A DNA stretch of 64,000 nucleotides from the NCBI RefSeq assembly GCF_018687715.1, contig NC_056766.1:44990933-45054932 (forward strand), read 5' to 3'. Under the pieces are notes generated by a model, which was not told the origin of the DNA, searched no databases, and worked only from the letters and a program-made list of their open reading frames with translations. The DNA is from Carya illinoinensis. Lineage: Eukaryota > Streptophyta > Magnoliopsida > Fagales > Juglandaceae. The translations under genes were made by a program, and so were the position numbers. Positions 1 through 64,000 of this stretch are shown here, in pieces (within the stretch, counting starts at the first letter, position 1; the number at the start of each line of letters is the position of its first letter).

Positions 1-19
1 GTATTAGAGTAATAGTCAC

Positions 20-634
20 TTAGGCCAATAAGAAATTGCATAACACAGTCCCTTTGATATCTGCCCTTAGAATTTTCAATTGACCACAGTTACATTCAGG
101 CATAAGATCATACATAATGAGTTCATCCCAAATAGTTTTAATTTTTCCAAAATAAATGCTTAATTCATCCCCTTGTGAAAGACTTGCCAAGGATTTCTTT
201 AATTGAAAAATAAGTGGTACATTTTGCTGTGACAATCTGTCTTGCAACTCACTCCAAATGGCATAAGCATCATCAACGAAAGCTAAGCTTGATTTTCCTG
301 AGTTACTTATAGAGTTGTGAATCCAAGACACTACCACATTATTGCAGTGTTCCCAAGCTTCCATGAGAAGATCATCCAGACTTGTAGGCTTCTTAATGTC
401 TCCATTAATAAAACCAATCTTGTTCTTAGCTCTGAGTGCTCTTCGCATAGCTCTAGACCAAGTAACATAATTCTCTGTGGTTAGAAGATCAGTGACTAGG
501 ATAGCCGCTATATTATCCCCATTTTCTATCCAATAAGGATTATTTTGATCGGAGAAATTGAGGAAATGTGAAACAGGTTTCTCACTATTAGGTGAGGTAA
601 TGTTGGTGGGTTCTTCTACCATGATTGTTCTCAA
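20..634 (-). pseudogene. C1 gag, truncated
   Basis: This 204-residue reading frame matches the N-terminal Copia gag (UBN2/Retrotran_gag type). A proline/asparagine-poor leader is followed by the conserved YVTWSRAMRRALRAKNK block (about residues 56-72). The helical part ends in IYFGKIKTIWDELIMY and a CNCG motif. ATG at 634 follows the PBS closely, as expected for Copia gag. The frame ends at position 20 before any zinc knuckle or protease, so it is either frameshifted or decayed; the left edge of the window prevents a check. Confidence 0.75.
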
Positions 635-651
635 CTACTACTCTGGTACCA

Positions 652-987
652 TGTAAGAAAACAAGGGTGTAAAGTAGCCTTTGGAAAAACAGAAAAAGAA
701 GCAAAGGAAGATGAGAAGGGGAAAACTCTTGAATATCTCCTTGTGATTTAATGAATGAAACAATGCAGTATATAAATAAAAATACAACAAAGGCACCTCT
801 AACAACTTCTCCCTAAAAGCTTTACAGAATAAAAAGGACACACACATGCTGTTGTACAGCCAGCTTTGCATGTAAGAAAACTCTGTACAAAAAATAACTG
901 ACTCCACTACAAAGGAATATAGACAAAAATAATTAACTTCACTATAAAGGAATAATCAAAGAAAATGTCCACTAAATCAGTACAACA
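652..987 (-). repeat. 5' LTR of Copia C1
   Basis: About 336 bp bounded by TG and CA (TGTAAGAAAA at the left on the plus strand, TACAACA at the right). The left boundary is set by the PBS immediately inside. A 96-bp relative lies at 45030-45125, sharing the TTTTCTTACA end and the block around GAGAAGGGGAAAACTCTTGAA. The right boundary could be 987 or 989. Confidence 0.7.
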
Positions 988-999
988 CATTCTGCTCAG

Positions 1000-1560
1000 G
1001 TACTTTCATTAGCTGAAATCATTCTTTGCAATGCTCCAATTTCATTGCAGCTTGTTGCCTTTGCTCCAGAGGCTTCATTTGTTGTAGCTCCATTCTTATT
1101 TTCTAGCAATGTGTAAAAGAGTTATTTAGACCCATAAAAGGTTGAACAACAAATTCTTTTTTATTTTGATCAATTACTATTTTTAAGGCTCCACAAGAAT
1201 AACCCAGATTACAAGAACAACTAGGGTTTGGTTTCACAGTATAAAATTCATCCCATATAGCTTTCAACTTCGTGTAAGAAGAACTGATAGAAGATTGATC
1301 TTGAACTAATGAAGCAAGATCTTTCTTGAGTTGAAATAAACTGGGACCATTACCTTGTTTAAATCTGATCTTCAGATTCTTCCAAACTTCTTCAGCAATC
1401 AAAGTGCTGATAACACTGGCAGCAATTTCCCGTCTAAGAGAATTAAGGATACATGAAAGGACCATGTTGTTGCAACGAAACCATAAAATGTACAATGGAT
1501 CAGACTGATTTTTAGGCAGAGAAAATGTTCCATCTAAGAATGCTGACTTAACAGTCTACA
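1000..1560 (-). pseudogene. Copia C3 gag fragment
   Basis: The frame at 1495-1103 (130 residues) carries Copia gag signatures in order: WFRCNNMVLSCILNSL, AEEVWKNLKIRFKQGNGP, FQLKKDLASL, YTKLKAIWDE and a Cys-rich CSCNLGYSCG. Recognisable gag extends rightward to about 1548 (FLDGTFSLP). Leftward a stop after FMGLNNSFTHC ends the frame, followed by Gln-rich linker remnants. No LTR, pol or zinc knuckle belongs to it. It differs from C1 gag, so it is a separate older element abutted by C1. Confidence 0.75.
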
Positions 1561-1862
1561 TTCTTGGATGGATGTTCTTGTTATGAATGCTGTCTTTCAA
1601 AAAGCTCTTTGTCACCTAGGTTGTAGATAGCTATTCTTGTTATGAAGTTCTTTCCATTCCCAAGCATTACAATGATCCCTGCAGGAATGGCTAACTCTTG
1701 TTTCAAATTGATGTATTGATAGGTTTGCATAATGCATATTTATCATAATGTCTCTATATTTTGTGTTTTGTTTTTCTATATAAATTCAACATCCAATGTC
1801 AGCCTCCCTCAGATAGTAACCTTTTGTATGTTGTGCCAATACTTGCCATAAAAGTGTCCTTA

Positions 1863-2003
1863 GGTCTTGTTAGGATACACAAATCTCTGAAATAATCTCA
1901 TCTCAATATCAAAACATCATTTAGACGCAAAAAATTTTCAATTCCAAGTCTTCAACTTTTTTTTATCTAATCATTACAATATTTTCAAATTTTAAAATAA
2001 AAC
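1863..2003. repeat. MITE-like AT-rich repeat
   Basis: Begins near GGATACACAAATCTC, continues with ATCTCATCTCA and ends in an AT-rich part with CATTACAA. The same motifs recur, in this or the opposite orientation, at 24182-24505, 26597-26812, 47946-48145 and 48723-48862. No coding capacity. MITE assignment rests on recurrence and ends, not on a verified TSD. Confidence 0.5.
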
Positions 2004-2039
2004 ACTTCAACTAGAAGGCCTTGGAAACTTCGATCAGTC

Positions 2040-2480
2040 CACATAACTGAAGAACTCTTGAACTTTTGCAAATGCTTCCACTGGAAGGCCCTCCTCCTCA
2101 AAGCTTGAGATATCACCCACTACTGCGGAAGCAGCAACATCCATCTCAGAGAAGAGAATCTTCAGCCGAATGATAACCAAGGTATTACTTTCATGTTAAG
2201 AAAGACACAAGAAAAAGGCTATGCCTAAACAAATCTAGCATGTGAGATACCTCTGCTCTGAAGTCCTTTGGAAATTGGTCCTTAGCATTCCACAATATGT
2301 CAATTTCATCCCAGTTTAGGATCAATATATTAGACCTAGAAGTATTAAACATTACTCGGAACATCATCTCTTCACGTGCCATTTCATCATTCAAGCTAAC
2401 ACACTCCACCACAACATCACCTTGAATATAGCAATTGATGTCTATTTTAACTAGTTCGCATTCTCCCTGAAACACAATTC
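2040..2480 (-). pseudogene. Formin C2 (PTEN-C2) fragment, copy 1
   Basis: A reading frame at 2475-2191 starts GECELVKIDINCYIQGDVV and continues through NDEMAREEMMFRVMFNT, then NILILNWDEIDILWNAKDQFPKDFRAEV. This is the C2 domain that precedes FH1 in class II plant formins. After an intron-like gap, 2155-2050 encodes the next piece (DISSFEEEGLPVEAFAKVQEFFS). No start, phosphatase-like part, FH1 or FH2 adjoins it. Formins nucleate and elongate actin; this scrap cannot. A near-identical copy is at 48890-49350. Confidence 0.8.
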
Positions 2481-2571
2481 TAATGTAAACAAACAGTCAT
2501 ATGTACAAAGATTAGACCAAATTGTGGATTCACCTAACATGAAAACATAAATCCAAACAAAGTTTGCATCC

Positions 2572-2744
2572 AGTGGCTCTTTAGACTCACCTAATCCTAC
2601 TAAAAACAATACTTTAACTGACTAATGTTAATAAAATAAAACTAAGACTCTGGAATTCCAATCCTTATTAAAAACTACTACCTTTATTGATAACTGTTGA
2701 AGTGTTACATGGACTAGCCTCCCAATTTACGTAGGACTCCGTCA
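2572..2744 (-). repeat. 3' LTR of G1, truncated
   Basis: About 173 bp matching the right part of the LTR at 7337-7677, from CTCTTTAGACTCACC to GTAGGACTCCGTCA. The other half of the LTR (about 165 bp) is missing. The polypurine tract sits immediately inside the element. Confidence 0.8.
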
Positions 2745-4304
2745 ATTCCCCCCTTCCCCAAAAGAATCCGACTCCAACGGATGTTGTGATTTGTAGAGCT
2801 CAAAGAGATCCGGATTAAGGCGCTACACTTCTTCAGTTTGTAACCAACAACAATCAAACAAAGGTTTATTTTTTCATTTGACAAGAAATTTCTGATATCC
2901 ACCTCGTCTAGTGGAGACAACCTGGTCATCCAAAATCGCTTTAATACACTCATGCAACTTGCTTCGAATAGGAAGGGTGGCTATCGGAGTGTCCTCTTGT
3001 GGAGCATAATCATGGCCATGGTATGCTGTTAGGTCGTCAACATTAAAAATGGGGGCTAAATTGCATGTCAGGAGGTAATTCCAGTAAATAAGCATTGGAT
3101 CCCAAACGCTTCAACACCTTGAAAGGTCCTGCTTTTCGTGAGTGTAATTTTGTAAGAGCACCTTTGGGAAACCTTTCTGGATGAATGTTAATAAGTGCTA
3201 AATCCCCTAGTTGGAATTCAAGATATCGACGGTGGCTATCTGCTTGTTCCTTGTAAGCTGCATTACTTTGGGTTATACGGCGTCGTACCTCATCATGGAC
3301 TTCTTGCAAATGGTGATAAAAATCAGAGGCTCCCTCACTAACTCGTGGAGGCAACGGTAAAGGCACCAGGTCTAGTGGTGTGCGAGGTTTAAGGCCAGTA
3401 ACAATCTTGAATGGTGAACGCCCTGTGTTACGGTTGATAGAATTATTATAAGCAAATTCAGCATGGGGAAGCAGAAGATCCCAAGTAGTGCCATGGTCCA
3501 TCACAAGGCAGTGCAATAAATTTCCCAAGCTCGATTCATTGATTTAGTTTGGCCCTCCGTCTGGGGGTGGAAGGAACTCAAAAATTGAAGCTTTGTACTT
3601 GTCTTGGCCCATAGCGTTTTCCAAAAGTAGCCGACAAATTTAACATCACGGTCAAAGACAATAGTTTTTGGTAAGCCATGAAGGCGTACTATTTTGACAA
3701 AAAAAATAAAGGCGACTCTAGAGGCATCGCAAGTGCGAGAGCAAGGCAGAAAATGTGCTATCTTGGAGAAGTGATCAACGACCATGAAAATCGAATGACC
3801 CCGAACTGTACGTGGAAGTCCAAGCACAAAGTCCATACTTAAATCTTCCCATGGTTTCTCAGGCACTGGTAAGGGAGTGTAAAGTCCCGTATTTTGCCTT
3901 TGCCCATTGGATAGGTGACAGACTTTGCATCGCTTTACAGCTCACTGCACATCTCGTTTGAGGCTGGGCTAGAAAAATTTATCTTCCACGAGATGGATAG
4001 TCTTGTCCCTGCCGAAGTGTCCTACTATCCCCCTTGCATGTAGCTCCCGAATAACAAAGTCCCTGATGCTTGTAGCAGGTAAACACAACCTGTTGCCAAA
4101 AAAAAAAAGGTAGCCATCCATGAGAGAATAATTAGAATATAGAGGAGAGTTCCCAAAAGATATTGCGGCATAAATGGGGCCAAGCTTTGGACTAGTGCTA
4201 TAGTCTTCCTTAATGGACATGATTCCAGTCGTGGTCATGGCCAATGTTGTAAGCAAAGACGCTTTTCGGCCACGATTTTCTGACCCGACCTTATGTTTGA
4301 GCAC
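2745..4304 (-). pseudogene. G1 integrase and chromodomain-like tail
   Basis: The HHCC region is at 4304-3969 (ELHARGIVGHFGRDKTIHLV). The catalytic core (3866-3043) has WEDLSMDFVLGLPRT with the first Asp, TIVFDRDVKFVGYFW with the second, and an FHPQTEGQTKSMNR segment where the third acidic residue belongs; the usual ERVN-type Asn-Arg context is degraded (KSMNRAWE). Next come GPFKVLKRLGSNAYLLELP and FNVDDLTAYHGHD. Near 2910 the sequence ILDDQVVSTRRGGYQKFLVKW is chromodomain-like. Overlapping reading frames show at least two frameshifts, so it is non-functional. Confidence 0.8.
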
Positions 4305-4351
4305 AAAAGAAAATTGTTGTAGGTAATCGACTCAACGAGCATGCTTGGCAC

Positions 4352-5330
4352 TCAAATGTTTTTGGTATTGGATATGCCAATGGGAATTAGGGTCCGTATA
4401 AAGAATAAATTCCAGGTGAATGAGATAATGCCCCAGTGGCGAAGGGATTGAACAATTGCATAGAATTCGAGGTCATATGTTGAGTACCGACGTTGCATCT
4501 CATTGAGCTTTTCACTAAAGTAAGCGATTGGGTGTCCTTGCTGACTGAGCACACCCCCAATGCCAAAGTGTGAAGCGTCACATGCCACCTCGGAGAGGTG
4601 CTCAAAGTTAGGCAGTCACAAGATGGGAGCTTCTACGAGATGCTTCTTGATGGTTTGGAAGGCTCTTTCAGCGGTTGGGGTCCACAAAAATGGTCCATTC
4701 TTGGTGCACTCAGTGACTAGCGCCATGATGCTACTAAAATTCCGGATAAAACGTCTATAAAAAGAGGCAAGACCATGAAAACTACAGGCTTCATGGACGT
4801 TGGTGGGAGCTGGCCACTCTCGCACTGCCTACACCTTGGAGGGCTTGGTAGAAATTCCTTGGGCCGACACGATGAACCCCAAGATCAATACCACTGACAT
4901 TTGGGTAAAAGAGTTTCGACTGAAGATGAGGATGTCGTCGAAATATACCACCACGAACTTGTTAATGAACGAGCAAAGGACTTGCGTCATCGCCCTCATG
5001 AAGGTGCTAGGGGCATTTGTACGCCAGAATGGCATAACCAGCCACTCAAATAGTCTGTCTCTTGTTTTGAATGCCGTCTTCCACTCATCCCTGATACGAA
5101 GTCGAATATGGTCGTATCCGCTCTGCAAGTCCACCTTAGAAAAAATTTGTGCACCATGACACACGTCCAACATGTCATCTAAACGAGGAATAGGGAAGCG
5201 ATATTTTACCATAATTCTATTGATGGCTCGGCTGTCAATGCACATGTGCCAACTACGATCTTTTTTTGGTGTGAGGAGCGCGGGTACGGCACACGGGCTG
5301 AAACTCTAGCAGATGAATCCCTTGTCAAGT
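4352..5330 (-). pseudogene. G1 reverse transcriptase and RNase H
   Basis: The RT frame (5245-4829) carries [33 protein letters not shown] and the active-site box YFDDILIFS. The connection region (4825-4616) has [16 protein letters not shown]. RNase H (4588-4352) starts ACDASHFGIGGVLSQQGHPI and includes the YSTYDLEFYAI block. An in-frame stop interrupts the upstream LLDKGFIC segment near 5308, and the frame changes between RT, connection and RNase H. Family assignment is secure; activity is not plausible. Confidence 0.85.
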
Positions 5331-5676
5331 AGATCTTGGACTTGCCGTTGTAGTTCCTTATGCTTGGATGGACTCATCCTATATGCTGGCATATTGGGGA
5401 GGGTAGCGACTGGCATTAAGTCTATTGCATGTTGTATGTCTCGCATAGGGGGCAACATTTTTGGTAGCTCTTCTGGTGTAATACCTTCAAATTCGTTTAA
5501 GAGCTCTTCTATCTCAGATGGTAGAGATTCTGTGGTGTGTTGTAGAGTGGTCTACTTTTCAACTAGTGCAAAGATGACACCACACTCTTGCACTTCCGAC
5601 GTGAAACATCTAAGTGTGAGCACCCTATCTTCCATCGTGGGGGACTCAAAGTCATGAATTTTCATTGGCTGTAAAA

Positions 5677-6009
5677 TCACTTTCTTATTGCCAAAATAAA
5701 ATAAGTATTTTTGTACCCATCATACTTGACCCTCCGGTCATAAAGCCATGGACGACTCAATAGTAAGTGGCACGCTTTCATGGGAATAACATCGTAGCAC
5801 AATGTATCTACATAGTGCTTCCCCAGGGAGAAAGTAATTAAACACTGGTGCTTTACTGGAATTGACGTGTCATCTACCCAACTAAGTTTGTAAGGGCTAG
5901 GATGTTTCTCTACTGGTAATTTGAGCTTGTGCACTACCTCTTGGGAAATAACATTCATCTCGCTACCATTGTCAATGATGAGGTTGAGGGCTTTACCTTC
6001 GTGCTCCAC
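5677..6009 (-). pseudogene. G1 aspartic protease region
   Basis: A 110-residue frame with the retropepsin-type active-site segment LIIDNGSEMNVISQEVVHKL, followed by PYKLSWVDDTSIPV and CHLLLSRPWLYDRRVKYDG, the usual Gypsy protease order. The catalytic triplet reads Asp-Asn-Gly where Asp-Ser/Thr-Gly is usual. Positions 5331-5676, between this and RT, hold only linker sequence with stops. Confidence 0.75.
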
Positions 6010-6030
6010 TCTTGTATGAAAAATATTTCC

Positions 6031-7294
6031 TCATAACCAGTCATCTCCCCAAACTTCTTCTTTTGTTTTTTTTTTTGGTCCAGCCAAGGCCCTCCGAATT
6101 ACACAAATGGGTAGTTTAGACCCTTCTAGAACCTCTTCTAAGGTCTTGCCTTTGTCTTCATTGGAGCTAAAGCCCAAATTCTCTTCCACCCTTGGTAACG
6201 AATTATCACATGTCAATGCAACCCTTTGTTCTCGGGTGGGGCAAACCATTGTAAAATGTCCCCTGCCCCCACACTTATAGCATTCCTTGGGTTTATTCCT
6301 TCCTGTATCATGCTCGAAAACCCCTTTGTCTAGTGTATTAGTTCCTCGAGGTGGAGGGTTGTAACGTATTGGTGTAGTCTCTTTTGGCATGGTTGCTTCC
6401 TAGTGACTTGCATTTTTTTGAAAATTAAATTGGCTACACTGTTGCTCTATTCGAAGAGCCAACTGGTAAGCTTCTTCAATACTCACCAAATGAACTGTGA
6501 GTAGTTCTTTCTTAATGTCGTCCCTCAGTCCAGCCTTATATCGAGCAGTAGATTGACGTTCAGTTTCCGACACATGGCTTCGAATACTAAGCTCGTGGAA
6601 CCTGCTAGTGTAGTCGTCAACTGTGGTGCTTCCTTGCCGTAAAAGTAGTAATTTTTCAAACAACATCTCTTCATAATCGATGGGGAGGTATTTTTCTTGT
6701 AGCTTCAGCCGCATCTCTTCCCAATATGTGATAGGGGGCTGATGGAGATGATGCAGTGTTCTTCCACGCTCTGCCACCAAACCCGAGCTTGTCCCTTCAG
6801 TTTCATCTTTACGAATCTTACTCTACGATCGGCGCTAAACTAAACCAATCAAAATAGTCTTCCAGTGATGTAATCCAATCTTGAAAGGCGTATGGGTCTA
6901 ATTTCCCATGAAAATCTGGTACCTCTACTCTTACTCGCCGTGCTGCATCATCAAAATTGGACTCCAAGTTTTCCATGCGCAGGTGGGATGGGTTCTCTCT
7001 GGTATATGTGCGAGGCATCCATCAAGATTTTTGGAAGGGTGTGAAGGGCGGCATCTGCCCATGCTCATCACTATTTTGTCCTCCATCCCCGCACATCCTG
7101 GGTTCTACGTTATCTTGCCCATCTTCATGTTTATTAGTGCCAGATCCTTCGGGTTTGTCAAAGGCATGGTTCCACATAGCATCCATTCGTTTGGTGAGGG
7201 ACCCCACTTGGTGGACTACCTCCAAAAGGATATCATCACGTTGTTGTTGTGATAGGTGAGGAGTGCCATAAGACTTGAAATTTCGTGAACTCAT
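6031..7294 (-). pseudogene. G1 gag with zinc knuckle
   Basis: The N-terminal frame starts at 7294 (MSSRNFKSYGTPHLSQQQRD). The capsid-like middle (7018-6400) has RVEVPDFHGKLDPYAFQDWI, SLEDYFDWF, YWEEMRLKLQEKYLP and VDDYTSRFHELSIR. The C-terminal piece (6390-6031) holds one CCHC knuckle, CYKCGGRGHFTMVC. Three frames are needed to follow it, with breaks near 7020 and 6800-6818 and another near 6395. Confidence 0.8.
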
Positions 7295-7336
7295 TGAAGT
7301 GGGCTACGTAGGTAACGTTGGCTCTTGATACCAAAT

Positions 7337-7677
7337 TGATGGCGAACAGTGCAAGTTAAAAGAAAAAAATGTCAATGATCACTTTTGTAGAGTCGCACCA
7401 CAACCCTTCTCGTCTCAGGAGCCCAAAACAAATAACTCTTTATTAACTTTTTCTACCTTTCACATGTGATCTTGGCATTTAAATAAGCACAGAATTCCAG
7501 ACTACAATGACTCTTTAGACTCACCTAATCCTACTAAAATAATACTTTAACCGACTAATGTTAATAAAATAAAACTAACACTCTGGAATTTCAATCCTTA
7601 TTAAAAACTACTACCCGTATTGATAACTATTGAAGTATTACGTGGACTAGCCTCCCAATTTATGTAGGACTCCATCA
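7337..7677 (-). repeat. 5' LTR of G1
   Basis: About 341 bp bounded TG...CA on the plus strand (TGATGGCGAA to ACTCCATCA). The PBS adjoins at the left. Outside the right boundary the sequence is at once NLR pseudogene E (AGAACCCTTTTAGAGC), which also occurs uninterrupted at about 60712 in paralogue D. Confidence 0.8.
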
Positions 7678-8793
7678 AGAACCCTTTTAGAGCAAAGTCT
7701 ATGCTTAATCACATGAATTCTTTGGTCAATATCATGAATATCCAAACTGGTTCCTAAAATCTCATAAAGAAATGTATTTTGTAGCTGAATCAAACCTCTT
7801 GATTTTGAAGTCTCACATGTTTCAAGAAATAACTTTCTTCAAATTGATGAGAAATCTTGTTATAGATATCTTTTCAAATAATTGTCTTACCAATTCCACT
7901 AATTTCAAATATCCCCACTATGCATTTAACATCATTCCTTCTAATATTTTAGTGTCGATAAATGTCTTGTACGCGAGACTCTATTTCAATGGTGTAGTTG
8001 GCATCATTTAGAGATGTATGGTTTACTATTCTTGAGTCCACCCAGTGCCAATAAAATAAAATAAAATAAAATAAAACTATTCTTGAGTCCACCCATTGAA
8101 TGATGTTTTGGATAAATTCTGATTCTTTCCTATCAATACAAAAGAGAGAAAAATTTAAAAGACTTCTCAAAGTATAATCATATATGAAATATTATATGAT
8201 TTAGTTAAAAAAAAATAGACAGAGAAGATTTAGATTTGTATTTTTTCCATGTTAATTTCTCTGCTTGTTTTTCCAATATACATACCTTATGTGAAATTAA
8301 TATGGTAATTAATGCCCTAACAAATCCAAAAAGGATTTCAAATATATTTATGGCTTGCATAAAACTCAATGTCGGAAAGAAAGATAAATATCAAACTGTT
8401 TTGTATGGCACCATATCTTCCCCAATTTGCACCCTCTCAGGTCCTGGATTTCTCTAGATTTTATCCATAAACTTCTCTTTCAACATCATATATAAACATA
8501 TATATAGGCACAGCTCATAGGAAGTACCTGTTCCCTAATTCTAACTCGGACAAGTTGGCTGCTACTTCTATAAAGCTGCCTTCCACTTCAGCATCTTTAT
8601 GTTATCAATGAGCTTATCTCCAAGTCTATCAAAGGATTCTCCAAAATCTCCTTTTTGATGCTGTACTTCCGGAAAAATTGGTAGAACAATTTATTTCATC
8701 GCTTCTTTACAATCAAGGATTTCAATAGCTCATTCAAGCACCATCTTAATTCTGCATAATTTTTAAAGAGTACAACGATAGAAATCCTTGATC
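7678..8793 (-). pseudogene. TIR-NBS pseudogene E, NB-ARC, intron 1 and TIR C-terminal part
   Basis: Minus-strand remnant paralogous to D (60706-61546). From right to left it has: the end of a TIR exon (8790-8525, with VVLFKNYAELRWCLNELL and a tail like GDKLIDNIKMLKWKAAL), intron 1 (about 8520-8170), then the start of an NB-ARC exon with many stops, cut at 7677 by the Gypsy 5' LTR. The TIR exon itself is broken at 8793 by a LINE; its N-terminal part resumes at 11631. TIR-NBS-LRR proteins are intracellular immune receptors; this one is dead. Confidence 0.8.
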
Positions 8794-11374
8794 CTTCAAT
8801 GGATGAACCTATGGGCTTTGGACAATTTCACCCGATTAGTCTTTGCTCAGTTGTTTATAAAATAATGTTGAAGATTACGGTTTGTCGTTTGGTGCCAATC
8901 TTGAATAAAATTATATCTCCGGAGTAGGCAGCGTTTACTCCTGGTAGAAGTATTTTTGAAAATATTTCATTGGCCCAGGATCTGGTTCAATGCATCAATA
9001 GGAAAGTGAGAGGGGGAAATGTTATGTTGAAAAGTGATATGGCCAAAGCTTATGACCATGTTAACTGGAATTTTCTGCTAGAGATCTTGCGTACATTGGG
9101 TTTTTCAAAGAAGTAGAGAAGTATTGCTTTTAATGTTGTTTCATCTCCTTTTCATTCAGTGATGCTTAATGAGTGTACCAAAGGATTTTTCAAGGCGTCG
9201 CATGGGCTTCGACAAGGTGACCCCCTTTCTCCTTATTTATTTATTTTATTTGAAAAGATTCTTTCTCGGATGCTTCATAAAGAATTCCATATGGGTCGTA
9301 TTAAGCCTTTTCATCCTGGTGGAGGAACTTTGATTTCCCATTTGTTCTATGTAGATGATATTTTGATTTTTGCTAATGGAGGGAAGGCATCTATTCAGAA
9401 CCTTATGGGAGTTTTGCATCAGTATGAATTGATGTCCAGACAAATGATTAATCCAAGTAAGTCATCGATATTCTTTTCTTTATCTATTTCGGCTGATCGC
9501 AAAAATGGATTGAAGTTAATGTTGGGTTTTGAGGAAGGTAGCTGGTCTTGCACGTATTTGGGTGTTCCTTTAATTGTGGGCCATATGAAAATTTGAATGT
9601 TTGACTCTTTCTTAACAAAAATACAGAAAATGATGGCTAGGTGGAAGAGTAAGTTCTTTCTTTTGGTGGTAAAATTGTGCTCATCAAACATGTTTTGAAC
9701 AATATGCCTATTCATATGCTCTCTATTTTGAATTTGCCAATAGGAGTGTTATTAGCGATCAAGAAAAATTTTTTAGATTTCCTCTGGGGATCTTCGATGG
9801 AGAATAAAAAAGGAAGTGGGTATCTTGGCGGAAGATTTGTTTGCCAATTGAAGAGGGTGGGTTGGGTATTCAGTACCTTCATGAAGTCCAAGAATCCTTG
9901 CTTATGAAATTTGTGGGGAAATTAATTAAAGAGAAGTTGATGTGGTTGAATTTCTTTTCTACCAAATATGCACGAAACACTCATCTTTATTCTATTATGC
10001 TGCTTCAAAAAGGGTCTTGATTTTGGAAGGGGCTCATGGAGAGAGTGCCAAAGGTCCTAGAGCATTCAAGGTGGATTATTTGGGACAGTCTAACTAAGTT
10101 CTGGCTGGATAACTGGCTAGGGGAGGGGCCATTGATTGCATTTCTTCCCGTGGTTGGAAATATTGATCTGCAGGTAGCGGATGTCTTCATGGAAGCAAGA
10201 CCGAATCTACATATCTTAAGGGAGTTAGTCCCAGAAGACGTGTGCAGCAGAATTCGAGACTCTACAGTTCGGTTACGGCAGGGAGTGGATAGATGTGTTT
10301 GTCAGCCATCGATTGATGGTGAATTTAGCACCAAGTCAACTTGGAACTTAATTCAGAAACATGGGGACGTATGCCCTTGGAAGAAATGGCTTTGGAAGAA
10401 TTGGCATCTAAAGAAATTATCATTCTTTGTTTGGTGAGCAAAGAGGAGGGCAATCCCGGTTGACGACATTATTCAGCATTTAGGCATTCCTCTTGTTTCG
10501 AAGTGTGAGTGTTGTGTTCAACTGCAACTGGAATCTTTTCAGCACATTTTGTGTGGGGGCGGAGGAGCTTAAAAAGTTTGGCAATATTTTGTGGAGGCAT
10601 GTTGTATAAAAATGCCATAGATTTGAAAATGGGAGGGAATGATGAGTTTTTGGTGGCAAAGAGCTTCATTGTCAACGCAGGTTGGGTGGCTTCGGGGGGT
10701 TCTCCCTATTGTGATTTGGGTGCTATAGAGAGCTTGATGCGCGGCCCGAATGGAAGGTATTAATTTTAATCCGGATAGTATTATTCCATCTGTTAAAATT
10801 TTAATTAGAGACCTTTCTAGTAAGATCAAAGGTTTTCGGGGGATGGGTGTTCATGATCGGGCCATTATAGAATTATTAGCTTGTCTGGTTGTTCCTCTTG
10901 CTATAAGGCAAGTGAGGCTAATTGCGTGGCAACCTCCAGAGCAAGGGCGAGTAAAATGGAATGTAGATGGAGGATCTTGCGGTAACCCGGGAGATGCCAG
11001 TGGGGGTGGTATTATTCGGAACCACCAGGGGGGAGTAGTGGCAAGATTCATGCATTATTATGGTCATGTCACGAACAACATCGCCGAATGTAGAGTTCTT
11101 CTTGATGGGCTTTGGTTGTGTAGAGATTTGGGATTGCGGGATGTATTAGTAGAGACGGACTCATTGATCTTAGTGGGTTGGTTGGCTTTAGGAGTGTGCA
11201 AATATTGGTTTCTTTGAGGTAATTAAAGCAATTGCTCATGAGTTAAATGTTCGTTTTCGGCATATTTTTGGAAAAGCTAATATGGTGGCTGATTTTTTGG
11301 CTAAGCAAGGAACTCGATGTATTATCTCAAACTTTTGTGACGTTGATTTCACTCAAGCTCGATTCGGGGATTGA
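8794..11374 (+). pseudogene. LINE L1 ORF2 remnant: RT, zf-RVT, RNase H
   Basis: RT begins in mid-domain with FGQFHPISLCS, then a GRSIFENISLAQDLV block, KSDMAKAYDHVNW, GLRQGDPLSPYLFIL and the catalytic box LFYVDDILIF (about 9342-9371). A zinc-binding RT-associated region follows (10036-10437: FWLDNWLGEGPL, KKWLWKNWHLKKLSFFVW). RNase H (10750-11374) has WNVDGGSCGNPG, NNIAECRVLLDGL, VLVETDSLILV and the end piece FGKANMVADFLAKQGTRC. Several stops (for example near 8927 and 9115) and frameshifts break it. Confidence 0.85.
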
Positions 11375-11630
11375 CTCACATGGATAAATTTGGCATCCCT
11401 TATCTCAGATGTTGAGAGTCCGTCGGTGTGGGTGGGTCTTTTGTTGGGTTGGTTGTTTTTTCTGGATTTTTGGGCAATTGGAAATTGTTATTTTTTGGGA
11501 AGTTTTTGTAAGTTTTCTTGGATTTGTTTTTCTATTTCACGGTATTCCTCTACCGTAAGTGAGGGTTTTTTTAATAAAATTGGGTAGAGGTCACTTTTGG
11601 ACATGTGACCTCAACTCTTTAAAAAAAAAA
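8794..11630 (+). mobile_element. LINE L1 (5'-truncated) inserted in the TIR exon of E
   Basis: Plus-strand non-LTR element ending in a poly(A) of about 11 bases (11621-11631). Candidate target duplications are AAATCCTTGATC (8782-8793) and AAATCATTGATT (11629-11640), 10 of 12 matching. The 3' UTR shares GGTATTCCTC, TTTTTAATAAA and TTTTGGACATGTG with LINE L3 (45159-46310), so both belong to one family. ORF1, the endonuclease and the start of RT are missing. Confidence 0.85.
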
Positions 11631-11798
11631 ATCATTGATTCTTTAATAGCTTGAAAAGTGCTGGTAAAATTTCCTCATCTTTCAAGATCACTGTCTATGA
11701 TATCTTCACCTATGTAAGTGTCGATTCCCCTTTTATCCAAAGCATGGTAGATGAGAAACAAACTTTTGGTGAACATCTTTGCCTCTAAAAGAAGAAGA
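11631..11798 (-). pseudogene. TIR-NBS pseudogene E, TIR N-terminal part
   Basis: Continuation of E on the far side of the LINE. The minus strand reads HALDKRGIDTYIGEDI, then an in-frame stop and GNFTSTFQAIKESM, matching the TIR region around the BB loop. An upstream FRGKD-like motif survives in another frame (about 11780). The first TIR residues are gone, because sequence from about 11799 on belongs to the duplicated unit of the neighbouring NLR array. Confidence 0.75.
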
Positions 11799-12164
11799 AG
11801 GGTAAAAGGAAGAGAAAGAAGCTCATTGAAAGGCATCACCCTGTAAGCGTAAGTAACATTCACCAGAGAGGTTCAATTACAGAGAAGTCAGATAAAGAAA
11901 GATGAACAATAACCATTCTTAAACCATGAATCATACACATTTGTACATATATATAAATTGATTTTTTTAAACAATAAAGTGAACTCAATTTCAGCAAATC
12001 ATCTGTGTTGTTTAATGGTTCATCCAATCCTGACTAAGAACACAAGTTATGGTTTCGTTTGACCTCCAAATCCTAACCTCAAATTCAGCTCCTTCAATCA
12101 ACCGATCAGAAGTAGAATTCACCTTCAAAGCTTTGACAAAAGATATATATTTTCAAACTATTAA

Positions 12165-12192
12165 GATATATATATATATATATATATATACA
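12165..12192. repeat. (AT)n microsatellite
   Basis: Run of TA dinucleotides in the spacer downstream of NLR A. A comparable run at 18737-18760 in the unit 2 spacer is in a different flanking context, and another is at 61092-61113 in pseudogene D. Confidence 0.85.
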
Positions 12193-12535
12193 AACTTCAT
12201 GTAACATCATTAATTAATTCGGAGTGAATGGAAAAATTGTATCCAATGAAAAAATTAAGTGAAATTAGGTCTGTGCATTAACTTCTAATTTTGTCATCAT
12301 GAGTTATGCATTTGGTTGATAGGATAATTAATAGTACTCGTAATTAATTAATTACAGTTTCAGTATAGAGAGGCAGAGACTCATCTTTCAATCCATCATG
12401 TCTATTTCAAGGAAAGAATTATATAATTTGTTGTAGTGCCAAGAAATACAAGAAAGGGAATTAATTAATCCAAATTAATATCCCAATATCAAAAAATGCC
12501 AGGATCACCTAACATATTACTTATATATGTATTAA

Positions 12536-12800
12536 CTTTGATGCAGCATTGAATAAGACAGAGCATAAAATAGGTATAGGAGTGGTAGCAAGAAAATCAT
12601 GAAGGGGAGATCATGTTCTCTTTGTGTGCAGCTAAGAACTTTCTTGGAAGTGTTGAGTTAGCTGTAGCAAGTGCTATGTGGAAGGCAATGGAAACATGTA
12701 GAGATCTGTAGTTACAGAGAGTAATTTTTGAAGGGGATGCACAAAAAATTATTGATGAAGTGAAAAAGGAGGCTGTAAGTGGATGGATGGGGCAACACCG
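12536..12800 (+). pseudogene. LINE RNase H fragment in unit 1
   Basis: Plus-strand remnant aligning with 19080-19345. It reads like FDAALNK, GIGVVARN, HEGEI, FSLCA and KAMETCRD with several stops and frameshifts. This is the RVT_3-type RNase H found at the C terminus of plant LINE ORF2. It starts in mid-domain, so unit 1 has lost the 5' portion still present in unit 2. Confidence 0.7.
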
Positions 12801-12958
12801 AGCACACAAACAAGTCCAGCGTCCAATCATTTACGAAACCCTTTTGCACTGGTAGTGTAAAATCCTTGTACACGCCATTAATATCATGAAACCAATCCAA
12901 TAATAATAATAATAACAAATTGGGGAATTTTATCAATGCAAAGACACTGACCTGGTGC

Positions 12959-15900
12959 CTAGTAAGCCTTCTTCGAATTGCCCTGGCCTTCTTGGGACGC
13001 AGATCGGGAGACAGGTACTTCTTCTTCTTTTAACCTTCCCTCAGAGCATCCTTCAACTTCCGCGAAATCACCGTCAACACTTGTGCAATCAACAACCACA
13101 TTTGAATTGCTCAAGTTTTGAGAGCGCTTGTGTTGTGGATACCCGTTGAATTCCAAGTTGCAGTCTTCATCAATATCTCGGCATCTCTTACAAAGTTGGA
13201 TACTATTCGATAAATCTACTCAGCACTCCCCAACTATTAAACTCTCATTCTTTTCATGCTTATAGATTATGTGTACTCCACAACTTTTAAACATCAATCC
13301 TTCTTCATTGCTATCAAATATAAACCTCAAATTATCTCATGTTGGGTACCGTAGCCATTCCTCGATACATTCTGGAAATGAGTAATCTAGATATACATGG
13401 TCCCGATCTCCTAATAATTCAAAATTTGCTTCTACAAGCATGTTACCATTTATAGAAACACAAATACCGGAGGGGGAGTCATCTGGGTCGGATTGAAGAA
13501 CAGCACAAAAAACAATTCCTATGATTTCATCCAAATACATGGGCCCACCAATATCCAATTCACAAGAATATCTATTTGAAGGCTCCATAGTATGGCTAAA
13601 CCAATCTGGAATCTTATTCCCTGGAAATATAATACCACATGAATGGTCCTGAATATGTTCTTGTCAAACATGTATCGCATATTTTCATAAGGACAAGGCA
13701 ATCCACAAACACAAACACCTACAAAAAACATAGAGAGACATAGAGACATACCTCAACAAATGAAGGATTTGGTGCCTGACTCCCTATATTTGCAACCAAT
13801 TTATGGCAACCGGAAAAATCAATCCATCTTACTTCTGGGCATCTTTCCAAGGAGAAACACTCACTAGCATATAGCTCTTGTATCTTTGGTGGAAGATGTA
13901 AAATTTGTAGAAGTTTCTCGCAATGCCACAATCTGAGAATCCTCAATTTAACTAAGTTTTCAAAGCTCGAAGAAAGGCTGACAATAACAATTCCAGATAG
14001 ATCTAACTCTTGCAAAGGAGATGTGCAATAATATGAGAAGTCTTCAAGGTACCAATTATAAACTGGCATCGGGCTTAATTCAACACTTGATTCTGGTTCA
14101 GACCTCTTAATCGTTATGGATGTCAGGTGGACATTTAAGCCCAGTGAGGTTGCTACAGTATAAACTTATTTCTTCTTTTGTAGTATTTGTACAATCATCA
14201 AAACAAAGACTCTTTTGATATTGCCAGTGAGGAACGCTAATTGGGAAACGCATCATAGGAACTTACTGCATTTTCCTCTAGCACATAGCGAACATCTTCA
14301 TGAAAGCATAATCTACTACGTGCGCTTGGTTCTTTGCGTGATTCCTTTCGAACAATTTCTCTGCCCATATCTTGTAGCAAGTCATGCATCCACAATGTAT
14401 TGTGAATAGTAATTGTAATGAGACACTTATCTATAAGCCTTTTGATACCATTGTCCGGAGAGAAACCACAGCTATCTAATATTTTAGCGACATAATCCAG
14501 GTGTTGTCCTTTGAAAAAAAAGGCAATATCGAGGAAAATCTCCTTCTCATTATCATCCAATCCATCGTAACTTATACAAAGTACTTCTTGAATATTTTTG
14601 CTAGGAATTCTTTTATACTTATTCAATACACTTTTCCATTGATTTATACTTTGACCCCTTAGATCTGAGCCTACCACTGTTAAAGCTAGTGGAAGACCCT
14701 CAGCATATTGTATTACTTGGTTAAAGAGTTACACATAATCTTCAATAGGTTTGTCTTCCTTAAAAGCATACCAACTAAAAAGCTCGAGAGCTTCATTATG
14801 GTCCAATCTCTTTACTTCATATTTTGAATCAACCTTATGGTTATTTAATAAATTCTGATCTCTTGTAGTTACGATGATTCTACTTCCTAAACCAAACCAG
14901 TCACGACCTCCAGCTAATGTTTCTAACTAGACTAACTCATCCACGTCATCAAGAATTAAGAGAACTCTTCTAGAACAAATCCCGCGCTTTAACTCATAAA
15001 CTCCTCTATCAACATTACCAACAACAAAACATTTAGAGGCTTTTAGAATCTCATTAAGAAGTGTATTCTGCAATTGGACCAGACCACCCACATGGTTTGA
15101 AGTTTCTCTAACATTTTTCAAGAAACAATGAACATCAAATTGTGAAAAAATTGAGTTATAGATCTTTTTGGCAATAGTTGTCTTACCAATTCCTCCAACT
15201 CCAAATATTCCCACCATGCGTATGACATTCATCCCGATACATAAAAGCAAATCAATTTCTTGCACACGAGACTCCATCCCAACTAGATATTTTGCAACGT
15301 TTAGATATGAATAATTTACTATTCTAGAGATCTCTTGAACGATTTCTTCAATGAATTTCGATTCATTCCTGCATAGAAATAAATTAATGAGCTGGACTCT
15401 TCACATGAAAAACAAGCAACATAATCTAATTAGTTTGTCTTCTCACGACCAAAAGTAGAATAAAAATTAAGTGGTATAGGTTATAGGGTATAGAACCCCC
15501 CCTCCCCAAATTGGAATCCGCAAAAGCATTGACCACAAGTAATGCTCTCTTTATTGTTAGATTCATATCTTTTACACATGATTGCATTTACCTGCATTCT
15601 TAGATTTGTTTCAATTTTCAAGAGTATTGTTTTTTTTTTATTAGAAATAATATTTACAACCGTGAAGTGTGCAAGCGCTGTACAATCTCTTTGAAAAAAG
15701 TGAGTAAATATGAAACTTACATAAAAAATATTAATTTTTTAATAGTAAACCCTACTGTTTTTTCAAAAAGATTTTGCGATGCTTACGCATTATATAGTTA
15801 TATTTAAGTTATATGGTGCAGAAAATAATTAATGTCAATTATTTTTCTTAAGTACTGATGTGTTATAATAATAATAATAATAATAATAACAACAAATCTC

Positions 15901-16443
15901 CAATGAAAGGCACAAGAGTGGTTAGAGTTACCCATTTTCCAACTCGTATCCAGCCAAATTGGCCACTTCTTGTAGGGCTGTCTTCCACCTCTACACCTTC
16001 TTCACGTCTTCATTGAATTTTCCTACACATACAACCAAAGCTTCTCCAAAACTACCTCTTTGATTTCGTACTTCTGATGGATTTATATGGTAAAATATAG
16101 GCAAAACTATTTGTTGCTTTGTTTCCTTGCAATTGAGAATGTTGAGCAATTCATCCAAGCACCAAGTAGATGATGCATAGTTTTCTGAGAGCACGATAAT
16201 TGAAAGTCGTGAATTTTCAATGTCTTGGAGAAGTACAGGTGAGATTTCATTACCTCTTTTAAGCTCGTCCTCATCTATGTAGGTGTGGATGCCATTTTGA
16301 AGCAAAGCATGGTGGAGATGGGCAATAAAAGTATTGTGAGTATCTTTTCCTCTAAAACTCAAGAATATATCGTAATACCACCGAGACGTAATAGTAGAAG
16401 AGGATGAAGAAGAGAGTGCACGGAAGGACATGGAAGAAGTCAT
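12959..16443 (-). pseudogene. NLR A: TIR-NBS-LRR pseudogene
   Basis: Paralogue of B with the same start (ATG at 16443), the same first exon length (16443-15932, 512 bp) and the same second exon length (15368-14267, 1,102 bp). It is broken by TAG at 15993-15991 in the TIR exon, TAG at 14929-14927 after kinase-2 (LLILDDVDELV), TAA at 14731-14729 before GLPL, and stops in the C-terminal domain (about 13339 and 13218). All of exon 3 and the first half of the LRR exon are deleted: after exon 2 the sequence jumps to the region equivalent to the SPEPE-like LRR tail of B (14160 leftward). TIR, P-loop (GVGGIGKTT), GLPLAL, MHD (LWMHDLLQDM), terminal LRRs and C-JID are still recognisable. A truncated TIR product is conceivable; a receptor is not. 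Confidence 0.9.
15864..15892. repeat. (AAT)n microsatellite in NLR A intron 1
   Basis: About nine AAT repeats at the same intronic position as the longer array of B (23400-23452), just downstream of the exon 1 donor. The differing lengths indicate slippage after duplication. Confidence 0.85.
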
Positions 16444-16500
16444 TGTGTTTGCAATGCCTTGAGTACTCCTTAGTCCTTACTGCACAGAAATATTGGACTT

Positions 16501-16554
16501 GGGGCTCTCCTTAAAAAGATGACAAGTGGGGCTCTCCTTAAAAAGATGACAAGT
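16501..16554. repeat. 27-bp tandem duplication upstream of NLR A
   Basis: Two adjacent identical 27-bp units starting GGGGCTCTCCTTAAAAAG and ending GATGACAAGT, 58-111 bp upstream of the A start codon. B has a single related copy at about 24058-24083 with a small deletion. The right end marks where similarity between the two promoters stops. Confidence 0.9.
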
Positions 16555-16880
16555 TATAATGAGATAAGAAAACTCGTAAGAGATACGATTAAAACTTTAT
16601 ATCTCTAATTATAGTTAGACACAAAGTTTGAGATTTCTTGATGGTTAGAAATCTATAAATAGCACTAAGGGATTAAAGGGTTCTCACCTACAACATTATT
16701 GTGCATCTAGCTATTGGGAGACACTCGGAGGTAAAGTTATTAGGACGATCCTTCTCTCATAGCCAGATTTAGTTTTTCATCAAATTGATTGAGATAGGTA
16801 AGTATTTATTTATCATTGTTTTATTATTGTAGATCATAGAAAATTGAAGATCAATTATTAAAGTTCTTGTTAAAATATTT
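16555..16880 (+). other. Unassigned AT-rich segment with a TATA-like box
   Basis: No coding potential. The plus strand has CTATAAATAGC at about 16651-16661 and resembles a promoter or LTR fragment, but I find no second copy in the window and no matching target duplication. It lies between the A upstream region and the CT-rich leader-like segment. Confidence 0.3.
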
Positions 16881-17818
16881 AACACGTGTCGCCTACAAAC
16901 TTCCTCGCCGGGTTTTTGATGGAACGACGGCAAGCATCTCAATCTCTCTTTTCTCCCCTCCCGAACTCCAGCATTTCAGTTTCTCTCTCTAAATTTTCAT
17001 ATCTCTCTCTCTCTCACTGTCGTTCTTTGTTTTCAATCGCTTCCATTGCTTTTTTTTTTTTTTTTTTTTGGCGTGTGCCATAGCAAGTCCCTAGGCTTTT
17101 CTCGCTCATCTCCATTCGGTTCTAGCCTCCGTACACCGCGGCGCGCTGCCACACCAGTAAGCATCTCTCTGCTTCCCTCTCTCTCTCTCTCGATGTTTAA
17201 ACCTTGGCCCAAGATTTTATGTGTTCTTCATGATATACTCAGTACGTTGAGGCACTCTGTGTGTGGGTTTTGCTGCTAGAGACTCCATCTCTGTTCTGCA
17301 CTGTTGCTGTTATAACGCCGGTAAGCCCCTTCATCTCGATCTCTACATTGTTGGGAATTTGGACCGCAAAACTCAACATACATCTCTCTCTCTCTCTCTC
17401 ATATTTTTTTCTCCGCTACATGCTATCTTGCTAACCTCTCGGGGTTCTCCCTCTCACAGTAGTATTTCTCTTTTTAGATTTAAGCCGTGACTTTGGCCAC
17501 CTGAGTCGATATACATCCCCGCCGCCATGGTATGTACCTCATTTGATAGCATTCTTTCCGTCGTGTATCACCCACTGTTCAAATTCGGTTTTAACATCAC
17601 TGTTTATACAGACCAACCAGCCGCACGTCAAACCCCAAAGCAACCACACATTAACCCAAACACCCAGACACATTAATTATCAGTTCAATCATGTAAGTAG
17701 TGGCAGCACCATCTTCCAACATTAATTACCAATGTACAAGTTACGTAACAACGGTATAAACACAAAACTAAAGCTCGGATTTCCTTACCCAAATTTCATT
17801 ACGGTGATGCAACGAAGA
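16881..17818 (+). other. CT-rich, 5'-leader-like segment (gene fragment?)
   Basis: More GC-rich than its surroundings, with CT-repeat tracts (17000-17012, 17178-17190, 17383-17400) and a T run at 17050-17069, typical of plant 5' UTRs. At 17521-17534 a strong start context (CGCCGCCATGG) is followed immediately by GTATGT, i.e. ATG then a splice-donor-like sequence, as in some plant housekeeping genes with an intron after the start codon. An acceptor-like TATACAG near 17606-17612 precedes about 28 codons I do not recognise. It is present only here, not in unit 2. Probably a captured 5' gene end or unknown repeat. Confidence 0.3.
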
Positions 17819-18539
17819 GTAAAAGGAAGAGAAAGAAGCTCCTTGAAAGGCGTCACCCCTAGCTCTCTGTACGTGTAAGTACCATTCCCCAGAGAGGCTC
17901 AATTATAGAGAAGTCGGAGAAAGAAAGAAGAACAACAACCATTCTTAAGCCATGTATCATACACATTTGTACATATATAAATTGATTTTTTTTTAAAACA
18001 ATAAAGTGAACTCAATTTCAGCATATCGCCTCTGCTGTTTAATGGTTCATCCAGTCCTGACTAAGAACACAAGTTATGGTTTCGTTTGCGCTCCAAATCC
18101 TAACTTCAAATTCAGCACCTTCAGCCAACTGATCAAAAGTAGAATTCACCTGCAAAGCTTTGACAAAAGATATATATTTTTAAACTATTAACATATATAC
18201 TTCACGCATCATCATTAATTAATTCGGAGTGAATGGAAAAATTGTATCCAATGAAAACATAAGTGGAAATTAGGTCTGTACGTGCATTTACTTATAATTT
18301 TGTCATCATGAGTTGTGCATTTGGTAGATAGGATTATTAATAGTACTACTAATTAATTAATTAAGGTTTCAATATAGAGAGACAGAGACTCATCATTTAA
18401 TCCATCATGTCTGTTTAGAGGAAAGAATAATATAATTTTGTGTATTGCCAAGAAATACAAGAAAGGCAATTAATTAATCCAAATTAATACCCCAATATCA
18501 AAAAATGCCATGATCACCTAACATATTAATTATATATAC

Positions 18540-18880
18540 ACATATATATAACATAGTTTACCGTTTCTTTTGACAACATTTATGAATGAAATATTAACGG
18601 ATTCTCTAAACAAGAAATCTTCAATATCATGAATAAGATGTCTATAATTGCAAATGCTTATGTCCACAATAATCTCAGTCAAACTGAGATAGTTGAATTA
18701 TTAACTACTGGATTTTCTGGTATACATCGATTATATATATATATATATATATATATATAAGAACCAATAAACCAACTAATTAAAGCGTATCAATTAAGTT
18801 CCATATAATTTTCCCAGCTATGGGAAAAACTGTAGCAGATTTTTAATAAGAAGAAATAGAAGAAATATCTGTAATATTTG
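18540..18880. other. Spacer with (AT)n, no gene seen
   Basis: AT-rich sequence specific to unit 2, with an (AT)n run at 18737-18760. It includes a few codons resembling LINE sequence near its right end, but nothing else recognisable. Confidence 0.4.
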
Positions 18881-19345
18881 CAGGTATTTGGTCTAGAAGA
18901 AATAAAGCAATTTTTGAAGATAAATTTGATGTTCCATGCATGGTTCTTCACAAGGCTTTAGTAAAGCTGAAAGTCTTTCAAGAAGCTGAGGAGGAGAAAA
19001 GAGAGCAACAGATTGAACCTGGCATGAGAAGAAGAGAAACTAACTGGTTACCACCCACTGAGAGCTTCACAAAAATTAACTTTGATGCAGCATTGAATAA
19101 GGAAGAGCAAAAAAAGGGTATAGGAGTGGTAGCAAGAAATCATGAAGGGGAGATCATTTTCTCTTTGTGTGCAGATAAAACTTTCTTGGAAGTGTTGAGT
19201 TAGCTAAAGCAAGTGCTACGTGGAAGGCAATGGAAACATGTAGAGATTAGTAGTTTCAGAGAGAGTAACTTTTGAAGGGGATGTACAAAAAATTATTGAT
19301 GAAGTAAAAAAGGAGGCTGCAAGTGGATGGATGGGGCAACACCGA
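18881..19345 (+). pseudogene. LINE RNase H fragment in unit 2
   Basis: Plus strand: WSRRNKAIFEDKF near the zinc-binding/RNase H linker, then an 87-residue frame from 18940 containing WLPPTESFTKINFDAALNK and GIGVVARNHEGEIIFSLCA, the first strand and loop of RVT_3 RNase H. A frameshift after KTFLE and later stops end it; remnants continue through a TWKAMETCRD equivalent to about 19345. It lies downstream of NLR B in the opposite orientation. Confidence 0.75.
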
Positions 19346-19532
19346 GCACACAATTACCATGTCACGACAACACCAACCACACAAACAAGTCTAGGGTTCG
19401 ATCATTTGCAAAATCCTTTTGCGCCGGCAGTGCAAAATCCTTGTACACACCATTAATATCATGAAACCAATCCAATAATAAAAAAAAGCCATACTGGAGA
19501 ATTTTATCAATGCAAAGACACTGACCTAGTGC

Positions 19533-22500
19533 CTAGTAAGCCAGCTTCTCTGAATTGGCCTGGCCTTCTTGGGATGCAGATCTAGAGGCAAATACTTCTT
19601 CTTCTTTTAAACTTCCCTCAGACCCTTCTTCTACTACTGCGAAATCAGTATCAACATCTGCAAAATCGACAACCACATTTGAATTGCTCAAGTTTTGAGA
19701 GCGCATCTTGTGTTGTGGATACCCACTGAATTCCAAGTTGTGGTCTTCATCATTTTGGCGTCTCTTACAAAGTTTGATACCATTCGATGAATCTACTGAG
19801 CACTCCCCAACAATTAAACTCTCATTCTCTCCATGCTTATAGATTATGTGAACTCCACAACTTTTAAAAATCCCTGCAGCTTCTTCATTGCTATCAAATA
19901 TAAACCTCAGATTGTCTCCTGTTGGGTATCGTAGCCATTGCTCGATACATTCTGGAAATGAGTAATTTAGATATACATGATTCCAGTCTCCTAATAATTC
20001 AAGATTTGCTTCTACAAGCATGTTACCGTTTATAGAAACACGAATACCGGAGGGGGAGTCATCCGTGTTGGATCCAAGAACAGCACAAAAAACAATTCCT
20101 ATGATTTCATCCAAATAAAAGGGTCCATTAATATCTAATTCGCACAAATCTCTATTTGAAGGCTCCTTAGTATGGCTAAACCAATATGGAATCTTATTCC
20201 CTGGAAATATAATACCACATGAATGGTCCTGAATATGTTCCTGTACGGCAAACATATATCGCATATTTTCATAAGCACAAGCCAATCCGAAAACACAAAA
20301 CAACAACAAAAAACACAGAGAGAAATAGAGACATACCTCAACAAATGTAGGATTTGGCGCCTGACTCCCTATATTTGCAACCAATTGATGGCAACCGGAC
20401 AAATCAATCCATCTTAGCTCTCGCAAGACACATGATGTATAGAATTGAAATTTTGTTGATACTTCTAGAAATCTTTCCAAGGAGAAACACTCACTAGCAT
20501 ATAGCTCTTGTATATTTGGTGGAAGAAGTAGAATTTCTTGAAGTTTCTCGCAATGCCGCAATTTGAGTATCCTCAATTCTAAATAGCTTTCGATGCCTGA
20601 AGGAAGGCTGACAATATCACACCAGGATAGATCTAACTCTTGCAAAGTGGATGTGCAATAAAATGAAAAGTCGTCAAGGTACCAATTAGAAACCGGCATC
20701 GGGAGTAATTCAGCACTTGATTCGGGTTCAGACCTCTTAATCATTCTGGATGTTATTAGGTGCAAATGTTGAGGCTTACTCTGGTACCTAATGGATAAAC
20801 TTATTTCTTCTTTTGCAAGATTTGTATACTTATCGAGAGATAAACGTTCAATCCCAGTTAAGCATCCAACACAGTAACTGTGACAAAGCACCGTCAGATT
20901 TTGCAACTGATGAATGCTACTAGGGAGATGCATAAGTTTTGTGCATTGTCCAGGCAGAAATAACTCTTTAAGCGCAGGAGTGAGGTACCCAATGGATGAA
21001 GGCAATTCTTTTATTGCACTACCCAATAATGAGATGAAACATAAATATTCCATTTTACACTTGATTTCTGGAAATTTTTGAAGTTTAGAGCAACCATGAA
21101 GTGTAAGGACTTGTAGAGATCTCAACTTGAGATGCCTTGGAAAACTCTTTAGGTTGGAGCAGTGATAAAGACGCAAACGAACAAGCTTATCCAGGAATCC
21201 AACAGAATCATGAACTTCGACTAAATTTTCACAACCCAAAATATCCAATTCTTGTAAATTTGAGCAACTTGAAAGATTCGAGATTTTGGTTAAGAACTTG
21301 CACTCAGAAAATTTCATTATCGTCAAGTTCTGTTGAAAAACGACAAATATATATTAACCCTCAGGAAGTTCACATGATCACATGGGTTTAAAGAAAGGAA
21401 ATATTGAAAGTAATAATTGTACCTTAAATTGGCCGCTAATGTCCTTGATGCGGCCTCCATACAGTTGAAAATCAATGAGCTTCTCTCCACGAAAATTGGA
21501 TGGCAAAGATTGTAAAGGACAGTTTGACCAATCAAGCACTCTTAATTCATTAGAAAGATAATCAAGTGATCTTCCAGAAAAGCGTGCACCACGGCTTATA
21601 AAAAATTTGAGTCTTTTCATCTTTGCAAACGATTTGGGACTCAAGCATATCATGTCATGATCATCGCCCTTAGGCAGAACCACTTTTATCCCCTCAACAT
21701 TGTTTGTTCCCTAATGAGACAATTTATAAGAGTGCAAGTAAAATCAAATCATTAAAATCTTTGTTTATAAGCACTTATTAAAAGAGCTTTTAATCTAAGA
21801 ACTTACTGCATTTTCCTCTAGTACATAGCGAACATCTTCGTGAAACCATAATCTACTACGTGTGCCTGGTTCTTTGCATGATTCCTTTTGAACAATTTCT
21901 TTGCCCATATCTTGTAGCAAGTCATGCATCCACAAGGTATTGTGAATAGTAATTGTTATAAGACACTTATCTATAAGCCTTTTGATACCATTGTCTGGAG
22001 AGAAACCACAACTATCTAATATTTTAACGACATAATCCATGTGTTGTCCTTTGAAAAAAAAGGCAATATCGAGGAAAATCTCCTTCTCATTATCATCCAA
22101 TCCATCGTAACTTATACAGAGTACTTCTTGAATATTTTTGCTGGGAATTCTTTTATACTTGTTCAATACACTTCTCCATTGATTTATACTTTGACCCCTT
22201 AGATCTGAGCCTAGCACTGTTAAAGCTAGTGGAAGGCCCTCAGCATATGATATTACTTGCTTAGAGAGTTCCACATAATCTTCCATAGGTTTATCTTCCT
22301 CAAAAGCATGCCAACTAAGGAGCTCAAGAGCTTCATTATGGTCCAATCTCTTTACTTCATATTTTGAATCAACCTTATGGTTATGTAATAAATTCTGATC
22401 TCTTGTTGTTATGATGATTTTACTTCCTAAACCAAACCAATCACGAGCTCCAGCTAATGTTTCTAGCTGGACTAACTTATCCACATCATCAAGAATTAAG

Positions 22501-23397
22501 AGAACCCTTCTAGAGCAAAGTTTGCGCTTCAACTCATAAACTCCTCTATCCACATTATGAACATCAAAACATTTAGAGGCTTTTAGAATCTCATTAAGGA
22601 GTGTATTCTGCATTTGGACCAGACCACCCACTTGGTTTGAAGTTTCTCTAACATTTGTCAAGAAACAATGACCATCAAATTGTGAAAAAATTGAGTTATA
22701 GATCTTTTTGGCAATAGTTGTCTTACCAATTCCTCCAACTCCAAATATTCCCACCATGCGTATGTCATTCATCCCGATACTTAAAAGCAAATCAATGTCT
22801 TGCACTCGAGACTCCATCCCAACTAGATATTTTGCGACGTTTAGATATGAATAATTTACTATTCTAGAGACCTCTTGAACGATTTCTTGGATGAATTTTG
22901 ATTCATTCCTGCATACAAATAAATTAATGAGTTGGACTCTTCAGATGAAAAACAAGTAACACAATCTAATAAGTTATTTTCTCACAACCAAAAGTAAAAT
23001 AAAAATTAAGTGGTAGGTTGTAGGGTATAGAATCCCCCCTCCCCAAATCCCAATCCACACAAGCGTTGACCACAAGTAATGCTCTCTTTTTTGTTAGATT
23101 CATATCTTTTACACATGATTGCATTTACAGGCATTCTTAAATTTGTTTCCGTTTTCAAGAGTACTTTTTTTTTTTTAGAAAAAATATTTGCAGTCGTGAA
23201 GTGTGTACGCGCCACGCAATCTGTTTGAAAAAAGTAAGTAAATATGATACTTACATGAAACAAAATTAATTTTTTAATAGTAGATCTTACTTTTTTTCAA
23301 AATGATTTTGTAACGCTTGCATATTTCGTAGCTATATTTTAGTTATATGGTGTAGAAAATAAATAATTTCAATTATTTTTCTTAAGTACTGATGTGT

Positions 23398-23435
<38 letters not shown>

Positions 23436-24001
23436 TAATAATAATAATAACAAATCTCCAATGAAAGGCACAAGAGTGGTTAGAGTTACCCATTTTCCAA
23501 CTCGTATCCAGCCAAATTGGCCACTTCTTGTAGGGCTGCCTTCCACCTTTCCACCTTCTTTACATCTTCGTTGAATTTTCCTACACATACAGCCAAAGCT
23601 TCTCCAAAACTACCTCTTTGATTTCGTACATCCGATGGATTTACATGGTAAAATATAGGTAAAACTATTTGTTGCTTTGTTTCCTTGCAATTGAGAATGT
23701 TGAGCAATTCATCCAAGCACCAAGTAGATGATGCATAGTTTTCTGAGAGCACGATAATTGAAAGCCGGGAATTTTCAATAGCTTGGAGAAGTGCAGGTGA
23801 GATTTCATCACCTCTTCTAAGCTCGTCCTCATCTATGTAGGTGTGGATGCCATTTTGAAGCAAAGCATGGTGGAGATGGGCAATAAAAGTATTGCGAGTA
23901 TCTTCTCCTCTAAAACTTAAGACTACATCATAAAACCACGGAGAGCTAACAGTAGAAGAGGAGGAAGAAGAGAGTCCAAGGAAGGACATGGAAGAAGTCA
24001 T
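19533..24001 (-). CDS. NLR B: TIR-NBS-LRR immune receptor, five exons, apparently intact
   Basis: Predicted exons: 24001-23490, 22908-21807, 21710-21423, 21329-20337 and 20240-19533. All junctions are GT/AG, phases agree, and the joined frame is 1,200 codons without a stop. Domains: TIR about residues 25-160 (VVLSFRGEDTRNTF; BB-loop-like DEDELRRGDEIS; SSTWCLDEL with the conserved Glu of TIR NADases); NB-ARC with P-loop GVGGIGKTT (about 228), kinase-2 LLILDDVD (about 307), RNBS-B KIIITTRD, GLPLAL (about 395), FLDIAFFFKG, and MHD within LWMHDLLQDM (about 498); LRRs about 600-930; then a C-JID-like domain from GIIFPGNKIPYWF (about 974) and an acidic, Ser-rich tail. The start is the first ATG of MTSSMSF, conserved in A; an upstream in-frame ATG (24154) lies in non-conserved sequence. 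Known family role: cytosolic/nuclear effector sensing and NAD+ cleavage by TIR. The effector is unknown. Confidence 0.9.
20241..20336 (-). other. NLR B intron 4, in frame and stop-free
   Basis: Donor GAG|GTATGTCTC at 20336 and acceptor GCCGTACAG at 20241. The intron is 96 nt, exactly 32 codons, and open, so the LRR exon and last exon form one continuous frame of 597 codons. Retention would add a Leu/Phe/Cys-rich segment (SLCFLLLFCVFGLAC core) between LRR and C-JID. The equivalent in A (about 13752-13660) has an in-frame stop after SLCFL. Splicing is the expected default. Confidence 0.7.
23400..23452. repeat. (AAT)n microsatellite in NLR B intron 1
   Basis: Interrupted AAT array of about 17 units just inside intron 1 after the exon 1 donor (23489). 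Longer than the matching array of A. Confidence 0.9.
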
Positions 24002-24124
24002 TGTGTTTGCAATGCCTTGAGTTCTACCTATCCTTATCGCACATAAATATTGGACATGGGGCTCTCCTTTAAAAGACAAGTGGCAGCGTTTGTCATTAAA
24101 GAGTAGCGTACAAAAGTTAAAGAA

Positions 24125-24130
24125 TTGACT
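24125..24130 (+). promoter_or_regulatory. W-box-like element upstream of NLR B
   Basis: TTGACT about 124 bp before the start codon. TTGAC(C/T) is the WRKY-factor core common in defence gene promoters. A six-base match is weak evidence on its own. Confidence 0.25.
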
Positions 24131-24181
24131 GAACTTTCGTTGAACTTTCCTCAATTACATGTCGCAGTTGTGTGTTAGGTC

Positions 24182-24505
24182 TGATTTAATTTGAGGAGTG
24201 AAATTAGATAATAATTTTGTGAATAGCAGTAAGATAATTTGTGAATAATAGTGAAATAATTTGAGTTGATTATTTTTTAGAATTTGAGAAATGAGAGATA
24301 AAAAGTCAAATAAAAAATATTATAAAGTTAAATATTGTAAGAATATAGTTTTAGAATATTATTTTTGTTTGAGAATTTGAAAAAGTTAGAATTGTTTTTT
24401 ATTTTTTATTTGAAAGTTTGAAAAAGTTGTAATGATTATTTTAAAAATGTTGTATTTGAATTATGTTTAAAATAAGATGATATGATAATTTTGTGTCTCA
24501 TCTGA
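24182..24505. repeat. MITE-like repeat in NLR B upstream region
   Basis: AT-rich, about 320 bp. Shares TTTTGTGAATAGCAGTAAGA, GTGAAATAATTTGAGTTGAT and TAAGAATATAGTTTTAGAAT with 26597-26812, and ends with a GATGATATGATAATTTTGTG block. About 180 bp from the B start codon. No ORF. Confidence 0.6.
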
Positions 24506-24865
24506 AGTCTCAAACCCCGCCCGTCATCAAACTATCAATGAGCAGTAGGGTAATTAGTTTATCAGTGTACAAAATTGTGAAAGTACTTCCAGATTAAAAT
24601 CTCTTGAAGAAAATTAGGGAAAGGTTGGATTGCTATGTCCTTCATGTGCACACACATGGATATGGAATCCATAATCTCCTAACTGATGCCAATAACGTTT
24701 CTGGTTTTACTTATCAAAAAGTAAATAAATAAAGATCAAACTCATGATATTAATATTTGAATATTATCGGTATAATATTATTGCCGGAGTCCATGCACGC
24801 TAGCTCAAGTCCATATATACGCGTTTATATTACAAAAGAGAAAAATAATTAATTAGCTGCATGAT
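24506..24865. other. Intergenic, nothing recognised
   Basis: AT-rich sequence between the MITE and the local direct duplication. No gene, repeat copy or structured element seen. Confidence 0.4.
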
Positions 24866-25253
24866 CAAAGACTCGTACGTTGAATTACTTCCTTGCTTCA
24901 ACACGTTTTGGGATTTTTTACGTCCATAGTACCGTTGAATTTCTGAAGCACAAAAAAATATCCCAAAAGACGGGCTAAAGAACAAAGACATGGTCACATG
25001 ATACGCATTTATATTATGAGTACTCCATATATACGCATTTATATTATAAGTCATGATCAAAGACTCGTACGTTGAATTACAATTCCGTGCTTCAACACGT
25101 TTTGGGTTCATAATTCTGGTCAGCATTTTAGATAATTTTGGTTCATGAATCATTGGATGTTTAAAGTCTTCATGTGATTTTTTATGTCCATATCGTTGAA
25201 TTTCTGAAGCACAAAAAACTATCCCAAAAGACGGGCTAAACAAACAAAGACAT
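24866..25253. repeat. Imperfect direct duplication
   Basis: 24866-24991 and 25053-25253 are related. Both start ATCAAAGACTCGTACGTTGA, contain TTCAACACGTTTTGGG and end CCCAAAAGACGGGCTAAA. The second copy carries about 75 extra bases in the middle. A short GTACTCCATATATACGCATT-type stretch separates them. Minus-strand frames here (24830-25243) repeat with the DNA and look fortuitous. Confidence 0.8.
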
Positions 25254-25565
25254 GATACAGATCAGCATGAGTAGAATGAGTAGATGATGATGGAGGCCGG
25301 TCGTATACGTAGGGTGCGGGCTGTGTTCATCGTTTCACATTAATTAATTTCCTGTGGCTCGCGGGAAATAGCTAGCCTGAACCCCTCGTTTTGGTACTAG
25401 AACTACTCCACCCAATCACATGATGAGTTGGATATAAAAATATATATCATGCCTGAGTTGCCTTGCTGGATGTGACATTAGATAATTTAGATTCTAATCT
25501 TCCCATAACGTGAAATTTGATATTTTTTCACTACCAATCCATGGTAAATTGGTCATGAGTAGGAC
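25254..25565. other. Intergenic, nothing recognised
   Basis: No convincing reading frame or repeat between the direct duplication and NLR fragment C. Confidence 0.4.
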
Positions 25566-26250
25566 TTGTTGAAAGTGTTTCTAAATGGACTAACTCATCC
25601 ACGTCAACAAGAATTAAGAAAACTCTTCTAGAGCAAAGCCTGCGCGCTTTAACTCATAAACTCCTCTATCAACATTACCAACATCAAAACATTTAGAGGC
25701 TTTTAGAATCTTATTAAGAAGTGTATTCTGCATTTGGACCAGACCACCTACTTGGTTTGAATTAAGTTTCTTTAACATTTTTCAAGAAACAATGGTGCTA
25801 TCAAATTGTGAAAAAATTGAATTATAGATCTTTTTGGCAATAGTTGTCTTACCAATTCCTCCAACTCCAAATATTCCCACCATGCGTATGTCATTCATCC
25901 CGAGACTTAAAAGCAAATCAATGTCTTGCATACGAGACTTCATCCTAACTAGATATTTTACAACGTTTAGATATGAATAATTTACTATTCTAGAGATCTC
26001 TTGAACGATTTCTTGGATGAATTTCGATTCATTCCTGCATACAAGTAAATTAATAAGCTGGACTCTTCACATGAAAAATAAGCAACATAATCTAATTAGG
26101 TTTTTTTAATCTTATGACCAAAAGCAAAATAAAAATTAAGTGGTATAGGTTCTAGGGTATAGAATCCCCCCTCCCCAAATCCCAATCCGCACAATCCTTG
26201 ACCACAAGTAATTCTCTCCTGTTTGTTAAATTCATATCTTTTACAAAAGC
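25566..26250 (-). pseudogene. NLR C: NB-ARC fragment
   Basis: Third member of the A/B subfamily. The start of exon 2 is at 26036 (acceptor CAG then GAATGAATC) and runs through GVGGIGKTTIAKK to the kinase-2 Asp stretch near 25590, then breaks off. Small indels (after LRA near 25650; an ATTAAG insertion near 25768; an extra residue near 25797) shift the frame. 26037-26250 matches the 3' part of intron 1 of A and B. No TIR exon follows on the right. Confidence 0.85.
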
Positions 26251-26394
26251 AGGGAATGGTCCGAATGATTTTTCTCAAAATGAGAAAGGGTGACCTAAGG
26301 GACGTGTTGGGACCAAGGTTGATTAACAAGAGCACGATGTCTCTCACAAATATATATACCATCTTTTCTACATGACCAAGGCTGAATGAGTTTA

Positions 26395-27120
26395 GTTCAA
26401 AACCGTGTAAATGGGTGCAAGTTAGCTTACCAATCATACTTGTAATTCATATTTCTCGCAAGACTTAAATCTATCTTGAAACGCCATTATTGGCGTGGGG
26501 AGATTGGAAGATGTTGGAATAGCTACTTTAATGTGATAAATTTTCAATGCTCCCACGTCAGGAAATCCCAAAAGTCTAAAGTTCATTACACGCCGCGTTA
26601 GGGATAAGGAGTGAGATGAGATGAGATGAGGATTTTGTAAATAGTAGTAAGATAGTTTGTGAATAGTAGTGAAATAATTTGAGTTGATTATTTTTTAGAT
26701 TTTGAAAAATGAGAGAAAAAGTTGAATAAAAAATATTGTAAGAATATAGTTTTAGAATATTATTTTTGTTTGAAAATTTGAAAAAGTTGAAATTTTTATT
26801 ATTTTTTACCGCGTTCGGAAATCTCAATTAAAGTCTAAAGTTCATGCAAGAAATTCAATAGAACAGTCTTAATGGGTACTCTTTGATTTTGACGTTTGTT
26901 TAATTAACGTGGAAGGACTTGATCAATTCAAAACTGTGTAAATGGTATTGCAAGTTGGCTTACCCAGAAACTTCTGCTGCATCAGGAAATCCCAAAAGTC
27001 TAAAGTTCATACAAGAAATTCAATAGACCAATCTTCACGGGAGTTTGATTTTGCCGTTTGTTTAATTCACGTGGAAGGACTTCATAAATATCTCAGAATT
27101 GGGTCAATGAAAGAAGAGAA
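26395..27120. repeat. Low-copy repeat cluster
   Basis: The block around AAACTGTGTAAATGG / CAAGTTGGCTTACC occurs at about 26397, 26928 and 47053. The block ending CTACTTTAATGTGATAAAT is at about 26500 and 46955. 26575-26596 plus 26826-26945 resembles 26985-27085 (TCTAAAGTTCATACAAGAAA; TTTGTTTAATTCACGTGGAA), with a MITE (26597-26812) between. Identity of the parent repeat unknown. Confidence 0.6.
26597..26812. repeat. MITE-like repeat, second copy
   Basis: Starts GAGATGAGATGAGATGAGG, then follows 24200-24400 closely. It ends early, after a TTTTTATTATTTTTTACC stretch, so the right end is missing or diverged. Confidence 0.6.
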
Positions 27121-27189
27121 TTCATTACAACAATCCTAATGTACGTTCCATCTTAACATTTGTTTTATGCGAAAAGACTAGTATCAGAA

Positions 27190-27279
27190 AAGGAAGAAAA
27201 AATGTATTGCAAGAAAGTAGAAAGAAAACTGTGTCTTGGAGAGAAAACTGATCAAAACTTGTGTCGTATTTCTTGTATT
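27190..27279 (-). repeat. C2 3' LTR, distal piece
   Basis: Continuation of the LTR begun at 40665, separated by insertion of X1 between GTATT (27275-27279) and GTATC (40548-40552), four of five bases matching. The outer (left) boundary is uncertain, since the 5' LTR is not present to compare. Confidence 0.5.
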
Positions 27280-27525
27280 TGTAACGTCTCAACTCCCATG
27301 TACGGAAACCCGGGAATCTTCATGGCATTGGGATGATAATAACACAAGTCACGCATTCCAATGATAAGTTTCAAGTGTGTGTACAAGCAAAAAGTGTACA
27401 ACAAAAAACGCAACGGATAAATTAAATAAGTCAACTAAGTACCAAAATTTTAAATACAGACTACCAAAATAAAACTATTACCGAAAATTATACAGTTATC
27501 TGTGAAAATAAAGTAAAAAGCCAAA

Positions 27526-28866
27526 TGTTGAACCCAAAATTTCAAGTTTTGTGTAATTATATATTTACACATGGATTTTGATGATAACAAATGAATTCAA
27601 AGAATAAAGAAGTCTCAAGCTCAAGTTGTCTACACAATGGAGTCAAGCACATCAAGGAAACAAGCATGAGCAAGAAGGGAACAAGTTCACATTAAAATTA
27701 TAGAGTAATGTTGTAAATCTCTTCAAAATTCGAAATTAGGATTAATGCTCAAAATTAATATTTTATCATAAAGCATTAAAATACATTTTTCACATGTGCA
27801 TGAATATTTTTGAAAATTAAATTTGAAAATTTTGAAAGATGATTGATTGTCATCTTTTGCATGTGCATGCCTTGATTAAAGGGTTGAACTTTAAAAATAT
27901 TAAAGATGATTGATTGTCATCTTTCACATGTGCATGTTTTATTTGAATATTTTCAAAAGTGATTGATGCTTTTTTAGACTTATACAAAAAGTAAAAGATT
28001 AGGTTTGAATTTTTTGAAAATGAAAGTGTGCTCATTTTGTCATATGCCAAAAGTAAAAGATTAGGTTTGATTTTTTTTGAAAAAGTGAATGATGTTGTCT
28101 TTGACAATTGAAAAAGAAGAACCTTTTATTTGAATTCTTTGAAAAAGTGAATGATGTTGTCTTTGACAATTGAAAAAGAAAAACCTTTTATTTGAATTTT
28201 TTGAAAAAGTGAATGATGTTGTCTTTGACATGTGAATCTTTTTAAATTTGAATATGAAGTCTCATATGCCTATAAATAGATCATTTGAGAGCTTCACATT
28301 TACAACACCAAGAGCATACAACATTCATTCAAAACTTTCATTCTCTCTTCTCTAAGCATTGAGCCTTAATCCTTGTTCATTTTGAGAGATATAGTTTGCG
28401 ATGTATTGTTCTTATTTCACTCATTGAGGAGTGTTTTCTGATAACCTACCCACTATCAGATCTTGTATCAGAAAAAGGGTGTGTATAACCCTTGTGTGTG
28501 TAGAAAGTATTCTACACGGGGAATAGTTAAATCACCACGTGTAAGGTGATTGCAAGTGTAGAGGGTGTTCTACACGGATCCTTTGTAGCGGTATTGTTCA
28601 AAGGTGTAATAGGTTTCTATCTCCACCTGAAGGAGGTTGAATAGTGAATTTGGGAATCCTCAAGGGGTAGCTTGAGGCGAGGACGTAGGCAGTGGGGCCG
28701 AACCTCGTTAACATACTGAGTTTGCTTCTCTCTTACCCTTACTCTTTATATTTATTGTTATTTCATATTTTGTTTATATTTTATATTATATATTTGATTT
28801 ATAATTGTTATTTTTTTTAATACAATTCAATTCACCCCCCCTCTTGTGTTAGTCATCTGGGCAACA
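27526..28866 (+). repeat. 5' LTR of the SIRE-like element
   Basis: 1,341 bp, TGTTGAACCC to GGGCAACA. Holds a TATA box CCTATAAATAG (28269-28279). A 62-bp internal tandem repeat (about 28083-28230, 2.6 copies, containing GAATGATGTTGTCTTTGACA) is present in both LTRs. It has about 66 bp more than the 3' LTR around 27825-27900, between two copies of GATGATTGATTGTCATCTTT. Confidence 0.95.
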
Positions 28867-28868
28867 AT

Positions 28869-28880
28869 TGGTATTAGAGC
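28869..28880 (+). promoter_or_regulatory. Primer-binding site of the SIRE-like element
   Basis: TGGTATTAGAGC, two bases inside the 5' LTR end, 11 of 12 matching the initiator-Met tRNA complement. A perfect TGGTATCAGAGC lies 190 bp further on (29059-29070) within a similar AACAATTGGTAT context. Confidence 0.8.
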
Positions 28881-29115
28881 TAGTTGACCTGTACTGTTCA
28901 TACAGGCAGATCACCCATGGGAACTCTCGCTTGTGACTGTGTCACCGAGGCAAGACTCTTCGACCATGGGTGACGGTGCACCGGTAGAGACGGTGGCCGG
29001 CTAGTCTGGTAGGTACAATTGTTAGGTGACATAGGTGCGGCCTATGATCAGTAACAATTGGTATCAGAGCTAAGAGCTCTATTATAAGATTAACTATCTT
29101 TTGAGTTAAGATCTT

Positions 29116-30744
29116 ATGGCTAACATTGCAGCTTCATTTGGTGAAGGTCAATCTAGCAGTCGGCCTCCACTCTTTTGTGGAGATAATTACTCATTCTGGA
29201 AAGTTAGAATGAGAATATTTCTTCAAGCTCAAGGTAGAGAAATCTGGAAATGTATTGTAAATGGACCTTATATTCCAACAAAAGTGGTTGATGGAGTAAA
29301 GGTCAAAAAGGAAGAAGAAGAGTTTGATCGTGAAGACGATAGGCTTTATACTTTAAATTTAACTGCTATGAATTTATTATATAATACTCTTAATGGAAAT
29401 GAGTTTAATAGAATAATGAATTGCGCTACGGCAAAAGAAATTTGGGATAACTTGGAAGTAACTTATGAAGGAACTTCGCAAGTAAATGAATCAAAAATTT
29501 ATATTCTTACTCATGAATATGAAATGTTTAAGATGAATGATGATGAATCTATTTCTAGTATGCACACTCGTTTTACTAACATCATAAACAACTTGACAGC
29601 TCTTGGCAAAGTTTATTCCAAGGTGGAGATATTAAGAAAAATTTTCAACTCTTTACCAAAACGTTGGGAATCAAAAGTTACAGCGATTCTTGAAGCTAGA
29701 GACCTCAAGAAGCTCGAAGTCAATGAACTCATCGGGTCACTTATCACCCATGAGTACACATTGAAAAGAGGAGAAGAAGAAGGAAAGTCAAAGAAGAGCT
29801 TTGCACTTAAAGCTGTTCCTCATGAAAGTGAAAGTGATGAAGATGAGGAAAATGACGATAAAGATGAAGAAGTTGCGATGATAACAAGAATAATTCAGAG
29901 GTTCTTGAAGAAAAATAGAACTCCTCCGAGGAAATCTTTCAAAAAGTTTTCCAAGAAAGATTCAGGTAAAAACGACACTTTAATTTGTTATAAATGCAAT
30001 AAACCTGGTCATATCAAGCCAGATTGTCCTCTGCTAAAGAAAGATCGAAACAAGGGCAAGAAAGCAATGAAAGCTACATGGGATGATGATTCAAGTAGCT
30101 CAGATAGTGAAGCAAGCAATGAAGAATCAGCAAATCTTTGTCTTATGGCTAAAGATGACATTGAGGTAACAAATCTTGATAATATTGAAAATCCTTCATA
30201 TGAAGAATTGCAAAATGTTTTAGAAGAGATTTATGAGGAATTTGAAAAATTGAGTATCAAGTATACTGCTTTGAAAAAGAAAAATTCTTCTTTAACAAAC
30301 GAAATTGAAATTTTAAGAAAAGAAAGTATCATTTTGAAAGATGAAAATCTTGAATTGAATAAGAAGAAAACCGATTTAGAAAATATTGTTGAAAACTTTA
30401 CGAATAGAAAAAGAAATTTTGAAAAACTTCTTGGTAGTCAAAGATGTGTTTTTGACAAGGCAGGTTTGGGATATATGCCAAAACAAAAATACAAACCTTA
30501 TAAAAATTTCTTTGATAATCATTCTACCTCAAAAACTAATATTCAAAATTCTTTTCATAAAAATAATTTTGTCAAAAAAGGATATAATCATTCAAGTTTT
30601 TCATATATGTCACATACTATTTGTAATTTTTGTAATAGAAATGGTCATAATTATCATACTTGTCCTATTAGAAGAAATCATACAATGACTATTAGGGCCA
30701 TATGGGTACCTAAAAATCTTATTTCTTCTAATACTAATAAATAA
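29116..30744 (+). CDS. SIRE-like gag
   Basis: A 542-residue gag. N-terminal UBN2-type domain (PPLFCGDNYSFWKVRMRIFL near residue 20; AKEIWDNLEVTYEGTSQV near 110; FTNIINNLTALGK near 155). First CCHC knuckle CYKCNKPGHIKPDC (about 293-306). Long coiled coil about 355-440 (Leu/Ile heptads with Lys/Glu). QRCVFDKAGLGYMP follows, then a second knuckle CNFCNRNGHNYHTC near 505. It packages element RNA in virus-like particles. ATG at 29116 follows the 29059 PBS-like site by 46 bp. The frame closes with TAA at 30742-30744 and reads on to another stop at 30781. Confidence 0.95.
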   Translation: MANIAASFGEGQSSSRPPLFCGDNYSFWKVRMRIFLQAQGREIWKCIVNGPYIPTKVVDGVKVKKEEEEFDREDDRLYTLNLTAMNLLYNTLNGNEFNRIMNCATAKEIWDNLEVTYEGTSQVNESKIYILTHEYEMFKMNDDESISSMHTRFTNIINNLTALGKVYSKVEILRKIFNSLPKRWESKVTAILEARDLKKLEVNELIGSLITHEYTLKRGEEEGKSKKSFALKAVPHESESDEDEENDDKDEEVAMITRIIQRFLKKNRTPPRKSFKKFSKKDSGKNDTLICYKCNKPGHIKPDCPLLKKDRNKGKKAMKATWDDDSSSSDSEASNEESANLCLMAKDDIEVTNLDNIENPSYEELQNVLEEIYEEFEKLSIKYTALKKKNSSLTNEIEILRKESIILKDENLELNKKKTDLENIVENFTNRKRNFEKLLGSQRCVFDKAGLGYMPKQKYKPYKNFFDNHSTSKTNIQNSFHKNNFVKKGYNHSSFSYMSHTICNFCNRNGHNYHTCPIRRNHTMTIRAIWVPKNLISSNTNK

Positions 30745-30784
30745 ATGATCCAAAGAACTTGGGTACCAAGAAAAATCATTTGAA

Positions 30785-33700
30785 TTGTTTTTATTAGTAT
30801 GCATGAAGTCATCCACAAGCAAAAATAAGTGGTTTTTAGATAGTGGATGTTCAAGACACATGACGGGAGACAAGACTAAGTTCTTTGATCTTAGATCTAA
30901 AGAAGAAGGACACGTGACATTTGGAGACAACTCGAAAGGGAAGATCGTGGGAATAGGTAAAATTGGTAATGAATCTTCTCTCATAATTGAAGATGTTCTA
31001 CTTGTTGAAGGTTTAAAACATAATCTTTTGAGCATAAGTCAATTATGTGATAAAGGATTTACAGTTACTTTTAAAATGGATAAATGCATTATTTTGAATG
31101 ATCATGATTGTAATATTTGTTTTATTGCTTTTAGAAACAATAATGTTTATACAATTGATTTTGAAGAAATTACCTCACAAGATGCTATTTGTCTGTCAGC
31201 TCAAAATGAAACTAGTTGGTTATGGCATAGAAGATTAGGTCATGCCAATATGGAACTTATTTCCAAACTTTCAAAAAATGATCTTGTGAGAGGTTTACCA
31301 AAAACATATTTTCTTAAAGACAAAATTTGTGATGCATGTCAATTTGGTAAACAAACAAAAACTTCTTTTAAAACTAAGAAACATATTTCCACTACTAGAC
31401 CATTGCAACTGATACACATGGATCTTTTTGTACCAAATAGAGTTGCAAGTCTAGGTGGAAAATATTATGCATTTGTTATTGTTGATGATTTCTCTAGATA
31501 TACTTGGGTCATCTTTCTTGCTCATAAAGATGAGGCACATAATGCCTTTACCAAGTTATGCAAGAGAATTCAAAATGTAAAGGGCTATACTATTTCAAGT
31601 ATCCGAAGTGATAGGGGAAAAGAGTTTGTTAATAAAAATATTGAAACATTTTGTGATGAAAACGGTTTTGTACATAATTTTTCTGCTCCTCGAACTCCTC
31701 AACAAAATGGGGTAGTAGAGAGGAAAAATAGATCTCTTCAAGAAATGGCAAGAACAATGCTCAATGAGAATAACTTGCCTAGTTATTTTTGGGCTGAAGC
31801 GGTAAGTACTGCATGTTATGTTATAAATAGAGTTATGCTAAGGTCTAAGTTAGATAAAACCCCCTATGAGCTTTGGAATGAGAAAAAGCCCAACATTGGT
31901 TACTTTCATGTATTTGGATGCAAATGTTTTATTTTGAATGACAGGGATAATTTAGGCAAGTTTGATGCAAAATCTGATGAAGGTATCTTTCTCGGGTATT
32001 CTACTAATAGTAAAGCTTATAGAGTATTCAACAAAAAGACTTTAACTGTGCAAGAATCTATGCATGTAGTATTTAATAAATCTAATTCTCCACTCTCCAA
32101 GAAATCTATTGATGAAGAAACAGAAGGTATAAATAACACAGAAAATCCTAATCTCAACAAAGAGAAAACAATAGAGGAAGTTCAACATGGAGCCATCAGG
32201 AAAGATCATCAAAATTTAATACAAGATGCAACCAAACAGTGGAAATTTGTGAAAGATCATCCAGTGGAACAAATTTTGGGAGAACCTTCACAAGGTGTAA
32301 GTACTCGATCATCTCTTAGAAATATTTGCAATCATACTGCTTTTCTATCTCAAATTGAACCCAAAAATATTAATGACGCACTTCTTGATGAATCTTGGAT
32401 TCTAGCTATGCAAGAAGAGTTGAATCAATTTGAAAGAAATGATGTTTGGACACTTGTTCCTAGAACCAAAAATCATACTATTATTGGAACAAAATGGGTT
32501 TTTAGAAACAAGAAAGATGAGTCCGGAGTCATTACTAGAAATAAGGCTCGACTTGTAGCCCAAGGTTTTAATCAAGAAGAAGGAATCGATTATGATGAGA
32601 CATATGCACCTGTCGCAAGATTAGAAGCTATTCAAATGCTACTTGCATATGCTTGTTATAAAGATTTCAAACTTTTTCAAATGGATGTTAAAAGTGCTTT
32701 CTTAAATGGTTTTATAAATGAAGAGGTATATGTTGAGCAACCTCCAGGTTTTGAAAATCATATTTCCCCAAATCATGTTTTCAAACTCACAAAAGCACTA
32801 TATGGACTTAAACAAGCTCCTAGAGCTTGGTACGAGAGACTCAGTGGTTTGTTGATTGAAAAAGGTTTTTCAAGAGGAAAAATCGACACAACTCTTTTCA
32901 TTAAATATGAAAATGATGATATTCTTTTGATTCAGATTTATGTTGATGATATAATATTCGGTGCTACTAATGAAAATATGTGTCAAGTTTTTGCTAAGAC
33001 TATGCAGGAAGAATTTGAGATGAGCATGATGGGTGAACTTACATTCTTTCTCGGATTGCAAATTAAGCAAGCAAAAAATGGAACATTCATCAATTAATCA
33101 AAATATATTAAGGAATTACTGAAAAAGTTTGGGATGGAAAATGCTAAGGAAATTGGAACACCAATGAGCCCATCAACTAAACTTGATAAAGATGAATCCG
33201 GTAAGCCAGTTGACTCGAAGATATATCGAGGTATGATTGGTAGCTTATTATATTTAACAGCCAGTAGACCAGATATTATGTTTAGTGTGTGCTTATGTGC
33301 ACGCTTTCAATCATCTCCAAAAGAATCACATTTAATTGCAGTTAAGCGCATTCTTAGATATCTTAGTGGTACAATTAACCTAGGGTTATGGTACCCTAAG
33401 CACACATCTTTCGATCTAATCAGCTACACAGATGCAGATTATACTGGCTGTAAAATAGATCGAAAAAGCACTAGTGGAGCATGCCATTTCTTAGGTCATG
33501 CACTAGTTTCCTGGTTCAGTAAAAAACAAAATTCTGTTGCACTATCTACTGCTGAGGCAGAATATGTTGCTGCGGGTAGTTGTTGTGCTCAAGTTCTCTA
33601 CATGAAGCAACAACTTGAAGATTTTAAGCTCAAGTATAATCACATTCCAATCAAATGTGATAATACAAGTGCTATAAATCTTTCAAAGAACCCAATACAA

Positions 33701-33892
33701 CATTCTAGAACTAAGCATATTGAAATAATATATCATTTTCTTCGAGATCATATGCAGAAAGGCGATATAGTACTAGAATTCACAAACACACACGATCAGT
33801 TAGCAGATATTTTCACAAAGCCTTTACCAGAAGATAGATTATGTATGATCAGAAGAGAACTAGGTATGATGCATGCTATGAATATCTCTTAA
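30785..33892 (+). pseudogene. SIRE-like pol (PR-IN-RT-RNase H), one premature stop
   Basis: Frame is +1 relative to gag. Protease [14 protein letters not shown] (about 17); pre-integrase [10 protein letters not shown] with CDACQFGK; integrase core with HMDLF (about 211), IRSDRGKEF (about 274) and [14 protein letters not shown] with [21 protein letters not shown] and the catalytic YVDDIIFG (about 719); RNase H from 33134 with SYTDADYTGC, LSTAEAEYVA and KHIEIIYHFLRDH, ending near FTKPLPEDR. A single TAA at 33095-33097 separates RT from RNase H; the frame is otherwise continuous to TAA at 33890-33892. No ATG precedes the protease after the gag stop, so a recoding step or spliced RNA would be needed. 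Confidence 0.95.
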
Positions 33893-33940
33893 AAGATAGA
33901 CTAGAGTCAATAAAAATAAAGATAGATTTTTTAAATACTT
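33893..33940. other. Junction between pol and antisense ORF 1
   Basis: Only 48 bp separate the pol stop codon (plus strand) from the stop codon of antisense ORF 1. The two genes are convergent. Confidence 0.7.
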
Positions 33941-34378
33941 TTACATAAACTTGAGATTCTTAGCCTCATGTTTGAGACGCTCATTCTCTTCATACAATAT
34001 CATGTCATTCTTATCCATGGGAACCGGCAAGCGGAATGAAGAATCTAATAAAGATTTCAACTGTTTATTCTTCTGCCGAATGATTCCTTCCCTTGTGTGA
34101 GACTCTTGAACAATTCGTTGAAGTACAACAATTTGTTCTTTGAGCTTTTCAACTTCATGATTTTTGGCTTGTAGCCGCTGAGAAAAAGCAACAATAGAGG
34201 AAGAGTAGCGAGTCCCAAGACTCACCAAGTCATAAATAGCATCAGAATCTGACTTATTAGTCAGATTATTATTTTCTTGCTGCAACATGGCACCAATGGC
34301 AGCTGCAGAAAGGACAGGAGGTTGAGATGCAGAATGCCTCATGGATGGATCTAGAGAAATGTTAGAAGAATGAGCCAT
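33941..34378 (-). CDS. Antisense coiled-coil ORF 1 in the SIRE-like element
   Basis: A 145-residue protein read opposite to gag-pol. Not a family I recognise. The N terminus is Ser/Pro/Ala-rich and starts MAHSSN; a central part has SDAIYDLVSLGTRYSSSI; then a strong coiled coil from about residue 66 (RLQAKNHEVEKLKEQI, VLQRIVQESHTREG, RQKNKQLKSLL) and a second short one (LYEENERLKHEAKNLKFM) at the C terminus. No membrane segment or signal peptide. By eye 14 of 46 residues match ORF 2 in the region preceding and entering the coiled coil, with no gaps, and both start MA. A TATA box lies 104 bp upstream on the same strand. It could be a structural or regulatory element protein, or an acquired host fragment. 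Confidence 0.7.
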   Translation of the reverse strand: MAHSSNISLDPSMRHSASQPPVLSAAAIGAMLQQENNNLTNKSDSDAIYDLVSLGTRYSSSIVAFSQRLQAKNHEVEKLKEQIVVLQRIVQESHTREGIIRQKNKQLKSLLDSSFRLPVPMDKNDMILYEENERLKHEAKNLKFM

Positions 34379-34481
34379 TGAGAAAAGAATAAAAGGCTTA
34401 AAATGAGAATGCTGAAGGAATGCAGATGAGTTATAGAGATGAGATGAAACTTGATGCGGATTGAATGAACTTCAGGACTGA

Positions 34482-34490
34482 TTTTATAGA
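34482..34490 (-). promoter_or_regulatory. TATA box of antisense ORF 1
   Basis: TCTATAAAA on the minus strand, ending 104 bases before the ATG at 34378. The same nonamer lies upstream of ORF 2 (35159-35151). Position suits a plant core promoter. Confidence 0.5.
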
Positions 34491-34620
34491 GATAGCATAA
34501 AGAATAAGACAAACCATTTTCTCTTCAAATCTTATTTAGTCAAAAGAAATACAAGATATGCTGGACACACATTGTCAAAAGTTTTCTTACTAAGCCAGCG
34601 AGATTAACAGTAGATTGTCC

Positions 34621-35073
34621 CTATTTTTCTAGTAAACGATGAACCTCTGTTGTTATCTGCCGATGTTGACCTTGTATCTGAACCCTTTCTCGTTCCAGCT
34701 CCTCTATTCGTGGTTGCAGATCATGAGCATACCAATCTGTAAATTTTTTCAACTCTTGGTTTTCTTGCTTTAGCCTTTTATTCTCACTATCCTTATTAGC
34801 AAGCTTCTGTCGTAACTCAAATATTTGCATGTTAAGATGATCAATCTCACTCACCCTAGCCATTAACCTCCGAGACATGATGGTAACAGAGGCAGCATAT
34901 TGACTACTGAGCATTCTTGATTCTGCAATAATCTCAGAATCAGCCTAACTAGAAAAACGGTTCACTGCTCCTATCATGGTATTGACGGCCTCAGGAGAGA
35001 AGATTGATGATTGATGCGTCAAGGGTTCCTGATTCAAGTCTGGAACATTAGTGGAAGAGAATTGCTCAGCCAT
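34621..35073 (-). pseudogene. Antisense coiled-coil ORF 2 in the SIRE-like element (one stop)
   Basis: Paralogue of ORF 1: 150 codons from ATG at 35073 (MAEQFSSTNVPDLN) to the stop at 34621, with one in-frame TAG at 34947-34945 after GAVNRFSS. The remainder has SQYAASVTIMSRRL, then a long coiled coil (VSEIDHLNMQIFELRQKL, DSENKRLKQENQELKK) and IEELERERVQIQGQ to the C terminus. A 97-residue product could still start at the internal Met after the stop (34914). Function unknown. The stop implies relaxed constraint in this copy; the paralogy implies past selection or duplication as a unit. Confidence 0.65.
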
Positions 35074-35150
35074 TCTATCGTTGTGGAAAAACAGAACTCA
35101 GGTCAAGAAGCGATTATTTTTTTGACATCCGATAGATGAAAATGATCATT

Positions 35151-35159
35151 TTTTATAGA
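35151..35159 (-). promoter_or_regulatory. TATA box of antisense ORF 2
   Basis: TCTATAAAA on the minus strand, 78 bases before the ATG at 35073. Identical to the box of ORF 1, within otherwise diverged surroundings. Confidence 0.5.
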
Positions 35160-35533
35160 AACTCGGAGCCTTCAATCCCGTTTGTCAACAACATCAGGCG
35201 ATTGTTTAATCTTCAGCCGTATTAAATTCATAGAGTTAGGCCTCGAGGCTTTACAGCACTTGTCGGGTCACGGACGGCTCCGTTTTTCAACTATCTATAG
35301 TGTCTACTAACGCACCGTTTTCTTCAGTCTATTTACTTATTGCGGATCCTTTTTAATGATGCCAAAAGGGGGAGAAGTGTTAGACTAGAACATTAACACT
35401 GTTTAAATTGTTAAACTTGTTATATATGCTTGGAATTATATTTATACTTTTGCTTGAAAAACTAACGCACATTCTCAGGGGGAGCTTAAGTATTAATACA
35501 GGTTTCAGGTTCTATCAAGTATTTGTCATCATC
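35160..35533 (+). other. Non-coding 3' region of the SIRE-like element
   Basis: Between the antisense unit and the PPT. It contains two extra polypurine boxes, AAAAGGGGGAGAAG (about 35364-35377) and GGGGGAG at 35478-35484. No reading frame. Confidence 0.6.
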
Positions 35534-35546
35534 AAAAAGGGGGAGA
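35534..35546 (+). promoter_or_regulatory. Polypurine tract of the SIRE-like element
   Basis: AAAAAGGGGGAGA directly before the 3' LTR start at 35548; the plus-strand DNA primer in reverse transcription. Confidence 0.85.
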
Positions 35547-35547
35547 T

Positions 35548-36822
35548 TGTTGAACCCAAGATTTCAAGTTTTGTGTAATTATATATTTACACATGGATTT
35601 TGATGATAACAAATGAATTCAAAGAATAAAGAAGTCTCAAGCTCAAGTTGTCTACACAATGGAGTCAAGCACATCAAGGAAACAAGCATGAGCAAGAAGG
35701 GAACAAGTTCACATTAAAATTATAGAGTAATGTTGTAAATCTCTTCAAAATTCGAAATTAGGATTAATGCTCAAAATTAATATTTTATCATAAAGCATTA
35801 AAATACATTTTTCACATGTGCATGAATATTTTTTAAAATTAAATTTGAAAATATTAAAGATGATTGATTGTCATCTTTCACATGTGCATGTTTTATTTGA
35901 ATATTTTCAAAAGTGATTGATGTTTTTTTAGACTTATACAAAAAGTAAAAGATTAGGTTGGAATTTTTTGAAAATGAAAGTGTGCTCATTTTGTCATATG
36001 CCAAAAGTAAAAGATTAGATTTGATTTTTTTTTGAAAAAGTGAATGATGTTGTCTTTGACAATTGAAAAAGAAGAACCTTTTATTTGAATTCTTTGAAAA
36101 AGTGAATGATGTTGTCTTTGACAATTGAAAAAGAAGAACCTTTTATTTGAATTTTTTGAAAAAGTGAATGATGTTGTCTTTGACATGTGAATCTTTTTAA
36201 ATTTGAATATGAAGTCTCATATGCCTATAAATAGATCATTTGAGAGCTTCACATTTACAACACCAAGAGCATACAACATTCATTCAAAACTTTCATTCTT
36301 TCTTCTCTAAGCATTGAGCCTTAATCCTTGTTCATTTTGAGAGATATAGTTTGCGCTGTATTGTTCTTATTTCACTCATTGAGGAGTGTTTTCTGATAAC
36401 CTACCCACTATCAGCTCTTGTATCAGAAAAAGGGTGTTTATAACCCTTGTGTGTGTAGAAAGTATTCTACACGGGGAATAGTTAAATCACCACATGTAAG
36501 GTGATTGCAAGTGTAGAGGGTGTTCTACACGAATCCTTTGTAGCGGTATTGTTCAAAGGTGTAATAGGTTTCTATCTCCACCTGAAGGAGGTTGAATAGT
36601 GAATTTGGGAATCCTCAAGGGGTAGCTTGAGGCGAGGACGTAGGCAGTGGGGCCGAACCTCGTTAACATACTGAGTTTGCTTCTCTTTTACCCTTACTCT
36701 TTATATTTATTGTTATTTCATATTTTGTTTATATTTTATATTATATATTTGATTTATAATTGTTATTTTTTTTTAATACAACTCAATTCACCCCCCCTCT
36801 TGTGTTAGTCATCTGGGCAACA
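35548..36822 (+). repeat. 3' LTR of the SIRE-like element
   Basis: 1,275 bp. Nearly identical to the 5' LTR apart from the roughly 66-bp indel and scattered substitutions. TATA box CCTATAAATAG at about 36223-36233. Followed by the target duplication CCAAA. Confidence 0.95.
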
Positions 36823-37254
36823 CCAAATACATAGACAAAAGGGAAACAAATGCCATAATCCAAAAAGAGACCACATGTCACTCTTTCAGCGAGGCCGATC
36901 CCTCAGACTCAACGTCTTCATCAATATCAAAATCTACGATTCCATAAAATTGAACCACAAGATGTCGAATACAATGAGATTGTGAATCTCAGTAAGTAAT
37001 CACCCAAACAAACTAAGAGATAAAAATACATTAATGCATGTAACAAATATGCGTACACATGAGGAAACACGAATGTGACCCAAAACCCTCATTTTTCTCG
37101 AAAATGATTATTTTCCAACACCTGCCAAAAATCTCATTTGACCTGAAATATATTTGTCATTTTCCAAGAAAATGGCCCAAACAATGGTGTTCGTATCCAT
37201 TAAATCATAAACCGTCATTTTTCCAGAGAATGGCCTAACATATCATTTATCAAT

Positions 37255-37640
37255 CGCTATAGGCGGGAATCAAAGGTTGGACTACCACCATCTCTACTTA
37301 CCACCATCCCTACTGTGTGCACCATAAGCAGGACTACCACCATCTTTACCATGTGTACCGTAGATGAGAATCATAGGCAGGACTACCACCATCTCTGTTT
37401 ACTACCATCCCTACCACTAACACCGTAGACGGGAATCACAGGTAGAACTCTACCACCATCCCTACAGCATGCATCATAGGCGAGAATCACAGGTGGGACT
37501 ACTACCATCCCTACAGCTTGCACTCTAGGAGGGAATCATAGGTGGGACTATCACCATCCTTACTGCGTGCACAGTACGTGAGAATCGCAAGTGGGACTCT
37601 ACCACCGTTCCTGTTTACCACCATCTCTACAGTTCCTTTT
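37255..37640. repeat. Imperfect tandem repeat inside solo LTR X1
   Basis: About six diverged copies of a 60-65 bp unit built on GGACTACCACCATC, CCCTAC, a GCATGCAC-like word and GGGAATCACAGG. No reading frame crosses it. Absent from X2, which is shorter here. Confidence 0.8.
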
Positions 37641-38930
37641 TCTGCCCTTTCAATCCATTCAATCTATTCATTTCAAACATACTCAAAAATCATCTCTCAC
37701 ATGAAAACCCAATTTTCATTCACGACACATGAACATGCATGAAATGATGCAATAAATGCCATAATGCCAAACACAACATAAATGCACGCAAGCATAATTC
37801 AATTAAATAAATAACCCATCCTTACATTCAACCGACCCTCATACTCCTCAGACTCAATGTCCGGTACAACCAACCAGACTGCAAAAAATTTGTTGGTGCA
37901 AAAATATATTTAAATCTCATAAAATTCTTTGAAAAATTACTTACAATGCTAAAAAAACAAAACTCTAAAAGATCAAGTACACAAGCACCCAGTTATCATC
38001 ACCAACAAACTCGATTTTAGAGATTGAAAAAGGGGCTCAAAACAAGGAAATTTGAAGGGAAATTTTGAAGAAGAAAATGGGCTGATTTACAAGATAAATA
38101 CTAGAAGATAAAGGGCTGAACAATGGTGTTCACAGCAAAAGAAAAATAACTACATAAAACCAAGATGGAGCTCACGGCTTGGACCAAAACAATGGCACGG
38201 TGAGGCCAACAAAACATCGCATGGTTTGGGGAGAAAAAAAAGCCAGAAATGCAAAGGGCTTCTCACAAGCATAAATGCGAAAATGCCAAGGGAAAAATAG
38301 AGAGAGAAACGGGCATGGAGGCTCATGGTTTTGGACCTGCAGAATCAACAAGAATAGATAAAAAAAATAAATAAAACTAAAGAGAAGAAAGGAACACACA
38401 GTCAGCAGTAGAAGATGGGAAAAACCAAAAAAGAAAAAGAATTGCTTACCAAGAGAAGAAGAGAAGCATTCTGCACAAGAGGAGAGAAGAAGAAAATAAA
38501 ACAAATGAAGAAGAAGAGAAGGAGGAGGCGTGCGGCAAGAGAAGGAAAAGAAAAAGAATAAAAGCCCTAAGGGCTAAAAGGCCAAAATGCACCGTTTGAG
38601 GCGAAAAGAGAGGGCTGGCTAAAATGCAAATGGGCTAGGCTTCAAGAGGCTACACGGCTGGCCCAAAATAGAATTTGAAACCCACTAAAACAAGCCCACC
38701 CATAAATAAAGGGTCCAATAAATTAAAAAGGGTACAATAAAATAAATACAAGACAATTAAAACACTACAACTAAATATTAATAAAATAAAATAATTAAAC
38801 CCAACAATTAAATAATTTAAAGTAAAGAGCAATTTAAAAATAAAGGAATAATTAATATCAAGAAAGCACATCAAAATAAATTTCACAACTTAGAAATCAC
38901 AAAATAATACAACGAGAAACACGTTAAATT

Positions 38931-40484
38931 TTTTTTTTTCTTATAAGAGAAAATGCTTCATTAATCAACTGGTAAATATTCGAGATACATCATTTAAAAC
39001 AGAAACTTTGACCACCATGGGTCCATCTTCTAGCCAAACTTTCTCATAAGCTTCCTTTATGGCTTCCTTAGCTGCTATGTGAGCAGCATGATTAGTAGAC
39101 CTGTATGCAAAGGATAACCTCCAAGTCGAATGAATCTCCAGCAACTGTTGTAGATCCTCTGTCTCTTGACCATGCCAAGAATTATCTTCATTTTTCAAAT
39201 TGATTGCATCAATGACTGCTTTGGCATCCCCTTTGAAGATAACTTGGTTCATACCCATCTCAATACACATTTCCATGGCCCTTTGCAGGACTGCTCTTTC
39301 TGCTTGGGCAGCTGAGAAAACCTGTTCTTTTGGGGCTGTTAAACACGCTTGAAGGCTCCCTTCACTATCTCTCATTATGATTCCCAACCCCATTCTGTTC
39401 AAAATCTTGTCATACGTTGCATCAAAATTTACTTTCAAAAAAGGCCACTCAGGTGGCTGCCAAGACTTATTAGAAGTTGTTGTTGTTGTCCTCCCTTCTA
39501 GTCTATTCCTACTCTGCTGATTAATCTCCCTTAGCATTGCAATATCAGCTTGAGCCATAGCTGTGATAGTTTCTGGACTCTTAAACTGGTCTTGAAAGAT
39601 GTAGACATTTCTTCTACCCCATAGATGGTAGCATAGGACTGCAACCATTTGTAGATCTTCTTTATTTAATCTAGCTGTCATCTCTTCCCATCGTTGCTGG
39701 AAATCAGAGAAAGAGCTGTTCCATTTTTTGAGCTTGCTATTATCACCTCCCCACACATCCTTTGCTGCCGGACAGGCCCAAAGGGTATGCAGTGAGGTTT
39801 CAACCTCTCTTGTACAGATTAGACAAAGGTTGCTATCCACAATTTTCCTTTTGTATAGTTTGTCTTTTGTTGGAAGGATATTAGAAAGGCTTCTCCATAT
39901 GAACATTCTAACCTTGCCCGAGACTTCTAGTTGCCAGAGTTCCTTCCATATCCCTTTGTTCCCCCCTCCTGAAGAAGATTTGCCCATACTTCTGCGTGAC
40001 AGTTTTTTATCCATGAAATAGGCACTTTTAACAGAGAAGATGCCTTTTGTAGACCCTGCCCAAATCCTTTTATCTCTTGCCCTTCTCTTGCTAATGGGAA
40101 TTGAGCATATAAGCTTTGCTTCCTCTTCATTGAAAATGGCCTTCACTAGATTTTCCTTCCAAGATCAAGTATCTACATTAATTAAGGCATCCACTTTGCA
40201 ATCTGGATCTAAAGCATTGATGTGGGTCTGAACATGAAAGGTTACTGGTCTAGGCAGCCATTTTTCCTTCTAGATTTTTATTTCTCTCCCATTTCCCACC
40301 CTCCATACTAACCCTTCCCTCACCAGACCCATACTTGACCATAGGCTTCTCCATATGTACGAGGGAGATCCTTTTAACTCTGCCTCCATCACATCACAAT
40401 GCTGAAAGTATTTCTGTTTGAAGACCCTCAAGACTAAGGACAGTGGTTCTTTTATCATTCTCCATAGTTGCTTTGCTAAGAGAA
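38931..40484 (-). mobile_element. LINE L2, 5'-truncated, inside X1
   Basis: Minus-strand LINE tail whose poly(A) appears as the T run at 38929-38939. It interrupts X1 between GAGAAACACGTTAAATT and AAGAGAACCACTAATAATAT, which are contiguous in X2 (GAGAAATCTGATAAATTT...AAGAGAATCAATATTAA). The right boundary is approximate. Confidence 0.8.
38965..40146 (-). pseudogene. LINE L2 ORF2 C-terminal part (zf-RVT, RNase H)
   Basis: A 393-residue open frame. The zinc-binding RT-associated part has KGIFSVKSAYF, LWQLEVSGKVRMFIWRSL, LCLICTREVETSLHTLWACP and a VAVLCYHLWGRRN linker. RNase H follows from LKVNFDATYDK, with SAAQAERAVLQRAMEM and VIFKGDAKAVIDAI. Recognisable ORF2 continues to about 40480 (LLAKQLWRMIKEPLSL; SPSYIWRSLWS), but a stop (near 40267) and a frame change separate it. 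RT and endonuclease are absent. Confidence 0.85.
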
Positions 40485-40547
40485 CCACTAATAATATTAA
40501 ATAAAATAATCATTCAATTAAAATATATGATAATACAGGGTATCACA

Positions 40548-40665
40548 GTATCTTTTTACATGAATCAAACCTCTATTTATACACATATATTGATAGCTAA
40601 CTAACATAACTGACTTGTACACATGTAATTTTACTGACTTGTATCATTTTGACTTATAATTTAAT
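40548..40665 (-). repeat. C2 3' LTR, proximal piece
   Basis: Begins just after the PPT with TATTAAATTATAAG (a TG start would need one substitution). TATA-like TGTATAAATAGAGG on the minus strand at about 40580-40567. Broken at 40548 by X1. Confidence 0.6.
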
Positions 40666-40756
40666 ACTCCCCCTCAAGATGGGTGTTATTGGAGTGTAAA
40701 TGTTAATAATACCCATCTTGAAAAGAATATTAGAGAAGAGATTGTTGCCAAGAGGC

Positions 40757-41016
40757 TTACTCAAAATATCTGCCAGCTAAGGAAACATGTAATGTTTTCA
40801 TAGTGCCTACCAATAGTTTTTCCCTAACAATATGACAATCAATGTCAATATGTTTTGTACGTTCATGAAAAATTGAATTGGTTGCTATGTGCATGGCAGC
40901 CTCATTGGCACAAAAGAGCACAGTTGGCTTGGATTGTGGTGCAAATAAATCTTTGAGCAACTGTTGCAGCCAAGTAATTTCACATGTTGTTGTTGCCATA
41001 GCATGGTATTCAGTCT
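40757..41016 (-). pseudogene. C2 RNase H, downstream half
   Basis: Minus strand: AETEYHAMATTTCEITWL, then PTVLFCANEAAMHIATN and [19 protein letters not shown], the end of a Copia RNase H. The upstream half ([14 protein letters not shown]) lies across solo LTR X2 at 41574 onward. Removing the LTR and one copy of its target duplication would leave the reading frame continuous. Confidence 0.85.
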
Positions 41017-41021
41017 CTGCT

Positions 41022-41568
41022 TGTGATGCCCCAAAATTTCAAGTACGGACACATGGAAATCGATGGGGGATGATAACAACACGGGTCATACACTCCAATG
41101 ACAAGTGCTAAGTGTATGCACATGCAACACGTGTAAGACAAAAGATGCAGCGAATTGTTAAATACAAATTCACTTAAACTAAAGCGTTTTAAAAAGCAAC
41201 CCAAAAGCGGGAAACAAATCCCATTCCATGAGAAAGTGATTCCCGATCACTCCTCCGGCGGAGCCACATCCTCAAGCTCTGTATCCTCATCTACAACAAA
41301 ATCTACTGCACCAAGAAATGGTACCGTAGGTAAGTAATAGACCAAACAATAATTTAAAGTCAAACAATAAACTAATTTAAATTAAAGAGCAATTTAAATG
41401 CAAAACAATAATTAATATTAAGAGAGCACATCAAAATAAATTTCACAATTAAAAAAATCATAAAATAAATCCAACGAGAAATCTGATAAATTTAAAACAA
41501 GAGAATCAATATTAAAATTCATTAAATAAATCCTTTAGTTAAAATACACTAAAATACTGGGTACCACA
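41022..41568 (-). repeat. Solo LTR X2 in the C2 RNase H
   Basis: 547 bp bounded TG...CA with perfect 5-bp target duplications CTGCT (41017-41021 and 41569-41573). Same family as X1, but lacking its long middle part. No internal region, so it formed by LTR-LTR recombination. Confidence 0.9.
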
Positions 41569-42600
41569 CTGCTGTAGACCTAGATGCTGTATTTTGCTTC
41601 TTGGATTTCCATGAAATGAGGGACTGTCCAAGAAATACACAAAACCCAGTAATGGACTTTCTAGTGTCTCTGCATGCAACCCAATCTGCATCACAAAATG
41701 CCTTCAATTATAGATCATTTGTTGATGGGAAGAATAACACTTGACTAGGGTTGCTTTTGATGAATCTTAGGACATGATGAGCAGCTGCCAAATGAATTTC
41801 AGTGGGATTTGCAACATACTGACTTAATATTTGAACAGAAAATGATAAGTCAGGTCTTGTAATGGTTAAGTACAAAAGTCTACCCACTAATCTCCTTTAA
41901 TAAATAGGATCTGAGAGAGGCTTTCCTTTTGTTTTTTGGATAATCTCAAGTTCTGGTCCATAGGAAATGAGGCTGGTTTACAAGCCAAATACCCTAAATC
42001 AGACAATATCTCAAGAGCATACTTCCTTTGTGAAACTGTAATGCCTTTTGTGGAACGAGCAATCTCAAGACCTTTCAAAGGTCCAAGGTCTTTGAGCTTA
42101 AATTGAGAATGAAGATATTTCTTTAAATTAGCTACAACATCATCCTCATTATTGGTCATGATGATATCATCTACATAAATAGTAATGCAATGAAATAGTT
42201 ATTTTTTTGTCGAGTGAATAAAGTGTGATCAGCTGAAGATTGGATAAAACCATGGGCTAACAAAGCAGAGGAAAAATTTGAGAACCACTGTCTTGATGCC
42301 TGCTTAAGGTCATACAAAGACTTATTTAGTTTGCACACAAATAGAGAGCTAGTGGAAGTAGCTTGAGTAGAAGGCAGAAACTCCCCCTGAGCAGATGATC
42401 CCTTTGAATTGCAGTGAAAGCCAAGAGGTAGAGACATGTACACCTCCTCTTCTAAGTCTTCAAGTAAAAATGCATTGTTGACATCCAGTTGATGCAAAGA
42501 CCAGTTCTTGGGTGCAATTATGGCTAACAAAACTCGTACAGTGACTAACTTGGCAACTGGTGAAAATGTTTCCAAGTAGTCCAATCCTTCCTACTGTGTA
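41569..42600 (-). pseudogene. C2 reverse transcriptase
   Basis: 42584-42171: [31 protein letters not shown] and [16 protein letters not shown]. 42159-41887: [20 protein letters not shown] and [12 protein letters not shown]. The catalytic YVDDII box lies between them at about 42180-42160, where the frame shifts. 41886-41574 holds the connection region with more breaks. Reads into the RNase H interrupted by X2. Confidence 0.85.
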
Positions 42601-43276
42601 TAGCCCTTAGCAACTAATCGGGTTTTTTATCTTTCCCTAGAACCATTTGAGTTATATTTAATCTTGTAAACCCATTTACATCCAACAGCTTGCTTGTTGG
42701 GAGGTAAGTGAGTTATAGTCCAAGTTTTATTATCTTTCAAGGCTTTAATTTCATTAGCCAGGGCATCACACCAATGAGTATGTTGAATGGCTTGTCTAAA
42801 AGATGTTGGTTCTTTTTTAGAAGAAACGGAAAGTGTGAATGCTTCATGAGAACAAGAAAGATTAGAATATGATTAAAAAAGAAGAAATTGGATGTTGAGT
42901 ACCTGAGATAGAACCTTTACTCAAAGAATCAGATGATGAAGTGGCCTCTGCAATATTAGTTAAGTTACAATGATAATCTGCACGATAGGATGGCTTTTTG
43001 TGAACTATTGTGGATTTTCTAATTTTAGGTTGTGGAGTAGCAAAATTGGGATTTTGCTGAGAAGTAGTTGGAACTGAATTATTTATGGGTTCATTTATGG
43101 AGTTGGAAAGAGTATCAATAGGAACTGAAAGAATATTTTGAGTAATTTGAGTTATTGGAGATGTGAATGTATCAATAGGAATGAGATCATATGTTTGAGG
43201 AACTGGTATGACTACTGACTGAGTGGAAAGATCATGACCACTTTTGAATGGAAATATAGATTCTCAAAAAACATCT
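42601..43276 (-). other. C2 integrase-RT linker, no open frame
   Basis: Degraded linker of C2 with a recognisable [24 protein letters not shown] stretch near 42700-42780 and several stops. No independent gene. Confidence 0.5.
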
Positions 43277-43845
43277 CTATAGATTCTCAAAAACATCTCT
43301 GGATAAGAAGATGACATTGGTTTCTAAATCATAGAGTTTGTATCCCTTGGTACCATATGGATATCCAAGGAAAACACAAGGATGAGCTTGCGGTGCAAAT
43401 TTAGAACGATTATGAGATAAAGTGGAAGCAAAGAAGAGACAAGCAAATACTCTTAGATGAGAATAATTTGGTGTTTTTGAGAATAATATCTCATATGGTG
43501 TTTTATTAGATAGCAAAGGAGAGGGTGTTCTATCGATTAAGTAAGCTCCTATGAGAACACATTCACTCCGAAAAACAAGAGGTAAATTGGCATGAAATCT
43601 AAGAGATTTTACCACATTTAAGAGATGTTGGTTTAAGGTGCAGCAACACACATTTGTTGATGTAAGACTCTTTTAGAAGAATAAAAATCTGGCATATCAA
43701 ACTTAGCCCCTCTATCAGACCTTATAGTTTTGATATGAATATCAAATTGTGTCTCTATGAGCTTAAAAAATGACTGAACTAGAGAGCGAGTGTCAGATTT
43801 ATTTTTCATTAGATATACCCAAGTACAACATGAATGATCATCCAC
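43277..43845 (-). pseudogene. C2 integrase
   Basis: 43845-43633: MDDHSCCTWVYLMKNKSD and IKTIRSDRGAKF, the second catalytic Asp. 43651-43277: VKSLRFHANLPLVF, LIDRTPSPLLSNKTPYEIL, LRVFACLFFAST and VFLGYPYGTKGYKLYD. A frameshift near 43650 removes continuity through the QQNGVVER region carrying the catalytic Glu. Confidence 0.85.
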
Positions 43846-43847
43846 AA

Positions 43848-45010
43848 TTATAAGAAAATATCTAAAACTAGTAATTGACTCAACAGAGAAGCAGCCCCAA
43901 TGTCACAGTGTATTGAATTGAAAATTTTATTTCTAATGAAATGATAAGTATTGAATGGAAATCTTTTATGTTTTGCCAATTGACAGATATTACAATTGAA
44001 ATTTGAAGGAGTATGTATATCAGGCAACAGCTTTTGTAGTGTTTGAATCTTATTGAGAGAAGGATGGCCTAGCCTAAAATGCCAGAGGTCAAAAGAAGAA
44101 AGATTTATAGCATAAGGAAGATTTACAGCAGAAAATACACTAGAACTCATAACAGATGCTTGCAACAGATATAGTCCAGCTATTTGTTTAGCCACTCCAA
44201 TCGTCTTCCATGAGTGTAGGTCATGTATGAAGGAAAAATGAGAAAGAAACATAAAACAAGAAGAATTTTCTATGAGTCTTTTGACTAAAATGAGGTTAAA
44301 AGAAAAAGATTGAACATATAGAACATTATGAAGAACTAATGAATCTGATAGTTGTACAGTTCCAACATGTGTGACAGGAACACATGTTCCATTTGGCAAT
44401 TTTACTGATGTGTTTATAACATAGTTAATTGTAGTGAGATGTGAAATAGATCTGACCATGTGATCAGTAACACCACTATCAATTATACAGGAATTGGATT
44501 GCTTAGAAATAAAATCAGGTGAATTAATCATACTTAATAAACTCAAAGAGTTTGAAACAGAAGATGAGTTGCTCATAGCATTCATCGCTATAGGTTGAGG
44601 TGTTTGTGAAGAGGATTGTAGAAAGGAAAGAAGTTGTTGACACTGTTCTTTGGTGAAAGGAAAATGGGGAGTGGAATATGTGGAAGAACAATCTGGATCA
44701 GTGGAAGATAATGAAACTTGATGCACAGAGGATATTTTGCTTCTTGGTTTCTGACGATATCCAGGTGGATATCCATGTAACTTGTAGCATCTATCAACTA
44801 TATGCCTACTGAGACCACAATGAGTACAAAGTGGCTTAGAACGTTGCTTCTGATAGTTCTTGATCATTGATCCTGGAACATTAACATTCTTGCTTAACAA
44901 AACAGTAGTTTCAATCATCAAAGATGATCCCACCACCTTTCTTTGCTTTTCTTCTTATAAGGTAAGAGATAAAACTCTATCAATGGATGGCATTGGATCC
45001 ATGAGCAGAA
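43848..45010 (-). pseudogene. C2 gag C-terminus, zinc knuckle, protease, pre-integrase
   Basis: Begins about 45010 with a gag piece (HIRGQILLMDPMPSIDRVLS) ended by a stop near 44956. The frame 44936-43848 then has one CCHC knuckle CTHCGLSRHIVDRC with KLHGYPPGYRQKP, a protease segment SCIIDSGVTDHMV, and LWHFRLGHPSLNKI with CNICQLAKHKRFPF. Gag N-terminal sequence and 5' LTR are missing. Confidence 0.85.
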
Positions 45011-45029
45011 TTTGTCCTCGAATATGTGT

Positions 45030-45125
45030 GTAAGAAAACAAGGTATAGAGTAGCCTTTGGAAAAAAAAAAAGAAAAAGAAGCAAAGGAAGGTGAGAAGGG
45101 GAAAACTCTTGAATTTCTCATTGTT
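45030..45125 (-). repeat. C1-type LTR scrap fused to C2 gag
   Basis: 96 bp aligning with 652-750 of the C1 LTR (AGAAAACAAGG, TAGCCTTTGGAAAA, GGGGAAAACTCTTGAA). It joins the C2 gag at TTTTCTTACA, a sequence present both at the LTR end and within the gag SYTHIRG codons, so the junction has microhomology. Confidence 0.7.
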
Positions 45126-45158
45126 TCTTTATCAAAAGTTTGTAAATGGCAGGGGAAG

Positions 45159-46109
45159 TGGGTATACCCATTACTTCCAAGTGTAATGGTTGTGACCGAG
45201 GAGGTTATGAAGATTTAAATCATGTTCTTGCTGCAGGTGATGTGGCTTCTGAGATTTGGAAGAGGTTTTCTCTTATCTTGAAAATTCCTTATGATCCAAA
45301 TAGGCGATGGTTTGAATTGGTGTTAATGTGGTTTAGACGGGTGACTACCAAGTCCCAAGTGGGTAATATTTTGGGCCTTATTCCTTCTATTATTATTTGG
45401 AAATTGTGGCAATGCAGGTGCAAGGCACGGATGGAAGGTAAAACCATATTGACAGAAGAGATTTGGAGGTCTATTTGTTTGTAGCTAAGAAAAGTACAAA
45501 ATTCCTTAACAAAAATTACAAAGATTGGTGTTACTGATGAGGAGAGGTTAAGGGACTTGAACATACCGGTTTTATCTATTAAAAAGGTGCAAGCTAAATT
45601 GGTTTGTTTGGAAAAGCCAAAAAATGGAAGATTTAAATTGAATATAGATGGGTGCAGTCTTGGTAATCTAGGAAGTTCAGGTGCAGGGGGTATTATTCAG
45701 TATTTGAATGTTGTCATTTTCGTGCTATCTTGGGGTGGGTTCTAATAACCATGCTGAATTGAAAGCATTGTTAATAGGGTTGAAATATTGTCGAGCATTG
45801 GGTCTACATCAAGTGGACATTGAGTCTGATTCTTTGATTTGTGTATCTTGTGTTTAGAAGAAGCATTGTGGAGTTTGGTATTTGGAAGATTATTGGGAGG
45901 AGGCTATGAGACTGTATGAAGGTGGGGATTTTGCTATTCACCATGTTTATAGAGAAGGAAATGCACCGGCTGATTTTTTAGCTAAAATGGGAGCTCAAGG
46001 CTCTACCTTGGTTTGGCGGTCTTTGTTACATGTTTCAAAATTTCTTAAAGGTTTGATTCGTATGGATAAATTGTCCTTGCCTTATGTTAGAGGGAGTTAT
46101 ATTGTTTAG
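45159..46109 (+). pseudogene. LINE L3 ORF2 C-terminal remnant
   Basis: Plus strand: SKCNGCDRGGYEDLNHVLAA (zinc-binding region), GLIPSIIIWKLWQCRCKARM, a stop at about 45482, then RNase H beginning GRFKLNIDGCSLGNLGSSGA, NNHAELKALLIGLKYC after a frame change near 45740, and VYREGNAPADFLAKMGAQGS (45882-46109). Inactive. Confidence 0.85.
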
Positions 46110-46310
46110 AGGTCTTTAATTTGTTTTATTGTTTATAGGTGTGTCTTTGTTGGTAGGGAGATTTATTTTAGGCATGTATTGTTTTGGCTTTCTTGTTTGG
46201 TTTTTATGTTTTTATGGTATTCCTCCGTCGGAAGTGATGGTTTTTCTTAATAAATTTGGGAATGGGTCACTTTTGGACATGTGGCCCTAACTCTTCATAA
46301 AAGAAAAAAA
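45159..46310 (+). mobile_element. LINE L3, 5'-truncated, with target duplication
   Basis: Flanked by AAATGGCAGGGGAAG (45144-45158) and AAATGGCAGAGGAAG (46311-46325), 14 of 15 identical. Ends in a short A-rich tail. 3' UTR shared with LINE L1. Only the C-terminal zf-RVT and RNase H regions were inserted. Confidence 0.9.
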
Positions 46311-46466
46311 AAATGGCAGAGGAAGCGGAGGTGTGAAATAGTGGGCCGTCAGAAAGTGTCAAAAGTTTGTTTGTAAATTAATGTACAGTATTGAGATATA
46401 TAGATGAGTTAAAAACTTACATTTGAGCGTTTGGATGTACAGCTAAAACAAGCCATATAATTTCAA

Positions 46467-46632
46467 GAGTTTTGCTACATACAAACACAGTTGCGCACTA
46501 ATCTGTGTACCAATACTGATTTATTCATACTTAAAATTTAAATTAACATTATTTTTAATAAAATCTACTTTTTGACCAATCACATCACATTAGTGTACAG
46601 ATTAATATATAATTGTACTTGCAACTATATTT
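46467..46632 (+). repeat. MITE-like repeat, inverted pair, left copy
   Basis: About 166 bp from AAGAGTTTTGCTACATACAA to TTGTACTTGCAACTATA. Reverse complement of 47335-47504 with scattered differences; shared core AATAAAATCTACTTTTTGAC. Confidence 0.8.
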
Positions 46633-47334
46633 TTCCTAATTTGAATGAGATGCTTTGTATATATCTTTGTATTCAAACCGGTCCTTAGTCTCTAAATTTT
46701 AATTAAATTTTGAATTTTTTATTACTTACCTTTTCAACTTTCGCCAAAGTGACTATTACGTCACTATCATGTTAGTCACATCAGGCCAATGCCAATAAAT
46801 GGTTGACAAGTCTGCATTACAAAATATAATTTGTAAGACAGAAAATCAAAAGGTAAATGTTTTAACATTATTTCTAGTTGTATAATATTATTTTCCTGAA
46901 GCTTAAACCTACCTTGAAACAATATTATTGGCTTGGGGAGATCGAAACGATGTTGGAACAACTACTTTAATGTGATAAATTTTTAATGCTCTCATGTCTA
47001 CAGGTAATTAATTAGTAGGTGTTAGATTTGGACGTTTGTTTTAGACAGAATGACTTTAGATCAAAACTGTGTAAATGGGCACAAGTTGGCTTACCAAGTG
47101 TATTTGTGTTGCAAGTTTGGGCTTGAAGAAGATAAAAGAAGTTTAGAGATTGACAAAGAGCTTTCTGAAAGACATAAGAAGCCCTCGCTTTGCCTGTGTA
47201 TCATATTTACTATGTAGAGTCTTACAAAGGTTACAAGTCTAGGTGCACTTTTATGGTAATATTTGGCACAACATACATAAAGGTTACCATATTTGGGAGG
47301 CTGATGTTGGATGTTGAGTTTTTAATAAAGGAAA
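46633..47334. other. Spacer between inverted repeats
   Basis: No gene. 46890-47090 resembles 26440-26560 and 26925-26960 (low-copy repeat cluster). Otherwise AT-rich and unassigned. Confidence 0.5.
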
Positions 47335-47504
47335 AATCTAGTTGCAAGTATAATTGTGGACTAATATGTACACCAATCTAATATGATTGGTCAAAAAGTA
47401 GATTTTATTGAAAACAATACTAATTTAAATTTTAAATATGAATGAATCAGTATTGGTATGCAGATTAGTATGCGACTTTGCTTGTATGTAGTAAAACTCT
47501 TTAT
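47335..47504 (-). repeat. MITE-like repeat, inverted pair, right copy
   Basis: Inverted copy of 46467-46632, starting TCTAGTTGCAAGTATAATTG on the plus strand and ending near ACATGTAGTAAAACTCTTTA-like sequence. The two copies enclose about 700 bp. Confidence 0.8.
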
Positions 47505-47945
47505 AAAAAGAGTCGTGTAGCCCGACAAAATGTCTAAGAAGCTTTTTTAATTTAATTTTTATACATTTTTTATACTTATAAATATTAAAAAGACTCACAA
47601 CATCATTAAAAAAACATTTCCTTTATTATTAAATAAAGAGAAAAAACCTATCAGGACCACTGTCAAGACTCATTATCGGTGAGTTTAGCATTTTCCTTAT
47701 AAAAAAACAGCACAGAAAACAAAGACGTTACAAGAAATAGCTCCATAAGAACAGCACTGCCAGTAATGTGGAGTAATAAACAAGGTCTTAGTACAATAAG
47801 CTGGAAATTACTACTAATCTATTAAGTGATCCGATGCATACGATGGATCCTTACCGTTATGAAAATCTACTAGACATTGTGGGATTTTGATTAAGAGTAT
47901 ATGCTTCCTAAGTTATGGAGCCATTGGTTTTGAGAACCGCTTTCT
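47505..47945. other. Intergenic, nothing recognised
   Basis: AT-rich; no frame or repeat copy identified. Confidence 0.4.
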
Positions 47946-48145
47946 GCTTGGCTACTGAGAATTCTCATATGAGAATTTTGAGTTTTAAGATTCAATATTA
48001 AAATATTATATTTTAATATTATTATTATTTTGGGATTTGAAAAAGTTAAATTGTTTAATATATTTTGTTTAGGGATTTGGAAAAGTTGTAATGATGAGAT
48101 GAGAATTTTGTGTTTGAGATAAAAAATTCAAATGGCCAAACAGTA
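47946..48145. repeat. MITE-like repeat, third copy
   Basis: Shares GGGATTTGAAAAAGTTAAATTG and GATGAGATGAGAATTTTGTG with the family at 24182 and 26597; starts GAATTCTCATATGAGAATT. Ends next to a GGCCAAACAG flank. Confidence 0.6.
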
Positions 48146-48150
48146 CCGAT

Positions 48151-48570
48151 CTCCCATCTTTTAAAGTTTTGTAGTTTTAATCTTATGTCTCTTATGATAC
48201 TTTCTGCAAGTCGCTTTTGATTTTCTTCTGGGTCCTTTAAAGCTAATATGGTTCTCTGAGAATTTCCTTCTATTATGATATTTTTTAGGTGTTTGGATTG
48301 AGGTTCATGTACTCCTATGAATGCTGCCATAGCTTCTCCTTGATTTGGATTGCAGCTCCCTGAGTGCTCAGCTATTATGAAAACAATTTTGCAACTGTGT
48401 GATCTGCATATGGCAGCAGAGGTGCTGCCATTTGGTTTAACTGCTACATCAAATGCAATTGAAATGATTTCTGGAGGGGACCATCTGTTCTTGTTATGAA
48501 GTTCTTTCCATTCCCAAGCATTACAATGATCCCTGTATGAATGGCTAACTCTTGTATCAAATTGATCTAT
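48151..48570 (-). pseudogene. LINE RNase H fragment
   Basis: Minus strand, RVT_3-type: WSPPEIISIAFDVAVKPN, SGSCNPNQGEAMAAFIGV, NIIIEGNSQRTILAL and AESIIRDIRLKLQNF. The upstream residues (SYRDHCNAWEWKELHNKN) extend into the duplicated block and have a counterpart at about 1640-1710. The lysine-rich start of the long frame is only the complement of a T tract (48608-48633). Confidence 0.75.
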
Positions 48571-49442
48571 TGATAGATTTGCATACTGCAAATTTAATAT
48601 AATGTCTCTCTTTTTTTTTTTCTTTTTTTTTTTTCTATATAAATTCAGCATGCAACGTCAGCCTCCCTCAGATAGTAGCTTTTTGTATGTTGTGCCAATA
48701 CTTGCCGTAAAAGTGTCCTTAGGTTTTGTTTGGATACACAAATCTCTCAAACCATCTCATCTCAATATCAAAACATCATTTAGACGCAAAAATTTTTCAA
48801 TTCCAAGTTTTCAACTTTTTTATGTAATCATTACAACATTTTCAAATTTTTAAATAAAACACTTCAACTGGAAGGCCCTGGCAACTTCGATCAGTCCTCA
48901 ACTGAAGAACTCTTGAACTTTTGCAAATGCTTCCACTGGAAGGCCCTCCTCCTCAAAGCTTGAGATATCACCCGCTACTGTAGAAGCAGCGGCATCCATC
49001 TCAGAGAAGGGAATCTTCAGCCGAATGATAACCAAGGTATTACTTTCATGTTAAGAAAGACGCCAAAAAAAAGGCTATGCCTAAACAAATCTAGCATGTG
49101 AGATACCTCTGCTCTGAAGTCCTTCGGAAATTGATCCTTAGCATTCCACAATATGTCAATTTCATCCTGGTTTAGGATCAATATATTAGACCTAATAAAA
49201 GCAGTATATATTAAACATTACTCGGAGCATCATCTCTTCACGTGCTATTTCATCATTCAAGCAAACACACTCCACCACAACATCACCTTGAATATGGCAA
49301 TTGATGTCTATTTTAACTAGTTCGCATTCTCCCTGAAACACAATTCTAAGGTAAACAAACAGTCACATGTACAAAGATTAGAGCAAATTGTCGATTCGCC
49401 TAACATGAAAAAATAAATCCAAACAAAGTTTGCATCCAGTGA
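48491..49442. repeat. Dispersed duplicated block, copy 2 (with 1636-2571)
   Basis: See the features it contains: part of the LINE fragment, a MITE-like stretch at 48723-48862 and the formin C2 fragment. Similarity ends at about 49442 (TTTGCATCCAGTG). Left of 48490 this copy keeps more LINE sequence than copy 1. Confidence 0.85.
48890..49350 (-). pseudogene. Formin C2 (PTEN-C2) fragment, copy 2
   Basis: Same pieces as 2040-2480. The EEMMxRVMFN-type segment near 49230 is interrupted by a roughly 10-bp insertion (AAAGCAGTAT, about 49198-49207). The second piece, at about 49007-48893, ends EAFAKVQEFFS followed by a stop. It lies downstream of the FH1 and FH2 pieces of the formin locus, the reverse of normal gene order. 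Confidence 0.8.
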
Positions 49443-50797
49443 GCTTCCACAGCAGATTAAAGCATAGAAAGAAAGGTATCAATAGCTGGATACAAATCAA
49501 TTCAATTATATTTGTGTGTTATTTGGTGTTATTTGATCAAGTGTCTAGTCCAGGTAATCTTTAGGAGACTCAACAATACAATGAAGCTCCCAAAACACTG
49601 ACCCCACCATATTATAACCCCTTGGGTTTATCCTAATTGGTCGTGATATACCATCCAAATCCATCTTGGATTTCAAGTCAGGAACAGAAAGCCATGTTAA
49701 ACTTTGACCACACCCTTGTGATTGCTGAAGTCCCAAATTAAAGAGATATGCCAACCTAGATTGACCAGTGTAATTGCTTTTGATAATGTAAAGGGTTCCC
49801 TTTATAACATTAATTAAAGAAAAGATGAACTCCTGTTTTCTTAGAATATTTCCACGAGATTACTGATCACAGTGACATAAATGGTTGTGCCAGAGGCTTG
49901 ATATTCTGTCCAGTTTTTAGGCTATTGAACCTGATTCTAAAATATTCTGTCCAAAACAGAATATTGTTTTTGGAGAGAGAGAGAGAGAGAGAGAGAGATG
50001 CATTTTGTTTTTGGAGGTATAGTGGAAGATGACATTATGATCACCAAAACAATTATAACACAACCTGCTCAAGGCAAATTAAAGACATGACCTACATCCC
50101 GTATTCGTCAACTGAAGAGTTGACATAAGATAACCATACGAATGTAATAATATAACTATACTTGTCCCTTTAACTACTGAAACTTTGAGTTCTAAGAAAA
50201 GAAAGAACTTTTGCGCTGAAAGTTTGACATATCTATGCAGAAACTTTAGGTCAAACCATTGTCGGTTCATATCAGTTGTAAGCGTTTAGCACACATCACC
50301 ACTATTATTGTTCTAATCATATTTCAAATGTTAAGTTTGAGCCCAACTGTCCTGGAACTCTTTTATTGAAAAGAATCTGTAGTTCAACCAACCAATTGGC
50401 ATCAATGGTCTCTTGACGAAATGGCCCCTCCTTCCCTTATAAGGTCAGAGGGTAAGGTCACATAGGTTTATTTACCTACTGAGAAAAAAAAAAGAGAGAT
50501 TCTAAAATCAAGTGACACATGTCATAAAACCTGTTACTCTCGGTATCAGTTTGTACTACTTAATACAAAAAAAATTTCATTTACAAGGACGAGAAGTTAG
50601 AAAAAGAAAACCTAGGAATAAGAAACTAAGACTGCCCTATATAAAATGGAATGCAGAACATGTTCATTTATCTGAGCAACTATAGTTTCGATAAAGATTT
50701 GTACAGTTGAGCTCTGTACTACTTGAAGCTTAGGCTAAATTAAACCTTCATTCCAATTACCCGGAGAAGTACATGTTTGAAGTGCCATCAAACTTAC
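49443..50797. other. Formin-adjacent region, mostly unassigned
   Basis: A 69-residue minus-strand frame (49754-49545) has a protein-like composition (SLTWLSVPDLKSKMDLDG; NPRGYNMVGSVFWELHC), but I cannot name it. A (GA)n microsatellite lies at 49974-49997. Nothing else is supported. Confidence 0.4.
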
Positions 50798-50869
50798 CAC
50801 TAAGTCATGCAATGATACTTTCACCTTTGAAAGCATGATTTCACAGTTATATGCCCGCCGGTGGTCAAT
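50798..50869 (-). pseudogene. Formin FH2 exon fragment
   Basis: A 72-nt exon with consensus borders (TTCTGCAG before 50869; GTAAGT after 50798) encoding IDHRRAYNCEIMLSKVKV then SLHDLV. This is the FH2 segment that in functional formins contacts actin and starts IDLRRA-NNTEIMLTKVK. No neighbouring FH2 exons are found on either side. Confidence 0.75.
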
Positions 50870-51214
50870 CTGCAGAAGTGATAGCATTACATGAACTCTA
50901 GATATTGATCTGCTATTCATAAAAACTGTAATTTGGCCAAACAAGATAAATGTGATAAGAAGGTGACGCTAATAAGAACAAAAATACATTACATCTCTGT
51001 ACTGCAAAGCCTCCCCCATCGGCCATCACAGAGGCAACTGCTAGCACCCAGTCACTGACCAAACCTCTCAACCAAACCGGCTTAACATAGTCCTTTTCGA
51101 CGGATTCTTCATACACTTGAGGTGGTGAATCGGAAAGGAAGGTTGCGCTTGTAGGGGGAGGGAGCTCATAAGAACACCAAAAAAAAAAAAACCAAAAGAT
51201 CATAAAGATGGAAC

Positions 51215-52240
51215 TCTAGGACCTGCAACTTGCTGAGAATGAGGAGGAGGTGGCGGTGGAGGATGTCCTGCTCTAACAGCTATCTGTTCCTTCAAAGAAG
51301 GTGTTGGAGGAAGTCGCGGTATTGGAGGCGGTGGAGGATTTGGAGGAGGCAGCCTAATTGATGAAGTAACTGCAGGAGCTGAAGGAGGATTAAACCTTGA
51401 ACTTATGGCTGGAATTGCAGGACCAGCAGTTTGCACAGTATGAGGCGTTGGAGGCGGAAGCAGAGGCAGCATAGCTCTAACAGCTAGATTCTCGAGGAGG
51501 TGCTCAAGGAGGCAGCAGTGTTGGAGGTGGTGGAGGAGTTGGAGAATGAAAAATTTTCGTAGAAACATCAGTTGAGGAAGGCTGTGGGGGTGGAGGAGGA
51601 GGTGGAGGTGGAGGTGGAGGTGTAGGGGGTGAAACCAAAACAATTTTGGCATCTAGAGACTCAGATGTGTGTGAAACAGACAAGGTTAGATCTGTGATGA
51701 CTGGAGAAATAGCTGGCGGATGGGTGGTTTCTGCACTTTCAGATAAGGTGTGATAATGCAGCTGACGTTCTATGCCAGACGTTTGGGCTACAGATGCATC
51801 TTCCACAGATATACAGGAGACTATTGTTGACTGAGAAGATTGAGGCATCCCTTGGCAACTGATGTCAGATTTTCTGGGTAGTTGAGGCGGAATCTGAACG
51901 TCAGGAGCCTCAGCTGCCTTTCTACTCAGATAAGTACCAGGAGATTGCTTAGGTGAGGACATGGACATGGACTGAATCTCCGGGGACAAAGACAAGGAGC
52001 CCTTAGCCTTACTTTCCAAGACTCTGGGCTTCTTTTTCTTCAAAAGCTTTGTAGGAATTGTCTCCTGCAATAGACCACTAGTTACCACACTCTCATGAGA
52101 ACCACTTTCCAACAGTTCGTGGACAAAATTTGATGCACTCGTGTTGGAGCACATTTAGTGACGCATCGGCCTTGGCATCTAAACAGTCCGCATAACTGAA
52201 GAACTCTTGAACTTTTGCAAATGCTTCCACTGGATTGGAA
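51215..52240 (-). pseudogene. Formin C2 end, linker and FH1 (proline-rich) exon
   Basis: Starts near 52235 with VEAFAKVQEFFSYADCLDAK and LNVLQH, the end of the C2 region. A frame change at about 52150 leads into ASNFVHELLESGSHES, a Ser-rich linker, and proline-rich FH1 tracts (PPTPPPPPPPPPPPPQP near 51610; PPPNPPPPPIPRLPP near 51340). FH1 recruits profilin-actin. A further frame change lies near 51550-51500, where two overlapping proline-rich frames exchange. Upstream C2 and phosphatase-like exons are missing between this and exon 1. Confidence 0.8.
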
Positions 52241-52772
52241 ACTTTTTCCACAACTTAATTAGACAAAATAATCCTACTTAGTAGTGGCTATATATTATAA
52301 CTTTGTTCTATTCGTTGAACTAGAAAAAATTTGTATTCTTCTTCTGCAACCATTATGCAATGAGATACTGATTTAGTCCTCTAAACACAAAATTGGGTTG
52401 CCATTTGAACTTTCTAGTATATAATTTAGATAACCACTAAAAAATACTGCCTCGACTTAGATTTTTGCTCCTTTCTACTCTGCTTGGTTCCTCGGAATGT
52501 AGAGGCAAAGGAGGGAATGAACTATAAATTTTTGGGATTTTTTTATTTTTTTATTTTTATAATTTCAAACAAAAGATTTAGGATTTTCTGAATGTAATTC
52601 ACTGATTCCTATGCCCAGTAAAACACTTGGAATTCAAAAAACATACGCAGATGGTGAAACATCCTACTCTTCCTATTCACAATTTTCCATTTATCCCTTG
52701 CAACTTGGAAACATTTTCATCATTTCCCTCAACTTTTTTTTAACAAAGAAATAAAACAGATAAGGAACGTAC
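52241..52772 (-). other. Formin intron 1 remnant
   Basis: AT-rich, without open frames, between exon 1 and the FH1 exon. Directly left of it the exon sequence breaks in mid-codon after NPVEAF-type sequence, so a deletion removed the intervening exons. Confidence 0.5.
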
Positions 52773-52845
52773 CGTAGACTCGCTCAGAGATCTCAAGAAG
52801 CCCATCGGGCGGCTTCCGAAAAAAGAACTTGAGCAGCAACGCCAT
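52773..52845 (-). pseudogene. Formin exon 1
   Basis: 73 bp: ATG at 52845, MALLLKFFFRKPPDGLLEIS then ERVY, and a donor G|GTACGTTCC. This is the typical start of class II plant formins (MALFRRFFYRKPPDGLLEI-type). A LINE tail (poly(T) 52887-52899) begins about 42 bp upstream, in the presumptive leader. Confidence 0.85.
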
Positions 52846-52884
52846 CTCAGTCGTCCAACGACACCTCCAATTGCAGCTCTATAT

Positions 52885-52920
52885 TTTTTTTTTTTTAAAA
52901 GAAATCATCTGATTTAATAT
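52885..52920 (-). mobile_element. LINE L4, 3' end piece
   Basis: Poly(A) tail (as a T run) and the last codons/UTR of a minus-strand LINE. Split from its RNase H part (58325-58755) by Copia C4. Confidence 0.75.
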
Positions 52921-53543
52921 TGTTGAGTTTGGCTTGATTTCCTGCTGAAAATGTGTTTTTTGGGGCTTGGCTTGACTGTGGCTCGACCGTGGCTCGAGCT
53001 AAGGTTCCGCTCGACCTCCGCTCGACAGTCCGCTCGAGCGAACTCATCCAGAGAGTTCCACTCGACCTCCGCTAGACTGTCCGCTCGAGCGAATTCATCC
53101 AGAGAGTTTCGCTCGACCTCCGCTCGACTGTCCGCTCGAGCGAGAATGCAACCCTAACGTGCGCTCGACACTTCGCTCGACGTCCGCTCGAGAGAATGTT
53201 CTGATTAGCACCTTGTCCTATAAATACATCATTTTCTCTTCATTTTGAGGTGTGTTCAGCAGCCAAGAAAGAGAGAGTTTTGAGAATCCTTTTGTATACA
53301 ATCCTAAGAGTCCATTGAGTGTATTGGGGCTTTAGGATTGAGGATTTTGTGATCAATACTCTTGTACTCTATTTTTTTTTGTTCATAGTGAAATCATTGA
53401 AACCGACCCCGACAGTGGACGTAGGCTCACATTGAGCTGAACCACTTAAATCTTGGTATTCTTTGTGTGATTGTTGTTTATTTTGTTGCTTCCGCTATTA
53501 TTTACTTCAACTTAGCCTTTGTTTGTTCGGTCCATTCCCAACA
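52921..53543 (+). repeat. 5' LTR of C4
   Basis: TGTTGAGTTT to CCCAACA. TATA box CCTATAAATAC (53217-53227). Contains about three copies of a roughly 52-bp GC-rich unit (52995-53145) based on CTCGACCTCCGCTCGA and ATCCAGAGAGTT. Confidence 0.95.
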
Positions 53544-53546
53544 AAC

Positions 53547-53558
53547 TGGTATCAGAGC
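53547..53558 (+). promoter_or_regulatory. Primer-binding site of C4
   Basis: TGGTATCAGAGC, a perfect 12-base initiator-Met tRNA complement, three bases inside the LTR end. Confidence 0.95.
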
Positions 53559-53587
53559 ATGTCAAGCTCTTTGCAAAGTCTTGAGGA

Positions 53588-56500
53588 ATGGCTATGGCAA
53601 AGTTTGAAGTGGAGAAATTCAACGGTCAAAACAGCTTTAGCTTATGGCGCATCAAGATGAAGGTTTTGTTACGACAACAAGGCTTGTCGAAAGCTTTGGA
53701 AGGGAAGGTATCCGAGGGTTCTCCTGCACCGTCAAGAGAAGAAGATGAGAAGGCACATAGTGTCATTTTGTTGTCACTATCGGATGGAGTTTTGAGGGAG
53801 GTTGCCGATGAGGAGACCGCCTTCGGTCTTTGGTCCAAGCTTGAGAGCTTGTATATGAAAAAGTCGCTCACCAACCGTTTGTATTTGAAGCAACGGTTAT
53901 ACACGCTCAAAATGAAGGAAGGTACTCCTATCTCTGAACACTTAGATGAATTTAATAAGATTATCATGGATTTGAGGAATATCGATATTAAGCTTGATGA
54001 TGAGGATCAAGCATTAATTGTGTTGTGTTCGTTGCCGGTATCATTTGAAAATTTTGTAAACTCGATGTTGTATGGTAGAGACACCATCTCTTTGGTAGAT
54101 GTAAAATCTGCTTTGAACTCTAAGGAGTTGAGAACAAAATTGGGTGTACAAGGCACGGATAATCAAGCCAGTGGTTTGTTTGTTAAGGGTTCATCTAGCA
54201 GGGGTAGATCACATGAGAGAAGTTCAGAGAAGAATAGGAGTAAATCCAGGGGCAGTTCACAGTCGAAATTTAACAAGAAAAATGTTAAATGTCATTACTG
54301 CCATAAATTTGGTCATTACAAAAATGAGTGTTCTAAATTGAAAAATAGAAAGGAAGGCACTAGTTCCTCTAATGCTGTTAGCGTTGCTAATGAAAAGTCT
54401 AACGGCGTAGATATTGTTCTAGCAATTAGTGGCTCAAACAGTCGCTATGGTGACAAGTGGGTCATGGACTCAGCTTGTTCTTTTCATATGTGTCCCAAGA
54501 GGGACTGGTTCACTACCTATGAGTCAGTCAACGGTGGCTCCGTTTTGATGGGAAATGATATGGTGTGTAAAATTGTTGGGATTGGTTCAGTTAGGATTAA
54601 GATGTTTGATGGGATTGTCAGGACATTGTCTAATGTTCGACACATCCCAGATTTGAAGAAAAATCTTATTTCCTTGGGCACTCTTGATTCTTTAGGTTTC
54701 TGGTACACCGGTGAAGGTGGAGCTATTAAAGTCAGTAAGGGCTCCATGATTGTAATGAGAGGAGATATGACAGATGGTCTTTATTTCCTTCAGGGCAGTA
54801 CATTGATAGGTACAGCTGCAGTGTCTGTTTCAGATAATCCAAACTCAGACAACACCCGTCTATGGCACATGCGTTTGGGTCACATGAGTGAAAAGGGGAT
54901 GTCTATCCTGAGTAAGCAGGATTTGTTGTGCAATCAGAAGATAGGAAAACTTGAATTCTGTGAACATTGTGTGTTTGGAAAACAGTGCAGGGTTCAGTTT
55001 ACTACAGGAGTTCACAGAACTAAAAGTACTGTGGACTATATTCATTCTGATCTTTGGGGTCCATCTTCAGTTCCATCGAAAGGTGGAGCCCAGTATTTGC
55101 TTACCTTTATTGATTATTACTCACTGAAGGTTTGGACTTATTTTCTGAAACATAAGAGCGATGTATTTGTTAACTTTAAACAATAGAAGGTTTTGATTGA
55201 AAATTAGACAGGCAAGAAGGTTAAGCGACTCCGAACCGACAATGGTATGGAATTTTGTGGAGGTGATTTTGATGAATTCTGCAAAAATGAAGGCATAGTG
55301 AGGCACTGCACAGTGAGACATACTCCACAACAAAATGGAGTAGCTGAGTGGATGAATAGGACTCTCTTGGAGAGAGCCCATAGTATGCTTTCAAACGCCG
55401 GCTTGTCTAAAGATTTTTGGGCTGAAGCAGTCAACACAGCTTGCTATTTGGTTAACCGCTCTCCAACCACAGCTATTGGTTTAAAAACTCCAAATGAGGT
55501 ATGGTCAGGTACTCCCTCTGATTATTCAAATTTGAAAGTTTTTGGCTGCCCTGCATATTTCCATGTTAATGATGGAAAACTTGAGCCAAGGGCAAAGAAG
55601 GGCATATTCATTGGATATGCCAGTGGGGTGAAAGGATTCAGGTTATGGTGTACTGATCCCAAATCACCTAAGTTTGTAATTAGTAGGGATGTAGTATTTG
55701 ATGAACAATCCATGCTTAATCCGAGGAAGGAGTTTACTGTGTCTACAGGTGAAGAGCAGAGTAATGGCAAGAAGGTGGAGTCACTGGTTGAGGCTTCAAA
55801 AGGGATGCCAGACGACACCCAAGATCATGTCACTTCAGATGAGCATGATCCTGATTTTGATGATGGCGCACAGGATGAGCAAGATTACAGTATTGCTACT
55901 GGTAGACAAAGGAGGCAGATCAGGCCACCTCAAAGATATGCTCATGCAAATATGGTGATGTATGCACTTACTACAGCAGAGGACATAGATGGTCAAGAGC
56001 CTTCCAGTTATTCAGAAGCTGTCAAAAGTAAGGAGTGTGCACAATGGTGCGCAACAATGACTGAGGAGATTGAGTCTCTTCACAAGAACCAAACTTGGGA
56101 TTTGGTTAAGTTGCCTAAGAAGACGAAGACTATTAGTTGCAAATGGGTTTTCAAAAGGAAAGAGGGAATCCAAGATGTTGCAGATGCAAGGTACAAGGCA
56201 CGCTTGGTTGCAAAAGGCTATAGTCAGAGAGAAGGCATCGACTTCAACGAAGTTTTCTCTCCAGTTGTGAAACATAGTTCGATCAGGGTGTTGCTTGCCA
56301 TAGTGGCAGCACATGACTTAGAGCTTCAGCAACTTGATGTTAAAACAGCGTTCCTGCATGGTGACCTGGAGGAGACCATTTACATGCATCAGCCGGAGGG
56401 GTTCATTATTCAAGGCAAAGAAGATCATGTGTGCAGATTGAAGAAGTCATTGTATGGTTTAAAACAGTCTCTGAGGCAATGGTATAAACGTTTTGACTCT

Positions 56501-57576
56501 TTTATGATAGATCATGGTTATGTGAGGAGTAGCCATGATTGTTGTGTTTATTATAGGCAGTTATCTGATGGGTCTTTCATCTATTTGCTACTTTATGTTG
56601 ATGATATGCTTATTGCTGCTAAAAGCATATCTAACATTAGTTTGCTGAAAACCCAACTTAGAAATGAGTTTGAAATGAAAGACTTAGGCGCTGCAAAGAA
56701 GATTTTGGGGATGGAGATCCACAGAGATAGGAAAGCTGGAAAGTTGTATTTGTCTCAGGGAAAGTACATTGAGAAAGTTCTTTGGAGGTTTGGAATGTCT
56801 GATTCCAAACCAGTAAGTACACCACTTGCTACACATTTTAAACTTTCAACATCCCTATCTCCTCAGACAGATGAGGAGGAACGCTTCATGGCTAGTGTTC
56901 CTTATTCCAATGCAGTTGGCAGTATTATGTATGCAATGGTTTGTACTCGTCCGAATATTTCACAGGCAGTGAGTGTTGTTAGCAGGTACATGGCTAACCC
57001 GGGTAGAGCTCATTGCAGGCTGTGAAATGGATACTCAAGTATCTGAAAGGTACTTCGAACCTTGGTTTAATATTTGATAGAGAAACTGACTACAATTCAA
57101 GGGTGGTTGGTTATGTTGATTCTGATTATGCTGGGGACTTGGATAAGAGAAGATCATTGACAGGGTATGTTTTCACTTTGTGTGGCTCTGCTATTAGTTG
57201 GAAAGCAACACTACAATCTACTATTGCTTTATCAACTACAGAAGCAGAGTATATGGCAGCAGCTGAGGCTGTTAAGGAGGCCATTTGGTTGAAAGGTTTG
57301 ATCAGCGATTTGGGATTACAGCAGGATGCAATTTCAGTGTTTTGTGACAGCCAAAGTGCAATACATTTGACCAAAAATCAAATGTATCATGAGAGGACAA
57401 AGCATATTGATGTCAGGTATCATTTCCTTCGAGAAGTTGTTACAGAGGGCGTGTTAGAAATTCATAAGATTGCTACTACTGAGAATCCAGCAGATATGAT
57501 GACAAAGCCAGTTCCAGTATACAAGTTCAAACTTTGCTTGGACTTGATTGGTGTTCGGGGTATGTGGTTCCCTTAG
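53588..57576 (+). pseudogene. C4 gag-pol, three breaks
   Basis: Gag from ATG 53588 (FEVEKFNGQNSFSLWRIKMK). Zinc knuckle CHYCHKFGHYKNEC (about residue 235). Protease WVMDSACSFHMCP (about 292; Asp-Ser-Ala rather than Asp-Ser-Gly). Pre-integrase LWHMRLGHMS and CEHCVFGKQ. Integrase with HSDLWGP, LRTDNGMEF and TPQQNGVAEWMNRTL. RT with LQQLDVKTAFLHG and the catalytic LLYVDDMLI (near 56600). RNase H to 57576 ([41 protein letters not shown]). Breaks: TAG at 55184-55186, a second in-frame TAG about 21 bases later, and a one-base frameshift near 57013 where the RT-RNase H frames overlap. Between the breaks the frame is open and well conserved. Confidence 0.95.
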
Positions 57577-57655
57577 GGGACTTGGTGGAGGGGTTTCGGT
57601 TTCTTGGTTAATGGTTTTTTTTTTTTTTTTGTTTAGGCTTGACAGAATTCAAGCC

Positions 57656-57667
57656 AAGGTGGAGATT
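57656..57667 (+). promoter_or_regulatory. Polypurine tract of C4
   Basis: AAGGTGGAGATT-type tract directly before the 3' LTR start at 57668. Confidence 0.75.
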
Positions 57668-58319
57668 TGTTGAGTTTGGCTTGATTTCCTGCTGAAAATG
57701 TGTTTTTTGGGGCTTGGCTTGACTGTGGCTCGAGCTAAGGTTCCGCTCGACCTCCGCTCGAGCAAACTCATCCAGAGAGTTCCGCTCGACCTCCGCTCGA
57801 CAGTCCGCTCGAGCGAACTCATCCAGAGAGTTCCGCTCGACCTCCGCTCAACTGTCCGCTCGAGCGAATTCATCCAGAGAGTTTCACTCGACCTCCGCTC
57901 GACTGTCCGCTCGAGCGAGAATGCAACCCTAACGTACGCTCGACACTTCGCTCGACGTCCGCTCGAGAGAATGTTCTGATTAGCGCCTTGTCCTATAAAT
58001 ACATCATTTTCTCTTCATTTTGAGGTGTGTTCAGCAGCCAAGAAAGAGAGAGTTTTGAGAATCCTTTTGTATACAATCCTAAGAGTCCATTGAGTGTATT
58101 GGGGCTTTAGGATTGAGGATTTTGTGATCAATACTCTTGTACTCTATTTTTTTTTTGTTCATAGTGAAATCATTGAAACCGACCCCGACAGTGGACGTAG
58201 GCTCACATTGAGCTGAACCACTTAAATCTTGGTGTTCTTTGTGTGATTGTTGTTTATTTTGTTGCTTCCGCTATTATTTACTTCAACTTAGCCTTTGTTT
58301 GTTCGGTCCATTCCCAACA
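57668..58319 (+). repeat. 3' LTR of C4
   Basis: 652 bp. Carries four GC-rich repeat units (57741-57920), one more than the 5' LTR, and lacks a 13-bp piece (CGTGGCTCGA context) found there. TATA box CCTATAAATAC near 57991. Confidence 0.95.
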
Positions 58320-58324
58320 AATAT

Positions 58325-58755
58325 TAACCACGAAGGATGAATACATGGAGGTAAACCCTCCAGAATAATGCTCTCCTTAGAGAGTTTTAGGGCATCCTTA
58401 GCTAGATTACGTGCCACCTGATTACAATTCCTAGGAATAAAATTAATGGACCAACTATTCAACTTTGTGAGTAAATTCTTGATGTCACTGGTTATCATGC
58501 CTGTAGTATTCCATGTCTCTTTACTGTCTTGTATAGCCTTCACCACCAACTGTGCATCTCCTTCCAGAATGACATGGTCAAGACCAAGCTGCTTACACAG
58601 GATAACTGCTTTGAGGGCTGCCAATGACTCTGCCAGCTGAACGTCGGGGAAAGAGTCCCGTTGGGATCTTAGGCTTGCAATGACTTTCCCTTCTGAATCT
58701 TTGATCACCACGTCTATTCCGATCCTGCACTTGATCTTATCAATTATGTCTTGGG
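58325..58755 (-). pseudogene. LINE L4 RNase H
   Basis: Minus strand: GIDVVIKDSEGKVIASLRSQ, VQLAESLAALKAVILCKQLG, HVILEGDAQLVVKAI, INFIPRNCNQVARNLAKDAL. RVT_3-type RNase H near its C terminus; the sequence continues across C4 into 52920-52885. The first strand is missing at about 58755. Confidence 0.85.
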
Positions 58756-59254
58756 TTATCTATCATTAACTCAATTGCTGTTGAGGACTTTTTCCAGGAT
58801 CGGCTTCATCCATTTTCTCTTTTTATTTGCTCTCCTTTCATTCTTATATACCACTTTGGCTCGGCAACTTTTATAGATCAGCACCCACTAAGATCAGTAT
58901 CGTTGGGATACAATTCAACTCTCAAATTGTCCAAAACCTTCCGCTCAAAAGATCCTAAATCGGCCTCCAATTCTATGTATTCATATCATTATTAACCAAA
59001 TCTACGCCTTAAAAACAACTGCATACATCATCTGGGCCTTTACTGGTTAACTCAGCATACAAAATAATATTTGTTGCCCTATGAACGTTTTTGAAAAACA
59101 CAACGGCATATAACACAATTCCACTAATCTCCTCTTAACTATTTTACTTTCTAATAACTCTTCTTGATATTGCCCCTGTTAAACCAACGATGATTCCTCA
59201 ACGGTTTCGAGTCATGAAAACTGAAAAAAATGGAGTCAACTTGAAAGATGCATA
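58756..59254. other. Intergenic, nothing recognised
   Basis: No convincing frame. Possibly decayed 3' sequence of NLR D, but no motif can be named. Confidence 0.4.
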
Positions 59255-61546
59255 CCTTTCTTCCACAATAAAGGACTTGGCACGTGAGAATTCCAGATGT
59301 TTACATGCATTTTGGTGCAGCCAGTCAAGTCAATTCTCTAGAGCGATTTGATGTGGCTTCCATTGAATTGTAATATTCTTGATACTAATTCTGGAATTCT
59401 TTGTAATGACAATGGATAACAATTTCACTCTCTGAGAGATCTAAGAAATCCGAAGTGGCAGGGAATTAAACATCATAAAGACATTTGATATTGGGAAGAA
59501 ATTTAGTTGACTGGAAATAATTCTCAAGATTCAACACTTGTAATACACTGCTCCCATCCTTCATCTCCTTTCCAAGATTTGTATAACCATTAATCTTTTT
59601 GCAGCCCGTTAGATTTGAAAAACCGAGTGCAACAAAGTTCCCAAAGGATATTGATGCTTCTTCCCTCGCCCAACTCCTTGATGAAGCTACAACGCATTCT
59701 AAAGGCAATGAGTTTCTTTCTATGGAAATTGAGTGGCAAAGATTGTAAAGGATAATTTGACCAATCAAGTAATCTTAATTTGTTGGAGAGGTAATTAGGT
59801 ACACTTAGAAAATCATGCATTACGATTTATAAACACTATTGAGTTTTTCATCCATCTAAAAGGCTTTCGAACTCAATCTTATCACGTCCTCGCCTTCAGG
59901 CAAATCTATTACCATGCCCTTCTATTTTGTTTGTTCCCTAGCAAGAGAACACACATAGAGTGTTAGGAACATTAGTGTAAAGTCCAGCTTACTAAAATCA
60001 ATAATTAAAACTATAGTTTTTTTAATGTTATAATTACAGTGCTTTCTTCCAACACATGATGAACGTTTTTGTGAAACCAGAATTTACTACGTTTGTTAGG
60101 TTCTTTAGGTGATTTTAGACGAATAATTTCTTAGTCCATATCTTGTATCAAGTCATGCATCGATAATCTATTAGGCTCATCAATAGTAATAAGACACTTG
60201 TCTACAAGCCTCTTGAAAACATCATCCGGAAAGAAACCATAACCGTCAAATATTTTAGTGACATAAGCCAAGCATTCTCCCTTGAAGAAACATGCAATAT
60301 CAAGAAACGTATCCTTATCATTCTCATCCGATCCATCATAACTTGCTTGAAGTACTTTTTGAATATTTTCGTTTGGAATTTTTTTAAATTTATCTAATGC
60401 AATATTTTATTGATGTATACTCTTACTACCTTGCAACGTTAAAGCTAATGGAAGGCCCTCAGCATATTGTATTACATGTTTAGAGAGTTCCACATAATCG
60501 TCCAATGGTTTGTCTTTATCGAAAGCATGCCAACTAAAAAGTTGAAGGGATTCATTGTCACCCAATATCACCACCTTGCATTTTGAATCAACTTTAGAAT
60601 CATTTAATAAATGTCGATTGCTTGTTGTTGTGATGATTTTACTTCCTAAACAAGACCAATTCAGCTAATTTTTCTATTTGAACCATCTTATCCACTTCAT
60701 CAAGAACTAGGAGAACCCTTTTAGAGCAAAGTATATGCTTAATCACATGAATTCTTCGGTCAATATCACGAATATCCAAACTGGTTCCTAAAATCTCATA
60801 AAGAAATGTATTTTGTAGCTGAATCAATCCTCTTGATTTAGAAGTCTCACTTGTTTCAAGAAATAACTTCCTTCAAATTGATGAGAAATCTTGTTATAGA
60901 TATCTTTTGAAATAATTGTCTTACCAATTCCACCAATTCAAATATCTCCTCCAGGCTCCATGCATATAACGTCATTCCTTCTAATATTTAGGTGTCAATA
61001 AATGTCTTGTGTGCGAGACTCTATTTCAATGGTGTACTTAGCATCATTTAGAGATGTACGGTTTACTATCCTTGAGTCCACCCGGTGCCAATATATATAT
61101 ATATATATATATAACTATTGTTGAGTCCACCCATTGAATGATGTCTTGGATAAATTCTGACTCTTTCCTATCAATACACGAGAGAAAAATTTAAAAGACT
61201 TCTCAAAGTACAATCATATATGAATTATATGATTTAGTTTAAAAAAAAAAAAAAACAGAGAGAGAAGATTTAGATTTTTATTTTTTCCATGTTAATTTCT
61301 CTGTTTGTTTTTCCAATATACATACATTATGTGAAAATTAATGTGGTAATTAATGCCCTAACAAATCCAAAAAAGATTTCAAATATAATTATGGCTTGCA
61401 TAAAACTCAATGTCGGAAAGAATGATAAATATCAAACTATTTTGTATGGCACCATATCATCCCTAATTTGCACCCTCTCAGATCCTGGATTTATCCAGAT
61501 TTTATCCATAAACTTCTCTTTAAACATCAAATATAAACATATATAT
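59255..61546 (-). pseudogene. NLR D: TIR-NBS-LRR pseudogene (NB-ARC and LRR)
   Basis: Paralogue of E, a different subfamily from A-C. Right to left: intron 1 remnant (61546-61170, with an (AT)n run), and an NB-ARC exon about 61160-60043 with the P-loop tail GIGKT, kinase-2 VLLVLDEVDKMVQIE (about 60700), AEGLPLAL (about 60450), ACFFKGE, RLVDKCLITI and SMHDL (about 60155). An LRR exon start follows (about 59935-59600: LSNKLRLLDWSNYPLQSLP), then LRR remnants including LDLSESEIV (about 59440). Numerous stops and indels. The TIR exon should lie right of 61546 but is displaced by LINE L5. Confidence 0.85.
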
Positions 61547-61694
61547 AAGATTGACTTAATTGTTTACATTGAAGTGCGAGAGAAACAAGTAAAAGTCTCC
61601 TCTCTTTTCTCTCAACTGAGAACTGAGGTGGTGTTTCGAAAATTCTCCTTACCTTCTTTCGGGTAGAGGACAAGAGTTACTTGGTGGTGCTATC

Positions 61695-63059
61695 ATGGAG
61701 AATTTACAAGCCTTATGGGGAAATTTTAGATTGTGTGAAGAGGAAGACACAGCTATCACGTTGGAGAATGAGCCGACAAGGGAGGTTCAAAAGAAGGGGG
61801 AGCTATGTCTTATTGGGAAAATCTGGATGGATAGATCTATTGGCAAGAATATCATTGAAACTACTATGGCCAAGATTTGGAGGCTGAGTAAACAAGCAAA
61901 ATTTACAGAAGTTGGTTCCAACGTTTTCATTATCTCTTTTGCAAATCATGCTGATCGTGGTCGTGTTATTGAGGGACGTCCGTGGTTGTTTGATAACCAT
62001 ATTTTTGTGATTGATTTATTTGATGGTTTTACACAGCCAAGCTCTATGAAGTTTGATTCGGCAGCAATATGGGTGCAACTCCATAACATGCCTTTGGTGG
62101 GAATGAATAAAGAATGTGGTGAAAGGATTGGCAGGTCGTTGGGAGAGGTAGAATATGTGGATGTTGAGGAAGATAACGTAGCATGGGGAAGCTTCCTGAG
62201 GCTTAGAGTCAGAATGAACTTGTTTAAACCTTTAGCAAGAGGAAGAACTACAATGCCAAATCGTATGAAATATTGGATTCCAATCCAGTATGAGAAATTG
62301 CCTCGGTTCTACTTTGACTGTGGGAGAATCTTGCATGATGATGGTGTTTGTGGAATGGTGAAACAAGAAGAGAATGTTCCTGCTCAGTTTGGAACATGGT
62401 TGCGTGTAGGGGCAGATGGTAGAAGAATACGTGGGGGGCTATGGGGGAGATCCAGTAGACCAGAAAAAGAGGTGGCTGAGGGTGGTAGCATGGCGAATGT
62501 AGGAGGCTCAACTCATGGTAACGGCAAGAGCACTGGTGTAGGTGACATTCAAGAGGACATTGATGATGGAATTAATAGCAGACATACGGTAAACTCTGAA
62601 GGGGGCAAGAGTCAAGCTAGAGTAACGGATAAAAGGGTCGAGGCTAATGAAGATATGCAAACTGGTGTAACGGCTATGGGGGGAGCATTTGGAGAACCTA
62701 TTTTGGTAACTGATGATCTTGCAACTGGGCCTTTAATTTCATCTGGACCAGTCCTGCATGATCTAGGTACACCAAATGGACCTTTTATTCATGATCCAGT
62801 TTTGTCTCATGTTCCATCTGGAACTGTTTTGCCAGGTATACACAATACTAGATCATGGAAAAAACGTGCTCGTGTACAAGGTAATTTTGTTACACCTACT
62901 GTTGAATTACCAAGTAGGAAGAGAGGCAGTGGGGGTAGTCTGAAGGAGGGTCTTATGAAAAAACAGAAGCTTAAGGGTAAAGAGAATGTGGGAGAGGCAT
63001 ATGTTACTTCACAACATGAATTGGCAGTGGCTGTTACACAGCCCTGCCAGAACCAATGA
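61695..63059 (+). CDS. LINE L5 ORF1 (DUF4283-type RNA-binding protein)
   Basis: 454 residues, ATG at 61695. N-terminal DUF4283 domain (GKIWMDRSIGKNIIETTMAK; NVFIISFANHADRGRVIEGR, then PWLFDNHIFVIDLF), linker VQLHNMPLVGMNKECGERI, then a CCHC-like knuckle region YEKLPRFYFDCGRILHDDGV where the first Cys position is Tyr. The C-terminal half is low-complexity, Gly/Ser/Pro-rich and basic near the end. LINE ORF1 proteins bind element RNA. Stop TGA overlaps the ORF2 ATG. Confidence 0.9.
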   Translation: MENLQALWGNFRLCEEEDTAITLENEPTREVQKKGELCLIGKIWMDRSIGKNIIETTMAKIWRLSKQAKFTEVGSNVFIISFANHADRGRVIEGRPWLFDNHIFVIDLFDGFTQPSSMKFDSAAIWVQLHNMPLVGMNKECGERIGRSLGEVEYVDVEEDNVAWGSFLRLRVRMNLFKPLARGRTTMPNRMKYWIPIQYEKLPRFYFDCGRILHDDGVCGMVKQEENVPAQFGTWLRVGADGRRIRGGLWGRSSRPEKEVAEGGSMANVGGSTHGNGKSTGVGDIQEDIDDGINSRHTVNSEGGKSQARVTDKRVEANEDMQTGVTAMGGAFGEPILVTDDLATGPLISSGPVLHDLGTPNGPFIHDPVLSHVPSGTVLPGIHNTRSWKKRARVQGNFVTPTVELPSRKRGSGGSLKEGLMKKQKLKGKENVGEAYVTSQHELAVAVTQPCQNQ

Positions 63060-64000
63060 TTCTAATCAGTTGGAATTCACGTGGGCTTGGGAACCCATGT
63101 GGATTCAGAGCTCTTCTTGACTTGGTCAGAAGAGAAGTTCCTAAAGTTTTGTTTTTGCAAGAGAAACAAGACTACATGCAAAGGAAATGGAGAGATTGAA
63201 GTATAGATTGGGTTATGAAAATTGCTTGGCTGTGAGCAGTGATGGAAGGAGAGGTGGTATTGCTTTATTGTGGAAGAAGGATGTGGACATTACAGTTCAA
63301 AGTTATTCAAAATCACATATTCATGCATGGGTTAAGGATGAAGTTTCAACAAATGCAGAATGGTACCTCACTGGTATCTATGGTAATCCTGAGGCTTCAA
63401 AAAGGCATGAAACATGGGCATTAATCAGAGCTTTGAAGGTGCTTTCTTCTCAAGCATGGGTAGTGTTGGGGGATTTCAATGAAATATTGGGATGTCATGA
63501 GAAGTCTGGAGGGGTACAGAGGGTGGAAAGACAGATGAAGGATTTTAGGGATGTCTTGGATGATTGTGAACTACGAGACCTTGGTTATTTTGGCCCTCCT
63601 TTCACTTGGTGTAATAAAAGAGAACCTGCCTGTAGTATTAGTGAGAGGTTGGATAGAGTCCTCTCTAAGCATAGATGGGGATTGTATTATCCTATGGCTC
63701 GAGTCCAACATGGAGTTGCTGCATACTCAGATCACTTGCCTATTATTCTTAGAACTAATGAGGTACAGGTGCAAGGAAGAAGTAAGAGACCTTATAGGTT
63801 TGAGGCAATGTGGGTGGATTCACCTGATTGTAAGACTATTATAGAGACTGCCTGGTATGAGGAACAAGCTGCTGCTGGCTGCAGTGCAGTGATGAGAAAG
63901 ATCAAAGGCTGTGGAGAAAAGCTTACTTCCTGGAACAAGTCTAAGTTTGGGGATGTGAGGCAAGGTTTAGAGAAAGCTAGATCCAAATTGAAGTGGTTGC
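63056..64000 (+). pseudogene. LINE L5 ORF2 start: AP-type endonuclease (frameshifted, partial)
   Basis: ATG at 63056 within ATGA overlapping the ORF1 stop. ILISWNSRGLGNPCGFRALL and VPKVLFLQE are in the first frame; a two-base shift near 63164 moves to the frame used from 63166 to the edge. That frame is open without stops and carries GGIALLW, WYLTGIYGNP, WVVLGDFNEILG, FTWCNKR, RLDRVLS and SDHLPII, the APE-type endonuclease motifs with the catalytic Glu, Asp and His positions. RT lies beyond the window. One indel is the only visible defect. Confidence 0.9.

Follow-up and report, generated by a model that had tools for sequence, protein, structure and literature searches.

A putative family of antisense proteins, doubled in tandem, in a SIRE-type Copia retrotransposon of Carya illinoinensis

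Grande, RIRE2, Retand and PvRetro13 are Gypsy elements. All four have an antisense open reading frame between pol and the 3' LTR, the arrangement called aORF-3R (PMC7264820, PMC11963269). In Grande the frame is gene23, for which a promoter of its own and a nuclear protein have been reported; in PvRetro13 it gives an SMC-type match (PMC7264820, PMC11963269). What such genes do for a retrotransposon is called unknown in PMC7264820. SIRE elements have something else in that place: 74% of them carry a sense env-like extra ORF, eORF-3'F (PMC6317226), the protein of which is reported to contain a coiled coil (PMC3414828) and upstream of which CpG islands occur in Sireviruses (PMC2829016). The survey behind that percentage lists 582 Copia elements with extra ORFs and has a floor of 250 codons, so genes as short as those described here would be missed. 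Our searches of the open-licence literature turned up no antisense gene described for a SIRE element.

The locus we describe lies in a stretch of 64,000 nucleotides from Carya illinoinensis (contig NC_056766.1), the whole of which we call the window. It resembles the aORF-3R elements in place, between pol and the 3' LTR, and in antisense direction, but it belongs to a SIRE-type Copia element and comprises two tandem paralogs of about 150 codons each. It also occupies the linker slot of the SIRE env-like ORF, yet on the opposite strand and with two small proteins predicted to be helical.

The host is a complete, young Copia retrotransposon of about 9.3 kb (27526-36822, forward strand), with both LTRs and a target site duplication, CCAAA, at 27521..27525 and 36823..36827. 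Its 5' LTR (27526..28866, +) has 1341 bp, reads TGTTG...CAACA and carries a C-rich tract near its end. The 3' LTR (35548..36822, +) has 1275 bp, and the two agree at 1259 of 1273 aligned bases with three gap runs. Just inside the 5' LTR, TGGTATTAGAGC (28869..28880, +) looks like a primer binding site, presumably of the tRNA-Met type. The gag gene (29116..30744, +) encodes 542 amino acids with a Retrotran_gag_2 domain and CCHC knuckles at residues 291 and 503; residues ~360-437 give weak matches to coiled-coil types, all under the cut-off. The pol open frames (30785..33892, +) differ in frame from gag and hold Pol_BBD, gag_pre-integrs, rve, SH3-like and RVT_2 domains, followed by a last part with no Pfam match; in this copy the pol reading is interrupted once, by an in-frame stop at 33095-33097. 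The polypurine tract AGGGGGAG occurs three times on the forward strand, at 35367..35374, 35477..35484 and 35538..35545, none of them more than 185 bp from the 3' LTR, and the terminal tract starts 10 bp before the LTR and runs into AT/TG. PMC2829016 gives as the Sirevirus signature several such tracts close to the 3' LTR with AT/TG after the terminal one, and the element has it; the Copia domain order, the large CCHC gag and the lengths of LTR and element also lie within the Sirevirus range published there. By its tracts, domain order, gag and lengths, then, the element has the marks of the SIRE (Sirevirus) type. The original prediction, made from the letters of the window, had spoken of a SIRE-like Copia element, and the tracts, AT/TG, domain order, LTRs and duplication bear it out.

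That prediction also placed two antisense ORFs in the linker and no sense env-like ORF, and this is what the linker contains. In its 1655 bp two antisense frames lie head to tail. ORF A (34378-33941, -) is open over 145 amino acids, and its end faces that of pol across 48 bp, tail to tail. ORF B (35073-34621, -) lies 242 bp upstream on the same strand and has 150 codons, interrupted by one in-frame stop at codon 43. An antisense ORF between pol and the 3' LTR is what marks an aORF-3R in plants, and here there are two. The sense env-like ORF, common but not obligatory in SIRE elements, is absent from the linker, where the longest sense ORF has 44 codons. Chance is an unlikely source of ORF A, since dinucleotide shuffles of the linker gave an antisense ORF of at least 145 codons in 1 of 1000 cases (3 of 1000 on either strand). 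G+C over the three codon positions is coding-like in both frames (0.50, 0.32 and 0.36 in A; 0.51, 0.34 and 0.37 in B). We found no second DNA copy of A or B within the window. A nested element inside the linker was considered and rejected, the linker repeats being short and imperfect with none framing the pair. B is broken in this copy, but P0013, a relative in the protein database, reads through all 150 codons and shares 95% identity with the 97-residue piece of B in the window.

Are A and B related? P0013 took the place of the interrupted B in the comparison. Its local alignment with P0001, which is A itself, scores 117, where shuffles average 35-45, and not one of 2000 shuffles reached the observed score in any of four controls (full, window, heptad-keeping and split), local or global. 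The outcome was likewise 0 of 2000 per kind of shuffle when P0003, P0009 and P0011 were set against P0013. A control stretch of Gag, residues 356-445, was matched against P0001, P0009 and P0013 by 665, 264 and 241 of 2000 shuffles and so does not rise above chance. The four kinds of shuffle and the Gag control rule out that the likeness stems from a coiled-coil bias common to both frames, and the paralogy originally proposed passes the comparison with shuffled coiled-coil controls that had been suggested for it. The best ungapped stretch of 46 residues has 16 identities, against 14 in the prediction; shuffles average 9.8 with a maximum of 14, and 0 of 500 reach 16. A likeness of that length holds up, but not its confinement to a segment before the coil: it covers approximately residues 41-87 and takes in the start of the long helix. 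At the DNA level A and B have no significant similarity beyond short words. P0013 is 22-25% identical to each of seven A-type proteins. This would place B outside the A group and make the duplication older than the spread of A, unless B evolved faster. Judged by their protein sequences, the A and B types are old paralogs.

The protein searches, which reach relatives sharing short exact words, gave 22 proteins including P0001. Twenty-one are of A type and one, P0013, is of B type, the single relative that the B query retrieved. Reading the sequences, we assigned nine of the A-type proteins to a full-length class (142-148 aa), five to a class with a late start and the common C-terminus, and seven to a class with the N-terminal part only. 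The full-length proteins share an MA start (six residues earlier in P0011), a block I-Y-x-L-V-x-L-G-T-x-Y-S-S and a C-terminal L-K-F; their residues 44-145 align without gaps, and the distant ones are 47-58% identical to A. P0006 is a frameshifted A-type relative. A protein annotated in Carya illinoinensis has 99% identity over 79% of ORF A. Pattern matches in viral contigs yielded no confirmed relative (0 of 20 for A, 5 for P0013 and 48 for the A profile), nor did 34 in genome contigs with the A profile. What emerges is a conserved antisense protein family, doubled in tandem in this SIRE-type linker, with relatives known as proteins alone.

Such a family could have come from outside. A host or foreign coiled-coil gene might have entered the linker in reverse and then been duplicated, its descendants traveling as passengers. 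PMC6317226 calls the extra ORFs of SIRE elements heterogeneous and perhaps of several sources, and three of our proteins, P0004, P0005 and P0020, bear the annotation of hypothetical protein in Carya illinoinensis; yet a host gene name stands on none of the 22 proteins retrieved, within the short-exact-word reach of the search, and none of the linker repeats frames the pair. We regard capture as unlikely, although it survives better than the other alternatives.

How A has changed among its relatives bears on a second alternative, in which the copies are young and the pair is a dead passenger without function, its frames open either by chance or through recent amplification. B is broken here, the relative P0012 (described below) is without B, and P0006 is frameshifted, all of which would suit a passenger. 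We simulated neutral change starting from the window's A frame and running to the observed identity, with runs of more than two stops excluded from the scores. The close relative P0003 again suits the passenger: its replacement score was reached by 2068 of 3493 runs, no departure from neutrality. The distant relatives tell otherwise. Their replacement scores were reached by 0 of 1030 runs (P0009), 10 of 1072 (P0011), 1 of 1203 (P0014), 20 of 979 (P0015) and 1 of 746 (P0016). Identities as clustered as theirs arose in 14, 0, 12, 16 and 6 runs, in the same order; an unusually long identical run is seen in P0011 alone. Over the gap-free residues 44-145, under four mutation models with 1500 runs each, the scores were reached in 0-2 runs for P0009, 4-70 for P0011, 6-61 for P0014 and 2-73 for P0016; P0015, at 224-775 of 1500, is not distinguishable from neutral. 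Under the most transition-biased model P0011, P0014 and P0016 stand at 4-5%. Replacements in the gap-free part are more conservative than in neutral simulation in four of five distant relatives, clearly so under three of the four models, for relatives that share history and are not independent, drawn from a database that favors open frames. Stop-free runs tell a similar tale, with the same preference of databases for open frames to be kept in mind: of 4000 neutral runs, 60 stayed open at the divergence of P0009, 87 at that of P0011, 107 for P0014, 89 for P0015 and 52 for P0016, against 1109 for P0003. Distant relatives that keep their length, their ends and a conservative pattern of replacement argue against a dead passenger, which we think a shade less probable still than capture. 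We take the pattern to mean that the A protein has been under purifying selection at the depth of the family. Conserved as a working protein would be, the relatives of A suggest a little-noticed kind of accessory gene in these plant retrotransposons.

What sort of protein might this be? The model of A has helices at residues 25-40, 44-114 and 123-143 behind a low-confidence N-terminal tail (mean pLDDT 79, pTM 0.39). That of P0013, from an input alignment that included A-type rows, has helices at 27-39 and 45-149 (pLDDT 82, pTM 0.45). In these predictions the two types have a common helical plan, a short helix and then a long one. The prediction of long coiled coils in both frames was upheld in part. 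A hydrophobic period of 3.5 residues is present: the A family mean over 44-114 was reached by 9 of 5000 permutations, A alone by 64 and P0013 over 45-149 by 62, and the signal is weaker in shorter stretches. A simple count of a/d positions did not exceed shuffles. Foldseek found no match for the A model in the PDB; by sequence, A has one weak match there (E 0.48), and the family profile has 22, mostly coiled-coil proteins, the best at E 0.0022. No Pfam family matched the window's A or the 97-residue B piece over the cut-off. Under it, the best of the Pfam matches is B piece to ZapB (E 1.1e-5), a family, PF06005, that P0013 carries as a precomputed coiled-coil match, and the B piece also touches bZIP_1 (E 0.091). 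Among the 17 of the 22 family proteins that were scanned, weak matches to families of coiled-coil type turned up, HAP1_N in three members (best E 0.00037). With thresholds of E 1 for A and the B piece and E 0.01 for the 17 family proteins, no TRP28 (PF04195) match appeared, and in this the present pair differs from the Retand antisense proteins. We read the ZapB match of the B type as generic coiled-coil likeness. No known protein family emerges for A or B, Pfam giving weak likeness of that generic kind with ZapB the strongest.

The nonamer TCTATAAAA that had been predicted ahead of both starts is there, 104 bases before the ATG of A (34482..34490, -) and 78 before that of B (35151..35159, -), and each copy is a candidate TATA box. 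The nonamer is not rare, occurring four times in the window where 1.81 are expected (at least four in 14 of 100 shuffles). A TATAAA in a given 61-bp stretch has about a 4% chance here, and one in both about 0.15%, before allowing for after-the-fact choice. Upstream of B on the antisense strand lies a CpG-rich stretch (35076..35350) with the highest CpG counts in the element: the top 200-bp intervals hold 12, 11 and 10 CpGs (starts 35126, 35176 and 35076), and the next, in the gag leader, holds 8. CpG observed over expected is 1.33 at 35160-35350, compared with 0.31-0.49 in the LTRs, gag-pol, A, B and the gap between A and B. By analogy, this stretch may be comparable to the CpG islands before the Sirevirus env-like gene. 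The 200 bp upstream of A and of B show no significant DNA similarity beyond short words, and no AATAAA-type signal falls within 400 bp after A. Of the idea of a duplicated, self-promoted module, then, the paralogous frames, the two TATA-type boxes and the CpG maximum stand, while a promoter sequence common to A and B beyond the nonamer does not; the promoter part being indirect, we rate that interpretation as partly supported.

P0012 offers a glimpse of another linker. It matches 35194-35099, upstream of B, then 34509-34402, with the box and leader of A, and then the start of A, a span of 34262-35194 (-) from which the intervening part, ORF B included, is missing. Its back-translation allows TATA at the A box and not at the B box. 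This points to a further copy in which A is surrounded by the same parts of the linker, and it suggests that B can be absent. By eye, in the window's letters, there is no clean GT-AG joint at either of its two joints, and a deletion derivative would be simpler than a spliced antisense transcript. With B broken here and missing from this close relative, A and B need not act together.

The weakest alternative, to which we give the least credence of the three, is that the working product is an antisense RNA restraining the element, as in Ty1 (PMC12786077), with the ORFs as passengers: an RNA would have as much use for the TATA-type boxes and the CpG maximum, and PMC7264820 names the option for plant elements, but A is kept at the level of protein, in identity, in conservative replacement and in its gap-free core.

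We think it probable that A and B are old tandem antisense accessory genes of a SIRE-type Copia element whose linker lacks a sense env-like ORF. On our best reading the accessory pair would have an internal promoter of its own. Antisense transcripts would begin inside the linker and run toward pol, from the CpG-rich stretch and TATA-type box before B and from the TATA-type box before A as start candidates. The small proteins would form dimers by way of their long helices, either A:A or A:B, and these dimers would act on the element itself. Sirevirus Gag has a predicted coiled coil. The dimers might be partners of Gag, or else nuclear modulators, as is thought for Grande gene23. A modulator of transcription or RNA fate is quite possible, a partner of Gag or the particle a little less so, and some other activity rather doubtful. 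HBZ, the protein of HTLV-1, dimerizes by a zipper. Like A and B it is coded antisense in a retroelement, a comparison of how things might work and of nothing else, and it is a bZIP factor with a transcript start in the 3' LTR (PMC6950816, PMC3185765), whereas the candidate start of the present pair is internal. One could go further and imagine a SIRE clade, in Carya and perhaps its relatives, where a duplicated and internally promoted antisense pair replaces the env-like gene, and where coiled-coil products pair, perhaps with the coil of Gag, and control the element. This would be a Copia counterpart of the retroviral antisense regulators, independent of the TRP28 genes of Retand; we offer it tentatively.

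Antisense accessory ORFs were already known in other plant LTR elements, and a seemingly conserved tandem pair in a SIRE Copia element is the new part. If true, antisense accessory genes had more than one origin, and the short ones are overlooked by surveys that count from 250 codons upward, such as that in PMC6317226. With a pair of small proteins and a single CpG-rich promoter candidate, the locus would also make a compact case in which to probe what antisense genes do in retrotransposons.

The surroundings of the element hold some minor features. Six more AGGGGGAG octamers lie outside it, at 13471, 20051, 51153 and 61795 on the forward strand and at 40667 and 42381 on the reverse, making nine in the whole window where 0.75 are expected; the outlying ones are perhaps remains of other SIRE elements. 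Beyond the 3' LTR, tandem-like repeats of about 49 bp occupy 37298-37596. Further on, an ORF of 393 amino acids (38965-40146, -) has zf-RVT and RVT_3 domains, and we take it to be of the non-LTR retrotransposon type.
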